Source: Clostridium sp.
Lineage (GTDB): Bacteria; Bacillota; Clostridia; Clostridiales; Clostridiaceae
NCBI RefSeq assembly: GCF_022482905.1
Contig: NZ_JAKVOI010000001.1
Coordinates: forward strand, 496,001 to 560,000
Reading direction: 5' to 3'
Length of the DNA: 64,000 bases
The position numbers were made by a program, and so were the translations under genes. The notes under the pieces are model-generated. The model searched no databases and had not been told where the DNA came from. It saw only the letters and a program-made list of their open reading frames with translations. Below, piece by piece: positions 1 through 64,000 of the stretch; positions within the stretch are counted from its first letter, which is position 1; each line of letters begins with the position of its first letter.

Positions 1-2
1 CT

Positions 3-698
3 TCGGACGAGTTATTGCCGGATGTACTGAAAAGTGCAGAGACTAATGTGGTGACTACAGCACTTAGAAGAGTAGATATGCATTCCAACAGAGGAAACAT
101 TGTAGATTTTATAGGCAAGGAGTATATATTGCTTCCCAATACATCAGGGGCAAGGACAGCAGATGAAGTGGTGAGACTGGCCAAGCTTGGAAGAGCTGCA
201 GGATGTGGAAACTGGATAAAGATAGAGGCAGTATCTGATAATAAATATCTTCTGCCGGACAATATTGAAACTATAAAAGCAACAGAGGAACTTGTCAAAG
301 ATGGATTTGTCGTACTCCCATATATAAATCCCGATCTTTCAGATGCAAAGAGACTTGTAAATGTGGGTGCAGCAGCAGTTATGCCTCTTGGCTCACCAAT
401 AGGATCAAACCGTGGAATAAGGACTAAAGAAATGATTAGAATACTTATAGATGAAATAGATATTCCTGTAATAGTAGATGCAGGCATAGGCAAACCTTCC
501 GATGCAACTTTGGTTATGGAAATGGGAGCAGATGCCGTACTTGTAAATACAGCGATAGCTACATCAGAAAATCCCGTACTTATGGCAGAGGCCTTTAAAT
601 ATGCAGTAAAAGCCGGAAGACAGGCATATATTGCAAAGTTAGGTGCTCAAAGAGACAGAGCTGAAGCTTCTTCTCCACTCACGGGATTTTTGAGATAG
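3..698 (+). CDS. thiG: Thiazole synthase ThiG (5' end cut by window edge)
   Basis: ThiG builds the thiazole phosphate ring of thiamine from 1-deoxyxylulose 5-phosphate, dehydroglycine and the ThiS thiocarboxylate. The reading frame is open from base 3 and 232 residues are visible; the family is about 255, so only the N-terminus is missing and no start codon is claimed. The NWIKIE segment carries the Lys that forms the imine with the sugar phosphate, and the GxGKPSDA and [10 protein letters not shown] segments are typical of the TIM-barrel phosphate site. It is followed 11 bases later by thiH, so it is a middle or late gene of a thiamine operon whose thiS/thiF part would lie upstream of the window. 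Confidence 0.96.
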
Positions 699-709
699 GG
701 GGGAACATA

Positions 710-1819
710 TTGGGAATTTATGAAGAAATAAAAAAATATGAGGATTTTGATTTTGACGGATTTTTTGAGAATGTTACTGACTCAAAAGTAGAAAATATAC
801 TTTTGAAAGATAGAATTTCACGGGAAGATTTTTTGGCACTTTTATCTCCAGCGGCAGAAAGGTATCTTGAACCCATGGCCAGAAAAGCTAGAGAGATAAG
901 TATAAGGAATTTTGGAAAGAGTATAGTTTTGTATACACCTATGTATATTGCAAATTATTGTACAAATAAATGCATTTACTGCGGATACAATGTAGAGAAC
1001 AAAATTGTACGAAAAAAGATGACCTATGAGGAAATTGAAAGAGAGGCCAAAGCAATATCACAAACGGGCCTGAAACATATAATACTGCTTACAGGTGAAT
1101 CAAGGTATCATTGCCCTATGGAATACCTGAAAGAAGCTGTAAAAATACTCAAGAAATATTTTGCTTCCATATGTCTTGAAATATATCCTCTTGAGGAGGA
1201 TGAGTACAGGGAGCTTGTAGAACTTGGTGCTGACAGTTTGACGGTATACCAGGAAACCTATAATGAAGATGTATATAAGACAGTGCATCTTGCAGGGAAG
1301 AAGAGAGACTATAGATATAGACTGGAGGCACTTGACAGGGGATGCAGGGCAGGAATACATTCTGTAGGAATGAGTGCACTTCTGGGACTTTACAAGTGGA
1401 GAAATGAAGTATTTCTGACAGGTGTTCATGCCGAGTATATTTCAAAGAATTATCCCTCCGTTGAAATAAGTATGTCTGTTCCAAGAATAAGACCTCATGC
1501 CGGAAGCCCAATCAAGATATATGAAGTAACTGACAAAAATTTAGTACAGGCTGCTATGGCATATAAGATATTTCTGCAGAGAGCGGGTATCAATATTACT
1601 ACAAGAGAGGGAGCGGAAATGAGAAACAACCTTATTCCACTTGGAGTTACGAAAATGTCTGCAGGTGTCACTACCGAAGTTGGAGGACATTCATTGGATG
1701 ATGAAGATAAAGGAGAAGGCCAGTTTATAATATCCGATAGCAGATCAGTTGATGAAATAAAGGATGAGATAGAGAAGCAGGGATACAATGCAGTATTCAA
1801 GGACTGGCAGTATTGTTAA
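710..1819 (+). CDS. thiH: 2-iminoacetate synthase ThiH
   Basis: ThiH is the radical SAM tyrosine lyase that supplies dehydroglycine to ThiG in anaerobes. The 369-residue protein has the radical SAM cluster motif as Cys84-x3-Cys88-x2-Cys91 and ends in the KDWQYC-type tail seen in the family. A TTG start at 710 is preceded by a GGGGGGAA ribosome-binding site. It sits 11 bases after thiG and its stop codon is immediately followed by the ATG of the next gene, so translation is probably coupled. Confidence 0.96.
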   Translation: MGIYEEIKKYEDFDFDGFFENVTDSKVENILLKDRISREDFLALLSPAAERYLEPMARKAREISIRNFGKSIVLYTPMYIANYCTNKCIYCGYNVENKIVRKKMTYEEIEREAKAISQTGLKHIILLTGESRYHCPMEYLKEAVKILKKYFASICLEIYPLEEDEYRELVELGADSLTVYQETYNEDVYKTVHLAGKKRDYRYRLEALDRGCRAGIHSVGMSALLGLYKWRNEVFLTGVHAEYISKNYPSVEISMSVPRIRPHAGSPIKIYEVTDKNLVQAAMAYKIFLQRAGINITTREGAEMRNNLIPLGVTKMSAGVTTEVGGHSLDDEDKGEGQFIISDSRSVDEIKDEIEKQGYNAVFKDWQYC

Positions 1820-2431
1820 ATGAAAAATGAGGATATTTTTAAATTGAAGGGAAGCAAAAGGATAATTTCAATTACAAACAGACATCTTGTACCGGAAGGA
1901 TGTCTATATAGTACGCTGGAAAAATGTGCCCGGCTTGGTACGGATGCCATAATGCTCAGGGAAAAAGACTTATGTTATGAAGAAATCATTGCAATGGGTA
2001 AAAGTATTAAAGATATATGCGATAGATACAATAAAAGATTCATAATAAATGGAAGTGCAAGAGCAGCTTTGAATCTCAGGGCTTTTGCATTCCATACAGG
2101 ATTTCAGATATTTAAATCCATGGAGGAAAATAGCAGGGAGATAGATACTCTGAAAAATAAAAATATAAAGATAGGAGTCTCAATCCACAGTGTCCGGGAA
2201 GCTGTAGAAGTTGAAAAGTCAGGGGCAGATTATATAATAGCCGGTAATATATTTGAAACCGGCTGTAAACCAGGCTTGGAAGGAAAAGGACTGGATTTTT
2301 TAAAAAAAGTAATTGAAGGTGTAGATATACCTGTAATTGCAATAGGAGGTATAGGGCCTTCCAATATTGAAGAAGTTCTTAATACTGGAGCTTATGGTGT
2401 TGCAATAATGTCATGTGCCATGCTGCTCTGA
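1820..2431 (+). CDS. TenI/ThiE-family protein, probable thiazole tautomerase
   Basis: This is a 203-residue TIM-barrel protein of the ThiE/TenI family. The LREKDL segment and the GGIGP phosphate loop are present. The segment GNIFETGCKPGLEGKG matches TenI (thiazole tautomerase, which aromatises the ThiG product) better than ThiE. The acidic metal-binding stretch expected in thiamine-phosphate synthase after the IIN strand reads NGS here, which argues against a normal ThiE. The residue before the IFET strand is Asn where I recall a catalytic His in Bacillus TenI. Its position directly after thiH supports a thiazole-branch role. Activity is inferred; it could be a diverged ThiE. Confidence 0.8.
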   Translation: MKNEDIFKLKGSKRIISITNRHLVPEGCLYSTLEKCARLGTDAIMLREKDLCYEEIIAMGKSIKDICDRYNKRFIINGSARAALNLRAFAFHTGFQIFKSMEENSREIDTLKNKNIKIGVSIHSVREAVEVEKSGADYIIAGNIFETGCKPGLEGKGLDFLKKVIEGVDIPVIAIGGIGPSNIEEVLNTGAYGVAIMSCAMLL

Positions 2432-2441
2432 TGTCTGTTGT

Positions 2442-2482
2442 AAAAATATACGAGGCTGTTAATGGCCTCGTATATTTTTATA
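2442..2482. terminator. Bidirectional intrinsic terminator
   Basis: A perfect 15-bp stem (2442-2456 with 2465-2479) and an 8-base loop lie between the convergent thi operon and the HAD gene. A-rich and T-rich flanks on the two sides allow termination in both directions. Confidence 0.9.
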
Positions 2483-2486
2483 ATAT

Positions 2487-3140
2487 CTATTTTATAAATT
2501 TCATGAGTTCCATGGGATTGTGGATAAGTACATTTGCACCATTTTCTAGCAATTCATCGGCACTTCTGAATCCCCAGGTAACACCTATGGCATACATTCC
2601 AGCGTTGTTTGCAGTTTTCATATCGACATCTGTATCCCCAAGGTAAAGGTATTTAGATGGCTCAATTTTGGATAGCCTTGCTATTTCAAGTGCCGAATAG
2701 GGATCAGGCTTATTAGGTACACCACCCCTTGAACCAAATACAAAGTCAAAACGCTTCAGCCCAAAAAATTTATCAATCATTAATTTAGTAAATTCATCCG
2801 GTTTATTTGACAAAACAGATATTTTCATATCTTTATTGTAGAGATTGTCAAGCAATTCCTCTATTTCAGCATAAGGCATTGTAAGTTCATGCCATTTTCT
2901 GCTGTATTGTTCTTTAAGTTGTGACAGGCATATCTCTACTAGTGATTCTTCGGGTTCTTCAAAGGGCAGCGTACGTCTTACGAGCTCTTTCATTCCGTTT
3001 CCTACAAAGTAATTATATTTCTCAATATCGTGAGTTGGAAAACCATGTTTTTCAAGTACAAAATTCATTGAGTTTGCAAGGTCGCCAAGTGTATTGAGAA
3101 GTGTGCCGTCAAGATCAAATATGATTCCAGAATAAATCAT
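2487..3140 (-). CDS. HAD-superfamily phosphatase, phosphoglycolate phosphatase-like
   Basis: A 217-residue HAD hydrolase of the Gph/PgpB type. Motif I is DLDGT at residues 9-13 with both catalytic aspartates, motif II is the SNKPDEF segment, and motif IV is LGDTDVD. The substrate cannot be read from sequence; 2-phosphoglycolate or another small phosphomonoester is likely. A GGAGG ribosome-binding site lies 7 bases before the ATG. The gene is 14 bases downstream of the receptor gene on the same strand, so the two are probably co-transcribed. Confidence 0.9.
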   Translation of the reverse strand: MIYSGIIFDLDGTLLNTLGDLANSMNFVLEKHGFPTHDIEKYNYFVGNGMKELVRRTLPFEEPEESLVEICLSQLKEQYSRKWHELTMPYAEIEELLDNLYNKDMKISVLSNKPDEFTKLMIDKFFGLKRFDFVFGSRGGVPNKPDPYSALEIARLSKIEPSKYLYLGDTDVDMKTANNAGMYAIGVTWGFRSADELLENGANVLIHNPMELMKFIK

Positions 3141-3154
3141 TTTAATTCCTCCAG

Positions 3155-3985
3155 TTATTCAGATAGCTCATTGAGTTTGTTAATTAATATAGTAAGATTG
3201 CTTATGGAAGCATTAAGTTCTTGAATCTGGGAAAGTTGATCCTTGAATGTATCTGAGGTGGAACTTATTCCACTGGATATATTATTTACCGATTTTTCTA
3301 TTTCCTTAAGTATGGAGTTTATTTGGGATACAGACTCAGTACTTGAACTTGACAACTTTCGTATTTCATTTGCAACTACAGTAAACCCTTTTCCGTTTTC
3401 TCCTGCCCTTGAAGCCTCAATAGCTGCATTTAGGCCTAAAAGATTTGTCTTAGAAGCTATATTTTTAATAAAATCTAATACTTCATCTGTATTTTTAGTT
3501 TTTTCTGCAGCATCCTTGACTTCCGACAATATGTTTTCATTGGAATTTACCGATTTTTCTACATCAGAAGTTATAACTTCTGAAGCTTTTGAAATTCCCT
3601 GAATGGCTTTTGACAATATTTTAGAAGCCTCCAGAAATTTATAGTGACGTTCCATGCTTTTAACCAAAACTACACTGCCTATTATTTTATCATCCTCTTT
3701 TACTGGTATTCCTATGGCTTTTATTTCAACACCAAAGGTTTCCTTGGGAACTATTGTTACTATTGGTTTGCCGGCCTTTATGCATTCATAGGCAGCCCCT
3801 TTAGGTCTCAAAGGATCGCCGGGTTTTGCATTCATGTTTATATTTTCACTGTTTACTACCTTTATGAAGTTGGTAGTAGTTGACATAGTAAAGGCTATCT
3901 CATCGTCGAAAAAGTAGTGCATATAAGGGATTAGAATATCAAAAGCTTTTTGGAATGTGTTATTAATTTCAATAGTATTTTCCAT
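3155..3985 (-). CDS. Soluble methyl-accepting-chemotaxis-type signalling protein
   Basis: The 276-residue protein has no membrane segment. Residues about 1-115 form a small sensor domain of PAS/Cache-like character. From about 130 on it is the coiled-coil signalling domain of chemoreceptors, with the hairpin-tip region rich in [16 protein letters not shown]. The tip is unusually short and the protein lacks HAMP, so it is a cytoplasmic receptor. The ligand is unknown. Its start follows a G-rich ribosome-binding site, and the HAD phosphatase is its downstream operon partner. Confidence 0.88.
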
Positions 3986-4203
3986 TTTTTATACCGCCCC
4001 CGGATTAAAGCATAATTTAAAATATATGATTTACTAAATATAATTTTAAGTGCTGGAGAGGGATTTGTCCATAATTAATTTTTAGGTTGTTTTTGTATAA
4101 AAAGTCACATTTACTCCGCTGATTAATATTATAGAAGTATAGAACACATGATAAAAAATTAGTATACCTAGTAAATATTTAAGAAAACAAGGAGGGGTCT
4201 AGT

Positions 4204-4317
4204 ATGTCACACAGATGTAATGATAACAGTTCAGCAAGAAAATGTGGATCTGGGAAAGAGGTATTGATAATAATAATCATACTGATACTATTCTGTGGTA
4301 TTAGTTGTGGAGACTAA
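4204..4317 (+). CDS. Cys-rich tiny membrane protein, copy 1
   Basis: A 37-residue reading frame with a very strong AAGGAGGGG ribosome-binding site just upstream. The N-terminal half is polar with two Cys. It is followed by KEV and a run of about a dozen Ile/Leu residues, and the protein ends FCGISCGD. The architecture is a short hydrophobic segment capped by Cys-Gly motifs. I do not recognise a family. Bases 4246-4314 are nearly identical to 4451-4519 in the next gene, with four differences, three of them silent, which supports real coding and recent tandem duplication. Confidence 0.8.
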   Translation: MSHRCNDNSSARKCGSGKEVLIIIIILILFCGISCGD

Positions 4318-4417
4318 TAAAAGAAAGTAACAATTCACCTGATTCACCAATATACTGAAATTGAACAAAAGATTAAAAATAAGTTAGCTTAATACAAGAT
4401 GATAAGGAGGGGTCTTT

Positions 4418-4528
4418 ATGTCACGTTCAAGTAGCTGCGGATCAGGTAGTGGATCCGGGAAAGAGGTATTGGTAATAATAATCATACTGATACTATTCTG
4501 CGGTATTAGCTGTGGAGACAGATACTAA
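4418..4528 (+). CDS. Cys-rich tiny membrane protein, copy 2
   Basis: A 36-residue paralogue of the preceding gene, with the same AAGGAGGGGTCT leader before its ATG. The N-terminus is Ser/Gly-rich with one Cys. The Ile/Leu segment and FCGISCGD tail repeat those of copy 1 with one Ile-to-Val change, plus two extra residues (RY). The function is unknown. A small hairpin at 4563-4586 follows it, so the third copy may be transcribed separately. Confidence 0.8.
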   Translation: MSRSSSCGSGSGSGKEVLVIIIILILFCGISCGDRY

Positions 4529-4562
4529 TACAAAAAGATAAATTTTATATGATTAACTTTTA

Positions 4563-4591
4563 AAGAGGGACAGATATGCCCCTCTTCTGTT
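4563..4591 (+). terminator. Weak hairpin after copy 2
   Basis: A 7-bp stem (4563-4569 with 4580-4586) and a short T-containing tail lie between the second and third small genes. It could attenuate read-through. Confidence 0.5.
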
Positions 4592-4664
4592 TATAGAATA
4601 TATACTTTAGAACAGGAGATTAAAAATCGAAGAACGATATATTGGATAATAAGGAGGGATTTTT

Positions 4665-4790
4665 ATGTCATGCTGCAGACATAGGTGTCATAGACATAGG
4701 GACTGTGGATGTTTTGGAGGCAGTAATAAGTGTATAATAATATTGATATTGCTGATATGCTTCTGCGGATGCGGCAGAAGATTCTGTTAG
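4665..4790 (+). CDS. Cys-rich tiny membrane protein, copy 3 (diverged)
   Basis: A 41-residue protein behind an AAGGAGGG ribosome-binding site. The N-terminus is rich in Cys, His and Arg (about six Cys/His pairs in the first 16 residues). An Ile/Leu segment follows, ending CFCGCGRRFC. It keeps the layout of copies 1 and 2 but has nine Cys in total, so metal binding, disulfide cross-linking or a structural spore or envelope role are open possibilities. It is not assigned to a family. Confidence 0.76.
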   Translation: MSCCRHRCHRHRDCGCFGGSNKCIIILILLICFCGCGRRFC

Positions 4791-4818
4791 ATCTATACGA
4801 TATTTTGATGATGAAATC

Positions 4819-4850
4819 AAGGGAAAATGAGGAATTCATTTTCCCTTTTC
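4819..4850. terminator. Bidirectional terminator
   Basis: A perfect 12-bp stem (4819-4830 with 4836-4847) and a 5-base loop sit between the Cys-rich small genes and the convergent Crp/Fnr gene. It ends in TTTT on the plus strand and in an equivalent run on the minus strand. Confidence 0.85.
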
Positions 4851-5527
4851 TAATAAAATAAATTATATATAGATTCTATGTCCTTTATGATTATCGTATT
4901 TTTTATCATTTCAATTAAATTGTCATTTTTCATATTTATAAGTTCTCTTGAAAGTGAAGGTCTCGGAACTCCAAGCTGACCGGCCAATTCCTTTTTTGTA
5001 ATATTCAATTTTACTCTCAAGCTTTTTTGTGATTCATATTCTTCCAAAAGATATGCTGCAATTTTCTGCCTTAAAGTCTGATAGGACATGTTTTTTACTT
5101 TTTTATTCAGCATCAATATCTTGTCAGACAGAAGCGTCATAAAATTATTCAAAAAAATAGAGTGCATACTGCAGAGCTTTAATATACTCTCCTTTGATAT
5201 AAACATTATATTTGAACTGGTTGAGGAAATTATGGTTGCAGGGTAGGTATTTCTATTTGAAAATATTATAACCTCACCAAATATATTGCCTTCGGATAAA
5301 CTGCTCATGGTAATGATTTTACCAGATGCATACAGCTTTTGTACTTCAACGATTCCGCTAAGTATTATACCTATTTTTGAACAGCTGGAACCTTCTATGG
5401 CAATGACTTCATTTCTTGAATAGCTGTCAACAGTAAGGGGAAGCCCCGCCAGAAGATTTTCTATTTCACTGTCAGAAAAATTTTTCATCAATATGCATTT
5501 CTTCAATGGGTTTAACATTGTATCCAT
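4850..5527 (-). CDS. Crp/Fnr-family transcriptional regulator
   Basis: A 225-residue regulator with a cyclic-nucleotide-binding-like beta-barrel in the first ~120 residues, a long dimer helix, and a C-terminal winged helix (recognition region near GVPRPSLSREL). I chose the ATG at 5527 because GGAG lies 8 bases upstream; a longer start at 5569 has no ribosome-binding site and would overlap the operator. No FNR-type Cys cluster is visible. It is divergent from an iron-sulfur protein, as in clostridial HcpR-like loci that respond to nitrosative or redox stress. The ligand is inferred only by analogy. Confidence 0.88.
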   Translation of the reverse strand: MDTMLNPLKKCILMKNFSDSEIENLLAGLPLTVDSYSRNEVIAIEGSSCSKIGIILSGIVEVQKLYASGKIITMSSLSEGNIFGEVIIFSNRNTYPATIISSTSSNIMFISKESILKLCSMHSIFLNNFMTLLSDKILMLNKKVKNMSYQTLRQKIAAYLLEEYESQKSLRVKLNITKKELAGQLGVPRPSLSRELINMKNDNLIEMIKNTIIIKDIESIYNLFY

Positions 5528-5562
5528 AGTATATACTCCAATATAGAAAATTTTTGATTGTT

Positions 5563-5576
5563 GTAACATTGGTTAC
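5563..5576. promoter_or_regulatory. Crp/Fnr-type palindromic operator
   Basis: The perfect inverted repeat GTAAC-ATTG-GTTAC lies in the divergent intergenic region. A TATAAT box on the plus strand at 5599-5604 would put the start site near 5611, so the dyad centre falls at about -41.5, the classic class II activator position. No good -35 box is present there, consistent with activator dependence. Confidence 0.65.
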
Positions 5577-5644
5577 CGATATCATATAATTATTCTATTA
5601 TAATAAAAACATAAAATCAATATGAAGCTGAGGAGGAAATTATA

Positions 5645-6364
5645 ATGATAAGAAAAATAGTTAATATAAATAAGGAAAAATGTAATGGATGTGGACTGTG
5701 TGTTAATGCCTGCCACGAAGGTGCAATAAAAATAGTTGATGGAAAAGCTGAACTCATAAGTGATGAGTATTGTGATGGATTGGGGGATTGCCTTCCTGAA
5801 TGTCCTACAGGTGCAATAAATATAGTTGAAAGGGAAAGCAAGCCATATGATGAAGAAATGGTCATAAGCACGAAAAAGGAAAAGCTGCCCTGCGGGTGCC
5901 CTGGAACAGCGGCCAGAAAAATAAATAGAAAAACTGGTGTTAATTTGAAAGCTGATAATAAAATCGATAATGGAGTCAACGATGTAGAAAATAATGTATC
6001 TGAATTACAACAGTGGCCGGTTCAGTTGAAGCTTATAAACACAAAGGCTCCTTATTTGAAAAATGCGGATCTTTTGGTAGCTGCAGATTGCACTGCCTAT
6101 GCCTATGGAGGGTTTCACAAGGACTTCATAAAAGGCCGTATTACAGTTATAGGATGTCCTAAATTAGATGATATATCCTATTATGAAGATAAACTTGCAG
6201 AGATAATTTCAAATAACGATTTAAAAAGTATAACTGTTGTAAGAATGGAAGTTCCGTGCTGCAGGGGAATTGTAAGTGCGGTGAAAAATGCAATGTTGAA
6301 GTCTCAGACAATAATTCCATATAGGGAAGTTGTTGTTTCAACTGATGGCAATATCATAAGCTAG
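5645..6364 (+). CDS. Ferredoxin-domain iron-sulfur protein
   Basis: A 239-residue protein with a GAGGAGG ribosome-binding site. Residues 13-23 hold a full 4Fe-4S motif (Cys13, 16, 19, 23). The second motif has Cys43, Cys49 and Cys53 and lacks one of the usual four. A PCGCPG Cys pair lies near residue 80. The C-terminal half has further conserved-looking cysteines, in AADCTAYAYGG, a GCPK segment and an EVPCCRG segment. The layout is that of iron-sulfur proteins found beside HcpR-type regulators. It probably carries electrons or a cluster in a redox or nitrosative response. Its 3' end overlaps the convergent dipeptidase gene by 11 bases. Confidence 0.85.
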   Translation: MIRKIVNINKEKCNGCGLCVNACHEGAIKIVDGKAELISDEYCDGLGDCLPECPTGAINIVERESKPYDEEMVISTKKEKLPCGCPGTAARKINRKTGVNLKADNKIDNGVNDVENNVSELQQWPVQLKLINTKAPYLKNADLLVAADCTAYAYGGFHKDFIKGRITVIGCPKLDDISYYEDKLAEIISNNDLKSITVVRMEVPCCRGIVSAVKNAMLKSQTIIPYREVVVSTDGNIIS

Positions 6365-7529
6365 GATGTTCGAATGTCCCATAAACTATAGGCTTATAAT
6401 TGTTTACCATGATTCTGCCTCTGGCTATTACACAGTATAGATTCAATTTTTTGTCAAGAAGCAGTATATCAGCATCAAAGTTTTCTTTTATATGGCCCTT
6501 GTCTTTTAATTTTAAAAGACGGGCAGGTGAAGAAGTAAATGGTATAAGGGCAGTTTCCAGTGATGTATTTTTTTCAACCGATTCCCTTATAGCTTCCATG
6601 TCCGTAGTAGGAAGTCCTACAGTTAATTTTATCAGATTCCCATCATGGTCAAATATGGGCATGCTTCCTCCGGCATCGGAACTCATTGTTATATGGTAGG
6701 GAGAAATATTTTCTTTTAACATTGACATGTATAATTGTGATGCTGATATAGATGATGTTCCATCTTCATTTTTTATACCTGTAGTTATATCCACAAATCC
6801 ACCTGCTTTGGCATAATCAATGGACTGTTTTACAAGCAGGGGATTTCTGTTCAAATGAGTTGGAAGAAGATTTTCCAAAGGAATTTCTGCACTGTCGATG
6901 AGGTCAAATAAAGGTTGAAGTCCACTTTTGTCATCTCCAACATGAAGATGGAGTATGCCGCATTTACTTGATAGAAGGCCGCCAGCACATGTTTCACTTG
7001 CAATGTGGGCTAGATTATGGCAGGAAGGATGGCTTCCTCTATAGTCGGATATGGCTATTTCGCCAGCACCTATTATTTTATCTATGAGAATTATGTCCCC
7101 TCTCACTGTGTTTGTCAGTGTTCTCGTAGGAACTTCATAACATCCTGTCCAGCAGTAAGTACTTATCCCTTCGGATTCAAGAGCCCTTGCTTTTGAAAGC
7201 AATCCACCCATATTTCTGGTAATGCCGTCTGTACCTAGAAGACCAACACAGGTTGTAATGCCGTTTGTAGTAAAACTGGTGAGGTTCATTTCAGGAGTCC
7301 TGTTTATAAAACCACCTTCACCGCCGGCACCGTTTATGTGAATATGGAGGTCGATAATACCTGGAACGGCAGTTAGGCCTTCACCATCAATAATGGTTAT
7401 TTCGGGAAAATACCTGTCAGGCAAGTTTACTTTGGAGGATAAATAGGCTATTTTGTCATAACAGATAAGTATATTTTTCTTCCCTATGTACTCTGGGGAA
7501 AAAATTTCTATATTTTTAACAAGTAACAT
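6354..7529 (-). CDS. iadA: Isoaspartyl dipeptidase
   Basis: A 391-residue amidohydrolase that cleaves beta-aspartyl dipeptides from damaged proteins. The metal-binding HxH is His62/His64 in LHIHINGAGGEGG. Later ligands are in the LHLHVGDD segment and the SSDAGGS segment, matching IadA (two-zinc enzyme). The ATG at 7529 is preferred because GGAG lies 12 bases upstream; an in-frame TTG at 7541 directly abuts that site. No terminator separates it from the converging ferredoxin-type gene, and the two coding ends overlap. Confidence 0.92.
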   Translation of the reverse strand: MLLVKNIEIFSPEYIGKKNILICYDKIAYLSSKVNLPDRYFPEITIIDGEGLTAVPGIIDLHIHINGAGGEGGFINRTPEMNLTSFTTNGITTCVGLLGTDGITRNMGGLLSKARALESEGISTYCWTGCYEVPTRTLTNTVRGDIILIDKIIGAGEIAISDYRGSHPSCHNLAHIASETCAGGLLSSKCGILHLHVGDDKSGLQPLFDLIDSAEIPLENLLPTHLNRNPLLVKQSIDYAKAGGFVDITTGIKNEDGTSSISASQLYMSMLKENISPYHITMSSDAGGSMPIFDHDGNLIKLTVGLPTTDMEAIRESVEKNTSLETALIPFTSSPARLLKLKDKGHIKENFDADILLLDKKLNLYCVIARGRIMVNNYKPIVYGTFEHPSL

Positions 7530-7595
7530 AAAGTATAACAACTCCTTTTAATTTACTATATCTATTAATAGAAATTTTATACTTATTATACTGTT

Positions 7596-8582
7596 TTAAA
7601 TGTATCCATTAAGTGCCCTTATGGATATTTCACCGGATATTATGTGTTTTATTGACCCATCGGGATATTTTACTATAAGTTCGCCATTTTCTCCAATATC
7701 TATAGCTTTTGCGAAATATTCTTTTCCGTTGAATATTATCTTTATATCACGCCCGAGTACAGCGGAGTGTTCTTTACATATGCTTATGGATGATTTAATA
7801 CTAAGATTTTCCTCAAATTCATTATAAAGATTTTCAAACTTGTTCATTATCAGTGCAAGAAGAAGTTTCCTGTCAATGGGAGAACCTGTTTCAATTTTCA
7901 GAGAAGAGGCCTTGTTTGATATGTCACCTTTGAAATCACATTTGTCAAGATTTACATTTACACCCATTCCCACAACCACGTAATTTACCATGTTGAGTTC
8001 ACCGCTCATTTCCGTAAGTATTCCACATACTTTTTTGTGGTTTATGATTATGTCATTGGGCCATTTGACATATCCGTCTATTTCTAATTCATTTAAGGCC
8101 GTTATAACTGCAGCTGCAGCTATCTGGGTTATTTTAGGAACATTTACAGGAGCAGTTTGAGGTCTTAAAATTATGGAAAGCCATATACCCTTGTATTTTG
8201 GAGAAATCCAGGTTCGCCCCAGTCTTCCATGCCCTATAGTCTGTTCTTCCGAGACTACAACGGTTCCATGAGATTCACCTTTTTCTGCAAGTTCCTTTGC
8301 TTTCATGTTTGTAGAATTTATGCTGTCAAAATAGAAAAAATTTTTCCCGATACAATTTGTATGAAGATTACATTTTATTTCATCATAAGTAAGTATATCC
8401 GGAGAATACATAAGTTTGTATCCCTTTTTCGGAGAGGAATCTATCCTATACCCCTCATTTCTCAATATATTTATATATTTCCATATGGCTGTACGGCTTA
8501 CTTTTAATTTTTCACTTATAAGCTGACCGGACAGAAAGGTGTCATTGTTTTCTCTCAGTAAATTTAATATCGATTCTTTCAT
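7596..8582 (-). CDS. birA: Biotin-protein ligase / biotin repressor BirA
   Basis: A 328-residue bifunctional BirA. An N-terminal helix-turn-helix (about residues 17-40) is followed by the ligase domain with the GHGRLGRTW biotinyl-AMP loop, the KWPNDI segment and a C-terminal SH3-like domain. It attaches biotin to carboxylase carrier proteins and represses biotin genes. The ATG at 8582 is chosen because AAGGA lies about 8 bases upstream; the longer start at 8591 abuts that site. Confidence 0.95.
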   Translation of the reverse strand: MKESILNLLRENNDTFLSGQLISEKLKVSRTAIWKYINILRNEGYRIDSSPKKGYKLMYSPDILTYDEIKCNLHTNCIGKNFFYFDSINSTNMKAKELAEKGESHGTVVVSEEQTIGHGRLGRTWISPKYKGIWLSIILRPQTAPVNVPKITQIAAAAVITALNELEIDGYVKWPNDIIINHKKVCGILTEMSGELNMVNYVVVGMGVNVNLDKCDFKGDISNKASSLKIETGSPIDRKLLLALIMNKFENLYNEFEENLSIKSSISICKEHSAVLGRDIKIIFNGKEYFAKAIDIGENGELIVKYPDGSIKHIISGEISIRALNGYI

Positions 8583-8703
8583 AAAAACCATCCTTTTCTT
8601 GTATTGACTAATGGTATTATACTATAAATTAATTTCCTATTACAATTTTAGCTGAATATAGTTTATAATTTATTTAGAAGTTAATTCGGCAGGAGGTTTT
8701 ATT

Positions 8704-9633
8704 ATGTTGGATTTATGTTTGCTTGGCTGTGGAGGAAGTATGCCAACTCCGGATAGGTTCTTAACATCAGTGCTTGTTTCATATAATGGAAGAAAACTTC
8801 TTATAGACTGCGGAGAGGGAACACAGGTGAGTTTAAAAATAAACAAATTGGGATTCAAGTCCATAGATGCCATCTTGTTTACACACTTTCATGCAGATCA
8901 TATTGCAGGCTTACCGGGACTTCTTCTGACAATAGCCAATTCCGGGAGAGAAGAACCACTGACCATGATAGGACCCCGCGGGCTATCAAAAGTAGTAAGT
9001 GGATTGAGGATAATAGCACCTAAGCTTCCCTATAAGATAAATTTAGTAGAACTCTTTGGAAGCAAAGAAAATTGTGAAAAAATAGGCAACTTTGACATAA
9101 ATATATTACCTGTAGATCATGGAATAGAATGTTTTGCATATTCTATCTACATAAGGAGAAATAGAAAATTTGACAGAGAAAAAGCTGTGCTTAATAATGT
9201 CCCGATAAATTTGTGGAGCAGACTTCAAAAGGAAGAGTGCATAACATATAATGGTGTACTTTATAAAAGTGATATGGTTCTTGGGGAACCACGCAGAGGA
9301 ATCAAGTTTTCATATTGTACGGATTCAAGACCGATTCCAGAGTTGATAGATTTTGTGAGAAATTCGGATTTATTTGTATGTGAAGGTACCTATGGTGACA
9401 ATGGAAAATATGAGAAAGCTGTAGAATACAAGCATATGCTTTTTAGAGAATCGGCAGTACTTGCAAAAAAATCTCATGTAAAGGAATTATGGCTGACTCA
9501 TTTCAGTCCGTCTATGGTAAATCCTGAAATCTATCTTGAAGATACAAGAAAAATATTTGAAAATACTGTTTTAGGTGAGAATGGAATGAAAAAAAATCTT
9601 AATTTTGAAGATGATGGTTATATTATGTTATAA
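8704..9633 (+). CDS. rnz: Ribonuclease Z
   Basis: A 309-residue metallo-beta-lactamase-fold nuclease that trims the 3' end of tRNA precursors. His61, His63, Asp65 and His66 in the HFHADH motif bind zinc. The flexible exosite arm and the later [10 protein letters not shown] and LTHFSPS segments fit RNase Z/ElaC. It has an AGGAGG ribosome-binding site and stands alone between the divergent birA and the MFS gene. Confidence 0.95.
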
Positions 9634-9679
9634 TTTACATTGATATTATTTTAACATAAATAAAGAATTTGGAGATGTG

Positions 9680-11041
9680 ATGGAAATGAAAACATCCAGG
9701 AGGGGAATAATTGCTGCGGTAATGGTTGCCATGGTGCTTGCTGCCGTGGAGAATACTGTTGTTACTGTAGCTGTACCGACTATAGTAAAAGATTTAAATG
9801 GATTTCAGTCTGTGAGCTGGGTGTTTTCACTTTACCTTTTAACTGCTTCTATAACTACTCCGATCTATGGTAAATTGGCAGATCTTTATGGTAGAAAAGA
9901 TACTCTTTCAATAGGAATAGGAATATTTTTGATAGGAAGTTTTCTGTGCGGTTTATCAACGAATATGTATGAATTGATGGTTTTTCGTGCAATTCAGGGA
10001 AGTGGTGCAGGAGCTATATATACGGTTACCTATACTATAATAGGGGATCAATTTTCTGTTTTTGAAAGGGCAAAAGTTCAGGGATGGCTGAGCAGTGCCT
10101 GGGGAATATCCAGCTTAATTGGGCCATTTGTAGGAGGAACTTTGATAGATGCGTTATCATGGCACTGGATTTTCTTTATCAACATGCCTTTTGGAATAAT
10201 TTCAATAGTGCTGCTTCAGAAAAGCATTGTAGAGAATTTTGAAAGAAAAAAGGCAGCTGTGGATTATTGCGGAATAATATTTTTGACATCGGCGATTGTA
10301 GCACTACTTATGGTTTTCATGACAGACGATAAGAATTATGGAATTGAACTTTCGAGAATCATAGCTTGTGTAACAATTTTTACAGTATCAAGTGTGATGT
10401 TTTACAGAGCGGAAAAAAAGGCTGAGGAACCAATTATGCCCTTTGAGATATTCAGGGGCTCTAATATAACAATAAATACAATAAGCTTTATATCATCGGC
10501 AGTATTGATTGGAATAGGAGTATATATGTCAATATATGTGCAGAATGTACTTGGGTATAATGCTGCCGTAGCAGGACTTTCAATGTCTCCAATGTCTGTT
10601 ACGTGGTTTCTGGTTACATTTTTTCTGGGAGATAAAATAGGCAAATATGGAGAGAAAGCCATAGTAGTGTTTAGCAGTTTTATTATAATTATGGGAACGG
10701 CTTGTTTGCTTACTCTTGGTATAAATTCTTCACTTCTGCTTGTGATGTCGTTTTCAGCAATACTTGGAATTGGTTTTGGACTGAATTTTACTATCCTAAC
10801 CATAGCAATACAGGAGTCGGTGAATTATGACATGAAAGGTGCGGCTACAGCTTCAAATGCACTTATACGTAATTTAGGACAAACTATAGGAATCAGTATT
10901 TTTGGAAGTATTTTTAATTTTAGTATAGTGGAGAATTCATTGAATTCTGGAATTCATTCTGTATTTCTGGTCATGTGTGCTTTGGATGCCATAGTACTTG
11001 TTATATCGTTTACTTTATCCAGCGCTTTGAAAAAATTATAA
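9680..11041 (+). CDS. MFS drug:H+ antiporter, EmrB/QacA (DHA2) type
   Basis: A 453-residue multi-pass permease. The N-terminus has the AAVENTVVTVAVPTI signature of 14-helix DHA2 exporters, and the GKLADLYGRK loop is MFS motif A. Many hydrophobic segments follow. The substrate is unknown, and a drug or small-molecule efflux role is inferred from the family. GTG (9677), ATG (9680) and ATG (9686) are clustered just after GGAG; 9680 has the best spacing. Confidence 0.88.
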   Translation: MEMKTSRRGIIAAVMVAMVLAAVENTVVTVAVPTIVKDLNGFQSVSWVFSLYLLTASITTPIYGKLADLYGRKDTLSIGIGIFLIGSFLCGLSTNMYELMVFRAIQGSGAGAIYTVTYTIIGDQFSVFERAKVQGWLSSAWGISSLIGPFVGGTLIDALSWHWIFFINMPFGIISIVLLQKSIVENFERKKAAVDYCGIIFLTSAIVALLMVFMTDDKNYGIELSRIIACVTIFTVSSVMFYRAEKKAEEPIMPFEIFRGSNITINTISFISSAVLIGIGVYMSIYVQNVLGYNAAVAGLSMSPMSVTWFLVTFFLGDKIGKYGEKAIVVFSSFIIIMGTACLLTLGINSSLLLVMSFSAILGIGFGLNFTILTIAIQESVNYDMKGAATASNALIRNLGQTIGISIFGSIFNFSIVENSLNSGIHSVFLVMCALDAIVLVISFTLSSALKKL

Positions 11042-11069
11042 AAACTTTGTTAAAACTTTCTCAAAAGGC

Positions 11070-11099
11070 TTGTATTAAATCTGCAATGGGGTGTATAAT
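11070..11099 (+). promoter_or_regulatory. Candidate sigma-A promoter
   Basis: TTGTAT at 11070-11075 and TATAAT at 11094-11099 are separated by 18 bases. They lie 70 bases upstream of the small gene that follows. Confidence 0.55.
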
Positions 11100-11169
11100 A
11101 AAGTCAAAGAAGTATTTCAACAATAATTGCAGCTTACAAAGCCCAAAATATATAGAGGAGTTGATTGGA

Positions 11170-11514
11170 ATGAGTAAATATAAAGTTGGAGATGAATTAA
11201 TAATAGTGACAAATCCTTCTGAAGATGCAAAGAAACTGGAGAATTTAACTAAGTTGAAGGTAAAAGACAATTTTGCTCAGATCTCATGGGGATTGAAGAT
11301 AATAGATGTTCAGTATGATAAACCTAACGTTACGTTGACTTATCAGAATCTTTATGGTGATGTAAACAGGGTGTTTGCAGTGTGCACTGATGTAGCTAAT
11401 TTTGATCATGAAAAAGTTCTTGAGAAAGCGTTGCTTAAAGCATTCCAGGCTGAAATCATAAATATAACGACAATCAAGAATGTAAAAAATAGCGAGAAAT
11501 GCTGCGAATTATAA
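11170..11514 (+). CDS. Small protein of unknown function (114 aa)
   Basis: The protein starts MSKYKVGDELII with GAGGAG 9 bases upstream; longer in-frame extensions reach into the MFS gene and lack a ribosome-binding site. It has no membrane segment or recognisable motif, and looks like a compact soluble alpha/beta protein with a Cys-Cys pair three residues from its end. It has its own candidate promoter and is followed by a terminator, so it is probably monocistronic. No function is assigned. Confidence 0.75.
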   Translation: MSKYKVGDELIIVTNPSEDAKKLENLTKLKVKDNFAQISWGLKIIDVQYDKPNVTLTYQNLYGDVNRVFAVCTDVANFDHEKVLEKALLKAFQAEIINITTIKNVKNSEKCCEL

Positions 11515-11535
11515 AATATAATTTTATGATTATGT

Positions 11536-11571
11536 ATTGGGGGTAGATAAAGTCTATTCCCCTTTTTTATT
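11536..11571 (+). terminator. Intrinsic terminator
   Basis: A G-run and C-run hairpin (about 11538-11549 with 11552-11562) with one bulge is followed by TTTTTT, after the small unknown gene. Confidence 0.7.
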
Positions 11572-11577
11572 TTATAC

Positions 11578-11606
11578 TTGACATGAATCTGTTTTTAAAT
11601 TAGAAT
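11578..11606 (+). promoter_or_regulatory. Sigma-A promoter of the pyr-type carAB operon
   Basis: TTGACA at 11578-11583 and TAGAAT at 11601-11606 have exactly 17 bases between them. Transcription should begin near 11613, giving a leader of about 220 bases. Confidence 0.85.
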
Positions 11607-11639
11607 AGTCAATAGAATTTAAGTAAAAAATACACTTTA

Positions 11640-11790
11640 AATTGGTCCTGTGAGGCCAGAAAGAGGTATAATATTATGTATATATATCTTTATATATTAA
11701 AGAAAATGAATAGTTTTTTATCTAATAATATAATTTAGGCAATAGGAAAATTAGTCCCAATGATTTTTCTATTGCCTTTTTTGTTTTTTA
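11640..11790 (+). promoter_or_regulatory. PyrR-type attenuator leader upstream of carA
   Basis: The leader contains GGTCCTGTGAGGCC at about 11644-11657, matching the conserved PyrR-binding loop (CNGNGAGG) of pyr operon leaders. It is followed by a strong terminator: a 14-bp stem (11737-11750 with 11764-11777) and a long T run. In known systems UMP/UTP-bound PyrR stabilises this binding hairpin and so permits the terminator to form. Part of this otherwise gene-free 320-base interval is therefore regulatory RNA. The antiterminator pairing was not folded explicitly. Confidence 0.82.
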
Positions 11791-11833
11791 TAGTCAGGTG
11801 TATTTTTACAGTAAAAATACAGGAGGTATATTT

Positions 11834-12913
11834 ATGAAGGCAAAATTGATACTGGAAAATGGAGACAGTTTTGAAGGTGAGGCTTTTGGATACTTGCAGG
11901 ATACGGTAGGTGAGGTCGTTTTTAATACTGGTATGACAGGTTATGAGGAAATACTTACAGATCCATCCTATTATGGACAGATTGTTACGATGACGTATCC
12001 TCTTATAGGAAACTATGGAATAAATTTAAGCGATGTGGAATCTGAGTCGCCAAAAGTAAAAGGGTTCATAGTAAGAGAAAATTGTAAACTATCAAGTAAT
12101 TTTAGATCGGAACTGGAACTTGAGGATTATCTGAAATTGAACAAGATTGTCGGTATATGTGGAATTGACACTCGTGCCCTTACAAAATTATTGAGAAACA
12201 ACGGTACCATGAAGGGTATTATAACAGTTAAAGATGTAAATTTCCCCATGGTTAAGGATGAGATAGCTTCTTTTTCAAACAGGGAGGCTGTATCAAAGGT
12301 TACGGCTAAAAATATATATTCCATAGAGGGAAAAAGAAAACACATTGCTATTTTGGATTTTGGAATAAAAAAAAGCATAATAAATAATTTTGTAGATAGA
12401 GGATTTAAAATTACTGTATTTCCTGCAGATACAGATGCCAAAACTGTACTTGGGATAGATCCGGATTTAATATTTCTGTCCAACGGGCCGGGAGATCCAT
12501 GTGATTTAAAAGATGAAATAAAGAATATAAGGGAACTTGCAGTTAAGAAACCAACGGTTGGCATATGTCTTGGACATCAGCTCCTTGCACTTGCTTTTGG
12601 AGGAAGTACTGCAAAATTGAAATTTGGGCATAGAGGCTGTAACCATCCGGTAAAAGATCTCCAGAGCGGAAGAGTTCACATAACTTCTCAAAACCACGGT
12701 TACTATGTAAATAAACTTCCAGAAAATATGGAAACAACTCATATAAGCTTGAATGACGGCACTATAGAAGGTATGAGACACAAGGAACTGCCTGTATATT
12801 CCATACAGTTCCATCCGGAGGCAGCTCCGGGACCAGTAGACAATAACTATATATTTGATGAATTTGCCGGTTATGCATCTAAGGGAGGTATTAAACGTCA
12901 TGCCATTAAATAA
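11834..12913 (+). CDS. carA: Carbamoyl-phosphate synthase small subunit, pyrimidine-type copy
   Basis: A 359-residue glutaminase subunit that releases ammonia from glutamine for the large subunit. Its class I amidotransferase domain has the nucleophile Cys245 in GICLGHQL and the HPE triad element in FHPEAAPGP. The ATG at 11834 has an AGGAGG site. The PyrR-type leader upstream suggests this copy serves pyrimidine synthesis. Its last 14 bases overlap the start of carB, indicating coupled translation. A second carA (42494-43564) lies in an arginine operon. Confidence 0.96.
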
Positions 12914-15900
12914 AAATATCAGAAAAGTACTTGTTATAGGATCAGGACCAATAATTATAGGTCAGGCTGCAGAATTCGACTATTCGGGAACACAGGCCTG
13001 CGAATCACTGAAAGAGGAGGGAATAGAAGTCGTACTCATAAACAGCAATCCTGCAACTATAATGACGGACAGGGAAGTTGCAGATAAGGTATATATTGAG
13101 CCTCTTACTGTGGAATTTGTAGAGAAGGTTATAGAAAAAGAAAGGCCGGATAGTATTCTGGCAGGAATGGGAGGACAGACTGCACTCAACCTTGCAGTCG
13201 AGCTGTATGAAAAAAAAGTACTTGAAAAATACAATGTAAATATCATAGGAACTTCCATACAATCTATAAAAAAGGGTGAGGACAGGGAACTTTTCAGAGA
13301 TACCATGAATAAAATAAATCAACCTGTAGTGGAAAGTGACATAATAACTGATATAGAAAGTGGAAAGAAATTTGCCGAAAAGATAGGATATCCTGTTATA
13401 GTAAGACCTGCCTATACTCTTGGGGGAACAGGTGGAGGAATAGCCGAAAATGAGGAACGGCTGGAAGAAATACTTGAGTCGGGACTGGAGTTGAGTTCCA
13501 TAGGTCAGGTGCTCCTTGAAAAGAGTATAAAGGGATGGAAGGAAATAGAATATGAGGTTATGAGGGACAGCTATGGGAACTGCATAACTGTATGCAATAT
13601 GGAAAATATTGATCCTGTTGGAATACATACTGGTGACAGCATAGTCACGGCTCCGAGTCAGACACTGTCGGATAAGGAGTACCAGATGCTCAGAACTGCT
13701 TCAATAGATATAATAAATGAAGTTGGAATAGAGGGTGGATGCAATGTTCAGCTTGCATTGAATCCCGATTCCTTTCAATATGCAGTAATAGAAATAAATC
13801 CGAGAGTCAGCAGATCTTCTGCACTGGCATCAAAGGCAACGGGATATCCAATTGCGAAAGTTGCTGCAAAGATAGCACTTGGATACGGGTTGGATGAAAT
13901 AGAAAATGCAGTAACTAAAAAAACCCTTGCATGTTTTGAACCGTCATTGGACTATGTTGTTGTCAAAATACCAAAATGGCCTTTTGACAAATTTCAGGGG
14001 GCGGACAGGGAACTTGGCACAAAGATGATGGCAACGGGTGAAATTATGGCTATAGGGAGCAATTTTGAAGCTGCATTTTTGAAGGGTATAAGGTCTCTCG
14101 AAATAGGGGCATATTCTCTGAACTACAAAAAATTCGAAAATCTTACCTTGGAGGAGTTGAAGAACAGAATAATTTATCCTGATGATGAGAGAATATTTGC
14201 ACTCGCTGAAATAATTAGAAGGGGTTATAGAGTAGAAAAACTTTCAGAAATAACTGGAATAGATAAGTTCTTCATATATAAATTCAAGTGGATAATAGAT
14301 CAGGAAGAAAAGTTGAAAAACGGCACCATAGACGATCTTGATAAAAAATACCTTCAAACACTGAAGAAAAAAGGATTCTCCGATAAGGGAATAGCTGACA
14401 TGCTCAAAGTATCTCCGGACGAAGTATATAAATTGAGAACTATATGGAATATAAAACCGTCCTATAAAATGGTTGATACCTGTGGAGGAGAATTTGAAGC
14501 ACTATCACCGTACTATTATTCAACTTATGATGAAAAAGATGAAGTTGATGTGTCCAACAATAAAAAAGTGCTTGTTATAGGTTCTGGACCAATAAGAATA
14601 GGTCAGGGTATAGAATTTGACTATGCTTCTGTCCATTGTATTAAGATACTTAGGAAATTGAATATTGAAACAATTATTGTAAACAATAATCCAGAGACTG
14701 TAAGTACAGATTTTGATATTTCAGATAAGCTCTACTTTGAACCGATAACAGAGGAAGAAGTACTCAATGTTGTGGAGAAAGAAAAACCTTATGGTGTAAT
14801 ACTTCAATTTGGTGGTGAGACTGCCATAAAGCTGGCAGAATTTTTGAAGGAGAAAAATATAGTAACCCTTGGTACTACAGCTGATCAGATAGATACTGCG
14901 GAAAACAGGGAAAAGTTTGATGACCTGCTTGAAAAGCTTGATATATCAAGACCTAAGGGAAAGGGAATCTGGTCTGTAGAGGAAGGCTTGAGGGAAGCTG
15001 AAAGGCTTGAATATCCTGTACTTGTAAGACCATCCTATGTACTTGGCGGACAGGGTATGGAAATAACTTATAATAAGGATGAACTGGCTTACTATTTATC
15101 TAGGGCGTTTTCAAAGGACAGAAAAAATCCAATATTGATAGATAAGTACCTTATGGGAAGAGAGATAGAAGTGGATGCCATATGTGACGGAGAAGATGTT
15201 TTGATACCGGGTATTATGGAACATCTGGAAAGGGCTGGAGTCCATTCGGGAGACAGTATAACTATGTATCCGAGTCCCAATATAAATTATGAGATGAAAG
15301 ATAAAATACTTGATTATACTAAAAAACTGGCAATTGGAATAGGGATACATGGAATGATAAACATACAGTTTATAGAATATAAAAATAACCTTTATGTAAT
15401 AGAAGTAAATCCGAGAGCATCCAGAACAGTACCTTATATAAGCAAGGTAAGCTGTGTTCCTATTGTGGATATAGCAACCAGGGTAATGCTTGGAGAAAAA
15501 CTCAGGAATATGGAATATGGAACTGGTATTTTCAGAGAACCACATATTACGGCAGTAAAGGTACCTGTTTTTTCAACACAGAAATTACCTAATGTAGAAG
15601 TATCACTTGGACCTGAGATGAGGTCTACAGGAGAGGTGCTGGGCGTTGGAAGAAATCTTACGGAAGCTCTCTATAAAGGATTTGTAGCTGCAGAAATGTT
15701 TTCTGAAAGTAATTTCAATACTATACTTGCTACTATAAGCGATCATGACAAGCAGGAATTTTTGCCTATAGCACGGGAAATCGACAAGATGGGCGGGAAG
15801 TTTATTGCAACTAAAAATACAGCAAAGTTATTGAGGGACAATGGAATAGATGTTAAAGAAGTTAGAAAAATGAAGGAAGAAAGGCCTAATATAATAGATA

Positions 15901-16106
15901 TTATAAAAAATGAGGAAGTAGATCTGGTGATAAATACTCCTACCAAGGGAAATGATTCTAAAAGAGATGGATTCCATATAAGGAGAGCCGCAATCGAGAG
16001 AAATATAGAAGTTATAACATCCCTTGATACATTCAAAGCCATGACCTATGTTAAAGGTAACAACTGGGCGGAAAAAGACATTGAAGTTTTTTCAGAATAT
16101 GAGTAA
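12900..16106 (+). CDS. carB: Carbamoyl-phosphate synthase large subunit, pyrimidine-type copy
   Basis: This 1068-residue subunit makes carbamoyl phosphate from ammonia, bicarbonate and two ATP. It has two homologous ATP-grasp halves, visible as repeated [12 protein letters not shown] segments near residues 13 and 563, repeated [16 protein letters not shown] loops, and a C-terminal methylglyoxal-synthase-like allosteric domain from about 935. The ATG at 12900 (MPLNKN) follows GGGAGG and overlaps carA. It is full length. By context it belongs to the PyrR-controlled copy. Confidence 0.97.
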
Positions 16107-16173
16107 TGTATTAGTAAATTAAATACCTGTTCATTCATACAATATAGTAACAGCAATCGGAAAGGATAATTCT

Positions 16174-16761
16174 ATGAGTAAAAAGGCTGGTTACTATATT
16201 CAATTGGACAATGAGGCTGAGAAACTATTGAGGAAAGGGCAATTTTTAGGAGCAGGTCATAATGGTATAGTATATTTACTCCCCGATAACAGGGTGATTA
16301 AGATTTTTAAAAGTAGCATTGTGTGCGAAAATGAATACAGCATATTGAAAAAAACTTCTAAAAGCATACATTTTCCCACTGTTTATTCTCATGGCTCCCA
16401 CTATATTGTAAGAAGCTATGCAGAGGGTACAAGACTGGACTATTATATTAAAGAAAGAGGCTTGGACTATAATACGGCACACAGTATTGTAGAGCTTTTA
16501 AAGGAATTTAAGAAACTCAAGTTTACTAAATTGGACATAAGATGTAAAGATTTGTACTTAGATGAAAGTTTTTTTTTAAATGTTATTGATCCTAAGAATA
16601 ATTATTCCAGAAGCTGTATTTATCCCAGGCACTTGATGAAGGGATTGAACAAATTAGGAGTACTTGGCAGCTTTTTGAATGTTGTACGTAAAGAGTATTC
16701 TGAAGTTTACGATGAGTGGAGTTTTAGAATAGAGAGATATTTGAAAAATGGAATAAAGTAG
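16174..16761 (+). CDS. Small protein-kinase-like protein (195 aa)
   Basis: The N-terminal lobe looks like a protein kinase: a glycine-rich loop GAGHNGIVY (residues 26-34), a VIK motif with Lys43, and an ENEY helix that could supply the alpha-C Glu. The C-lobe is short. An LDIRCKDLY segment stands where a catalytic loop would be, and VIDPKNN where DFG is expected. The protein is much shorter than Hanks-type kinases and has no sensor or membrane part. It may be a minimal kinase, a pseudokinase or an antibiotic-phosphotransferase relative. It stands alone after carB. Confidence 0.62.
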   Translation: MSKKAGYYIQLDNEAEKLLRKGQFLGAGHNGIVYLLPDNRVIKIFKSSIVCENEYSILKKTSKSIHFPTVYSHGSHYIVRSYAEGTRLDYYIKERGLDYNTAHSIVELLKEFKKLKFTKLDIRCKDLYLDESFFLNVIDPKNNYSRSCIYPRHLMKGLNKLGVLGSFLNVVRKEYSEVYDEWSFRIERYLKNGIK

Positions 16762-16825
16762 GAAAAGGGGGCAGATAATCTACAGGCTGCCTCTTAATTC
16801 TACTTTTATGTAAGAGGAGGATAAA

Positions 16826-17653
16826 ATGGTTTTTCTGGCAGCAGCATTATATTATGAGGCGAAACCTTTTATAGACAGATTGAATTTAAAAAGGGATAAT
16901 TCCATAAATAAATTCCAGGTATTTAAAAATGAAGATATTGTTCTTATAGTTACGGGAACTGGAAGTATAAATGCGGCATGTGCCTGTACATATTTGATTG
17001 GCAGATTTGATGCTGATAAATATGATACCTTCATAAATTTAGGAGTTTGTGGAAGTGTAAAGAAAAATATAAATATAGGAACAGCTGTGCTTATGAATAA
17101 AATAATAGATAGCGGAAATGACAGAGAATTTTATCCTGATATATTATTCAGCCATCCTTTTCTTGAAGGGTGTCTGGAAAGCTTCAACCAGTGTGTTAAA
17201 ATAAATGACTCTATTAGAGGACAATTTGTAGATATGGAAGGAGCAGCCTTTTTTCAGGCTGTATCCATATTTATTCCTCCTCATAGAATTTCTTGTATTA
17301 AAGTTGTTTCCGACTATTTAAGTGATAAACTTATTACAAAGTATGACATTGAAAAACTAATGACGATAAATTCAGATATCATATGCAGATGGATTATTGA
17401 AATAAAGGATGGAATTTCACAACCCAATGATATTTTATCCGAAAAAGATATGGATTATATAAGTGAAATAATTGATAATTTAAAATTGTCAGTAACTATG
17501 CAGCATGAACTGAAAAAAATAGCTGAAAATTATAAACTTGTAAATGAAAATTTAATTCTTGCACTTGAACCTTTTTCACAAATTTACTGCAGGTCAAAAC
17601 GGGAAGGGAAGATATATTTTGCGCAGCTTAAAAGACAACTTGAAACTTTCTAG
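16826..17653 (+). CDS. Nucleoside phosphorylase / MTA-SAH nucleosidase-like protein
   Basis: The first ~195 of 275 residues resemble the MTA/SAH nucleosidase fold, with TGTGSINA and LGVCGSV substrate-loop segments and a VDMEGAAFFQ active-site motif. A ~75-residue C-terminal extension of unknown role follows. GAGGAGG precedes the ATG. Its 3' end overlaps the SplB-like radical SAM gene by 35 bases. Radical SAM enzymes release 5'-deoxyadenosine and SAM breakdown products, so the pairing suggests a co-product-removal function (inference). Confidence 0.78.
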   Translation: MVFLAAALYYEAKPFIDRLNLKRDNSINKFQVFKNEDIVLIVTGTGSINAACACTYLIGRFDADKYDTFINLGVCGSVKKNINIGTAVLMNKIIDSGNDREFYPDILFSHPFLEGCLESFNQCVKINDSIRGQFVDMEGAAFFQAVSIFIPPHRISCIKVVSDYLSDKLITKYDIEKLMTINSDIICRWIIEIKDGISQPNDILSEKDMDYISEIIDNLKLSVTMQHELKKIAENYKLVNENLILALEPFSQIYCRSKREGKIYFAQLKRQLETF

Positions 17654-18629
17654 TTTTTCTCATATTTATGTAGAAAGTAGAGCTCTTGAAAATAGAAATA
17701 CAAAAAAGATATTATCCTATTTTAAGAGTTCAAAAATTATAGAGATAAATCACTACAAGGATGTGTTCTGCAGAAAAAATCAGGATTTTTCTGTTCAGAA
17801 ACTTTCTCCGAATATAATACTTGCTGTAAAAGAAGGAAATCTGATTTACAAAGGTGCTGAAGTATGTGAGAATTTTGGAAATAAGTATTTTTACTATACA
17901 TCAGCTGTTATGAATTGTATATATAATTGTGAATACTGTTATCTTCAGGGAATGTATCCATCTGCCAATATAGTTGTATTTGTGAATTTACAGGAAGTAT
18001 TCCGGGAAGTTGAAGACAGCTTGAAAAAGCATCCTCTGTATTTGTGCATATCATATGATACAGATATTCTGGCACTTGAAAACATATTGGGATTTACTAG
18101 GCAATGGATAGAATTTACGAGAAATCATAAAAATCTGAGTATAGAGATAAGGACAAAAAGTGCAAATTTTAAAAGTATAGAAGATCTGCAGCCCTGTGAA
18201 AATGTGATACTTGCATGGACATTTTCACCTGAGAAAGTATCTGCAAAATACGAATCAAATGCACCAACTTTTGAATCAAGACTGATGGATGCCAAACTCG
18301 CGATTTCAAGAGGATGTAAGGTGAGAATTTGCTTTGATCCAATCTTATATGTTAGAAACTGGAGGAAATATTACTATGAATGTATAGAACGTGTTTTTGA
18401 GGCCATATCACCTTCTGCAATTGAGGATGTCAGTATTGGAGTATTTAGAATCTCAAAAGAGTATATGAAAAATATGAAAAAAGTAAACCTGCGATCTGAA
18501 ATTTTAGCATATCCTTTTGAAAGTAAACATGGAGTGTGCACTTATTCCACGGAACACTGTATGGAAATCAAAAATTTTATTTATAATATTTTGGTTAAAT
18601 ATGTAGAAATAGAGAAGATATTTGTATAG
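17619..18629 (+). CDS. splB: Spore photoproduct lyase-like radical SAM protein
   Basis: A 336-residue radical SAM protein with Cys100-x3-Cys104-x2-Cys107 in the NCIYNCEYCYLQ segment, the context seen in SplB. SplB repairs the thymine dimer of UV-irradiated spores at germination. The TTG at 17619 is preferred because an AAGGGAA site lies a few bases upstream inside the nucleosidase gene; this gives a length close to Bacillus SplB. Homologues are sometimes annotated as non-SPL SPASM-less radical SAM proteins, so the DNA substrate is inferred. Confidence 0.82.
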   Translation: MRSLKDNLKLSSFSHIYVESRALENRNTKKILSYFKSSKIIEINHYKDVFCRKNQDFSVQKLSPNIILAVKEGNLIYKGAEVCENFGNKYFYYTSAVMNCIYNCEYCYLQGMYPSANIVVFVNLQEVFREVEDSLKKHPLYLCISYDTDILALENILGFTRQWIEFTRNHKNLSIEIRTKSANFKSIEDLQPCENVILAWTFSPEKVSAKYESNAPTFESRLMDAKLAISRGCKVRICFDPILYVRNWRKYYYECIERVFEAISPSAIEDVSIGVFRISKEYMKNMKKVNLRSEILAYPFESKHGVCTYSTEHCMEIKNFIYNILVKYVEIEKIFV

Positions 18630-18731
18630 AATGATTGTAAATTGTAAATTAAGCTGCTTTAATGGATGAATAATCAATGGTATAATATAAATTGTATCAT
18701 TGATATTAGGATTAATTAAAGGAGTGATTAC

Positions 18732-19823
18732 ATGTCAAGAATTATTATCTCTACTGGAAAGTATGTGCAGGGCAATGGCGAATTGGCAAATATATATAAC
18801 TATGTAAAAGATCTTGGAAATAATTTTTTTATAATAGCAAGTAAAAATGGTATAGGAAGAACGAAGCTGACTATAGAAAATAGTTTTAAGGAAAAAAATT
18901 GTTCATTGACATTTGAGACCTTTAATGGAGAATGTTCCAAAAATGAAATAGACAGGCTTTGCAAACGTTTAATTGAAGCTGGAAGCAATGTAGTTGTCGG
19001 CATAGGAGGAGGGAAAATATTTGATACCGCAAAAGCAGTAGCACATTTTTCAGGAATACCGGTTGTAATAGTTCCTACTATAGCAGCAACTGATGCACCA
19101 TGTAGTGCCCTTTCAGTAATATATACAGATGACGGAATATTTAGCGAATATCTTTTCCTACCTAAAAATCCCGACGTTGTACTTGTTGATTCATCCATAA
19201 TTTCAAAGGCTCCTGTAAGACTTTTAGTTGCAGGTATGGGAGATGCACTGGCTACATATTTTGAAGCTAGAGCCTGCGTTAATTCCGGGGTAGTTACTAT
19301 GGCTGGAGGTAAAGCTACAAAAGCTGCTTTTGCCCTTTCAAAGTTATGCTATGATACGCTCCTTGAGGATGGGCTTAAAGCTAAAATATCGGTATCTAAC
19401 AAGGTTGTCACTAAGGCACTTGAAAATATAATAGAGGCAAATACTTATTTAAGCGGAGTAGGATTTGAAAGCTGTGGACTTGCAGCTGCACATGCAGTTC
19501 ACAATGGGTTTACTGCAATTAGGGAGAGCCATAGTCTATATCATGGAGAAAAAGTTGCCTTTGGAACATTGGTCCAGTTAATTCTTGAAAATAGTCCTTT
19601 AGAAGAGATAGAAAAGGTTATAAATTTCTGCCTGCAGGTTGGACTGCCGATTACACTGTCTGATCTGGGTATAGAGGAAATAAACAAGGATGATATGATG
19701 AAAGTAGCAGAATTATCATGTGCTGAAGGTGATACAATGCACAATATGCCTTTTGAAGTTACTGAAGAAGATGTGTATGCTGCGATATTATCTGCTGATA
19801 AGATGGGAAGATTGTATATATAA
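18732..19823 (+). CDS. gldA: Glycerol dehydrogenase-type iron/zinc alcohol dehydrogenase
   Basis: A 363-residue NAD-dependent dehydrogenase of the GldA branch. VGIGGGKIFDTAKA is the nucleotide-binding segment, and IVPTIAATDAPCSALSV is family typical. Metal ligands are expected at the Asp in GMGDALATYFEA and at the His residues in the AAHAVHNG and SHSLYHGEKVA segments. It oxidises glycerol to dihydroxyacetone or reduces a related hydroxyketone. It is monocistronic, with GGAG before the ATG and a terminator after the stop. Confidence 0.9.
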   Translation: MSRIIISTGKYVQGNGELANIYNYVKDLGNNFFIIASKNGIGRTKLTIENSFKEKNCSLTFETFNGECSKNEIDRLCKRLIEAGSNVVVGIGGGKIFDTAKAVAHFSGIPVVIVPTIAATDAPCSALSVIYTDDGIFSEYLFLPKNPDVVLVDSSIISKAPVRLLVAGMGDALATYFEARACVNSGVVTMAGGKATKAAFALSKLCYDTLLEDGLKAKISVSNKVVTKALENIIEANTYLSGVGFESCGLAAAHAVHNGFTAIRESHSLYHGEKVAFGTLVQLILENSPLEEIEKVINFCLQVGLPITLSDLGIEEINKDDMMKVAELSCAEGDTMHNMPFEVTEEDVYAAILSADKMGRLYI

Positions 19824-19838
19824 TTTAAAATAAATTTT

Positions 19839-19891
19839 AAAGAACAGGATAAACTTAGGGAAAATTGAATTATCTCTAAACCTGTTCTTTA
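19839..19891. terminator. Bidirectional terminator
   Basis: A 10-bp outer stem (19839-19848 with 19881-19890) encloses a 32-base loop between gldA and the convergent toroid-protein gene. Confidence 0.7.
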
Positions 19892-19893
19892 AT

Positions 19894-20955
19894 TTATCTA
19901 TCTATTATCAATTGTGTAATGATTTTTGCAAGTATGCTTTCTGCTCCGGTATTCAAATTTATTCTGGAATCCATTATTCCATCATAGCATCCGCCGGTCT
20001 GTTTATTGACAAGAGGTTTTCCAGATGAGTTATTACCAGTAAACCATTCGTAGCATAGTTCTGCTTTGAACTTGTATTCCTTTGTTCCGGTTATTTTATA
20101 TACCTCATTGTATAAAAGAGATGTACTGCATGCTTCTACAGGCTGTTCATCAAATTCTGCCGGTGAGGGATCACCTTTTTTATACCATCCCCTGCAGCCT
20201 ATGGGTTTAAAGTAACCATTTTTAAAATATATATTGTCCAGGAAATTAAGAGAATCCATTGCAGTTGAAAAACATTTTTCTCTCTTGTTTATAGTATAAC
20301 TTCTCAATAAACTTAAGGGTATTATTGAATTACTATAAGTCAGCTCATCTTCACACCATTTCCACTGCCTGTCTGATTTTTTTTCAAATTCATCTATGAT
20401 ATCATCAGATATTTTATCTATATAATTTTCGATTTTTCCCTTGCTGATTGAGGGAAACATGTCTGTAGAGATATCGTGATTATGCAGAAAACTGTAAATC
20501 AGACATAAACCTATCAGTGTGTAGGCTTTGCCTCTTATATGAATTATTCCGTCGATGTTTGGAAGAGCTCTTTCTATCATCTCAATTGGTGCATATTTGA
20601 TAGTATTGTGAAGGTATTCTGAGTTAATTGTAAAACCAAGACACCATAGACATCTTCCAAAACAGTCTTCTGATCCATTTTCTTCTAAAAAATGCCTGCT
20701 ATAGTCCATAAAATTTCTAAAACCGCCATTTTTGTTTTGTGCATATATGAGAAATGACAAATACCTGAATATCAATTTTAAAAATTTCTGGCTTTTGTAT
20801 CTTTCATACAACATGACAGCGGCAATTAAAGCTCTAGCATTATCATCTGTTGTATATCCGGAATTGGGATCTGGTATTGTAAAGGAGCTGTGCTGTATCA
20901 TACCTGTATCGTCCGTCATTATGAGTAGAGGTTTGGAATCCGCTTCTACAAACAT
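19894..20955 (-). CDS. Alpha/alpha-toroid (six-hairpin glycosidase-like) protein
   Basis: A 353-residue, mostly helical protein with a TTDDNARALIAA segment near residue 35. It carries repeated aromatic-rich helices and a GGFRNFMDY segment, the pattern of (alpha/alpha)6 barrel carbohydrate-active proteins encoded next to GT4 glycosyltransferases. It has no signal peptide, so it should act on a cytoplasmic glycan or glycosyl intermediate. It is the last gene of a three-gene operon and starts 2 bases after the glycosyltransferase stop. No enzymatic activity is assigned. Confidence 0.72.
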   Translation of the reverse strand: MFVEADSKPLLIMTDDTGMIQHSSFTIPDPNSGYTTDDNARALIAAVMLYERYKSQKFLKLIFRYLSFLIYAQNKNGGFRNFMDYSRHFLEENGSEDCFGRCLWCLGFTINSEYLHNTIKYAPIEMIERALPNIDGIIHIRGKAYTLIGLCLIYSFLHNHDISTDMFPSISKGKIENYIDKISDDIIDEFEKKSDRQWKWCEDELTYSNSIIPLSLLRSYTINKREKCFSTAMDSLNFLDNIYFKNGYFKPIGCRGWYKKGDPSPAEFDEQPVEACSTSLLYNEVYKITGTKEYKFKAELCYEWFTGNNSSGKPLVNKQTGGCYDGIMDSRINLNTGAESILAKIITQLIIDR

Positions 20956-20957
20956 TA

Positions 20958-22118
20958 TTACACCACCTGTTTAGCATATTGATTGTTCTTTATTATATTT
21001 GAAAATAAGTTGTTATACTTAGCTGCTATATTCGGCCATCTCATAGTTTTACCTATCTTTAACATATTTTTTTCGATAATAGACCTTCTAGCTGGATTAT
21101 CCAGTAAAAATTCCACTGCACTGTAAAGTGAATCTGCATCTCTAAATTTTGCAAGAATACCGTTTTTATTTTTAAGCATCTCCCTGGCATATCTGTAGGG
21201 AGTTGATACTATTGCCTTTCCATAACCTGCCGCATAGGCAAGTGTCCCGCTTACTGATTGTTCTTCTCCAAGATAAGGTGTCATATATATGTCAGATATG
21301 CTTAAGTATTGTACTATTTCTTTTTTTGTAAGATATTTGTCAACAAATTTTATATTGTTTTCTATACCCAATTTTCTTACCATGTTTTTTAGATTTTCCC
21401 TGTAGCTCTCTCCAAAGTCCTTTTTTATGCAGGGATGGGTTTTACCTAGTATGAGATAAAGTACTTCGGGATGCTCTGCAGAAACTTTTCCAATGGCATC
21501 TATTGCATATTCAATTCCCTTTCCAGGGCTTAAAAGACCAAAGGTGCTTATTATCGATCTATTCTGGTATCCAAGAGTTTTCTTTAAACAGTCTATATCT
21601 GGTATTGCAATGTCCGGGACACCATGATGTATTACTTCTATCTTTTGTTCTGGTATGGAATATACATCCTCCAGAATTTTTGCAGAGTTTTTAGCCATGA
21701 TTATTACCTTGCTGCCTTTTTCACCGAGTTTGCATATTATGGATTTTTGCTTCTGATTTGGCTTTGACAAGGTAGTATGCAAGGTGACTATAAAAGGAAC
21801 ATTTAGGTTTTCTATGAAATCAAGTACATAGTCACCTGTGTTACCACCGTATATGCCATATTCATGCTCTATTACAACTAAATCAACGTCTGAGTTGTTT
21901 ATGTTTTCTGATATTTTCTTGTAATTATTCTTTTTAAATTGATCTATGCTGCATAATACGTCATGACCATAGTTGTAACTTTTATCATCTATAGCTATTA
22001 TACTATAGGAATTTGAAGGATAGTTAATTCTCAAATTTTTTACCAGGTCTTCTGTAAAAGTTGCTATACCACATTGTCTTGGCGGATAAGTGCTTAGGAA
22101 GACTATATTCTTACCCAT
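20958..22118 (-). CDS. GT4-family glycosyltransferase
   Basis: A 386-residue GT-B glycosyltransferase. The N-terminus has STYPPRQCGIATFTEDL, and the C-terminal donor-binding region has ISTFGLLSPGKGIEYAID and GTLAYAAGYGKAIVSTPY. The start at 22118 is favoured because GGAG lies 8 bases upstream; a GTG nine bases earlier overlaps that site. It probably transfers a sugar activated by the upstream nucleotidyltransferase. The acceptor is unknown. Confidence 0.88.
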   Translation of the reverse strand: MGKNIVFLSTYPPRQCGIATFTEDLVKNLRINYPSNSYSIIAIDDKSYNYGHDVLCSIDQFKKNNYKKISENINNSDVDLVVIEHEYGIYGGNTGDYVLDFIENLNVPFIVTLHTTLSKPNQKQKSIICKLGEKGSKVIIMAKNSAKILEDVYSIPEQKIEVIHHGVPDIAIPDIDCLKKTLGYQNRSIISTFGLLSPGKGIEYAIDAIGKVSAEHPEVLYLILGKTHPCIKKDFGESYRENLKNMVRKLGIENNIKFVDKYLTKKEIVQYLSISDIYMTPYLGEEQSVSGTLAYAAGYGKAIVSTPYRYAREMLKNKNGILAKFRDADSLYSAVEFLLDNPARRSIIEKNMLKIGKTMRWPNIAAKYNNLFSNIIKNNQYAKQVV

Positions 22119-22138
22119 GTATTTCACTCCTTTAATTT

Positions 22139-23200
22139 TTATATTGCAAGTAAATCAGTATTATAATCATTTGTTACACAAGCCTTGTTTTCAATGCTGC
22201 AATGAGCTTTTACCTTGAAGTTTGAAGTTATTACCGTATTTCTCAAGGTTACATTTTTATCAACATTGACGTTATTCCACAATATACTTTTATATATTGT
22301 ACAGCTTGAGGATATTAATGAATTATTACCTATAACTGTATAGGGACCTATATTGCAATTGCCACATATAGTTACATTGTCACCTATAAATACTGGACCG
22401 ATTATGTTTGTGTCCGAGTCTATAGCTATATTTTTCCCTTTTATTATAAGATTATTTATTTTAAAATCGGGTTTTTTGCCTAAAATATTGTTGTAATGGC
22501 TGGAAAAAATATCAATGTGTGCCTGAAGATATTTTTTTAAGGTGCCTATGTCCAGCCAGTAGTCTGAATATTTGTATGCAGCCATTTTATAGCCTTTATT
22601 TAATAGGAGGGGATATGTATCCTTTTCAATGGATACTATTTCATTTTTAGGTATTTCGTTTAATACCTCCGGTTCAAAAATATATATGCCTGCATTTATC
22701 CACTTTGAATCAGTTTCACCTTTTTTAGGTTTTTCTTTAAATGCTTTTATGCAACTGTTATTGTCAAATTCTATAACCCCATATTGTGAAGGATCTTCAA
22801 CTTCAGTCATGGCTATTGATATCTGAGCATTTTTTTCCCTATGATATTTTATAAATTTTTCATAAGGCATGTTTGATACTATATCAGAGTTTAGAACTAT
22901 AAAAGTATCATCTAAAAACCTCTCGGAATTTTTTATGGCACCACCTGTACCAAGGGGTAGGTCTTCAGATATATAGTCTACTTTTATTCCCAGCTTTTCG
23001 CCATTTGCAATGCGATTTTTTATATAGTCAGATTTGTAACATGTGCTTATTATAACCTCATCTACTCCAGATTTTTTTAGGTCCAGTATGGTTTTTTCCA
23101 GAAGAGGTTTTCCCATAATAGGAACCATAGGTTTTGGAATACTGTCAGTCAAAGGTCTTAGTCTGGTACCTCTGCCACCTGCTAAAAGTAATGCTTTCAT
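22139..23200 (-). CDS. Sugar-phosphate nucleotidyltransferase with left-handed beta-helix tail
   Basis: A 353-residue enzyme. LLAGGRGTRLRPLT is the nucleotidyltransferase signature and KPMVPIMGKPLLEK follows; VLNSDIV holds the metal-binding Asp. Residues from about 250 form hexapeptide repeats (beta-helix). It activates a hexose-1-phosphate (mannose or glucose) to an NDP-sugar for the downstream GT4. A GGGGGAA ribosome-binding site precedes the ATG. It is the first gene of the three-gene operon. Confidence 0.9.
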   Translation of the reverse strand: MKALLLAGGRGTRLRPLTDSIPKPMVPIMGKPLLEKTILDLKKSGVDEVIISTCYKSDYIKNRIANGEKLGIKVDYISEDLPLGTGGAIKNSERFLDDTFIVLNSDIVSNMPYEKFIKYHREKNAQISIAMTEVEDPSQYGVIEFDNNSCIKAFKEKPKKGETDSKWINAGIYIFEPEVLNEIPKNEIVSIEKDTYPLLLNKGYKMAAYKYSDYWLDIGTLKKYLQAHIDIFSSHYNNILGKKPDFKINNLIIKGKNIAIDSDTNIIGPVFIGDNVTICGNCNIGPYTVIGNNSLISSSCTIYKSILWNNVNVDKNVTLRNTVITSNFKVKAHCSIENKACVTNDYNTDLLAI

Positions 23201-23638
23201 TGCAATTCCCCCTTGTGAAATATAAAATAATAATTTTTAATATAACAAAATAAATATAATAAAAATTATAGAAATTACAAAAATAGTATTCAATTATTTA
23301 ATTTTGTCTTAAATTTTTTTAAAATCTTTTATTTTAGAAGATTAAAATTTCTAAGATAAACTTTAGCTGGATATCAAGCCTATTTATAGAATGATATCAG
23401 TTGAGAAATGTTTTTTAAGTTATGTATTGGATAGCAAATAAAAAACTTTTTTATGTTAGCACTCAACAATGATGATTGCTGATGAGTATATTTTAATTCA
23501 TATTTTATGTAATGTCAACCTTTTTCCAAAAAAGACCAGATATGAAATGCATTATAGGTAATGTACAGCATAAATAGAAATTTAGGTAAAATTGATATAT
23601 AATAGAATCGTAAATAAAAAATTAAGGGAGTGGAGTAT
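23201..23638. other. 438-base divergent intergenic region
   Basis: This AT-rich region separates the nucleotidyltransferase operon (minus) from the ABC importer (plus). No TPP, cobalamin or SAM riboswitch pattern is visible. It contains the CIRCE-like dyad at 23456-23482 and a TATAAT-like box near 23600 before the importer. No small gene with a ribosome-binding site was found. Confidence 0.6.
23456..23482. promoter_or_regulatory. CIRCE-like inverted repeat
   Basis: TTAGCACTC, nine bases, then GATTGCTGA. The HrcA operator CIRCE is TTAGCACTC-N9-GAGTGCTAA, so 16 of 18 positions match with exact spacing. It lies 156 bases before the ABC operon start and 255 before the opposite operon start. Whether it is functional is uncertain. 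Confidence 0.45.
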
Positions 23639-24658
23639 TTGAAAAAGAAATTCGGTGTTATTTTAACAGCACTTATTTTAGTATTTTCAACATTTTTTAT
23701 ATCAGGTTGTTCAAATAGTTCAAGTCCATCAGGGAATAGTCAGGGCAAGCAACAGGTGTCCCAGAAGGATAGAATTAAAGTTGCAGCCTTAAAAGGACCT
23801 ACTGGAATTGGAATGGTAAAACTCATGGAAGATGACAAGTCGAATTATGATATTTCCATGTATGATTCAGCAGATCAGGTAGTATCTAAAATTGTATCTG
23901 GTGATGTAGATATAGCGGCAGTACCTTCCAATCTGGCTGCAGTTTTGTATAACAAGACAAAAGGACAGGTGAAATTAGCAGGAATAAATACCCTTGGAGT
24001 ATTGTACATAGTTGAAAATGGTAATTCGGTCAAGAATATAAATGACTTAAAGGGCAAAACAATATATTCCAGTGGCAAAGGTGCAGTACCGGAATTTGCG
24101 TTAAACTATATATTGAAAAAAAATGGGCTGGATCCTGAAAAAGATGTTAATGTAGTTTATAAGATGAGTCACAATGATGTGGCAGCAGCAGTTGCCGCAA
24201 AAAAGGCCAGTATAGCATTGCTGCCAGAACCATTTGTAACTACTGTAAAAATGAAGGACAAAGATTTGAACATACCTATAGATCTCACTAAGGAGTGGAA
24301 TAAGGTATCTGGAAAGGACAGCAATCTTATTATGGGAACAGTTATATTTACAAAAAATTTTGCGGATAAAAATGGTAAGGCTGCCAATCAGTTCCTCAAA
24401 AAATACAAGGATTCTGTGGACTTTGTGAATAAAAATACAGCTGATGCAGCAAAAATTGTAGAAAAAAATGGGATAATTCCAAAGGCAAAAGTAGCGGAAA
24501 TGGCTATACCAAGGTGTAATATAGTTTTTATAAGTGCTGATGAAGGAAAGAAATCCTTGAAAAATTTTTATAGTATATTGATGAATGATTATCCAAAGTC
24601 AATTGGAGGAAAATTGCCGGATGAAAATTTCTATTACACTTCAAACAAAAACAATTAA
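23639..24658 (+). CDS. ABC transporter substrate-binding lipoprotein (SsuA/ThiY-like)
   Basis: A 339-residue lipoprotein. A KKK N-terminus, hydrophobic stretch and FISGC lipobox place the acylated Cys near residue 23, followed by a Ser/Gln-rich linker. The binding domain resembles the nitrate/sulfonate/taurine/HMP class (TGIGMVKLM, SGDVDIAAVPSNLAA, LLPEPFVTT). TTG at 23639 is chosen because GGGAG lies 8 bases upstream; a GTG nine bases earlier overlaps that site. The substrate is not determined. Confidence 0.87.
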   Translation: MKKKFGVILTALILVFSTFFISGCSNSSSPSGNSQGKQQVSQKDRIKVAALKGPTGIGMVKLMEDDKSNYDISMYDSADQVVSKIVSGDVDIAAVPSNLAAVLYNKTKGQVKLAGINTLGVLYIVENGNSVKNINDLKGKTIYSSGKGAVPEFALNYILKKNGLDPEKDVNVVYKMSHNDVAAAVAAKKASIALLPEPFVTTVKMKDKDLNIPIDLTKEWNKVSGKDSNLIMGTVIFTKNFADKNGKAANQFLKKYKDSVDFVNKNTADAAKIVEKNGIIPKAKVAEMAIPRCNIVFISADEGKKSLKNFYSILMNDYPKSIGGKLPDENFYYTSNKNN

Positions 24659-25388
24659 AAAATTAGGTATTTTTTTATTCTGGATTGTAATATGGGAGAT
24701 AGTTTCTATTTTAGTAGGTAGTAATATATTACTGCCATCTCCCTTTCAAGTACTAAGGTCGCTGATGATTTTAATTGGAAAGATGTATTTCTGGAAAAGT
24801 ATATTATATAGTTTGTTTAGAGTAATTTTGGGAATATGTGCTTCAATAGCCTTGGGAATTATTGTAGGAATAATTTCAGGAACCAACAAATTTGTGGAAG
24901 ATCTTTTGCAGCCTCTGGTGGTTAGCATAAAGGCAACACCGGTAATGTCTATTATAATAATAGCTCTTGTCTGGTTCAGTTCTTCAAATGTAGTAATATT
25001 TACAGCAATATTGATATGCTTTCCTATGGTATATACAAATGTGCTCGAAGGAATAAAATCTGCAGATAAAAGTCTTATAGATATGGCAAGATTTTATAAA
25101 GTAAAAGAAAAACATATACTAAAAGATATATATTTGCCTGGAATAAAAAGTTATATTGTATCCGGAATACTTATGTGTCTCGGTATAGGATGGAAGGTTT
25201 CAGTTGCGGCTGAAGTATTGAGTACACCTAAATATTCCATAGGGATAAATCTTCTTGATGCAAAAACCATGCTTGAAACATCTGAATTATTTGCCTGGAC
25301 ATCTGTAGTAGTAGTGCTGAGCTTTGCATTTGAAGCTATATTCAAATATTTTGTCAGTAAACTCTCTTCATATAAGTCATGTGAATAG
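24621..25388 (+). CDS. ABC transporter permease (SsuC-like)
   Basis: A 255-residue inner-membrane permease with about six hydrophobic segments. A binding-protein-dependent EAA-type loop lies around residues 160-185 (AxFYKVKEKHILKDIYLPGI). The ATG at 24621 follows GGAGG and lies inside the 3' end of the lipoprotein gene, overlapping it by 38 bases, so expression is coupled. Confidence 0.88.
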   Translation: MKISITLQTKTIKKLGIFLFWIVIWEIVSILVGSNILLPSPFQVLRSLMILIGKMYFWKSILYSLFRVILGICASIALGIIVGIISGTNKFVEDLLQPLVVSIKATPVMSIIIIALVWFSSSNVVIFTAILICFPMVYTNVLEGIKSADKSLIDMARFYKVKEKHILKDIYLPGIKSYIVSGILMCLGIGWKVSVAAEVLSTPKYSIGINLLDAKTMLETSELFAWTSVVVVLSFAFEAIFKYFVSKLSSYKSCE

Positions 25389-25402
25389 GTGGGGATGATA
25401 TT

Positions 25403-26014
25403 TTGCAGGATAATAAACATGGTTATGAAGTTGTAATAAAAAATTTGTACAAGAACTATGAAAAAAACAACATCTTTTATGGACTTAACATGGAATTTAT
25501 AAAGGGTAAAATCACAGTGGTGCTTGGGGCATCAGGTTGTGGAAAAACCACACTCCTGAATATAATATCAGGAATGGATAAAGATTACGAAGGAGATGTG
25601 GCTGTAAACAGCGGGAGTATGTCCTATGTATTTCAGGAAGACAGGCTAATAAAAAATTTAACAGTATATGAAAATGTCGCTTTTGTACTTAAATCCCATA
25701 TTGGCAAGAAAGATATCAGCAGTATTGTTTTAAAATGTCTGGAAATGGTCCACATGGAACAATACAGAAACAAATTTCCAGAAGAATTGAGTGGAGGAAT
25801 GAAAAGAAGGGTGGCTTTTGCAAGGGCCATTGCCTATAATGCAAGCTTGGTATTGTTGGATGAGCCATTTAAAGGGCTGGATACTGAATTAAAAGATGAG
25901 ATTATGGATGAATTTCTCACAATACACCGACAGTCAAACAATACTGTGATAGTCGTAACACACGATAAATATGAGGCTGAAAAACTGGGTGACATCATTT
26001 ATTCACTGTCATAA
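25403..26014 (+). CDS. ABC transporter ATP-binding protein (SsuB-like)
   Basis: A 203-residue ATPase. Walker A is GASGCGKTT, the Q-loop is in VFQEDR, the signature is LSGGMKRR, Walker B is LVLLDEPF, and the switch His lies in VVTHD. It is shorter than typical SsuB (about 250), lacking the C-terminal extension, but all catalytic motifs are present. TTG start, 14 bases after the permease. Confidence 0.9.
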   Translation: MQDNKHGYEVVIKNLYKNYEKNNIFYGLNMEFIKGKITVVLGASGCGKTTLLNIISGMDKDYEGDVAVNSGSMSYVFQEDRLIKNLTVYENVAFVLKSHIGKKDISSIVLKCLEMVHMEQYRNKFPEELSGGMKRRVAFARAIAYNASLVLLDEPFKGLDTELKDEIMDEFLTIHRQSNNTVIVVTHDKYEAEKLGDIIYSLS

Positions 26015-26022
26015 TATTATAA

Positions 26023-26277
26023 TTATATTGATTTGTTGGAAGTCAATGCCTGAATATTTTTTATAAGACGCTCTTTTTCATTTATGCGTTTTTGGGCATA
26101 CGAAATATTACGCATCAGTTCTCTATTTTTACTGGCTAAAGAATTTATTTCTGTGTTCAGTGCATGGATATTTGCAATTTTTTTATTTATTATTGGCTGG
26201 TACATATTGTCGATAGCCTTTTTTCGTATGAAAAACATATTTATATTTTTTAATAATAATTGTGAAAATTTATTCAT
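26023..26277 (-). CDS. Small coiled-coil protein (84 aa)
   Basis: A basic, mostly helical protein with a predicted coiled coil over about residues 35-75 (alternating Ile/Leu, Lys/Glu and Asn). The start at 26277 is preferred because AGGTG sits 6 bases upstream; a GTG at 26286 is part of that site. It is divergent from another coiled-coil gene 80 bases away. No function is assigned. Confidence 0.6.
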   Translation of the reverse strand: MNKFSQLLLKNINMFFIRKKAIDNMYQPIINKKIANIHALNTEINSLASKNRELMRNISYAQKRINEKERLIKNIQALTSNKSI

Positions 26278-26357
26278 TTCTATCACCTATGTATAATTTT
26301 ATACAAATATAAATAAAATTACAATACATGGAATCTGGTTTTAGGTAGGTAAATATT

Positions 26358-26816
26358 ATGAATGGAATTGATGAGTTGTTTTCAAGGCTTATGAGAAGAC
26401 ATGATATGAGAAAAAGGAATAGGATATTGAATCTAGACAATGAAATAAAAGTGTTAAACAAGAAACTTAGAATACAGGATGAAAGATATAATAAAATTTT
26501 AAAAACAGATAAATATGTAAGAGAAAAAAATATTAAAATAGAGCAAAAATATAAGGAACTTCTAAAAATACTCAAATCAAGAGGAATAATATTTGAAATA
26601 ACATCCCAAAATATAAATGTAAGGGAATGGGAAAATTTATATATAAAATTAATAGATGGACGCTACAAAATTATAAACAAAAATGGTGAGCTTATATATC
26701 AAATTAAAGATAAGTACTATAATTCCATAAATCATATAATTAATAATTATAAATACAGTATAGTTACTATAAGAAAGGACAACTATATAGTAAAGCTCCA
26801 GCTTAGAATTATATAA
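26358..26816 (+). CDS. Coiled-coil protein of unknown function (152 aa)
   Basis: Residues 1-75 are highly charged and helical (likely coiled coil), including RRHDMRKRNR. The C-terminal 70 residues look beta-rich, with repeated Ile/Tyr. AGGTAGGTAA precedes the ATG. The stop overlaps the convergent YitT gene by 8 bases. It was not recognised as a known family. Confidence 0.62.
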   Translation: MNGIDELFSRLMRRHDMRKRNRILNLDNEIKVLNKKLRIQDERYNKILKTDKYVREKNIKIEQKYKELLKILKSRGIIFEITSQNINVREWENLYIKLIDGRYKIINKNGELIYQIKDKYYNSINHIINNYKYSIVTIRKDNYIVKLQLRII

Positions 26817-27657
26817 TACTTGAAAATCCCTCTCCAAGTACTTCATTTACCTCGCTTACAGTGATAAAAGCCTTGTCGTCAGTTTTGACTATGTATTCTT
26901 TTAGTTTTATGAATTGTTTTCTGTTAAGTATAGTTGTTATAACTTCATTTTCGTTGTTCTTATAGGCACCCTTTGCATAATATATAGTTGCACTTCTATC
27001 AAGTACATCTACTATATAGTTTTTTATATCTTCTCCTTTTGAGCTTATTATAGCTACCTGCTTATATGTATTTAAAGTTAAAATAATCCTGTCAATTATT
27101 GTTGCATTTAAGAGTACGCCCAGCATTGAATACATGCCTCTGTCTATTCCCAATACAGCACCAGCAGCTAATGTTATCAAAATGTCGGGTATCAATATAC
27201 ATTTGCCTATGCTTATTTTTGTATATTTATTTATTATTTTGGCTATTATATCAGTTCCTCCTGTAGATGAATTTCTGTTGAAGACAATTCCCATACCTGC
27301 ACCACATATGAGTATTCCAAATATAAGCTGGAGTAGAGTATCACTGCTAAAAGGTTTTAATCCAGGATATATTTTTTCCATAATAAGTATCATAAGTGAT
27401 ACCGAGAGGCTGCAGAAGATAGTTTTTCCTCCAAATACGGGACCTATTACGATAATGCCGATTAGGAATAAGAATGCTTCCATACACATCATAAACAATC
27501 CTATTGGTATACTCGGGAAAATACTATTTATGATTATGGCGGCACCACTTATTCCTCCAGCTGCAATATGGCATGGTGCAAGAAAAAAATAAGTTCCGAA
27601 AGATACTAAAAAACATCCGAACAGTAATAATAATATGTCTTTCAAATTCTTCATCAT
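26809..27657 (-). CDS. YitT-family membrane protein (DUF161/DUF2179)
   Basis: A 282-residue protein with about five transmembrane segments in its first two thirds (a FGTYFFLAPCHIAAGGISGAA segment with GG motifs, followed by GIVFNRNSSTGGTDIIA) and a cytoplasmic DUF2179 domain at the C-terminus. The family function is unknown. A start at 27657 is chosen from GGGAGG 8 bases upstream; the longer frame has no such site. Confidence 0.85.
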   Translation of the reverse strand: MMKNLKDILLLLFGCFLVSFGTYFFLAPCHIAAGGISGAAIIINSIFPSIPIGLFMMCMEAFLFLIGIIVIGPVFGGKTIFCSLSVSLMILIMEKIYPGLKPFSSDTLLQLIFGILICGAGMGIVFNRNSSTGGTDIIAKIINKYTKISIGKCILIPDILITLAAGAVLGIDRGMYSMLGVLLNATIIDRIILTLNTYKQVAIISSKGEDIKNYIVDVLDRSATIYYAKGAYKNNENEVITTILNRKQFIKLKEYIVKTDDKAFITVSEVNEVLGEGFSSII

Positions 27658-27816
27658 ATATAATACCTCCCTGAAGTTGCAATAGTTTATGCAGTACACT
27701 AAAAAAGAACACATAAAATCCAAGTTAAATCCTTCCCAGATTTATATATGCTCCATTTCCACACAAATATGTATGAACGTCTTTTATCCAAGTAATTAAA
27801 ATAGAATGTTCCATGT

Positions 27817-28281
27817 TTATAACAGCTTTTCAACTTTTACGCCGTAGTTTCCATCAGGAGATTCCACGGTAGCTTTTTCCCCAATTTTTAATCTGAATAA
27901 AGCTTTTCCAAGAGGCGATTCTATGCTTATCTTCATATTCTTCGCATCTGCTTCAACAGAACTTACAAGTGTGACTTCTTCTGTATCATCTGTATCAAGA
28001 AATTTTACGAGTGCAGTTTTGTTTATGTCGAAGATATCAGCATCTGAAGAACTTTCTATTATCACAGCATTTTTGAGCTGATTTTCCAATTCCTGTATTC
28101 TCGTTTCAGTCATTGACTGATCATCCTTGGCAGCACTGTAATCTGCATTTTCACTGAGATCACCTTGGGCACGGGCTGACTTTAGGGCTGCTTTTATCTC
28201 TACCCTTTTAACTGTTTTTAAGTATTCCAGTTCGTCTTCCAACTTTTTTTTCCCTGCTTCTGTTAATATTATATTGTCCAT
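27817..28281 (-). CDS. greA: Transcription elongation factor GreA
   Basis: A 154-residue cleavage factor that rescues backtracked RNA polymerase. The N-terminal coiled coil (LTEAGKKKLEDELEYLK, then QGDLSENADYSAAK, with the acidic tip residues) is followed by the C-terminal FKBP-like domain. The start at 28281 follows AGGTG; a GTG nine bases earlier belongs to that site. Confidence 0.95.
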   Translation of the reverse strand: MDNIILTEAGKKKLEDELEYLKTVKRVEIKAALKSARAQGDLSENADYSAAKDDQSMTETRIQELENQLKNAVIIESSSDADIFDINKTALVKFLDTDDTEEVTLVSSVEADAKNMKISIESPLGKALFRLKIGEKATVESPDGNYGVKVEKLL

Positions 28282-28460
28282 AAAAATCACCTACTATCTT
28301 AAATTTACAATGTGCTGATAAAAAGCCTATAATATATAGACTACCTTATTATTATAGTATTAGTAATTGGATAATACAAGAATTTATTTTGAACATTGTG
28401 ATATAATATAAATTAAATGAATTTGCAGAAAGCGGATTTTATTGGGAATGGGGGTTTATT

Positions 28461-30197
28461 ATGAGAAAAGAATTTTATCTAAAAAGTGGGAAGGTAATGA
28501 TAAATTTTACCGAAAAATTTTGTGAGTCGCCTGAAAAGTTATTTGAAAGTTCTGCATTTAAAGTTATTCTTACCAGATATTTGGGGAAAATAAAAGACAA
28601 GGATACTTCAGTATATAAATATATTTATGAGTGTACCAGAATTGAGGAAACGGACAAGTTGGCAGATGTCATAAGAAGCATATTCAAATTACTTATGGTG
28701 CTTGACGCGGAACATATTGAAAATTTGGATGTCAATTGCAAATATATATTTAATGACAAAGATAAATTTATACTATTTATAGAAGACTTTTATAGGTTCT
28801 GGAGAAAAATAGAAAGATATACCATTATACAAAATAATAAAGCAGGTGAAGGATTCCAGAATGTAAGTTTTATAGATGCAAACAATAGATTTTCACAATT
28901 GATTTTGGACACTTATAGAAAAATAGAGGAAAATATACTGTCTCAGAAGCCGCAGATATACAGGCAGCTTCCAGCGGGAGGAAATGCCGGCCTGGTACTT
29001 GAAGATGTAAGGTGGCCATATCCAAAAGATTATGAGGGACTTCAAAATATACCATTTATCAAATCCATAATATTGGACCCACCATTTATAATATATCCTA
29101 AAAAGAACACGAGAACTGGAATGTTTAAAGAATATTCCAGCAACCCGTTGAAGGAGTGCACTATAAATCCAGATCATTGGTTTTGCTATCCGGCAAAAGT
29201 AGGGGATCTCATGGCATATATATATTTTCACAGAGATTTCATGGCTCATGGTGTTACTTTGTGTAATTTGTTTGAAATTGCAAAAGAAGAAGAATATATG
29301 AATAAAAAACCTGATATAGTCTATGTATTTGGTGCAAGGGACAATTCTGAGAATATGAGGACTATTTTTTATGATGACAGTCAAAATAATATAATGCTGG
29401 GTTATATAAATTATAATGAGGCCATAGACTATTTTGGATATATGAAAAAGATGACGCTGACCCTTCACAATCTCATAATGATAAAAAGAGGATTTTTACC
29501 TGTCCATGGAGCAATGGTGAACATAATTACAAAGGACAATAAAACTGCAAATATAATTATAATGGGAGACAGCGGTGCCGGTAAATCTGAAAGCCTTGAG
29601 GCATTCAGAGAGCTTGGCGATAAATATATAAGCGATATGAAAATCATATTTGATGATATGGGTACGGTAAGAATCAATAATGAGGGTGAGATAATGGCCT
29701 ATGGGACTGAAATAGGTGCTTTTGTCAGGCTGGATGATCTGGATACGGGTTATGCATTCAGAGAGATAGATAGGAGTATATTTATGAACCCTGATAAAAT
29801 AAATGCCAGGCTTGTTATACCTGTATCAAGCTACACTGAAATAACATGTGGATATCCTGTGAATCTATTTTTATATGCCAATAATTATGAGGATGGGGAG
29901 GAATTGGAATATTTTGACCGCTGTGAGGAAGCAATTGGTGTATTTAGGAATGGAGCAAGAATGGCAAAGGGAACTACTTCCGAAAAAGGTCTTGTGAAGA
30001 CATATTTTGCAAATCCATTTGGACCTGCACAAAAACATGAGGAAACAGATAAGCTTTTGGAAAAATATTTTAGAAAGTTTTTTGAAAAAGGCATAAAGGT
30101 AGGACAACTTAGAACGAGATTGGGTTTAAAGGGAAGGGAAAAAGAAGGTCCAAGGAAGGCTGCATTGAAGCTCATAGAGGAAATAAAAAATATATAA
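28461..30197 (+). CDS. PEP-carboxykinase/HprK-fold P-loop protein (578 aa)
   Basis: The C-terminal half has GDSGAGKSES at about 369-378, the P-loop form of the HPr kinase/PEP carboxykinase superfamily, preceded by a GFLPVHGAMV strand and followed by IIFDDMG, which may provide metal ligands. The N-terminal ~340 residues match no family I recognise. Homologues in clostridia are sometimes annotated as PEP carboxykinase, but the usual PEPCK substrate motifs were not identified. The reaction is unknown. It is monocistronic with a GGGGG ribosome-binding site. Confidence 0.62.
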   Translation: MRKEFYLKSGKVMINFTEKFCESPEKLFESSAFKVILTRYLGKIKDKDTSVYKYIYECTRIEETDKLADVIRSIFKLLMVLDAEHIENLDVNCKYIFNDKDKFILFIEDFYRFWRKIERYTIIQNNKAGEGFQNVSFIDANNRFSQLILDTYRKIEENILSQKPQIYRQLPAGGNAGLVLEDVRWPYPKDYEGLQNIPFIKSIILDPPFIIYPKKNTRTGMFKEYSSNPLKECTINPDHWFCYPAKVGDLMAYIYFHRDFMAHGVTLCNLFEIAKEEEYMNKKPDIVYVFGARDNSENMRTIFYDDSQNNIMLGYINYNEAIDYFGYMKKMTLTLHNLIMIKRGFLPVHGAMVNIITKDNKTANIIIMGDSGAGKSESLEAFRELGDKYISDMKIIFDDMGTVRINNEGEIMAYGTEIGAFVRLDDLDTGYAFREIDRSIFMNPDKINARLVIPVSSYTEITCGYPVNLFLYANNYEDGEELEYFDRCEEAIGVFRNGARMAKGTTSEKGLVKTYFANPFGPAQKHEETDKLLEKYFRKFFEKGIKVGQLRTRLGLKGREKEGPRKAALKLIEEIKNI

Positions 30198-30232
30198 AAG
30201 TAAAATTCAATTTATATGGAGGTATTGTGTAA

Positions 30233-30700
30233 ATGAGTGTGGAAAGTGTAATAAAGTATTTTAAGGACAGAAATTTGGAAAATCCAGTTTTCAAATTGCC
30301 GGATAGCGGGGCTACAGTTCAGCAGGCTGCGGAGGTCATACATACGGAGCCCAAGTACATAGCAAAAACACTGGCTTTTAAAGTAGGAGACGAGGATATT
30401 CTGGTAGTTGTACGGGGAGATCTCAAAGTCAGCAATAAAAAGTTCAAGAATTTATTCAAGACAAAGGCCAAAATGGTAGAACATGACAAAGTATTGAATG
30501 AAATAGGTCACCCTGTGGGAGGGTTATGCCCGTTTGGCTTGAAAAACGATATGAAGATATATATGGATGTTTCAATAAAAGATTTTGACTATGTATATCC
30601 TGCAGCAGGGTCAAAGGATTATGCCATGAAGATTTCACCTGAAAAAATGTTCGATTTGGTCAAAGGAGAATGGGTGGATATATGTAAGGACTCCCAATAA
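30233..30700 (+). CDS. YbaK/ProX-family aminoacyl-tRNA deacylase
   Basis: A 155-residue single-domain editing enzyme of the YbaK/EbsC/ProXp class, which hydrolyses mischarged aminoacyl-tRNAs. Conserved segments are TVQQAAEVIHTEPKYIAKTL, the VVVRGDLKVSNKK strand with catalytic-type Lys residues, and GGLCPFG. GGAGG lies 10 bases before the ATG. It is followed by a long bidirectional terminator. Confidence 0.88.
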   Translation: MSVESVIKYFKDRNLENPVFKLPDSGATVQQAAEVIHTEPKYIAKTLAFKVGDEDILVVVRGDLKVSNKKFKNLFKTKAKMVEHDKVLNEIGHPVGGLCPFGLKNDMKIYMDVSIKDFDYVYPAAGSKDYAMKISPEKMFDLVKGEWVDICKDSQ

Positions 30701-30712
30701 TATATAAATTAT

Positions 30713-30760
30713 AAATAGCAAATATACCCGCAAAGTACTTTGCGGGTATATTTGCTATTT
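30713..30760. terminator. Perfect 24-bp inverted repeat, bidirectional terminator
   Basis: Bases 30713-30736 and 30737-30760 are exact inverted copies. The hairpin closes over a few central bases and has A/T ends suited to termination in both directions between convergent genes. It overlaps the last bases of the DEAD-box gene. Confidence 0.88.
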
Positions 30761-32341
30761 GTTTTTTGAGTCCTTGTTTTTGGCTATTTCCACTGATACA
30801 CGTCTTCCCTGAAATTTCTTTCCATTGGTTTTCTTTAAAATAACGGAGGATATGCTTTCAGGAACATTTATAAAAGTAAATTTGTTCAAAATGTCTATAT
30901 CTCCTATTTCATGGGCTTCTACAGAAGAAGTTTCACCTAAGAATTTAATTAGCTTCCTTGGGGTTATTTTATCCATACGGCCTATTGATAAAAACAACCG
31001 TACATTCTCGTCTACATTTTTGCTTATGGAGTTTTCTTTATAATCAAAGCTCAGTTCACTGTCAAATACCATTTTCATAAGAGCTGCTGCAACATCGACA
31101 AGGTTAAATTCCTCATCTAATTCAGTAGCGGCAGGAATAAATTTTTTAAAATTGTTTTCTGCCAGTACGGCTCGAATTTTTTCTGAAATGTGTTTGTATT
31201 TTGCCTCGAATATATCATCCACTGTAGGTACTTCTTTTCTTTTTATCTTGCTTTTAGTGAATTTTTCTATCTGCTTTAAAAGTATATATTCTCTCGGAGT
31301 GACAAGGGAATAAGCTATTCCATCTTTATTTGCCCTTCCGGTTCTGCCTATTCTGTGTACATAATACTCAGTATCCTGTGGAAGATCATAGTTTATTACA
31401 TGAGACACATTTTCTACGTCTATTCCTCTGGCAGCAACATCCGTTGCAACTAAAAATTCCAGACTCCCATCCTTGAATTTTCTCAATGTGTTTAATCTTT
31501 GATTTTGATTCATGTCACCATGCATTCCTTCTACATTATAACCCCTTGCCTGCATGGATTCTACAAGTTCATCCACGCCTCTTTTTGTTTTGCAGAATAT
31601 TATGGCACTTGAGGGTTCGTCTACATCCAATATCCTGCACAGTGATTCAAATCTGTCCTTATGTTTGATTTCATAGTAATACTGTTTTATCTTTTCTACA
31701 GTTAAAGTACTTTTTTCTATTTTGACGTATTTTACATCCTTGCTCATATAATTGGAAGCCAGTTTTTTTATCTGATTTGGCATTGTGGCAGAGAATAACA
31801 AAGTCTGCCTATTTGAATTCGTGCTCTTTATTATGCTTTCTATATCATCTATAAATCCCATATCAAGCATTTCATCGGCTTCATCTATTATTAGAAATTC
31901 TATCTTGCTCAAATCTATTGTGCGCCTGTTTATATGGTCAATTATTCTTCCTGGAGTTCCAACTACAACATCCGTACCATGCTTTAATGATCTTATCTGC
32001 CTTTCAATTGGCTGACCGCCATATATGGGCATAAGACGGATTTTTCTGAATTTGGCAATCTTGCTCAGTTCATCATTTACCTGAATTGCAAGTTCTCGTG
32101 TAGGGGTAAGTATAAGAGTTGAAATATGTTTACTTGTATTATCTATTTTACTCAGCATAGGGGCACCAAAAGCCAGTGTCTTACCTGTACCGGTCTGTGC
32201 CTGACCTATTACATCATGACCTTCCAATATTATAGGAATTGATTCCGCCTGAATTTGAGAAGGTTCTTCAAAACCCATAGCATCTATGGATTGAAGCACC
32301 TTGGGATGTAAGTTTAAATCATTGAAACTAATATTATTCAT
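30755..32341 (-). CDS. DEAD-box RNA helicase with DbpA-type RNA-binding domain
   Basis: A 528-residue helicase. Motifs visible are Q motif near the start, AQTGTGKT, PTRELAIQ, VVGTPGR, DEAD, SATMP, and the C-terminal TDVAARGIDV and HRIGRTGRA. The last ~80 residues match the DbpA RNA-binding fold, which in DbpA/YxiN proteins recognises 23S rRNA hairpin 92. It therefore likely acts in ribosome assembly. Start at 32341, with GAGGAA 5 bases upstream; the longer frame has no site. Confidence 0.92.
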   Translation of the reverse strand: MNNISFNDLNLHPKVLQSIDAMGFEEPSQIQAESIPIILEGHDVIGQAQTGTGKTLAFGAPMLSKIDNTSKHISTLILTPTRELAIQVNDELSKIAKFRKIRLMPIYGGQPIERQIRSLKHGTDVVVGTPGRIIDHINRRTIDLSKIEFLIIDEADEMLDMGFIDDIESIIKSTNSNRQTLLFSATMPNQIKKLASNYMSKDVKYVKIEKSTLTVEKIKQYYYEIKHKDRFESLCRILDVDEPSSAIIFCKTKRGVDELVESMQARGYNVEGMHGDMNQNQRLNTLRKFKDGSLEFLVATDVAARGIDVENVSHVINYDLPQDTEYYVHRIGRTGRANKDGIAYSLVTPREYILLKQIEKFTKSKIKRKEVPTVDDIFEAKYKHISEKIRAVLAENNFKKFIPAATELDEEFNLVDVAAALMKMVFDSELSFDYKENSISKNVDENVRLFLSIGRMDKITPRKLIKFLGETSSVEAHEIGDIDILNKFTFINVPESISSVILKKTNGKKFQGRRVSVEIAKNKDSKNK

Positions 32342-32518
32342 TAAAATTCCTCTTTCTTTTTTATAGTACAAAACAAACTCTATCATAACATAGTATTCCA
32401 ATAATATCAAATTTTAATCAATGAGTCAATGAGTTAAATATATTTGACCTTATTAATTATGATATAATGTAATATAAAGATTTTTATAAATTTTAACTGA
32501 AATTTAGAGGAGACTAAT

Positions 32519-33757
32519 ATGTTCAACGCGGTTGAAAAAGTTTTATCAAATGGAATAAAACTTATTACTGTAAAAAAGGATACGCAGATTTCATCTCTGC
32601 ATCTTGGAATAAAAATAGGTTCTATATATGAAAATCCAGATGAGAAAGGAATATCACATTTTATAGAACATATGCTCTTTAAAGGCACGGAAAAGAGATC
32701 AAATGAAAAATTAAACGCAGAATTGGAGAATTTGGGTGGAGAGTATAATGCATATACGGACTATACATGCACTGTGTACAGTATTACTAATTTAGAAGAG
32801 GAATTGGAAAAATCCATAGAAATCATTTCTGATATGATACTTAACCCTACATTTGAATGTGGAGAAATTGAAAGAGAGAGAAAGGTTATACTGTCGGAAA
32901 TAAAGTCGGGGAATGATGATATAGAACAACTTAGTTTCAGAAAGATAAATGAAGCGGCATTTAAAAAAAGCCCTCTCAGATATGATACATGTGGAACAGA
33001 GGATACAATTAAGGTATTTACAAAGAAAAAGCTCATGGAATTTTATCGTAAGTTCTATGTTCCGAATAATTGCTTTATATCCGTAGTATCACATTATGAA
33101 CACGATTATGTATTAAAGCTTGTTCAGAAATATTTTAGCAGCTGGGAATACAGGAAAGTTGAATCGAGAAAAGTTGTAGCTGAGAAAAATTTTCCATGCA
33201 TGAAGAGTGGATATAAAAGGGATATTGAGCAGAGTACAGTCATGTTTCTGTTTACACTTTATGACTTAAGCAAAAAAGAGGAACTGGCCCTTAGAATATT
33301 AAACCACAAGCTTGGTGAAAGTGCCAACTCGATATTGTTTAGAAAGCTCAGGGAGGAAAGAGGGCTTGCCTATGATGTATATACTGATTTGAATTTAACT
33401 CAGTATGTAAAGACTCTCTACATATATACAGCAGTGAATGAAGAAAATATTGAAGTTACAGTGAATACCGTCTTAAAATGTATTGAGGATATAAAAGATG
33501 AGAATATAGTATTTGACAGCAGCAGTATTTCCATTATGAAAAAGGCTTTGAAAACTGCAGTTGCCTTTACTCTGGAAGACAGTACGGATATCGGAGAGTA
33601 TGTACTTAGCCAGTCAATAGAAGGAAACAGCATATTCAAATTCGTGGAAGATATAAAAGAAATTGAAAAAGTTAAAGAGGATGATATATACAAAGTAGCA
33701 AGGAAAATATTCAACGATCCAACTATTTATATTTTAAGGGAATCTGATAAGGAGTAG
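32519..33757 (+). CDS. M16-family zinc peptidase
   Basis: A 412-residue member of the pitrilysin/MPP family. The inverted zinc motif is His47-Phe-Ile-Glu50-His51, with the downstream Glu expected about 75 residues later near ERERKVILSEI. A family RGLAYDVYT segment is present in the C-terminal half. It is related to the YmxG/PepR-like peptidase found in Firmicutes. It is followed 13 bases later by recX in the same direction. Confidence 0.9.
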   Translation: MFNAVEKVLSNGIKLITVKKDTQISSLHLGIKIGSIYENPDEKGISHFIEHMLFKGTEKRSNEKLNAELENLGGEYNAYTDYTCTVYSITNLEEELEKSIEIISDMILNPTFECGEIERERKVILSEIKSGNDDIEQLSFRKINEAAFKKSPLRYDTCGTEDTIKVFTKKKLMEFYRKFYVPNNCFISVVSHYEHDYVLKLVQKYFSSWEYRKVESRKVVAEKNFPCMKSGYKRDIEQSTVMFLFTLYDLSKKEELALRILNHKLGESANSILFRKLREERGLAYDVYTDLNLTQYVKTLYIYTAVNEENIEVTVNTVLKCIEDIKDENIVFDSSSISIMKKALKTAVAFTLEDSTDIGEYVLSQSIEGNSIFKFVEDIKEIEKVKEDDIYKVARKIFNDPTIYILRESDKE

Positions 33758-33769
33758 TTTGAATTAATT

Positions 33770-34612
33770 ATGTGTAAAAATATAGTAACCGGGATAAAGC
33801 TGCAGGGTAAGGACAGGGTAAATGTATATGTAAATAATGAATTTTCATTTTCCTGTAGTTCAGAAATTATATATAGTCATAATGTAGTAAAAGGGAAGCA
33901 TATAGATGTAGATTCTCTAAGGAGAATAATTGAAGAAGACAGTTATATAAAATGTAAAAGTCAGGCTCTTAGAATTATAGAGAGGAGCTATAAGACAAAA
34001 AAACAAATTTACGACAGACTTGTTGAAAAAAATTATGACGTGGATACAATAAAGAGGACATTGATATTTTTGAAGAAATATAAATTCATTGATGATCATA
34101 AATTTGCAAGGATGTATATAAATGAGAAAATAGGCCGTTCCGGCAAGAACAAGATAAGATATGATCTTGTAAAAAAAGGAATAGGGGAAGATACAATAGA
34201 AGAGGAACTGAAAAATATAGATGAATCATTGTATGAGGAAAATGCCCGTAAATTGGCGTTGAAAAAGTATAATATCATGGTGAAGGAATGCCATGACATT
34301 GGTAATATGTATAGAAAGCTTGGAAATTATATGGTTAGAAATGGGTATGATATACAGCTTGCTAAAAGTATTCTGGCGAAGGTAATAAAAAAGGAAGATT
34401 TCAAGTATGCAGAAAATATTTACAGAAAAGACATTGACAGCCTATATTCAATTGCGAAAAAAAGGTATAATATAATAGCAAGATCTGAAAAGGATATTGA
34501 TAAAATATACAAAAAGCTTGGACAATATCTTCTGAGAAGAAATTATTTGTGGGAAGACATAAAGCCCGTTCTAAAAAGAGTTTTAAATGATAGTTGCGAA
34601 AATTTTAGATAA
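33770..34612 (+). CDS. recX: Regulatory protein RecX
   Basis: A 280-residue, very basic helical protein built of repeated three-helix units (segments with ALRIIERSYKTKKQIYDRL, KKYKFIDDHKFARMYI and IGRSGKNKIRYDLVKKGIG). RecX binds RecA filaments and modulates recombination. It is longer than many RecX proteins, with at least one extra repeat block after residue 180. It lies between the peptidase and transglutaminase genes with short gaps, so co-transcription is likely. Confidence 0.9.
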   Translation: MCKNIVTGIKLQGKDRVNVYVNNEFSFSCSSEIIYSHNVVKGKHIDVDSLRRIIEEDSYIKCKSQALRIIERSYKTKKQIYDRLVEKNYDVDTIKRTLIFLKKYKFIDDHKFARMYINEKIGRSGKNKIRYDLVKKGIGEDTIEEELKNIDESLYEENARKLALKKYNIMVKECHDIGNMYRKLGNYMVRNGYDIQLAKSILAKVIKKEDFKYAENIYRKDIDSLYSIAKKRYNIIARSEKDIDKIYKKLGQYLLRRNYLWEDIKPVLKRVLNDSCENFR

Positions 34613-34635
34613 ATGTTTAAAAGGTGGGTGTTATC

Positions 34636-35826
34636 GTGAATATAAATCCCATAACTATTATTATACTGACAGTATTTTTATATCCGATTTTAAGAGGATT
34701 TTTGTTTAAATTTTCTTCCAGAGATCTCAAATTGGATATAGATGATGTGAGTAGAAATATATCCTTTATTATATCTATAATAACAGGAATATATTTTGGA
34801 AAGAAAATATTCATACAACATGATACGGGAATATATGAAAAAATATATAATTATATACCGGTTCAGATATTAAGCTATATTGAAAATAATAATTTGATAA
34901 TATACGCTGTTGTAATACCTATAATCGTATTTATCATATACAGGATAATCAAATTGCTTTTTGACTTGATGAATTATCTTACTTTTTATCCTGTACTGGA
35001 CAGTATAGAAAAATTTCTTGGGACCAAGAACAATCTGTTTAAAAGAATAACGGGAATGATATTTCAACTTCCCAAAGCCATATGTTATGTGCTTTTAGTT
35101 ACATTTGTACTGAATATAATGTCAATATTTAACGTTAACAGCAAATTGAGTGGATATCTACAGGAATCTAAAATCTATAGATCTATATGTCAGAATATCG
35201 TAATACCTGTTACAAATTCAACTATTGCAAAGCAACTGCCCAATATACTGAATAATTCTTTTAGAATAGTAATAAGGGAATCTGACGGCAGGCAGGTACA
35301 GTCTAATTCATCCACACCTCTAAGAGAAATTAATAATAGAAATACTATAGTATACTATAACGGAGTGACTTTGGATCAGGGAGTCAAATCCAATGATCAG
35401 ATTGACAGGCTTGCAAGGGGGCTTGGGTCAGAGGGAAATGATACAACGGAAAAAGCTGAAATGCTGTATAACTGGATAGGAACCAGTATATCTTATGATC
35501 ATGACAAGGCAAACAAGGTTTTGAACAATGATTTTGATGTACAGTCAGGAGCTATACCAACCTTTGAAACAAAAAAGGGAATTTGTTTTGATTATTCCTG
35601 TCTTTATGTTGCCATGGCAAGGGCAAACAATATTAAGGTAAGGCTGATAACAGGCGAAGGATTTAATGGAATAAGCTGGGTAAGCCATGCCTGGAATCAA
35701 GTGTATATTCCTGAAAAGAACAAATGGATAAATGTAGACACAACCTTTTATAGGGGAGGAAATTATTTCGATAGTTCCAGATTCAGTATAGATCATAAAA
35801 ATGCACAGATAGCAGGAGAGTGGTAG
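34636..35826 (+). CDS. Membrane protein with transglutaminase-like domain
   Basis: A 396-residue protein. Four or so hydrophobic segments occupy the first ~200 residues; a linker is followed by a transglutaminase/papain-like domain from about 240. GICFDYSCLYVAMARA gives the Cys nucleophile, SHAWNQVY the His, and NVDTTF the Asp. Such proteins act outside the membrane on peptides or wall material. A GTG at 34636 follows AGGTGGG; an earlier GTG at 34624 overlaps that site. Confidence 0.88.
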   Translation: MNINPITIIILTVFLYPILRGFLFKFSSRDLKLDIDDVSRNISFIISIITGIYFGKKIFIQHDTGIYEKIYNYIPVQILSYIENNNLIIYAVVIPIIVFIIYRIIKLLFDLMNYLTFYPVLDSIEKFLGTKNNLFKRITGMIFQLPKAICYVLLVTFVLNIMSIFNVNSKLSGYLQESKIYRSICQNIVIPVTNSTIAKQLPNILNNSFRIVIRESDGRQVQSNSSTPLREINNRNTIVYYNGVTLDQGVKSNDQIDRLARGLGSEGNDTTEKAEMLYNWIGTSISYDHDKANKVLNNDFDVQSGAIPTFETKKGICFDYSCLYVAMARANNIKVRLITGEGFNGISWVSHAWNQVYIPEKNKWINVDTTFYRGGNYFDSSRFSIDHKNAQIAGEW

Positions 35827-35839
35827 CAGATATACTCTA

Positions 35840-36196
35840 CTATTTTGATTTGGAATAGTTTTTAAGCAGTATGTTTATTGCCTTCTCACAGTCAGTGTCT
35901 GAATTATCCAGGCACCAGGCATTGTTGAAAGACAACAGCGCTTTTTTATGATTTTTCAGCATGGTATAACAATATCCTAGATTAAAGAAATACTTGCTTT
36001 CTTTTTTTAATTTTATTGCTTCTTTTAATTTGGGGATTGCTTTTGAATACTCATTTAATTTTATAAGACATACTGCTGAATTGTAAAGTGAAGACACTTC
36101 ATTATCTTTTATGGCTATGGCTTTTTCATACATTGTGATAGCTCTCCTGTAATCCTTGATGTTATATAGTTCGTTGGCTTTGTGAAAGTAGTCCAT
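35840..36196 (-). CDS. TPR-repeat protein (118 aa)
   Basis: A small soluble protein of three tandem tetratricopeptide repeats (for example YNIKDYRRAITMYEKAI and ALLSFNNAW). It mediates protein-protein contact; the partner is unknown. AGGAGGA precedes the ATG. Only about 14 bases separate its end from the convergent transglutaminase gene, with no clear terminator between. Confidence 0.85.
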   Translation of the reverse strand: MDYFHKANELYNIKDYRRAITMYEKAIAIKDNEVSSLYNSAVCLIKLNEYSKAIPKLKEAIKLKKESKYFFNLGYCYTMLKNHKKALLSFNNAWCLDNSDTDCEKAINILLKNYSKSK

Positions 36197-36363
36197 TGTA
36201 ATCCTCCTCTAAGATACATTAAATTTCAACGAATTTTATTTTATATAGTAATTTATATCCAAATTTTATGAAAATATTCCTTGTTGAATACAGAGGTTTT
36301 AATTGGGATATATGTGATATAATTTAATTATTGAAATTATAGTCCATTGTAAGAGGTGAAAAA

Positions 36364-38514
36364 TTGTTGATTGAGAGTGCATTGGAGATACTGCATAAAT
36401 ATTATGGATATGAAAAATTCAGGAGCTGCCAGGAGAATGTGATAAAAAGCATTTTGGATGGAAGAGATACTCTAGCCATAATGCCTACAGGCGGCGGAAA
36501 ATCGATATGCTATCAGATACCTGCACTTATTTTTGAAGGAATCACCATAGTAATTTCTCCCTTGATTTCACTTATGAAGGATCAGGTGGATAGTATAAAG
36601 GATCTTGGCATAAAGGCTGATTATATAAACAGCTCGTTGGATCAGGAGGGGATGTTGTCAATAATATCAAGGCTGAAGAAAAATACCATAAAGATATTAT
36701 ATGTGGCTCCGGAAAGACTTGAATCCGTTAATTTCTGCAACATGATGATGAATATGAACATATCCCAGGTAGCTGTGGATGAAGCTCACTGTGTTTCACA
36801 GTGGGGACATGATTTTAGAAGCAGTTACAGGTACATATGGAGATTTGTAGATGGACTTGGTAACAGACCTGTAGTAACGGCTTTCACGGCCACTGCAACT
36901 AAAGAAGTCAGAGAAGACGTTGTAAGACAGATAAAGTTGAAAAAACCTGCCGTGTTTATATCTGGTTTTGACAGGGAGAATTTAAAGATAACCTGCCTGA
37001 AAATAGGCTCCAGATTCTCATATATGTCAAATTATATAGTGAAAAATAAAGATCAATCCGGTATTATATATGCTTCTACCAGAAAGACAGTGGATAATAT
37101 TTACGACAGACTTCTGAAAAATGGAATAAATGTTGTCAGGTATCATGCAGGATTGTCAGATAGTGAAAGGAAGAAAAACCAGGAGGATTTCGTATATGAC
37201 AGGGCGAATGTAATAGTTGCTACAAATGCTTTTGGAATGGGCATAGACAAGTCAAATGTCAGATATGTAATTCACTATAATATTCCTAGAAATATAGAAA
37301 GTTACTATCAGGAAATAGGCAGGGCCGGGAGAGATGGTGAAAATAGCGAATGCATACTTATGTTTGCACCCCAGGATGTAATAACACAAAAATACTTGAT
37401 TGAAAACAGCATACAGTCAGAGGATAGAAGACTGAATGAATACAGGAAGCTGCAGCAGATGGTGGACTTTGTCCATTATAATGGGTGCCTCAGAAAATAT
37501 ATACTCAATTATTTTGGGGAAAAGGTGGATTATGAGGAATGTGGAAATTGCAGCAATTGCATAAGTGAGGGACAGCGCGTAGACAGAACGATAGAAGCCC
37601 AGAAGGTACTGTCCTGTGTATACAGGATGAAAAGAAGCTTTGGAGTGAACATGATAGTTGACGTGCTCAGAGGTTCATCTCAGAAAAAAGTTATTCAAAA
37701 TGGATTCAACAGATTATCTACCTACGGTATAATGAAGGAGTATTCTAAAGAATTCCTTTCGAGCTTTGTAAATACACTTATAGCTCATGGATATGCATCC
37801 CTCAAGGAGGGAGAGTATCCAACAGTAGTTTTAAATGAGAAATCCGTAAAAATTCTGAAGGGAATTGACAGGGTGGTACTGAAGGAACAGGTGGAAACCA
37901 GAAGAATAAGTGTAAATAATAATCTGTTTGAGATACTCAGGGAGCTCAGAAAGAATATAGCTGTAAAAGAGGCTATACCTCCATACTTGATATTTTCAGA
38001 TAGTACTTTAAGAGAAATGAGTGCCCGATACCCATGTACAGAAGAACAGATGCTGGATATATCGGGGGTTGGAGATCTGAAATTGAATAAATATGCAGGA
38101 CCATTTCTGGAAAAAATAAAAAAGTATGTTTTAGAAAATAGTATAGATGTAAACTGGGTATTTAACAAGGAAGATACATCCAGAAAATCAAAAAAACCGA
38201 GTACCTATGACATAACAATAGATATGGTAAAACATAATAAGAGCATAGTGGAAATTGCTTCAGAAAGAGGAGTTACAATCTCTACTATACTGACTCACAT
38301 TAAAAAATATGCTGAAATAGGCAATGAGCTGAACTTTAACATAGAGTTTGGAAGCTTGTTTACGGAAAAAGAGGAGAAAGTTATTATGTCGGCTATAGAC
38401 AGGGTTGGCTGTGAAAGATTGTATCCAATTAAAGAAATAGTTCCATCAAATATAGACTATGACAAAATAAAGGCTGTAGTACTTAAAAATTGTGTGCTCA
38501 ATAAAATTAGTTGA
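36364..38514 (+). CDS. recQ: ATP-dependent DNA helicase RecQ
   Basis: A 716-residue RecQ helicase. MPTGGGKS is Walker [16 protein letters not shown] is motif II with the RecQ aromatic loop, and EIGRAGRDG is motif VI. A zinc-binding ECGNCSNC segment and the RQC domain follow, then an HRDC domain around 520-600 and a C-terminal winged-helix segment. TTG start with an AGAGGTG site. The stop overlaps the next gene's upstream frame, and the methyltransferase starts 20 bases later. Confidence 0.95.
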
Positions 38515-38534
38515 TGAAGGGAGAATTGATTTAT

Positions 38535-39158
38535 ATGAGTGAATTGGCGAGAAGGCTCAATCAGTGCAAAAAGCCTTCTGGAATGGAAGGGAAAACTGTT
38601 GCAGATGAAATGAACAAAAGTCATTTTGAGCTGACCGGCTGGGGACTTGACAAAGTTGACATAAAGGAAAATTTTATAATGCTGGATGTTGGATGCGGCG
38701 GTGGGAAAACCATAAACAGGCTGGCTGGTATGGTGGAATCAGGAAAGGTAATCGGGATGGACTATTCCAAAGATTGTGTGCAGTGGTCCAAGGAATTCAA
38801 CAGCGATTTTATAGATGAAGGCAAGGTAGAAGTATACAATTCCAGTGCAGAGGAGCTTCCTTTTGAAGATGACAAGTTTGATCTGGTAACGGCAGTTGAA
38901 ACAATATATTTCTGGCCGAACCTGTCCGGTTGTCTTAAAGAGATAAGAAGGGTGCTGAAACCATCGGGAAAACTTATTATAATAAATGAGATGTATATGG
39001 ACAATGATTCAAGAAAAGAATATGAGGAATATTTAGGTAAAATGAATATATATGCACCGGAACAGCTTCGTAAAATAATCGCAGAAAGTGGATATAAAAA
39101 TATCAAAATGGAAATAAAAGAAGATAGACACTGGATATGCTATATTGCAGAAAATTAG
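38535..39158 (+). CDS. Class I SAM-dependent methyltransferase
   Basis: A 207-residue methyltransferase. LDVGCGGGKTINRLA is motif I (SAM binding), and the sequence then runs through VIGMDYSKD, SSAEELPFEDDKFDLV and GCLKEIRRVLKPSGKLI (Methyltransf_11/25 type). The substrate is unknown. ATG at 38535 follows GGGAG. It is immediately downstream of recQ and ends in a strong terminator. Confidence 0.85.
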   Translation: MSELARRLNQCKKPSGMEGKTVADEMNKSHFELTGWGLDKVDIKENFIMLDVGCGGGKTINRLAGMVESGKVIGMDYSKDCVQWSKEFNSDFIDEGKVEVYNSSAEELPFEDDKFDLVTAVETIYFWPNLSGCLKEIRRVLKPSGKLIIINEMYMDNDSRKEYEEYLGKMNIYAPEQLRKIIAESGYKNIKMEIKEDRHWICYIAEN

Positions 39159-39159
39159 C

Positions 39160-39191
39160 AGCGGGAGATATGTTTTTACATATCTCCCGCT
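39160..39191. terminator. Bidirectional terminator
   Basis: A perfect 14-bp G+C-rich stem (39160-39173 with 39178-39191) with a TTTT loop ends both the recQ-methyltransferase operon and the convergent enoate reductase gene. Confidence 0.88.
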
Positions 39192-39197
39192 CTGTTG

Positions 39198-41201
39198 TCA
39201 GCAGTTGAGCCCTATTTCATTTCCACTCCATATGGCATCCATAATGTTGGCTACTTTATTTGCATCACCGATTAAATAGAGATCAACTATTTTGCTTCGA
39301 AGTTTGTTGTACAGAGCATTTTCAGGCTTGAATCCGGCTGCCAGTACTACAGTATCGGCACATATGTCCTTCTTGCCGAATTTATTGTCAATAACTGTGG
39401 CTCCGCTGTCGGTAACTTCAAGAAGGGAGGTATTTGTGACAATTTCAACATTGTGATTTTTAAGAAGATCCAGAAGCATGATTTTGTTCATATGAGGGAC
39501 TGGGTTGCCTGCACTCAGCAGGCTGTCTTTCTGCTCTATAATTGTAACTTTCCTGCCCTGTTCTGCCAGATAAAGGGCTGTTTCGCATCCAACAAGTCCG
39601 CCGCCCACCATGAGTATGTTTTCTCCGATATTGTTTTTACCGTTTAAAACCTCCACTGCGGTTGAAACTTTCTCTTTTTCTATACCGGTTACGTTCATTT
39701 TGATTTCTCTGGAGCCAGTAGCTATAATGACGATATCCGGCTTTCCCGTGTCTACGGTTTCCTCTGTTACTTTTGTATTGAGTACTATCTTGATGCCAAG
39801 CTCCTTCATTTCATTTCTGTACCATTCAAGAAGTCTTCTGTCATCAACCTTGAAATCAGGTATTGAACCGGGAACGACTACTCCGCCAAGTTTGTCTGAA
39901 AGTTCATAGAGAGTAACCTCATGTCCCCTGAGTGATGCAGTTCTGGCAGCTTCCATTCCGGCAACGCCGCCACCTATGATCATTACTTTCTTTTTTGCTG
40001 CAGCCGGTTTTATCTCGTAGTAACGTTCTCTTCCAGCAGCTGGATTTACTGCACAGCTTAAAGGTTTGCATTCAAAGCCCCTACCCATACATCCGGTATG
40101 GCATCCAATACAGGGACGAATTCTTTCAGCGTGATTTGAAATGACTTTCTTAGGCCAGTATGCATCTGCAAGAAGTGGTCTTCCGAGTCCTATCATATCG
40201 GCAGCACCGGTATCTATAGCCTCCTCCGCCTTTTCAGGTACACCGAGTTTCCCGGCAACAATAACAGGAACTTTTACTACCTTTTTAAGTTCTTTTGTGT
40301 ATGGAAGATAGAGCCCGTCTTTCTGGTAGAGAGGAGGGTGTGCCCAATACCATGCATCATATGTTCCAAGATCGGAGTTAAAAGCATCATATCCGGCATC
40401 CTCAAGTATTTTTGCAGCTTCAAGACCTTCTTTCAGATCACGGCCTTTTTCAACATAATTTTCTTCAGGAAGTCCACCCTGTCTCCAGTCCTTTATACAG
40501 CTTTTAACACTATAACGCAGTGTGACAGGAAAATCGCCCCCAACTTTGGATTTTATGCTCTGTACTATTTCTATAGGAAGCTGAAGTCTTCCCCTCAAAT
40601 CTCCGCCGTATTTGTCCGTCCTTCTGTTGAATATTGCAAGAGTAAACTGATCCAGCAGATATCCTTCATGAACGGCATGTATTTCAACACCGTCAAATCC
40701 GGCAGATCTGGCAACATGAGCGGCCTCTGCGAACTTTTCAACTATCCATTCAACTTCTGAAGTAGTCAGTGCCCTGCAGTTGACGGTTGGATCCCAGTAG
40801 TTTGGTATGCTTGATGCTGAAACAGGCTGTGATGTAAGCAGTGTGCCAGGTGCACCGCTTCTTCCGAATCCCATGGAAAGCTGCAGAAATATTTTTGAGC
40901 CGTAGGCATGAACTCTTTCCGTCATTTCTGCAGATGTGATTATAAATCTTCCGGGGTTTATTGAAATAATTGGGAGTACGCCAGTTACAACCTTGTCTAG
41001 TTCATTTTCTACCTTGGTTACGCTTGTTATAATAAGTCCTGTGCCGCCTTTTGCCCTTTCTACGTAGTAGTCTGTAGCTCTCTGGTTGAAGCAAGATTCA
41101 TTATCTACAAGTCCAAAAGCTCCCATAGGTGCCATCGATATTTTGTTTTTTATTTCGACTTTACCTATTTTAATAGGCTGGAATAAAGAACTGGTTTTCA
41201 T
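39198..41201 (-). CDS. 2-Enoate reductase-type NADH:flavin oxidoreductase
   Basis: A 667-residue multidomain flavoprotein: an old-yellow-enzyme TIM barrel (FMN) in residues 1-340, a 4Fe-4S motif with RPCIGCHTGC and a following Cys-rich SCAVNP stretch at about 348-375, and a C-terminal FAD/NAD Rossmann module (MIIGGGVAGMEAA near 385). The length and order match clostridial enoate reductases (Enr/FldZ), which reduce 2-enoates or cinnamate-type acids. A trimethylamine or 2,4-dienoyl-CoA reductase-like role is the alternative. A promoter and cre-like site lie upstream. Confidence 0.85.
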   Translation of the reverse strand: MKTSSLFQPIKIGKVEIKNKISMAPMGAFGLVDNESCFNQRATDYYVERAKGGTGLIITSVTKVENELDKVVTGVLPIISINPGRFIITSAEMTERVHAYGSKIFLQLSMGFGRSGAPGTLLTSQPVSASSIPNYWDPTVNCRALTTSEVEWIVEKFAEAAHVARSAGFDGVEIHAVHEGYLLDQFTLAIFNRRTDKYGGDLRGRLQLPIEIVQSIKSKVGGDFPVTLRYSVKSCIKDWRQGGLPEENYVEKGRDLKEGLEAAKILEDAGYDAFNSDLGTYDAWYWAHPPLYQKDGLYLPYTKELKKVVKVPVIVAGKLGVPEKAEEAIDTGAADMIGLGRPLLADAYWPKKVISNHAERIRPCIGCHTGCMGRGFECKPLSCAVNPAAGRERYYEIKPAAAKKKVMIIGGGVAGMEAARTASLRGHEVTLYELSDKLGGVVVPGSIPDFKVDDRRLLEWYRNEMKELGIKIVLNTKVTEETVDTGKPDIVIIATGSREIKMNVTGIEKEKVSTAVEVLNGKNNIGENILMVGGGLVGCETALYLAEQGRKVTIIEQKDSLLSAGNPVPHMNKIMLLDLLKNHNVEIVTNTSLLEVTDSGATVIDNKFGKKDICADTVVLAAGFKPENALYNKLRSKIVDLYLIGDANKVANIMDAIWSGNEIGLNC

Positions 41202-41242
41202 AAAAAACTACCTCCCGACTTTAAAATTTGTAATACAGCTAG

Positions 41243-41256
41243 TGTAAACGTTTTTA
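41243..41256 (-). promoter_or_regulatory. CcpA-type cre-like site before the enoate reductase
   Basis: TGTAAACGTTTTTA matches 13 of 14 positions of the cre consensus TGWAANCGNTNWCA. It sits just downstream of the predicted start site on the minus strand, a position where CcpA can block transcription. Confidence 0.55.
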
Positions 41257-41269
41257 TATGTCATATATA

Positions 41270-41298
41270 ATTATACACAAATTTTCAGAGATTATCAA
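41270..41298 (-). promoter_or_regulatory. Sigma-A promoter of the enoate reductase gene
   Basis: On the minus strand TTGATA (41293-41298) and TATAAT (41270-41275) are separated by exactly 17 bases. The start site should be near 41263. Confidence 0.75.
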
Positions 41299-41391
41299 TT
41301 ATATTATAAGTTGAATTAAATGAAAATATTCTTGATGAATTAGGAAAGTATGGATATACTAATTGTTGTATTAAAATATTACAGTACAATA

Positions 41392-41420
41392 TTGAATTTT
41401 TATAAATATAAATGTATAAT
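41392..41420 (+). promoter_or_regulatory. argF promoter with ARG-box-like sequence over the -35
   Basis: TTGAAT (41392-41397) and TATAAT (41415-41420) are separated by 17 bases. The -35 region reads TTGAATTTTTATAAAT, resembling the ArgR box (TGAAT-W4-ATTCA) with the second half imperfect. Arginine repression is inferred. Confidence 0.55.
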
Positions 41421-41471
41421 TATAAATAAAATAGATGTGAAAAGTTTGGTTTTCATACGGGAGGGAAATTA

Positions 41472-42479
41472 ATGGTAAACTTGAAAGGAAAAAGCTTCTT
41501 GACTTTAAAGGATTTTACGATTGAGGAGATAAACTTTTTTTTAAAATTGGCTGCTAAATTGAAAAAAGAAAAGTATGAGGGAAATCAGAAAAAGAGACTG
41601 AAGGATAAAAATATTGCGCTCATATTTGAAAAGGAATCTCTGAGAACAAGGTGTTCTTTTGAAGTCGGTGCACATGACATGGGTGCAAAGGTAACGTATA
41701 TAAATTCTTCACAGAGCCACATTGGGAGCGGAGAGGCATTAAAGGACACTGCAAGAGTTCTCGGAAGAATGTTTGATGGGATAGAATACCGGGGATTTTC
41801 ACAGAGAAATGTAGAGATACTGTCAGAGTATTCAAAAATTCCTGTATGGAATGGGCTTACTGATGAAGATCATCCAACTCAGGTTCTGGCGGATTTTTTA
41901 ACAGCTCAGGAGTCTACCGGCAAACCCCTTGATAAAGTTAATTTTGTGTATATAGGTGACGGAAGAAACAATGTTGCAAATGCACTCATGATAGGAGCTT
42001 CCAAGGTTGGAATGAAATTCAGGACAATTACTCCCAGGGCTCTGTTTCCGGATGAGACTTTAGTGAATGATTGTAAAAGGGAAGCAGAAAAGTCTGGAGG
42101 TAGTATAACTATAAGTGATAAAATAGATGTAAATGTCAAAGGTGCAGATGTAATATATACGGATGTATGGCTTTCAATGGGTGAAAGTGAGGACTTGTGG
42201 AAGGACAGAATAGATATGCTTGTCCCGTATCAAGTAAATAAAGAACTGCTTGATATGACAGGCAATAGTGAAGTTAAATTCATGCATTGTCTACCTTCTT
42301 TTCATAATCTTGATACAAGTATTGGAAAGATGATATATGATAAATTCGGACTTTCTTCTCTTGAAGTCACAGATGAAGTCTTCGAGGATGAAAATTCAGT
42401 AGTATTTGATGAGGCAGAAAACAGACTTCACACTATAAAGGCAGTTATGGTTGCAACCTTGGGAGACGACAATATTTAG
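41472..42479 (+). CDS. argF: Ornithine carbamoyltransferase
   Basis: A 335-residue transferase that makes citrulline from ornithine and carbamoyl phosphate. The carbamoyl-phosphate site is SLRTRCSFE, with the HPTQ motif following. The ornithine-specific motifs DVWLSMGE and FMHCLP are present, separating it from aspartate carbamoyltransferase. GGGAGG ribosome-binding site. It heads an operon with carA and carB, which tells that this CPSase copy feeds arginine. Confidence 0.96.
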
Positions 42480-42493
42480 AAAGAAGGTATATT

Positions 42494-43564
42494 ATGAACT
42501 CCATTTTGTATTTGGAAGATGGTACCGTATTTATGGGAAAAGCCATAGGCAAAAAAGGTATAACTGTAGGAGAACTTGTTTTTAATACTTCAATGACAGG
42601 ATATCAGGAAATACTTACGGACCCATCCTATTCAGGACAGATAATAAATATGTGCTATCCATATATAGGAAATTATGGCATTGATTATAAAGTAGGCCAA
42701 TCTGATAAAATACAGGCAAAGGGTATAGTCGTAAAAAACAGATATAATGACACTTCCCACTATTTGAGCGAAGATAGTTTTGAAAATTTCCTTTTAAAAA
42801 ATGACATAGTTGGAATAAGCGGTGTGGATACGAGAAGCGTGACCAAAAAAATAAGATCAAGAGGTACAATGAAATCCGTAATATGCAGTGAAAATGAATC
42901 GATCTATGAAATAAGAAAACTGCTCAATTCCTATAGCTACAGGAATTTGGTAGAACAGGTAAGTATAAAGGATATAGAGCATATAGATGGAAGTGGCCCC
43001 AAAGTGGCAGTCCTGGATTTTGGCGCAAAGAAAAATATAATCAGGAATCTGAAGAAAAGAAAATGTGACATAACTATTTTCCCTTATAATTCTGACTATA
43101 ACAGTATAATGAGCATAAATCCAGATGGAATACTGCTTCCAAATGGACCTGGAGATCCAAAGGATATGCTGGATATCCTGCCAACAATAAAAGATATAAT
43201 AAACAGCGGTATACCGGTATTTGGAATATGCTTTGGACATCAAATCCTGTGTCTTGCCCTGGGAGGAGATACTTATAAGATGAAATTTGGTCATAGGGGC
43301 GGGAACCATGGAGTATATGATGTGGACATGGATAAGGCCTTTATAACTTCTCAAAATCACGGATATGCAGTTAGGGAAAGCAGCTTGAACAAGGAGGACA
43401 TTGTAGTAACTCATATCAATTTGAATGATAATACTGTGGAGGGAATAAGACATAAAAAGTTACCTGTATTTTCAGTTCAATTTCATCCTGAAGGATGTCC
43501 AGGACCAACGGATACAGCATATTTATTTGATAAATTTTTGAAATATATGACTTTAGTAAAATGA
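42494..43564 (+). CDS. carA: Carbamoyl-phosphate synthase small subunit, arginine-type copy
   Basis: A 356-residue glutaminase subunit. GICFGHQILCLALGG carries the nucleophilic Cys and FHPEGCPGP the HPE element. It is clearly diverged from the copy at 11834-12913, so the duplication is not recent. It lies 14 bases after argF and is followed by carB, so one transcript makes carbamoyl phosphate and uses it for citrulline. Confidence 0.96.
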   Translation: MNSILYLEDGTVFMGKAIGKKGITVGELVFNTSMTGYQEILTDPSYSGQIINMCYPYIGNYGIDYKVGQSDKIQAKGIVVKNRYNDTSHYLSEDSFENFLLKNDIVGISGVDTRSVTKKIRSRGTMKSVICSENESIYEIRKLLNSYSYRNLVEQVSIKDIEHIDGSGPKVAVLDFGAKKNIIRNLKKRKCDITIFPYNSDYNSIMSINPDGILLPNGPGDPKDMLDILPTIKDIINSGIPVFGICFGHQILCLALGGDTYKMKFGHRGGNHGVYDVDMDKAFITSQNHGYAVRESSLNKEDIVVTHINLNDNTVEGIRHKKLPVFSVQFHPEGCPGPTDTAYLFDKFLKYMTLVK

Positions 43565-43582
43565 ATGAGGAGAAGTGATAAA

Positions 43583-46500
43583 ATGCCATTGCGAAAGAGC
43601 TTGAAAAAGGTTTTGATTATAGGTTCGGGACCTATAATAATAGGTCAAGCTGCTGAATTTGATTATTCGGGGACACAGGCTTGTGAGGCCATTAAAAGTG
43701 AAGGTATAGAAACCGTACTTATAAACAGCAATCCGGCTACCATAATGACAGACAAGAATATTGCACATAGAACTTATATAGAGCCGCTTACGGCCGAAGC
43801 TGTGGAGGAGGTAATCAGAAAAGAAAGACCTGATGGGATTCTTGCCGGATTTGGAGGGCAGACGGCCTTGAATCTTGCTATGGAACTTCATAGAGCTGGA
43901 ATACTCAAAAAATATAATGTAGAATTGCTGGGAATAAAAATTCAATCCATAAAAAATGCAGAGGACAGGGAAAGCTTTAAGAATCTTATGGAATCCATAG
44001 ATGAACCTATAGCACTTGGAACAATTGCCATAAATATGGAGCAGTGTATTGAGTTCTTGGATAAGGTAGATTTTCCAATAATAATAAGACCTGCTTATAC
44101 ATTGGGTGGTACAGGCGGTGGTATTGCGGAAAATTATGAGGAATACATTGAAATATGTGAAAATGGACTTGAGGAAAGCCCCATAAATCAAATTTTACTT
44201 GAACAGAGTCTGCTTGGCTGGAAAGAACTTGAATATGAAATCATGAGAGATAAAAAGGACAACTGTATGGTAGTGTGCAATATGGAAAATATAGATCCTG
44301 TGGGCATACATACAGGAGACAGTATAGTAGTTGCACCTTCACAGACTTTGACGGATAAAGAGTACCAGATGCTTAGAAGATCAGCTGTAAAAATAATAAG
44401 AACCTTGAAGATAGAGGGCGGCTGCAATATACAATTTGCACTGGATCCGGAAAGCAATGCTTATAAGGTAATAGAAGTAAACCCAAGGGTGAGCAGATCA
44501 AGTGCACTTGCATCCAAGGCTGCAGGATATCCTATAGCTAAAATTGCTGCAAAAATTGCAATTGGTTATAGTCTTGATGAACTTAAAAACTATGTAACTG
44601 GGAATTCCAGTGCATTGTTTGAACCTGCACTGGATTATTGTGTAGTTAAAATACCCAAGTGGCCTTTTGACAAGTTTAAAAGTGGAGATAGAAAACTGAA
44701 GACACAGATGAAAGCTACCGGAGAAGTTATGTCCATAGACAGGAATTTTGAAAGTGCACTTTTAAAAGCAGTAATAAGCCTCGAGGGGAAAATAATAGGA
44801 TTGAGGCTTGACAAGTTGACTGATCTTGATGAAGATGAAATAGTGAAGAAGATAAAAATGCAGGATGATGAAAGGATTTTTGCATTGGCAGAAGCTCTGA
44901 GAAAGGGTGTAGACATTGAAAGACTTCATGATATAACAAAAATTGACAGATGGTTTGTATCAGGGATAAAGAATATAGTGGATATGGAAGAGGAACTGAT
45001 AAAAAATGTTCCGAATGCGGATACGATACAGAAGGCTGAAGTAATGGGTTTTACTGATGAATATATATGTAAACTGATTGGCATGAGGCTGGATGATTTG
45101 AAAAAGCTGAGAGAAGTAAACGGCATAAAGTCAGTGTACAAGATGGTGGATACCTGCAGTGGAGAGTTTGAGGCCAAGACCTCCTATTATTATTCCTGCT
45201 ATGATCTTGAAAGTGACAATGTTGTTTCAAACAATAAAAAAATATTGGTAATAGGTTCAGGTCCTATAAGAATTGGACAGGGAATAGAATTTGACTACTG
45301 CTGTGTAAATGGAGTATGGGCAATAAAGGAGGCAGGACTTGAAGCTATTATTATAAATAATAATCCGGAAACGGTAAGTACGGATTTTGATACTTCTGAT
45401 AAATTATATTTTGATCCGCTCTATATAGATGATGTAATGAATGTAATAAATGAGGAAGAGGTAGATGGAGTCGTAGTACAGTTTGGTGGTCAGACTGCAT
45501 TGAATCTGGCGAAGAAGCTGAATGACAGGGGAGTAAACCTGCTCGGTACGTCTTTTGAGTCCATAGATTTGGCAGAGGATAGAGAAAAGTTTAGGATTCT
45601 TCTTAAAAAACTGGGTATAAATTCTCCCGTAGGAGGGTCAGTCACCAGTTTGGAAGAAGCTGATCTATTGATAAGAAAAATAGGATATCCTGTTATTGTA
45701 AGGCCATCTTATGTAATAGGCGGCAGGGCAATGAAAGTTGTATATAATGATGAAGAACTTTCAAGATATCTAAAAGAAGCGGTAAATCTGTCAAAAGAAT
45801 ATCCTGTACTTGTGGATAAATATATAGTTGGAAGGGAAATTGAAGTAGATGCCATATCTGACGGGAAGGATCTCATAATTCCAGGCATAATGGAACATAT
45901 AGAGAAGACAGGTGTTCATTCAGGAGATAGTATAGCTGTCTATCCTGCCTTGGATCTGCAGGAAGAAGTACTTGAAAAGATAGAAGAGTATACTGTTAAA
46001 ATATCAAAAGAGCTAAATGTCAGGGGACTTTTAAATGTTCAGTATGCTTTTGACGGGAAAAAGGTATATGTAATAGAGGTAAATCCAAGGGCCTCAAGAA
46101 CAGTGCCTATTTTAAGCAAGGTAACTGATATACCGATGGTTAAAATAGCCGTGAATATAATGCTTGGAAAGAAAATAAAGGATTTTGGATACAGACAGGA
46201 TGCCTACAGGAACAGCAAGATGTTTGCAGTAAAAATGCCCGTGTTTTCAAACAAGAAACTTCCCGATGTTGATGCAGTGCTTGGGCCGGAAATGAAATCC
46301 ACAGGTGAAGTGCTCGGAGTTGATTTTGACAGGAATATTGCAGTATATAAGGCATTCAGGGCATCAGGAGTAAATATATGTGTAAAAGGCAATATTTATA
46401 TAGCGGTAAATGACAGGGACAAAGAAGAGGCAGTTCCTATAGTTGAAAAGTATAAATCACTTGGATTCAATATTTTTGCTTCTCCGGGAACAAGTAAATT

Positions 46501-46771
46501 TTTAATTGACAGCGGTATAGTGTGCAAAGAGTTGAGAATACAGGAGGCTGTAAATGAAGTAAAGGAAAAAAAGCTTGATATAGTCATAAATACTCCTAAC
46601 GTGGGATATAAAAGTGGAACACCGGGCTTTGAACTTAGACATACTGCACTTGCACATGACAGGGTTTTGTTTACATGTTTGGATACGGCAGAGGCATATG
46701 TTTCATGTATTGAAATAGAAAAAGGCAGTGGAAAAGTGGAATATAGGTCCATGGAGGAGTATTTAAGATAA
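43583..46771 (+). CDS. carB: Carbamoyl-phosphate synthase large subunit, arginine-type copy
   Basis: A 1062-residue paralogue of the 12900-16106 protein, with both ATP-grasp halves, repeated LVIGSGP motifs and the C-terminal allosteric domain. ATG at 43583 (MPLRKS) follows GGAG 10 bases upstream. It is the last gene of argF-carA-carB. The allosteric domain has diverged from the pyrimidine copy, as expected if it responds to ornithine rather than UMP (inference). Confidence 0.96.
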   Translation: MPLRKSLKKVLIIGSGPIIIGQAAEFDYSGTQACEAIKSEGIETVLINSNPATIMTDKNIAHRTYIEPLTAEAVEEVIRKERPDGILAGFGGQTALNLAMELHRAGILKKYNVELLGIKIQSIKNAEDRESFKNLMESIDEPIALGTIAINMEQCIEFLDKVDFPIIIRPAYTLGGTGGGIAENYEEYIEICENGLEESPINQILLEQSLLGWKELEYEIMRDKKDNCMVVCNMENIDPVGIHTGDSIVVAPSQTLTDKEYQMLRRSAVKIIRTLKIEGGCNIQFALDPESNAYKVIEVNPRVSRSSALASKAAGYPIAKIAAKIAIGYSLDELKNYVTGNSSALFEPALDYCVVKIPKWPFDKFKSGDRKLKTQMKATGEVMSIDRNFESALLKAVISLEGKIIGLRLDKLTDLDEDEIVKKIKMQDDERIFALAEALRKGVDIERLHDITKIDRWFVSGIKNIVDMEEELIKNVPNADTIQKAEVMGFTDEYICKLIGMRLDDLKKLREVNGIKSVYKMVDTCSGEFEAKTSYYYSCYDLESDNVVSNNKKILVIGSGPIRIGQGIEFDYCCVNGVWAIKEAGLEAIIINNNPETVSTDFDTSDKLYFDPLYIDDVMNVINEEEVDGVVVQFGGQTALNLAKKLNDRGVNLLGTSFESIDLAEDREKFRILLKKLGINSPVGGSVTSLEEADLLIRKIGYPVIVRPSYVIGGRAMKVVYNDEELSRYLKEAVNLSKEYPVLVDKYIVGREIEVDAISDGKDLIIPGIMEHIEKTGVHSGDSIAVYPALDLQEEVLEKIEEYTVKISKELNVRGLLNVQYAFDGKKVYVIEVNPRASRTVPILSKVTDIPMVKIAVNIMLGKKIKDFGYRQDAYRNSKMFAVKMPVFSNKKLPDVDAVLGPEMKSTGEVLGVDFDRNIAVYKAFRASGVNICVKGNIYIAVNDRDKEEAVPIVEKYKSLGFNIFASPGTSKFLIDSGIVCKELRIQEAVNEVKEKKLDIVINTPNVGYKSGTPGFELRHTALAHDRVLFTCLDTAEAYVSCIEIEKGSGKVEYRSMEEYLR

Positions 46772-46802
46772 AGCATTAAATATTAGACTGATTCGCTGCT
46801 TC

Positions 46803-46831
46803 TTGACAAAATACAACTAAGAAAGTATAAT
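46803..46831 (+). promoter_or_regulatory. Sigma-A promoter of the sulfate assimilation operon
   Basis: TTGACA (46803-46808), 17 bases, TATAAT (46826-46831): both boxes are consensus. Transcription should start near 46838, just before the riboswitch. Confidence 0.88.
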
Positions 46832-46870
46832 AAAGTCCAATAACAGAGTGAGATTGAGGAAAACCGAATA

Positions 46871-46984
46871 TGTTCTTATCAAGAGAGGTGGAGGGACTGG
46901 CCCAATGAAACCCGACAACCGGCGTTCTCATGTGAATGCATCGGTGTTAATTCCTACGGAATAATTTTCTGAGAGATAAGAAAA
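46871..46984 (+). ncRNA. SAM-I (S-box) riboswitch
   Basis: The aptamer shows the family landmarks: TTCTTATC paired with GATAAGAA (P1), then AGAGAGGTGGAGGGACTGGCCC, GAAACCC-GACAACCGG and the GGTGTTAATTCC segment of the pseudoknot and P3/P4 region. SAM binding stabilises P1 and favours the downstream terminator, lowering expression of sulfate assimilation genes when SAM is plentiful. Confidence 0.95.
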
Positions 46985-47000
46985 GTGGCAGGATGTTAAT

Positions 47001-47040
47001 ATGACCATTTTTCTTACAAAAGAAAAATGGTCATGATTTT
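47001..47040 (+). terminator. Riboswitch-controlled terminator
   Basis: A 15-bp stem (47001-47015 with 47020-47034), ACAA loop and following T run lie directly after the S-box aptamer, 68 bases before the first gene. Confidence 0.9.
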
Positions 47041-47107
47041 TATGCTTAAAATTAGTATTATGTAATTCTATCTTGCTAAAGTACAATAAATTGGTGGAGG
47101 GATTTTA

Positions 47108-47701
47108 TTGGATAAAAAGTCAACTAATGTAGTCTGGCATAAAACTTTTGTAAATAGAGAGCTTAGAGAGAAACTTCTAAATCAAAAGGGAGTGCTGATA
47201 TGGTTTACAGGATTTTCAGGTTCGGGAAAATCAACTATAGCTTCTCAATTGGAGGCTGAATTATATAATATGGGTAAGCTTACCTATATGCTGGATGGGG
47301 ATAATATAAGGTATGGATTGAACTCCAATCTTGGATTCACCAAGGAAGACAGATCCGAAAACATAAGAAGAATATCCGAGGTATGCAAGTTGTTTGTAGA
47401 TGCTGGAATCATAACAATTGCAACATTTGTATCACCGTTTAAATGTGACAGGGACAGGGTTAGAAATACACTTGGCAAGGATTTTATAGAAGTGTATGTA
47501 GATTGTCCGATTGAAGTTTGCGAGGGAAGGGATCCAAAAGGAATATATAAAAAAGCCAGAAATGGAGAAATAAAAAATTTTACAGGTATAGATTCACCTT
47601 ATGAAGTGCCGGAAAATCCTGAAATTATTTTATCTACCGGTGAGATAAGCGTAGATCAATGTGTCGACAAAATATTAGGTTATTTGTTTGATAAAAGATA
47701 G
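47108..47701 (+). CDS. cysC: Adenylylsulfate (APS) kinase
   Basis: A 197-residue kinase that phosphorylates APS to PAPS. Walker A is GFSGSGKST (35-43) with a normal Ser/Thr, and the LDGDNIRYGLN substrate loop and the GRDPKGIYKKAR segment are intact. TTG start after GGAGG. It heads the S-box operon. A second, degenerate APS-kinase domain is fused to CysN at the operon's end. Confidence 0.95.
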   Translation: MDKKSTNVVWHKTFVNRELREKLLNQKGVLIWFTGFSGSGKSTIASQLEAELYNMGKLTYMLDGDNIRYGLNSNLGFTKEDRSENIRRISEVCKLFVDAGIITIATFVSPFKCDRDRVRNTLGKDFIEVYVDCPIEVCEGRDPKGIYKKARNGEIKNFTGIDSPYEVPENPEIILSTGEISVDQCVDKILGYLFDKR

Positions 47702-47711
47702 GAGTGGTTGG

Positions 47712-49403
47712 ATGAGACTTGTACCTGAAAAACTGGCGGCTGATATTTTAATAATTGGAGGTGGTACTGCGGGATGCTTTGCAGCACTTAGGGCGGCAAA
47801 AATGTCTCCAGGAACAAGCGTGTTGATTGCGGAAAAGGCAAATATAAAAAGAAGCGGATGTCTTGCAGCAGGAATTAATGCCCTTAATGCATATATAAAT
47901 GACGGTGAAACACCGGAGAGTTTTGTAGAATATGTAAAAAGAGAATTCAATGATGTTATAAGAGAGGATCTAGTATACACTATAGCAAAAAAACTCAATG
48001 ATGTTACTTGGGAGATTGAGAAAATGGGACTGCCCATCCTTAAGGACTCAAAGGGGAAGTATGTAAAGAGAGGCAAAAGAAGTGTAAAGATAAATGGAGA
48101 GAATATAAAACCTATACTTGCATCCGCAGTTCAATGCCAGAGAAATATAGAAGTATTGAATGGGGTAAATGTAATAGATTATATAAAGAAAGAGGGCAGA
48201 ATTATAGGAGCCTATGCATTTTCCATATTTGAAGAAAAATTTTATACGATTTATGCAAAAGCTGTCATTTGCGCAGCAGGTGGGGCATCAGGCCTGTATA
48301 AGCCTAATAATCCAGGCTTTTCCAAGCACAAGATGTGGTATTCTCCCTTCAATACAGGTTCAGGCTATGCTATGGGAATAAGAGCAGGTGCTGAGATGAC
48401 CAGTTTTGAAATGAGATTCATTGCTCTAAGATGTAAGGACACTATAGCACCTACAGGAACTATCGCTCAGGGAGTAGGAGCAGTTCAGGTAAATGCCAGG
48501 GGTGTGGAGTATGTTGAAAATTATGGCAGGCCAACAACTATAAACAGGCTTTATGCTACGGTGATGGAAAATAAAAAAGGAAATGGTCCATGTTTTTTAA
48601 TGACCAAAGATATTACCAAAATGGAAGAAAGTAATTTGATCAAGGCTTATTTAAATATGGCACCGTCCCAGGCACTTAGATGGATAGACAGCAGCAAAAT
48701 GCCATCTGAAGAAAATGTTGAGATTGAAGGAACTGAGCCTTATATCGTAGGTGGACATGCTGCTAGTGGATACTGGGTGGATACAAAGAGAGCATCTACC
48801 TTGAAAGGACTTTATTGTGCAGGAGATGTAAGCGGAGGAAGTCCAAAAAAATATGCAACTGGATGCTTTGCAGAAGGAGAAATATCGGCTGATTCTGCAC
48901 TGGAATATATTAAAAATACAAATATAGATTACCAGGATGACAAATGTACAAAAGCAAAATTAAATGAAGTCAATGCATTTTTCAATAATGAAAGAGGATT
49001 ATATAGTATTGATCAGGTAGAAGAAGCCATGCAGAAGGTAATGGATGAATACGCAGGAGGTATATCGCAAAATTATAGCTATAATTCCCGAAAGCTTGGT
49101 ATAGCTCAAAGTAGAATAGATGAATTGTTTGAAATCAGCAGGAATCTAAAAGCAGATGATTGCCATGAGCTCCTTTTTATATATGAATTTATTGACAGGC
49201 TTTATGTATGCAAAGTTCTTATAGAGCATTTGAAGGCAAGACATGAAACACGGTGGAAGTGTTATGAAGAAAATGCAGATTTTCCCGAAAGAGATGACAG
49301 CGAATGGATTAAATATGTCAATTCAGTATATAAGGATGGAAAAGTAAATATTATATTCAGGGATATAGTGAAGAAGGAGAGTATATATGAGCATAAGAAT
49401 TGA
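47712..49403 (+). CDS. aprA: Adenylylsulfate reductase alpha subunit-like flavoprotein
   Basis: A 563-residue FAD protein of the fumarate-reductase/AprA family. The ADP-binding fold is at the N-terminus (ILIIGGGTAGCFAALRAA). The PYIVGGHAASGYWVD and GLYCAGDVSGG segments match AprA-type subunits. It reduces APS to sulfite and AMP together with AprB; the operon shows an assimilatory use. It is shorter than AprA of sulfate reducers. ATG at 47712 follows GGAG, which overlaps the cysC stop. Confidence 0.87.
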   Translation: MRLVPEKLAADILIIGGGTAGCFAALRAAKMSPGTSVLIAEKANIKRSGCLAAGINALNAYINDGETPESFVEYVKREFNDVIREDLVYTIAKKLNDVTWEIEKMGLPILKDSKGKYVKRGKRSVKINGENIKPILASAVQCQRNIEVLNGVNVIDYIKKEGRIIGAYAFSIFEEKFYTIYAKAVICAAGGASGLYKPNNPGFSKHKMWYSPFNTGSGYAMGIRAGAEMTSFEMRFIALRCKDTIAPTGTIAQGVGAVQVNARGVEYVENYGRPTTINRLYATVMENKKGNGPCFLMTKDITKMEESNLIKAYLNMAPSQALRWIDSSKMPSEENVEIEGTEPYIVGGHAASGYWVDTKRASTLKGLYCAGDVSGGSPKKYATGCFAEGEISADSALEYIKNTNIDYQDDKCTKAKLNEVNAFFNNERGLYSIDQVEEAMQKVMDEYAGGISQNYSYNSRKLGIAQSRIDELFEISRNLKADDCHELLFIYEFIDRLYVCKVLIEHLKARHETRWKCYEENADFPERDDSEWIKYVNSVYKDGKVNIIFRDIVKKESIYEHKN

Positions 49404-49701
49404 CGGGAATAGATGCATAGGATGCTTCAAATGTATTTCAGTATGTCCTGGAAGTCTGATATACAGTGATGACAACAATAAAGCATATATAAAATATGAA
49501 AGAAACTGCTGGGGATGTACTGCATGTATAAAGGAGTGCCCAAGAGGGGCAATCAGATATTATCTGGGTGCCGATATAGGAGGAAGAGGTTCATTTCTGT
49601 ATACAGGACAAAATGGTGATGAACTTAACTGGTATATAGAAGATAAAGGCAATAATAAAATTGTTTTAGTTACAAATAGAACACAATCAAATAAATATTA
49701 A
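49387..49701 (+). CDS. aprB: Adenylylsulfate reductase beta subunit-like ferredoxin
   Basis: A 104-residue two-cluster ferredoxin. Cys motifs CIGCFKCISVCP and CWGCTACIKECP bind two 4Fe-4S clusters, and the tail YLGADIGGRGS resembles AprB. It feeds electrons to AprA's FAD. It starts inside the last bases of aprA (17-base overlap), so the subunits are translationally coupled. Confidence 0.88.
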   Translation: MSIRIDGNRCIGCFKCISVCPGSLIYSDDNNKAYIKYERNCWGCTACIKECPRGAIRYYLGADIGGRGSFLYTGQNGDELNWYIEDKGNNKIVLVTNRTQSNKY

Positions 49702-49724
49702 TATTGATAGGAGGAAGATCATAA

Positions 49725-50525
49725 ATGGATCATTTAGACAGACTGGAAGCTGAGAGTATATATATATTCAGGGAGGCATATAAAAAGCTTGGAAAACTTG
49801 GAATGCTGTGGTCAATAGGAAAGGACTCCACGGTTATGCTTTGGCTTGCACAAAAGGCATTTTTTGGAAACTGCCCATTTCCGCTCATACATGTGGATAC
49901 TACCTTCAAGATGCCTGAGATGATAGAATTCAGGGACAGTATAGCAAAGAAGTATAACTTGAATCTCATAGTTCACACAAATACAAAGGCACTGCAGGAA
50001 GGAATGGGACCTGAAAAAGGAAGACTTGTATGCTGTAAGGCATTGAAGACTGACGGATTACAGCAGGTAGTGGATAAATACAAGTTTGAAGGCCTTATAG
50101 TTGGCATAAGGAGAGATGAAGAAGGATCTCGTTCAAAAGAAAGAGTATTCAGTGAAAGAAATTCAGAATCAAAATGGGACTATACGGATCAGCCGCCGGA
50201 ACTGTGGGATCAGTTTAAAACTGATTTTAAAAAGGGAAATCATATAAGAGTACATCCGATTATAAACTGGACAGAACTTGATATATGGGAATATATAAGA
50301 AGAGAAAACATTCCCGTAGTCAGTCTGTATTTTGCAAAGGATGGGAAAAGGTACAGGAGTCTTGGATGTGGTCCCTGCACTAATCCGATTGATTCAAATG
50401 CTGCTACACTGGATGATATAATAGAGGAACTTAAAAACACCAATGAAACTGAAAGATCAGGAAGAGCCCAGGACAAGGCTGATGCACACGCTCTTGAGAA
50501 ACTCAGAAAAGATGGATATATGTAA
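49725..50525 (+). CDS. cysD: Sulfate adenylyltransferase subunit 2
   Basis: A 266-residue PP-loop protein that forms APS from sulfate and ATP. The pyrophosphate loop is SIGKDSTVM; the VGIRRDEEGSRSKER segment and the C-terminal GCGPCTNPI motif match CysD. GGAGG precedes the ATG. Its partner CysN follows 54 bases later. Confidence 0.95.
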   Translation: MDHLDRLEAESIYIFREAYKKLGKLGMLWSIGKDSTVMLWLAQKAFFGNCPFPLIHVDTTFKMPEMIEFRDSIAKKYNLNLIVHTNTKALQEGMGPEKGRLVCCKALKTDGLQQVVDKYKFEGLIVGIRRDEEGSRSKERVFSERNSESKWDYTDQPPELWDQFKTDFKKGNHIRVHPIINWTELDIWEYIRRENIPVVSLYFAKDGKRYRSLGCGPCTNPIDSNAATLDDIIEELKNTNETERSGRAQDKADAHALEKLRKDGYM

Positions 50526-50579
50526 ATATCATATGTTGTGCAATATACAATTCGTAATTATAGAAAGGATTTAGATCAA

Positions 50580-52412
50580 ATGGCAAAAGATAGAGAAAAT
50601 TTGAATATAGTGGTTGTTGGACATGTAGATCATGGCAAGTCAACTTTAATAGGAAGACTACTCTACGATACAGGTTCGCTTCCAAACGGTGAAATTGAAA
50701 AAGTAAAGAGGATATCCGAGGAAAACGGAAAAAAGTTTGAATATGCCTACCTGCTTGATGCTTTTGAAGAGGAGCAGAAGCAGGGTATAACAATAGATAT
50801 AACCATGCTGCAGTTCTTTACAAAAAAAAGAGATTATGTAATTATAGATGCCCCGGGACATAAGGAGTTTTTGAAGAATATGATATCTGGTGCGGCCAGT
50901 GCCGAGGCTGCCATTTTAGTCATAGATGCAAAAGAGGGAGTGCAGGAACAGTCGAAGAGGCATGGCTATATATTGTCACTTTTAGGTATTAAAAAGGTAT
51001 TTGTGGCAATAAATAAAATGGATTTAGTGGATTATTCAGAGGAGAGATTTAATGAGGTTGAAAGGGAATTCAATGAATTCTTGAACAATATAAATATATA
51101 TCCAGAAAGATATATACCAATTTCAGCTTCCAAGGGAGATAATGTAGCAAATAAATCAGATAGGATGCCCTGGTATAATGGAGAAAATATTCTTGAGAGC
51201 ATGGACAGCATAGAAAAAGACAAAGGTATAGAGGAAAAAGAACTTAGATTTCCTATTCAGGATGTATATAAATTTGACAGTAGAAGAATTATAGCCGGTA
51301 GAATTGAATCCGGTACACTTAGAAACGGTGATGAAATTGTAATCTATCCTTCTGGCAAGACTACAAAGGTAAAATCTATTGAAGCATGGCAGGATAAAGA
51401 TAGAAGGGACGTTGTGACAGCTGGAATGTCAGTTGGAATTACAGTTGAAGATGAATTCTACAATAAAAGAGGAGAATTTATATGTCACAAGGATCACCCT
51501 GTTACTGTGGGAAATGTTTTTAATGCCAATGTTTTCTGGCTTGGAGAAAATAACCTTGTAAAAGATAAAACCTATAAGCTGAAGATTGAAACTCAGGAAG
51601 AGGAATTCAATATAATATCTATAAACAAGATAATTGATGCTTCCACATTGAACAGCAGCAGTGAACGTAATTTCATAAAGAAAAATGATGTCGCTGAAGT
51701 GACTATAAAAACTAAAAAGCCGATTTGCTTTGACAAGTTCAGTGAACTTCAGTCTACAGGAAGATTTGTAATAGTAGATGGTTATGATATAAGCGGTGGA
51801 GGAATTGTTTCGGCAGTTGAAGATTCACTTAAGAGAGAGATAAAGGATATCAGAAGCAAAAATATATCTATAAGAAAAAGGCTTGTATCAAGAAAAGATA
51901 GAGAAAAAAATATGGGACAAAAAGGTAAAGTTATATGGCTTACCGGACTGCCAGGATGCGGGAAAAATGAAATAGCCGTTAAACTTGAGAAAAAAATAAT
52001 GGATCTTGGTAAAAAAGTATACTATATTGATTCATCTCATCTGAGATTTGGACTCAGTTCGGATCTGGCATTTGAACCGGATGATGCACATGAACAGACA
52101 AGAAGAATTGCAGAAGTAGCGAATTTGTTTGCAGATAGCGGAATGATAACCATAGTAACATCTGTAAGCAGGTTCAGGTCAGACAGGCAGTATGCAAAAG
52201 ATATAATAGGAGAAAAAAATTATATTGAAATATTTGTAGATGCGGATAATGATATATGTAAGAAGAGGAATCCTTCTGTATTTAAGGAAGACAGTGAGTC
52301 TGTATTTAAATATGAAAGGGCTGATTATCCAGTTATAACCCTTTATATAGATAAAGCTGAGTTTAATTCAGATAAAAAGGTTGAAGATATAGTAGACATT
52401 CTTGAATATTGA
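50580..52412 (+). CDS. cysN: CysN sulfate adenylyltransferase GTPase fused to degenerate APS kinase domain
   Basis: A 610-residue protein. Residues 1-440 are the CysN GTPase, with G1 GHVDHGKS (14-21), DAPGHKEF and NKMD. Residues 446-610 are a CysC-like domain, but Walker A reads GLPGCGKNE (Asn for Ser/Thr) and the DGD loop reads DSS. The domain is probably catalytically dead or regulatory. ATG at 50580 follows AAAGGA; a GTG at 50538 has no site. Confidence 0.9.
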
Positions 52413-52425
52413 TAAATTTTGATTT

Positions 52426-52460
52426 AATAAGCAGTTATGTGATATAACTGCTTATTTTGG
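52426..52460. terminator. Bidirectional terminator
   Basis: A perfect 13-bp stem (52426-52438 with 52444-52456) ends the sulfate operon and overlaps the stop codon of the converging Spo0E-like gene. Confidence 0.85.
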
Positions 52461-52622
52461 ATTATCAGTCTCTATGGATTTTTCCTTTAAATTTTCACGA
52501 TAAAATTTAAGTATTACTTCATCCAGCTCTTTACTTGATTTGAGTATCTCACTGTAATCGGCATTCTTGGAAATCAACATGTGTAAATAATCTCTTAATT
52601 TATAAATTTCTTCACTATTCAT
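52452..52622 (-). CDS. Spo0E-like aspartyl phosphatase (56 aa)
   Basis: A 56-residue helical hairpin protein read from the minus strand, starting MNSEEIYKLRDYL. The core EILKSSKELDEVILKFY carries the Spo0E signature (SxELDxVI), which in Bacillus supplies the residues that strip phosphate from Spo0A~P to delay sporulation. GGAG sits 7 bases before the ATG. Its short length fits the family. Confidence 0.86.
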   Translation of the reverse strand: MNSEEIYKLRDYLHMLISKNADYSEILKSSKELDEVILKFYRENLKEKSIETDNPK

Positions 52623-52805
52623 AAAAACACTCCATTTAGTTATAAGTATACTTCTACAATCTTAATGCCTGTATATCAATAATTACAATTTTACACAATA
52701 TATATGCTTTTTGCAATTATTAATTATCTGCAAACAGCTTATTTATGTAATTGAGTGTTATGTATAAAGTTATCTTAATAGGGTTAAGACAGGAGTGAAC
52801 GCAAA

Positions 52806-53201
52806 TTGACAAATAAACCGCTAGATATTGACAAAAGAGCCATAGGCTGGAGAATGCGCAAGGAAAGGGAGGCACTGAAGCTTACAAGAGAAAAATTTGC
52901 CGAAATCATAGATCTTTCTGCGTTGTATGTTGGACAACTTGAAAGAGGAGAGAGACAGATGAGTCTTTCAACTTTAGTAAAAATAGCTAACTCCCTTCAT
53001 ATTACAACTGATTATTTAATATACGGCAGAAGTTCCAATATAAACGGCAGAAATTTTATTAATGAGGGCAAAGAAAAATACATTAACTTTATGGATGAAA
53101 ATTGTGAAGATAATTTATATTTTTTGTTGAAGAAATGTTCCCAAAAAGAACTGAAATTGATAGAAAATCTTATAAAACTCATCCTGCCATATATAAGATA
53201 A
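52806..53201 (+). CDS. XRE-family helix-turn-helix regulator
   Basis: A 131-residue DNA-binding protein. The N-terminal ~65 residues form a lambda-repressor-like helix-turn-helix (GWRMRKEREALKLTREKFAE, then LYVGQLERGERQMS). The C-terminus is a short helical tail, possibly a dimerisation or SinI-like contact region. TTG start with GGAG 10 bases upstream. It is monocistronic and ends at a terminator. Confidence 0.88.
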   Translation: MTNKPLDIDKRAIGWRMRKEREALKLTREKFAEIIDLSALYVGQLERGERQMSLSTLVKIANSLHITTDYLIYGRSSNINGRNFINEGKEKYINFMDENCEDNLYFLLKKCSQKELKLIENLIKLILPYIR

Positions 53202-53204
53202 TAT

Positions 53205-53242
53205 AAGATGATGTGGAATAATATTGCCACATCATCTTTTTA
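53205..53242. terminator. Bidirectional terminator
   Basis: A perfect 12-bp stem (53205-53216 with 53227-53238) plus T run after the XRE gene, facing the convergent DsbA-like gene. Confidence 0.85.
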
Positions 53243-53248
53243 AATTAA

Positions 53249-53839
53249 TTAACCATTAATTGCAGTTTTGAGATCATCCAGTTTGACTTCACCTTCAAGA
53301 ATTTTTTCTCCTATAACATAGGTCGGTATCAAATTTATAGAAATATTTTTATCATAAGAATATTTTAGTGCTTTTTCGTGAAGTTCAATATATCTTTTAT
53401 ATTTTAAAGCATCCCTGAATTTATGTCTGTCCAAACCTATATCTGCTGCAATGTTTTCCAATACGTCTTTGTCGCCTATATTTTTACCTTCCTGAAAAAA
53501 TGCTGAAAAAACTTTTTCGATATATTGTGTTTCTAAATTCATTTCTTTTGCATACTGCATACCATAAAAGGCTATAGTAGTATGTGGATATGGGGAAATA
53601 TCGGGGAATTTAATGAAAATTCCGAGTTCCTCTGCAGATGGGAGGATAATCTCTTTTATGGATTTGAATTTTTCAATGTCTTTAACTGGATCAAGTGTAT
53701 CTTCTGAACCCGGACTCAGTTCATAGGGATGCCATATTATTTTTGCATTGGTATTTTGTACGGCATTTTCTAATTTGTATATTCCCAGAAAAGAAAAAGG
53801 ACATACGAAATCAAAAAAAATGTGGACTTTTTTTACCAT
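53249..53839 (-). CDS. DsbA/FrnE-family thioredoxin-fold protein
   Basis: A 196-residue cytoplasmic member of the DsbA-like isomerase family (FrnE/2-hydroxychromene-2-carboxylate isomerase type). The active-site segment is FVCPFSF: only one Cys is present in the CxxC position (Cys-Pro-Phe-Ser), so it cannot form the usual disulfide pair and may bind glutathione-like thiols or act as an isomerase. The IPTYVIGE segment includes the cis-Pro. It has no signal peptide. Confidence 0.85.
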   Translation of the reverse strand: MVKKVHIFFDFVCPFSFLGIYKLENAVQNTNAKIIWHPYELSPGSEDTLDPVKDIEKFKSIKEIILPSAEELGIFIKFPDISPYPHTTIAFYGMQYAKEMNLETQYIEKVFSAFFQEGKNIGDKDVLENIAADIGLDRHKFRDALKYKRYIELHEKALKYSYDKNISINLIPTYVIGEKILEGEVKLDDLKTAING

Positions 53840-53984
53840 ATTTGCATATCACCTCCAGTATAATAGCTGTTGAGATTAATTATAATTATAGCGCCTGCTA
53901 AAGTCAATAATATTTTAGGGAAGTTACAGCCAATCGTAGAGGCTTACTTAATATTCGACAATGAAATGGTTAATTTTTAAAGTT

Positions 53985-53998
53985 TTTAAACGATAACA
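53985..53998 (+). promoter_or_regulatory. Overlapping cre-like / sigma-D-like element before the chemoreceptor
   Basis: TTTAAACGATAACA matches 13 of 14 positions of the cre consensus. AACGATAA within it also resembles a flagellar sigma-D -10 box, with a TAAT 14 bases upstream. It is 42 bases before the receptor start; either reading is unproven. Confidence 0.35.
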
Positions 53999-54039
53999 TA
54001 AATATAGACTTAATAACTATTATAGGGGGCTGGATTAAA

Positions 54040-56082
54040 ATGAGCATAAAAAGGAAAATACCAATATTTATAGGGGCACTTGTTTTAGTGACAATGATAG
54101 TTGCATCTACACTGGTATACTGTCAGACATCATCTAAATTATACAATAACAGCAAAATTGAAATGCAATCGTTAACAAGAAGCTATACTGGTACTTTGGA
54201 AGACACCATAGACAAAGAAAAAGTTAAAGTTGAAGGTATGTCAAATAAAAAATCAGTTTATGACCTTCTCAATTTAAGGGAAAATTCATATAACTCACAG
54301 CCGTATAAAAAATCAGTGCAGGCAGTTAGTTCTGAATTAGTACAGTACGTTAAAGAACAAGGAAATCTCGAACATGCTTTTATTGTGGATAAAACCGGGA
54401 CTATAATAGCTGACAGCGACAGCCATCTCATAAATACAAATATAAGTGATAGGGAGTACAACAGTGAAACTTTGAAAGACAAGGATATAATAAGTGAGAC
54501 AATGACTTCCAAATCTACAGGAGCACAGATAATAATATTTACAAATCCGGTTAGACTAAATGGTAAAACATGTGGATATTTTGCTACGGCAGTTATCGCA
54601 AAAAGTTTTTCAAATCCATTCAAAAATCTTACTGTAACCGGTACAGAGGGCAGTTATGCTTATTTGGTGGATGAAAATGGTAATATGATATTTCATCCTG
54701 AAAGCAATAAAATAGGCAAGCCGATAGAAAATAATACTGTAAAAACATTTATAAATAATATAAAAAATGCAAATGAGACAAAATTAAGCTATATCGACTA
54801 TGAATACAATGGGAAAGATAAAATGGCCTACTTCAATTTTATACCAAATGTAAGGTGGACATTTGTACTTTCAGCAGATAGGGATGCTGTAATTTCAGGT
54901 GCAAGAAAGGTAACATTTATAATTGTAGCAATGATGTTTTTACTGGCACTAGCTGCTATAATAGTAGGATTTATTCTATCTAAAAAAATAACCGGACCTA
55001 TGGGAGAAATTACAAAAATAATTGATAGAACTTCAAAGCTGGATTTAAGTGAAATATATGAATCCGATAAATATAGACATCTGCTAAATCACAAAGATGA
55101 GATAGGAGATATGTATAGGGCTATAGTATCCATGAGATCTGTTCTTAGAAAATCCGTAAATTCACTCATGCTGGTTTCAGAAAAAATCAACAATAATGCA
55201 GCGTTTTTGAACAACTTGACAGTGGAAGTAAAAGAATATCTGGATGAAACACTGGAGCAGACTGAAAATATATCTGCAGGGATGCAGGAAAATTCGGCTA
55301 CATCAGAGGAAATTGCCGCATCTTCAGGAGAGATGGGTAATGCTGTAAATGAAATGGCCAATAGGGCAGAGGAAGGATCAAAAACTTCTGAGAATATAGA
55401 AAAGAGAGCGGAAAGTCTTAAACAATCTTCAAGTAATTCGCAGAACCAGGCAAATAATATCTATGCCTGTATAAAGTCCGACTTGGAAGAGGCAATTCAG
55501 GGAAGTAAATCCGTAAATAAAATAAGCCAACTTACTGGGGCAATAATTGATATAACAGAGCAGACAAATTTACTGGCTCTGAATGCTTCGATAGAAGCTG
55601 CAAGGGCAGGAGAGGCCGGCAGGGGATTTGCCATAGTTGCGGAAGAGGTAAAAGAGCTTGCCAAACAATCTGGAGAAACAGCCAGCAACATAAAGAACAT
55701 AGTAGCTATAGTTGAAAAATCTGTAAGTCAGCTGGTGGAAAGTTCAAACAGTGTGTTGGGATTTATTGAAAATACAGTTATTAAAGATTATGATAAATTA
55801 AATGATGTAGCAGTTCAATACAGTAAAGATTCCCAAACAGTAAATAACTTCATGATTGATTTCAGCGCTGTATCCGAGGAATTGAATGCATCTATTGAGG
55901 GCATAGTAAAGGCAATAAATGAAATGGCCAAGACAGTAAGTGACGGTGCAGGAAAAATACAGCATATATCTGAAAAAAGCAACGACATATCACAAAAAAT
56001 TGAAGATATAGATTCAGCAGCACTTGAAAACAGGAATAGTGCAAATGTACTTAAAGATATAATTAAAAAATTCAATTTATAA
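54040..56082 (+). CDS. Transmembrane methyl-accepting chemotaxis protein
   Basis: A 680-residue receptor. TM1 is at about 8-28, a dCache-type extracellular sensor at about 35-280, TM2 at about 285-310, a HAMP domain follows, and the C-terminus is the signalling coiled coil with tip [19 protein letters not shown]. It should sense an extracellular small molecule and control CheA. It stands alone. The ligand cannot be inferred. Confidence 0.94.
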
Positions 56083-56157
56083 GTTGATTACTCCCGTGTA
56101 TAAATTTTCTCTTATTAAGAAAAGATATAAGGGAAAATTTAAACGGGGTGATGATTT

Positions 56158-57060
56158 ATGAAAAAGATAGCATTTATACTTGCATTTATGTTTTTATTTT
56201 CCTTTAAGGTAAAAGCAGTAAATGCCAATGAATATAATATTGTGATGAAGCAGGACATACTATGCCTTATGATGGCATATCCTGAGTATATTAAAAACAT
56301 CGAAAAGGATAATAGAGGAAATGTATATATTATAATGAAATCCGGAAATAAGATTCTATATGATGATAAGAAGGAAAAAAATTTTGATGAAAAATTATTC
56401 AACACGGACGTACAGGATATGATGGAACAGAAGTACCCATTGGGTAAAATTAATGGAGTTATGGATAAGAATGTTGATCCAGGCAGATTGAGAGTGTATC
56501 CGATTTTAAAGGAATTGTATGGTGATTCCAAAAACGAAGTTGAATCAAATCTCCAAATGGCGGATTTGGGCTACAGGAGATTTCAATTTAATAGAAACAA
56601 TGGGGCGGCAAGATCTCTTGAAAATGCAGTAAAGGAGATTCTTCCACTTGCTGAGGGAAATTCAAATATTTCAAATTCTCTTTTCCCATGCAGTGGTACT
56701 TTCAATTATAGGAACATATCCGGTACAAATATCAGAAGTCCACATTCCTTTGGAATTGCCATAGACCTGGCAAGAGATAGAAGGGATTATTGGAAATGGG
56801 TTGATAAATCAGAAGGAAGTGCCAGAATAAAGGCCTATCCCCAAGAAATTGTGAATGCGTTTGAAAAAAATAATTTTGTATGGGGTGGAAAATGGAGCCA
56901 TTTTGATACATTGCATTTTGAATACAGGCCTGAAATAATATTCAAGGCAAGATATTTTGGAAAAACAAATAATTCAGGTGATAAATGGTATTCAGGAAGT
57001 CCATGTGAAAACAGTAAGATTAAAGATTATATTCAAAAAATTGATGCCGTGCTTGGGTAG
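56158..57060 (+). CDS. Secreted M15-type D-Ala-D-Ala carboxypeptidase-like protein
   Basis: A 300-residue exported protein with a signal peptide over the first ~22 residues. The C-terminal half is a peptidase M15 (VanY/Ply-like) fold: SPHSFGIAIDLA provides a His and Asp zinc ligand, and HFDTLHFEYRPE the Glu and second His. It would trim the peptidoglycan stem peptide or act as a wall endopeptidase. GGGG-type site upstream. Confidence 0.86.
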   Translation: MKKIAFILAFMFLFSFKVKAVNANEYNIVMKQDILCLMMAYPEYIKNIEKDNRGNVYIIMKSGNKILYDDKKEKNFDEKLFNTDVQDMMEQKYPLGKINGVMDKNVDPGRLRVYPILKELYGDSKNEVESNLQMADLGYRRFQFNRNNGAARSLENAVKEILPLAEGNSNISNSLFPCSGTFNYRNISGTNIRSPHSFGIAIDLARDRRDYWKWVDKSEGSARIKAYPQEIVNAFEKNNFVWGGKWSHFDTLHFEYRPEIIFKARYFGKTNNSGDKWYSGSPCENSKIKDYIQKIDAVLG

Positions 57061-57139
57061 AATTTACAGAGTGAATTTATTTCTAATTGGAGATAATATC
57101 TTTATCAGTCAAATAAATTGTTGAGGTAGGGATAGTGCC

Positions 57140-58255
57140 ATGAAATTTCATGTGATAAAGATAAATTTCCAATTTATAAATATATGTATTATAGTATTTT
57201 TATTTCTAAATTTAGTCTCATATACGGCAGAGACCATGGAATCTCATGAAATGTACAATGGAGATGAGATAAAAACTCAAATACAGAAAATATTTGTTGA
57301 CAGAAACAAGGCTATACTGAATGGAAATCTAAAATTGGTAGAAGGTATTTATGATAAAAACACCAAATATGGTACATGGGCTTATGAATATGAAGAAAAA
57401 AAGATGAAGTACATTAAAAACTGGGAGGAAAAGCAGGGAATAAAATTTATAGATATAACACCTAAAATTGTAATAAGAAGAATACGTGAAAAAAGCGACG
57501 GCAAACTCTCAGTAAACTTGATATGCTCTACACAATATAGATATTGTTATAATGATAATCCAGGGGAAATAAATATGTTCAGAATTGGGACTTCTCATGT
57601 ACTGAATATTGTCAGAAAAGATAATCAGTGGATTATAACAAAAGAGTGGTATAAGGATCCATTTGCGGATTCCCTTAAAATAAGTAACTTGAAAGTGGAT
57701 TCAATAAAACAATATATACTGTCACAAAAGCCTAAAGATATATCGTCATTGAATCAGAGAAGAAAATCCGCAGTTGAATATGCAGATAGATATTGTGGAT
57801 TGGCTGCTGAAGAAAAGTATGGATATAGTTATAATAAGAAATATAGAAATTATAATTTTAAGGGTGGAGATTGTGCTAATTTTGCATCCCAAATACTATT
57901 TGAGGGAGGAAAATTCAGAAAAAACTCTGCATGGAGTTATGATAAAAAGGGGGCAACAAGAGCTTGGCTGAATGCTGATGGATTTAAGGATTACATGGTA
58001 TATAGCGGAAGGGCGTCAGTTATAGCACATGGAAGCTATGAAAAGATATATAAGTTATCCTACAAACTTTTACCCGGTGATTTTGTAGCCTACGAAAAAA
58101 AAGGTGACGTAACTCACATTTCCATGGTAACGGGGCTTGATTCTAAAGGATACCCACTAGTTACATGCCATAACACGGACAGGGATAAAGTACCCTGGGA
58201 TCTTGGATGGAATGACAAGAATATAAAATTCTGGCTTATACGGGTAAATTATTAA
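57140..58255 (+). CDS. Exported protein with Amidase_6-type domain
   Basis: A 371-residue protein with an N-terminal hydrophobic segment (about residues 10-28) for export or anchoring, a central NTF2-like domain, and a C-terminal domain with KGGDCANFASQILFEGG and THISMVTG, the Cys and His of the putative amidase domain (PF12671 type). It likely acts on cell-wall peptides; the exact bond is unknown. It follows the M15 gene with an 80-base gap and may share its transcript. Confidence 0.84.
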   Translation: MKFHVIKINFQFINICIIVFLFLNLVSYTAETMESHEMYNGDEIKTQIQKIFVDRNKAILNGNLKLVEGIYDKNTKYGTWAYEYEEKKMKYIKNWEEKQGIKFIDITPKIVIRRIREKSDGKLSVNLICSTQYRYCYNDNPGEINMFRIGTSHVLNIVRKDNQWIITKEWYKDPFADSLKISNLKVDSIKQYILSQKPKDISSLNQRRKSAVEYADRYCGLAAEEKYGYSYNKKYRNYNFKGGDCANFASQILFEGGKFRKNSAWSYDKKGATRAWLNADGFKDYMVYSGRASVIAHGSYEKIYKLSYKLLPGDFVAYEKKGDVTHISMVTGLDSKGYPLVTCHNTDRDKVPWDLGWNDKNIKFWLIRVNY

Positions 58256-58264
58256 AATACAATA

Positions 58265-58314
58265 AAAAGGAAATTTAATATGGAGGAAAGATTCTCTATA
58301 TTAAATTTCCTTTT
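58265..58314. terminator. Bidirectional terminator
   Basis: A perfect 16-bp stem (58265-58280 with 58299-58314) lies between the amidase gene and the convergent ytfJ. Confidence 0.88.
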
Positions 58315-58339
58315 ATAATATGTTTTGGAGGCGAATGAT

Positions 58340-58774
58340 TTAAATACCAGATGCAAAATCGTCAGAACCATCATCTGTTTTAGATTTATTCCTGCTTTTT
58401 TTCGAACATACAATTTCTTTTATGAATTCCATTATCTGAGGAACAGAATCTACTATTTTATCATAGGTATTATGTTGATCTAATGATAAAAGTCTGATTG
58501 AATCCCCCTTTGTAACTAAAAAAGCTACAGGTTTGACTGTTACACCAGCTCCTGAACCTCCGCCAAATGGATAATTTGATTTTGATTCGTCATTTTTGCT
58601 TGTATCAAATTCACTTCCACCTGAAGCGAAACCAAAAGATACCTTTGAAATTGGAACTACCAGTGAGCCGTTCTTTGACTCTACGGCATCTCCTACTATG
58701 GTGTTTACATCTATCATGTCTTTAAGATTTTCCATGGTGCTCTTTAATAAATTTTCTATAGGATGACCATCCAT
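58340..58774 (-). CDS. ytfJ: Sporulation protein YtfJ (GerW family)
   Basis: A 144-residue protein of the YtfJ/GerW family, found in spore formers, with the conserved EnLLKSTMENLKDMI, VGDAVE, GFASGGSEF and FGGGSGAGVTVKPVAF segments. It is spore-associated in Bacillus and required for germination. Start at 58774 is chosen because AAGGAAG is upstream. It is transcribed with ytfI. Confidence 0.9.
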   Translation of the reverse strand: MDGHPIENLLKSTMENLKDMIDVNTIVGDAVESKNGSLVVPISKVSFGFASGGSEFDTSKNDESKSNYPFGGGSGAGVTVKPVAFLVTKGDSIRLLSLDQHNTYDKIVDSVPQIMEFIKEIVCSKKSRNKSKTDDGSDDFASGI

Positions 58775-58808
58775 TAAAATCACTTCCTTATGAATTTTGA
58801 ATTGAAAT

Positions 58809-59351
58809 CTATATTTTACTAGGTGTAGATTTTGAACTTTTAAATCCTGAATTTTCTACAGCTAGAAATATAATTATATATATAATTTTTACAACACTTA
58901 TGTAAATTATACTAGTGGTTTCTATTTTAAAGTAATTTTTATTGAAATATGGAGTTATAACAACCTGATTCTTTTCTATTTTGAATAATCCGGAAACAAG
59001 AACAAACAAAATTGGTGTTAACGAATGCAGCATCCCATATAAGATGGCCGTATCAGCCGCATCATCAAGGCCATATAAAATATTTATCTTTATGTCAATT
59101 CTAAATTTTGACCTTGAATTTAGAAGATATTCAATAATCGATTTGATTTTTTTTATAGTATAGGATAAATTCCTGGTTGATTTATTTGATCTCAACCTGA
59201 ATTTTTTCTTGTTTGAAGTAAATTTATTTAGTATGTCTATGTTAAAAAAATTTATATAGATTTTTTTATTTTCATAGGTGAAGCGAATTTTCAAGGGTAT
59301 AGGAATAAACAGCGCTGCAATTACAGATATCATAACAAGAAAAACAAACAT
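58809..59351 (-). CDS. ytfI: DUF2953 protein, YtfI-like
   Basis: A 180-residue protein with an N-terminal hydrophobic segment (residues 1-18), a beta-rich central part and a C-terminal membrane segment. It is the partner of ytfJ in Firmicutes, and is 34 bases upstream of it here. Function is not established; a spore membrane role is inferred from neighbours. Confidence 0.8.
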   Translation of the reverse strand: MFVFLVMISVIAALFIPIPLKIRFTYENKKIYINFFNIDILNKFTSNKKKFRLRSNKSTRNLSYTIKKIKSIIEYLLNSRSKFRIDIKINILYGLDDAADTAILYGMLHSLTPILFVLVSGLFKIEKNQVVITPYFNKNYFKIETTSIIYISVVKIIYIIIFLAVENSGFKSSKSTPSKI

Positions 59352-59554
59352 TATAGTTTATGATTACAATCAAAATTTACAAAACAGAAGGTAATCAGTT
59401 CCTCCTTTTAAAGCATATTATTTTATACTAATAATTATGGACCGAATTAGAAAATATATACTCGCATGGCAATAATTTAAGGGTTAATTTGAGCGTTTTA
59501 GTAAAAAATATTAACGAGACAATATTATTTATATATCAATTAGGAGGAACTGGA

Positions 59555-60661
59555 ATGAGTAAAAACTTAAAAAAGTATTTCAGATTGATATTGATATCTC
59601 TTATAATAGTTGATATTTGCAATATTAGTGCATTTGCACAAAGTAAAGACTATGCAGACAGCCTGAACGTGGATGCAAGGTGTGCAGTTGCAATAGACTC
59701 CGAATCAAAAATAGTCCTGTTTGAAAAAAATGCCTACGAACTTGTGCCTATGGCAAGTACTACAAAGATGATGACTTCATTGGTTGCACTGAAATATGGC
59801 GATTTAGATAGAGAAATAGAAATATCAAAGAGAGCTTCAGGTATAAGAGGATCCACTGTAGGATACCGGCAGGGTGAAAAAATAAAATTAAAAGAGTTGA
59901 TATGTGGGCTTATGACTCGTTCCGGTAATGATGCAGCCATAGCTATTGCAGAGGGGATAAGTGGAAATGTAGAGGAATTTGTAAAACTCATGAATGAATA
60001 TGCCAGTGAAATAGGGGTTTTAAACACACATTTTCAATCTCCTCACGGACTTGACAAGGATGAGCACTACTCTACTGCATATGATTTGGCTGTTATTGCG
60101 AGCAAGGCAAAGGAAAATAAGGTGTTCAATGATATTGTAAGTTCTAAAGATATAGATAATACAGAAAATGGATTTACACGGAGCTATCACAATATAAACA
60201 AGATCTTATGGGAAATCCCCGGGGCAAATGGTGTAAAGACAGGATATACGGGGAAAGCAGGTAAATGCCTTGTTACATCCGTCAATATAAAGGGTAATGA
60301 TGTTATAATAGTAGTTCTGAATTGTCCTGGAAGATGGAAAGAAACTAAAAAAATAGATGAGTATGTAAATCATAAATATGAATTCAAAAAGTTATTTTCC
60401 AAAGGCGATACGGCTGTGGAGTTAAATATTAAAGGAAAGAAGCTGAAGCTTGAATATTCAGAGGATATAATAGTACCTGTTGATTCAAGCAGTAAATATA
60501 CTTTTAAGATTGTAAAACCACAAAAGATAGTTTCAACTATACAAAAAGGAAGTAGCGTAGGCAAAATATGTATATATAAGGGCGGTAAAAAAATTTACAG
60601 CAGTCCATTGAAAACCTCAAATACAATCAAGGTGAGAAAAATTTTAAAATTTCCATTTTAA
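59555..60661 (+). CDS. D-alanyl-D-alanine carboxypeptidase (S11, DacB/DacF-like)
   Basis: A 368-residue low-molecular-weight penicillin-binding protein. A signal peptide ends near residue 29; the SxxK motif is Ser68-Thr-Thr-Lys71, SGN lies near 126, and the KTGYTG motif near 230. It removes terminal D-Ala from peptidoglycan. Adjacency to ytfI-ytfJ suggests a spore-cortex role like DacB. A start at 59489 is possible but lacks a ribosome-binding site; GGAGG precedes 59555. Confidence 0.92.
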   Translation: MSKNLKKYFRLILISLIIVDICNISAFAQSKDYADSLNVDARCAVAIDSESKIVLFEKNAYELVPMASTTKMMTSLVALKYGDLDREIEISKRASGIRGSTVGYRQGEKIKLKELICGLMTRSGNDAAIAIAEGISGNVEEFVKLMNEYASEIGVLNTHFQSPHGLDKDEHYSTAYDLAVIASKAKENKVFNDIVSSKDIDNTENGFTRSYHNINKILWEIPGANGVKTGYTGKAGKCLVTSVNIKGNDVIIVVLNCPGRWKETKKIDEYVNHKYEFKKLFSKGDTAVELNIKGKKLKLEYSEDIIVPVDSSSKYTFKIVKPQKIVSTIQKGSSVGKICIYKGGKKIYSSPLKTSNTIKVRKILKFPF

Positions 60662-60681
60662 AATGATAGTTTGATATGATT

Positions 60682-60720
60682 AAAGAAACAGCATAAAAGA
60701 TAAATTTAGCTGTTTCTTTA
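60682..60720. terminator. Bidirectional terminator
   Basis: An 11-bp stem (60682-60692 with 60709-60719) with a T-rich tail separates the carboxypeptidase gene from the converging unknown gene. Confidence 0.8.
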
Positions 60721-60740
60721 TTTTTGAGTATAATTTTAAA

Positions 60741-61226
60741 TCAACGGTAATAAAATAAGTTTTGTTTTCGGGAATCTTCTATAATATCAAATCCTTCTGG
60801 ATAAATATCATCCTCATTCATAGATTCAACTTTGTCAATTAGGTTTTCTAAAAATTTGTGAGAAAATTTGAAGCGATAATCTTCGGATATCTCTTCGTAG
60901 ACAGTGTATTCTATATGATAAGGTATAGTTTCAACTATGTACATTGGAACAAGATGCGCTATCCGTCTGTTTATAAGAGCATATTGATATATGCTGGCAT
61001 CTATTATAATTCCATTATAGACATTAAAACAATGTGCAAAATTTTTACTATAGTTGTCATCTATGTGTATAGTCAGCAGACCTCTAACTGCCATTGCATC
61101 AATATCCAGAGATTTGCACAGAAAATATATCAGGGAGGATATAATGGGGCCGCTGTTTGATATAGTGTAATTATCCAAGCAATATTTACATAGTTTTCTG
61201 AAAAAGTTTTTTGTGTTTTTATCCAT
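60741..61226 (-). CDS. Protein of unknown function (161 aa), possible papain/transglutaminase-like remnant
   Basis: Starts MDKNTK with AGGTG upstream. The segment AHCFNVYNGIIIDAS resembles the His and Asp strands of transglutaminase-like folds. However, the preceding helix (SGPIISSLIYFLC) has Ser where the nucleophilic Cys would be, so the fold may be non-catalytic. No membrane segments. I do not recognise a family. Confidence 0.5.
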   Translation of the reverse strand: MDKNTKNFFRKLCKYCLDNYTISNSGPIISSLIYFLCKSLDIDAMAVRGLLTIHIDDNYSKNFAHCFNVYNGIIIDASIYQYALINRRIAHLVPMYIVETIPYHIEYTVYEEISEDYRFKFSHKFLENLIDKVESMNEDDIYPEGFDIIEDSRKQNLFYYR

Positions 61227-61419
61227 AAAATCACCTTTATATGTTGATACTTTATTATAATATAATAATTTCTCATAGTTCAAGGTGTAAATAATATATA
61301 CATGTAAATTGAATATGCAGGTCCACAAAATGCTTGTATTTGGCAGGGGGGTTATAAATCGTATAATTAATTAACAGCATATCGATTAAAAAGTTCTTTA
61401 AAAACAGTGGATTGCTGTA

Positions 61420-61435
61420 TGGCATGGTTGTTGCT
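61420..61435 (+). promoter_or_regulatory. Sigma-54 promoter upstream of the MaoC-type gene
   Basis: TGGCAT-GGTTG-TTGCT matches the -24/-12 consensus (TGGCAC-N5-TTGCW) in all but one position. It lies 58 bases before the hydratase start, and a sigma-54 activator gene is the next gene downstream. Confidence 0.8.
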
Positions 61436-61493
61436 TGAATAATATGTGGAAAGGTACTTAAAAGTATTCAATAAAATGAGGGGGTAGTTAATT

Positions 61494-61916
61494 ATGGAGG
61501 GTCTGACTATTGATAAAATAAACATAGGAGACAAGGTATCTGTAGAGAAGACTATATCTGAAACTGATGTATACCTTTTTGCCGGGATAACTGGAGATTT
61601 AAATCCTGCACATGTAAATCAGGTGAGATCGGAAAATACATTGTTCAAAGGTAGAATTGCACATGGGATATTGGTTTCAGGACTTATTTCTGCATGTCTT
61701 GGAATGCATTTGCCGGGGCCCGGAACCATTTATATGGGACAGCAGCTTAGATTTACTGCACCGGTTCATATTGGTGATACAATAAAGGCGGAAGTTGAAG
61801 TTATAGATATAAATATTTCTAAAAATAGGATTAAATTAAAAACAACTTGTACAAATCAGCTTGATAAAACTGTTATAGAAGGAGAGGCGCTTGTTATGCC
61901 GCCTGTTAATAAGTAA
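61494..61916 (+). CDS. MaoC/PhaJ-type (R)-enoyl-CoA hydratase
   Basis: A 140-residue hot-dog protein. AGITGDLNPAHVN contains the Asp and His of (R)-specific enoyl-CoA hydratases, and RIAHGILVSGLIS is the neighbouring substrate strand. It probably hydrates crotonyl-CoA or another enoyl-CoA to a (R)-3-hydroxyacyl-CoA. It is preceded by a sigma-54 promoter and a GGGGG ribosome-binding site, and followed by a terminator. Confidence 0.9.
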   Translation: MEGLTIDKINIGDKVSVEKTISETDVYLFAGITGDLNPAHVNQVRSENTLFKGRIAHGILVSGLISACLGMHLPGPGTIYMGQQLRFTAPVHIGDTIKAEVEVIDINISKNRIKLKTTCTNQLDKTVIEGEALVMPPVNK

Positions 61917-61970
61917 CAAATGTATGTTATTTAATATGCCAACCAACTAACTTTATATATATTTTCTGGA

Positions 61971-62030
61971 AGTCTTTCTACAATATGTATATTATTGTTT
62001 AATATAATATATTGTAGGAAGACTTTTTGT
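61971..62030 (+). terminator. Intrinsic terminator
   Basis: A long stem (AAGTCTTTCTACAATAT region near 61972-61988 with its inverted partner near 62010-62026) ends in TTTTT. It separates the hydratase from the sigma-54 activator. Confidence 0.85.
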
Positions 62031-62099
62031 ATGGATTTATATACTAAAATATATCTTGGTACTTATGATAACAAATAAAACTTTATGGGAGTGAGATAT

Positions 62100-63818
62100 A
62101 TGTTTTTAAAAGAATGTTTTAAAGCGATAAGTGAAAATGTCAATGAGGGTTTGATAGTAGTAGATAAAGGAGGAAGGCTGATTACAGCTAATACTAGGGC
62201 GGAAGAATTGCTATCCATTGATTCTAAAAAAAGTATTGGAAAGCATATAGAAACTATTATTCCAGAAACCAAGTTAAACAGGGTGTTAAAAACCGGGAAA
62301 AATGAACTCAACAAAAAATTTTTCACCAATGACAGGGAGTTTATGATCAGCAGAATTGCTATAGTTATTGAAGAAAAAGTATGTGGAGCAGTGGCAATTT
62401 TTCAGGATATAACTGACCATAAGAAAATTCAGAAGAAGTTGGCAGATAATGAAATATATATAAATGTAATAAATACTATAATAAATACGCTTAACGAATG
62501 TATAGTTTTAGTAGATGAGAATGGTATTATAACTATGATGAGCGAGGCATACAAAGAGTTTCTTGGTTGCACTTCCGATCCTGAAGGAAAAAATGTAAGC
62601 GATGTAATAGAAAACACCAAGCTGCATGAGGTTGTAAAAAGTGGAAATGTAAAGATAGGAGATATTCAAAAAATAAATGGCAATAGGATGATTGCAGCAC
62701 GTGTTCCAATTAAGGAGGATGGAAAGATTGTGGGAGCTGTAGGTAAAGTGATATTCAAGGATATTGGGGATTTTTATACTTTGAGCAAAAAATTGAATAG
62801 TCTAGAAAAAGAAATTGAAACATACAAAAATGAACTTGGAAAAGAGAGAAAAGCAAGATATTCAATTGAAAATATTATAGGTAATTCTCCTAAAATACGT
62901 GAAGTAAAATCGTTTGCATTAAAAGTAGCGAAAACTGATTCAAATGTACTTATAACAGGTGAAAGTGGTACTGGCAAGGAGCTCTTTGCCCATGGAATTC
63001 ATAATGCCAGTGGAAGGTATCTAGGGCCTTTTGTAGAGATAAATTGTGCAGCTATTCCATCTGAATTGTTTGAATCTGAATTGTTTGGATATGAGGAAGG
63101 AGCTTTTACTGGAGCTAAGAAAGGAGGTAAAAAGGGAAAATTCGAATTGGCCAATGGAGGAACAATATTTTTGGATGAAATAGGTGATATGCCAATGCAT
63201 ATGCAGGTTAAACTTCTTAGAGTAATTCAGAATAGGGAAATTGAGAGGGTAGGAGGCAATAAAATAGAAGAAATAAATGTAAGAATTATTGCAGCTACAA
63301 ATAAGAATCTTGAAGACAGCGTAAGAGAAGGAAAATTCAGAGAAGATCTTTATTATAGGCTTAATGTCATGAGAATAGTACTGCCTCCTTTGAGAGAAAG
63401 AAAAGAAGATATACCTGTTCTGGCCAACAATTTGAGGATTAAAATAGCAAATAAATTAGGAATATATGTAGAGGGAATATCAAGAGAGGCTATTAAATGT
63501 CTTATAAAATATGATTTCCCAGGTAATGTAAGAGAGCTTGAAAATATTATTGAAAGAGCTATTGATCTTCTTGATTCAGATATTATTATAAAAACGGAAC
63601 ACCTTCCGGAGAGACTTACCAATAAAAAAATAAAAAAGTATATAAAATATAATAATTGCAGCAAGCATTTAAAGAGCATAGTATCAGAAGTGGAGAAGGA
63701 GGTCATTTTAGAATGCCTAAACAAAACCAACTGGAATAAAAATAGAACAGCCAATATGCTTGGAATAAGCAGGGTTGGATTATATAAAAAGATAGAGGAA
63801 TACCATCTGAAAAATTGA
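62100..63818 (+). CDS. Sigma-54-dependent enhancer-binding regulator
   Basis: A 572-residue activator. Two PAS domains (about 5-105 and 125-225) sense an unknown signal, and an AAA+ domain (about 260-490) has GESGTGKE, the GAFTGA sigma-54-contact motif, and Walker B FLDEIGD. A Fis-type helix-turn-helix ends the protein. ATG at 62100 is preferred because GGGAG lies 8 bases upstream. The flanking sigma-54 promoters suggest it controls both the MaoC gene and the operon after the window. Confidence 0.93.
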   Translation: MFLKECFKAISENVNEGLIVVDKGGRLITANTRAEELLSIDSKKSIGKHIETIIPETKLNRVLKTGKNELNKKFFTNDREFMISRIAIVIEEKVCGAVAIFQDITDHKKIQKKLADNEIYINVINTIINTLNECIVLVDENGIITMMSEAYKEFLGCTSDPEGKNVSDVIENTKLHEVVKSGNVKIGDIQKINGNRMIAARVPIKEDGKIVGAVGKVIFKDIGDFYTLSKKLNSLEKEIETYKNELGKERKARYSIENIIGNSPKIREVKSFALKVAKTDSNVLITGESGTGKELFAHGIHNASGRYLGPFVEINCAAIPSELFESELFGYEEGAFTGAKKGGKKGKFELANGGTIFLDEIGDMPMHMQVKLLRVIQNREIERVGGNKIEEINVRIIAATNKNLEDSVREGKFREDLYYRLNVMRIVLPPLRERKEDIPVLANNLRIKIANKLGIYVEGISREAIKCLIKYDFPGNVRELENIIERAIDLLDSDIIIKTEHLPERLTNKKIKKYIKYNNCSKHLKSIVSEVEKEVILECLNKTNWNKNRTANMLGISRVGLYKKIEEYHLKN

Positions 63819-63900
63819 GTTGATATTTTATAGTAAAGTATATGTACATGTAAGAAAAGTATACATTGGCTGTAATTTAGTGGATGGGATGTTTGTCATG

Positions 63901-63953
63901 AAAATACAAGAATCAAATGTAAATATAATATACACATTTGATTCTTGTATTTT
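63901..63953. terminator. 20-bp inverted repeat after the activator gene
   Basis: Perfect stem 63901-63920 with 63934-63953, 13-base loop, then TTTT overlap. It may terminate the activator gene, or serve as an enhancer-binding site 31 bases upstream of the next promoter. Confidence 0.6.
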
Positions 63954-63984
63954 GCAAACGTTTATATAGAGCCATTCTATATTT

Positions 63985-64000
63985 TGGCATGCTATTTGCT
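63985..64000 (+). promoter_or_regulatory. Sigma-54 promoter at window end
   Basis: TGGCAT-GCTAT-TTGCT: the -24 GG is at 63986-63987 and the -12 GC at 63998-63999, with the required 10 bases between. It points rightward, out of the window, to an unseen gene. Confidence 0.75.

Follow-up and report, generated by a model that had tools for sequence, protein, structure and literature searches.

What kind of product could be encoded by three very short open reading frames that follow one another near the start of the window, the 64,000-nucleotide stretch analyzed here from a 3.57 Mb Clostridium genome? A sequence-only reading had described them as three tandem genes for cysteine-rich microproteins, and open reading frames of 37, 36 and 41 residues are indeed present at that place. 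Copy 1 (4204–4317, + strand) contains four cysteines and the core VLIIIIILILF, copy 2 (4418–4528, +) contains three cysteines and the core VLVIIIILILF, and copy 3 (4665–4790, +) has the core IIILILLI, a head rich in histidine and arginine, and ten cysteines rather than the nine first counted. The common layout consists of a polar, cysteine-containing head, an Ile/Leu core of 8–11 residues and a Cys-Gly tail. Near-consensus Shine-Dalgarno sequences, assigned from the sequence, are located 5–6 bases upstream of each frame (AAGGAGGGG at 4189–4197 for copy 1 and at 4404–4412 for copy 2; AAGGAGGG at 4651–4658 for copy 3; all on the + strand), in near-identical contexts (AAGGAGGGGTCTAGT-ATG, AAGGAGGGGTCTTT-ATG and AAGGAGGGATTTTT-ATG, respectively). 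Between copies and ribosome-binding sites lies a leader string (TTAGnTAACTTAA-like; 4368–4403 in the window) that is conserved and in part palindromic, and that is also found at second copies in relatives; judged by eye, it does not have the appearance of a covarying hairpin. Two hairpins were noted on the + strand, one between copies 2 and 3 (4563–4586; −11.5 kcal/mol for 4560–4600) and one, terminator-like with an 11-bp stem and a short T tract, downstream of copy 3 (4820–4846); a simple terminator scan flagged neither.

The 69-base block shared by copies 1 and 2 (4246–4314 and 4451–4519) contains exactly the four differences reported earlier, three silent and one Ile/Val replacement. These had been regarded as the signature of selection on the protein; four differences are too few to carry that claim, and the whole comparison of copies 1 and 2 (dN/dS 0.39) contains only about 21 changes, so that this pair alone is little proof of selection. 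The claim holds across species. When four species pairs are taken together, 63.7 synonymous changes at 197 sites and 68.3 non-synonymous changes at 718 sites give a pN/pS of 0.29 (Fisher p = 8e-14, computed on rounded counts), which identifies the reading frames as real protein genes. Single between-genome comparisons range in dN/dS from 0.14 to 0.73, the maximum being that of a pair with 11 changes (G006/G007). The microprotein reading frames are thus protein-coding genes under protein-level selection. In the accessible portion of a ribosome profiling study of C. ljungdahlii (PMC6203783), no mention of these frames was found.

Members of the family were detected in all 13 genomes of a genus sample that includes C. 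tyrobutyricum, C. ljungdahlii, C. ragsdalei, C. luticellarii and C. algifaecis (copy 2 as query with E-values up to 0.1, and a 30-row profile), and the reading frame, on whose retention in homologues the sequence-only reading had made its claim depend, is kept across the genus. A search for related loci with the protein alignment as query returned no match. The 33 genes encode proteins of 27–45 residues with 3–10 cysteines, copy 2 lying at the low end of the cysteine range; 28 of them reside in one syntenic tandem locus, and five are solitary copies in three genomes. The tandem contains three copies in the window's genome and in one other (G012), and two apiece in the remaining 11. The best-conserved part of the microproteins is the core, 7–11 residues that are aliphatic and β-branched.

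Hydrophobic peptides of 30–45 residues, encoded in tandem behind strong ribosome-binding sites, are a typical picture for type I toxins, and the genes could on that ground be toxin-like and controlled by antisense RNA. This is highly improbable, however, for a locus that keeps one chromosomal position in 13 of 13 genomes rather than being mobile or sporadic, and for peptides with many cysteines and larger Cys-rich relatives. Comparison of the window stretch with phage records gave no match, nor did comparison of one relative's protein with plasmids, a search in which a peptide of this kind may be masked by the low-complexity filter; an Rfam scan likewise gave no match, though an antisense RNA that has not been described could exist.

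The surroundings of the tandem are partly conserved. A gene for a 4Fe-4S protein (5645–6364 in the window) is found near it in 13 of 13 genomes, while an MCP-like gene (3155–3985, − strand) and a gene for a Crp-type regulator (4850–5569) each adjoin it in nine of 13. The MCP-like protein has 276 residues, with the MCP signaling domain starting at residue 142. None of the 13 reference neighbor genes is close to the solitary copies, and the neighbors as found do not explain the function of the microproteins. Nor does anything found, the Crp-type regulator included, tie the genes to metal, as had been suggested. Metallothionein-like peptides for metal binding or redox buffering would be in keeping with 3–10 cysteines in 27–45 residues and with the His/Arg-rich head of copy 3, but the aliphatic core, not a fixed spacing of Cys or His, is what is most conserved, and no metal link was found among the neighbor genes; such a role is therefore very unlikely.

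The sequence-only reading knew of no described family with exactly this arrangement, and the microproteins match none in Pfam, NCBIfam or Rfam. Profile scans against Pfam and NCBIfam produced only sub-threshold chance hits (E 0.15–0.17), and the CsxC family model (NF045794) was not matched above its cut-off, the sole NCBIfam hit belonging to another model (E 0.15). There was also no profile match to the named tiny sporulation families in these databases, such as the YjcZ-like ones, and no paper describing the family was found in literature searches, as judged by titles and the beginnings of abstracts.

A conserved promoter element is located upstream of copy 1 (4104–4133, + strand), with the sequence GTCACATTT-N10-TTAATATTATA, or, in sigma-K-like form, AC-N16-AATATTATA. 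All 18 upstream regions of first or solitary copies can be aligned on it, in a form like AGT[A/C]AC[N]TTT-N-TA[A/G]TATTATA with a conserved AGTAyA..AACA after it, and the letters GT[A/C]AC of its −35 region are invariant. The occurrence of the genes in all 13 genomes, at one syntenic location and with this element upstream, puts the tandem far beyond chance. Published descriptions of the sigma-K signature pair AC at −35 with a −10 of mother-cell type, for example CATATTAT (available portion of PMC3789822), or give it as mACm-N16-CATANNNTA (available portion of PMC5749712). The element resembles a sigma-K promoter (AC-N16-xATAnnnTA), but the first base of its −10 is A, not C: the canonical form AC-N16-17-CATANNNTA is present at one of 18 first copies, and the form with A or C at 16 of 18. 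Read as a sigma-A promoter, it is GTCACA-N17-TATTAT and agrees with the consensus at 9 of 12 positions. Owing to the A at −10 and this sigma-A fit, it is termed sigma-K-like here, and sigma-K is the presumed sigma factor on the basis of sequence.

The sigma-A fit, together with a hydrophobic core between polar ends, would also suit single-span membrane microproteins transcribed by sigma-A in vegetative or stationary cells, with a role in the envelope, for example as the small partner of a membrane complex, and none in the spore. The invariant −35 letters are GT[A/C]AC and not TTG, however; a core of 7–11 residues is short for a membrane span; and both the promoter class and the hydrophobic-cysteine unit recur in Cys-rich proteins, as described below. 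This reading is thus unlikely, though it is the least improbable of the alternatives.

A degenerate form of the element gave 26 matches in the 13 genomes, compared to three for a backward control. By coordinates, 21 of these are at microprotein genes, as expected for a pattern built from those sequences; one is upstream of a CsxC-family gene (NF045794, E 3.9e-56) and one is without a clear gene. The remaining three (L100, L101 and L120) are upstream of one orthologous reading frame of 111–113 residues, of which one version was scanned and belongs to no known family. CsxC-family genes number 13 in eight of the 13 genus genomes, two of them below the curated cut-off; none is present in the window's own genome or in four others, so that the microproteins are independent of CsxC.

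The pattern AC-N16-[AC]ATAN[AT]ATA, within 220 bases upstream, is present at 16 of 18 first copies and at 8 of 13 CsxC-family genes, compared to none of 13 CotJB and none of 30 SASP genes, 2 of 122 other reading frames and 32 of 3600 shuffled sequences; the CotJB controls are qualified, since CotJB does not head its operon and one of the 13 (L140) is a misassigned reading frame. The canonical CATA −10 was found at 1 of 18 first copies, 5 of 13 CsxC-family genes, no CotJB or SASP gene and 10 of 122 other reading frames. YabG is reported to be controlled by sigma-K in C. difficile (available portion of PMC3789822). The form AC-N15-17-[ACG]ATANNNTA is present upstream of YabG in 12 of 13 genomes and of SpoIVA, some of whose starts are uncertain (L203, L205), in 2 of 13, and a stricter pattern in four and none; AC stands at N16 in the microprotein element and likewise in four YabG promoters.

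A second pattern, GT..C(A)-N-AATANTATA, separates the groups further. It is carried by first or solitary copies in 16 of 18 cases, by larger Cys-rich proteins (see below) in 12 of 15 and by CsxC-family genes in 4 of 13, compared to none of 69 CotJB, SASP, YabG and SpoIVA regions (among them none of 13 for YabG, itself likely a sigma-K gene), none of 122 other genus reading frames, 13 of 4600 shuffles (0.3%) and none of 46 reverse complements. The patterns that separate the groups were composed with the sequences already in view, and the totals count closely related genomes several times over. Two of the three larger proteins that lack the pattern (L215 and L218) stand downstream of another unit-bearing gene. 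Second and third microprotein copies lack it (0 of 15), three having the AC-N16 form, and most are thus presumably transcribed from the first promoter. Elsewhere in the window, a loose promoter-pattern match at 19404 (+) lies inside a long reading frame and is probably due to chance, and another match to the loose pattern is found at 37305 (−).

Some results count against the spore reading. A weight matrix was made from 14 microprotein promoters, namely those of 13 first or solitary copies (out of 18, near-duplicates having been dropped) and of one second copy. It scored above 95% of shuffles at only 3 of 13 CsxC, 2 of 13 CotJB and 3 of 30 SASP genes; this stricter matrix did not link CsxC to the microproteins. 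The lack of the second pattern at YabG and the absence of CsxC from five genomes of the genus, the window's own included, are further points against.

Outside the genus, 14 places in the remaining 193 genomes of the family passed E 0.01 with a profile of microproteins only. Six are proteins with 7–44 cysteines (L055, L056, L058, L061, L064 and L065), six have starts that resemble a signal peptide or membrane anchor, and two (L063 and L067) are not classifiable. The GT..C(A)-N-AATANTATA pattern is present at four of the six Cys-rich places, which are part of the 15 larger proteins and not additional to them, and at none of the seven others scored (L067 was left unscored). Across the phylum (299 genomes, including the window's own), only one other genome matches, with a 25-residue reading frame. 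With a mixed profile, built from six units from four of the 14 places plus five microproteins, matches were obtained in 44 of 206 genomes, of which 13 are the genus.

Among 17 loci inspected outside the genus, 15 encode Cys/Gly-rich proteins of 52–227 residues that contain, once or twice, a unit resembling GGFGxG-(W)IIILLLF-CCGGCG; the other two are lipoprotein-like (L054) and without a start codon (L233). The smallest of the 15 (L232, 52 residues, from a different genus) has one unit only and resembles copy 3, which means that single-unit forms are not strictly limited to this genus. Upstream of most of the larger proteins is a GTGTCAA-N-GAATAGTATATAGTA-like sequence, in some cases with a leader like AACAAAAGATGAAAA. 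Eleven of the 15 loci (L215, L216, L218, L221, L223, L225, L226, L229, L230, L231 and L234) adjoin lon and/or ysxC, as recognized by sequence motifs, with domains confirmed for two. The clusters also contain small Cys-rich reading frames and Asn-rich proteins starting like MSKHHKR; seven cluster proteins (from L213, L215, L216 and L221) matched no family in Pfam or NCBIfam. A 76-residue Cys-rich reading frame in another genus (L065; MSRRYCPTRGSGNG...) resembles the second type of small gene in these clusters. The short unit common to the microproteins and the larger proteins may, judged from sequence, reflect either homology or convergence.

A spore-coat or envelope role had been proposed for the microproteins, and it gains support from a promoter class and a unit that they have in common with larger Cys-rich proteins, the promoter class being shared in part with CsxC exosporium genes. 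For this reason, the microproteins are probably late mother-cell components of the coat or exosporium, packed through their cores and linked by disulfides; where they localize, when they are made, and how they pack and cross-link is what we infer from these likenesses. The three genes would represent the simplest form, with one unit each, of a clostridial class of Cys/Gly-rich proteins of the spore surface. The mother cell would transcribe them late in sporulation, starting at the sigma-K-type promoter at 4104–4133. The peptides would gather on the forming coat or exosporium, where the Ile/Val/Leu core could pack as a strand against other copies or against larger unit-bearing proteins, or alternatively insert shallowly in the outer spore membrane. 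By analogy, the flanking CCGCGC-type cysteines would then form disulfides that lock the assembly. Cysteine-rich CsxA is reported to self-assemble with disulfide links, a building principle of the clostridial exosporium (available portion of PMC7333573), and the earlier suggestion that the microproteins are cross-linked is plausible by analogy with it. CsxC is described as belonging to the exosporium of C. sporogenes, and for C. tyrobutyricum the presence of an exosporium is mentioned as unpublished data (both in the available portion of PMC4942563).

More tentatively, the microproteins could be the smallest members of a hitherto undescribed spore-surface class spread through the Clostridiaceae, co-expressed under the signature promoter GTnnCA-N-AATAnTATA and made of a repeated unit (a Gly/Cys head, an aliphatic or aromatic strand of 7–12 residues and a CCGxGC-type tail), that forms a hydrophobic, β-rich, disulfide-stapled layer. 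The conserved promoter and the hydrophobic-cysteine unit provide a handle on unnamed coat genes, including those of gas-fermenting and cheese-spoiling species, and suggest a testable structural idea, namely that spore layers may be stapled together from peptides of 30–45 residues.

To our knowledge, little is known of clostridial spore coats except in C. difficile and the C. sporogenes group. The microproteins are Cys-rich, as are CsxA, CsxB and CsxC of the C. sporogenes exosporium, and have the AC-N16 promoter class in common with CsxC-family genes of the genus; in contrast to CsxC, they are short, are built on an aliphatic core and match no family model. Their high cysteine content is also a feature of self-assembling spore-surface proteins of the CsxA, ExsY and CotY kind. 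The tiny YjcZ-type membrane proteins of Bacillus sporulation are alike in size, Gly-rich head, aliphatic core and sporulation context, but are not known to carry a Cys-Gly tail. The closest likeness in layout is to the Cys/Gly-rich proteins of other Clostridiaceae genera, which have the same Gly/Cys head, aliphatic or aromatic core and CC/CG tail and mostly the same promoter pattern; these differ in being mostly larger, often with two units and long Cys-rich linkers, in having a tryptophan in the core and in occupying another locus. The microproteins are a new family within a known kind, the Cys-rich spore-surface proteins, and are unusual in their shortness, their hydrophobic-cysteine unit and their promoter.
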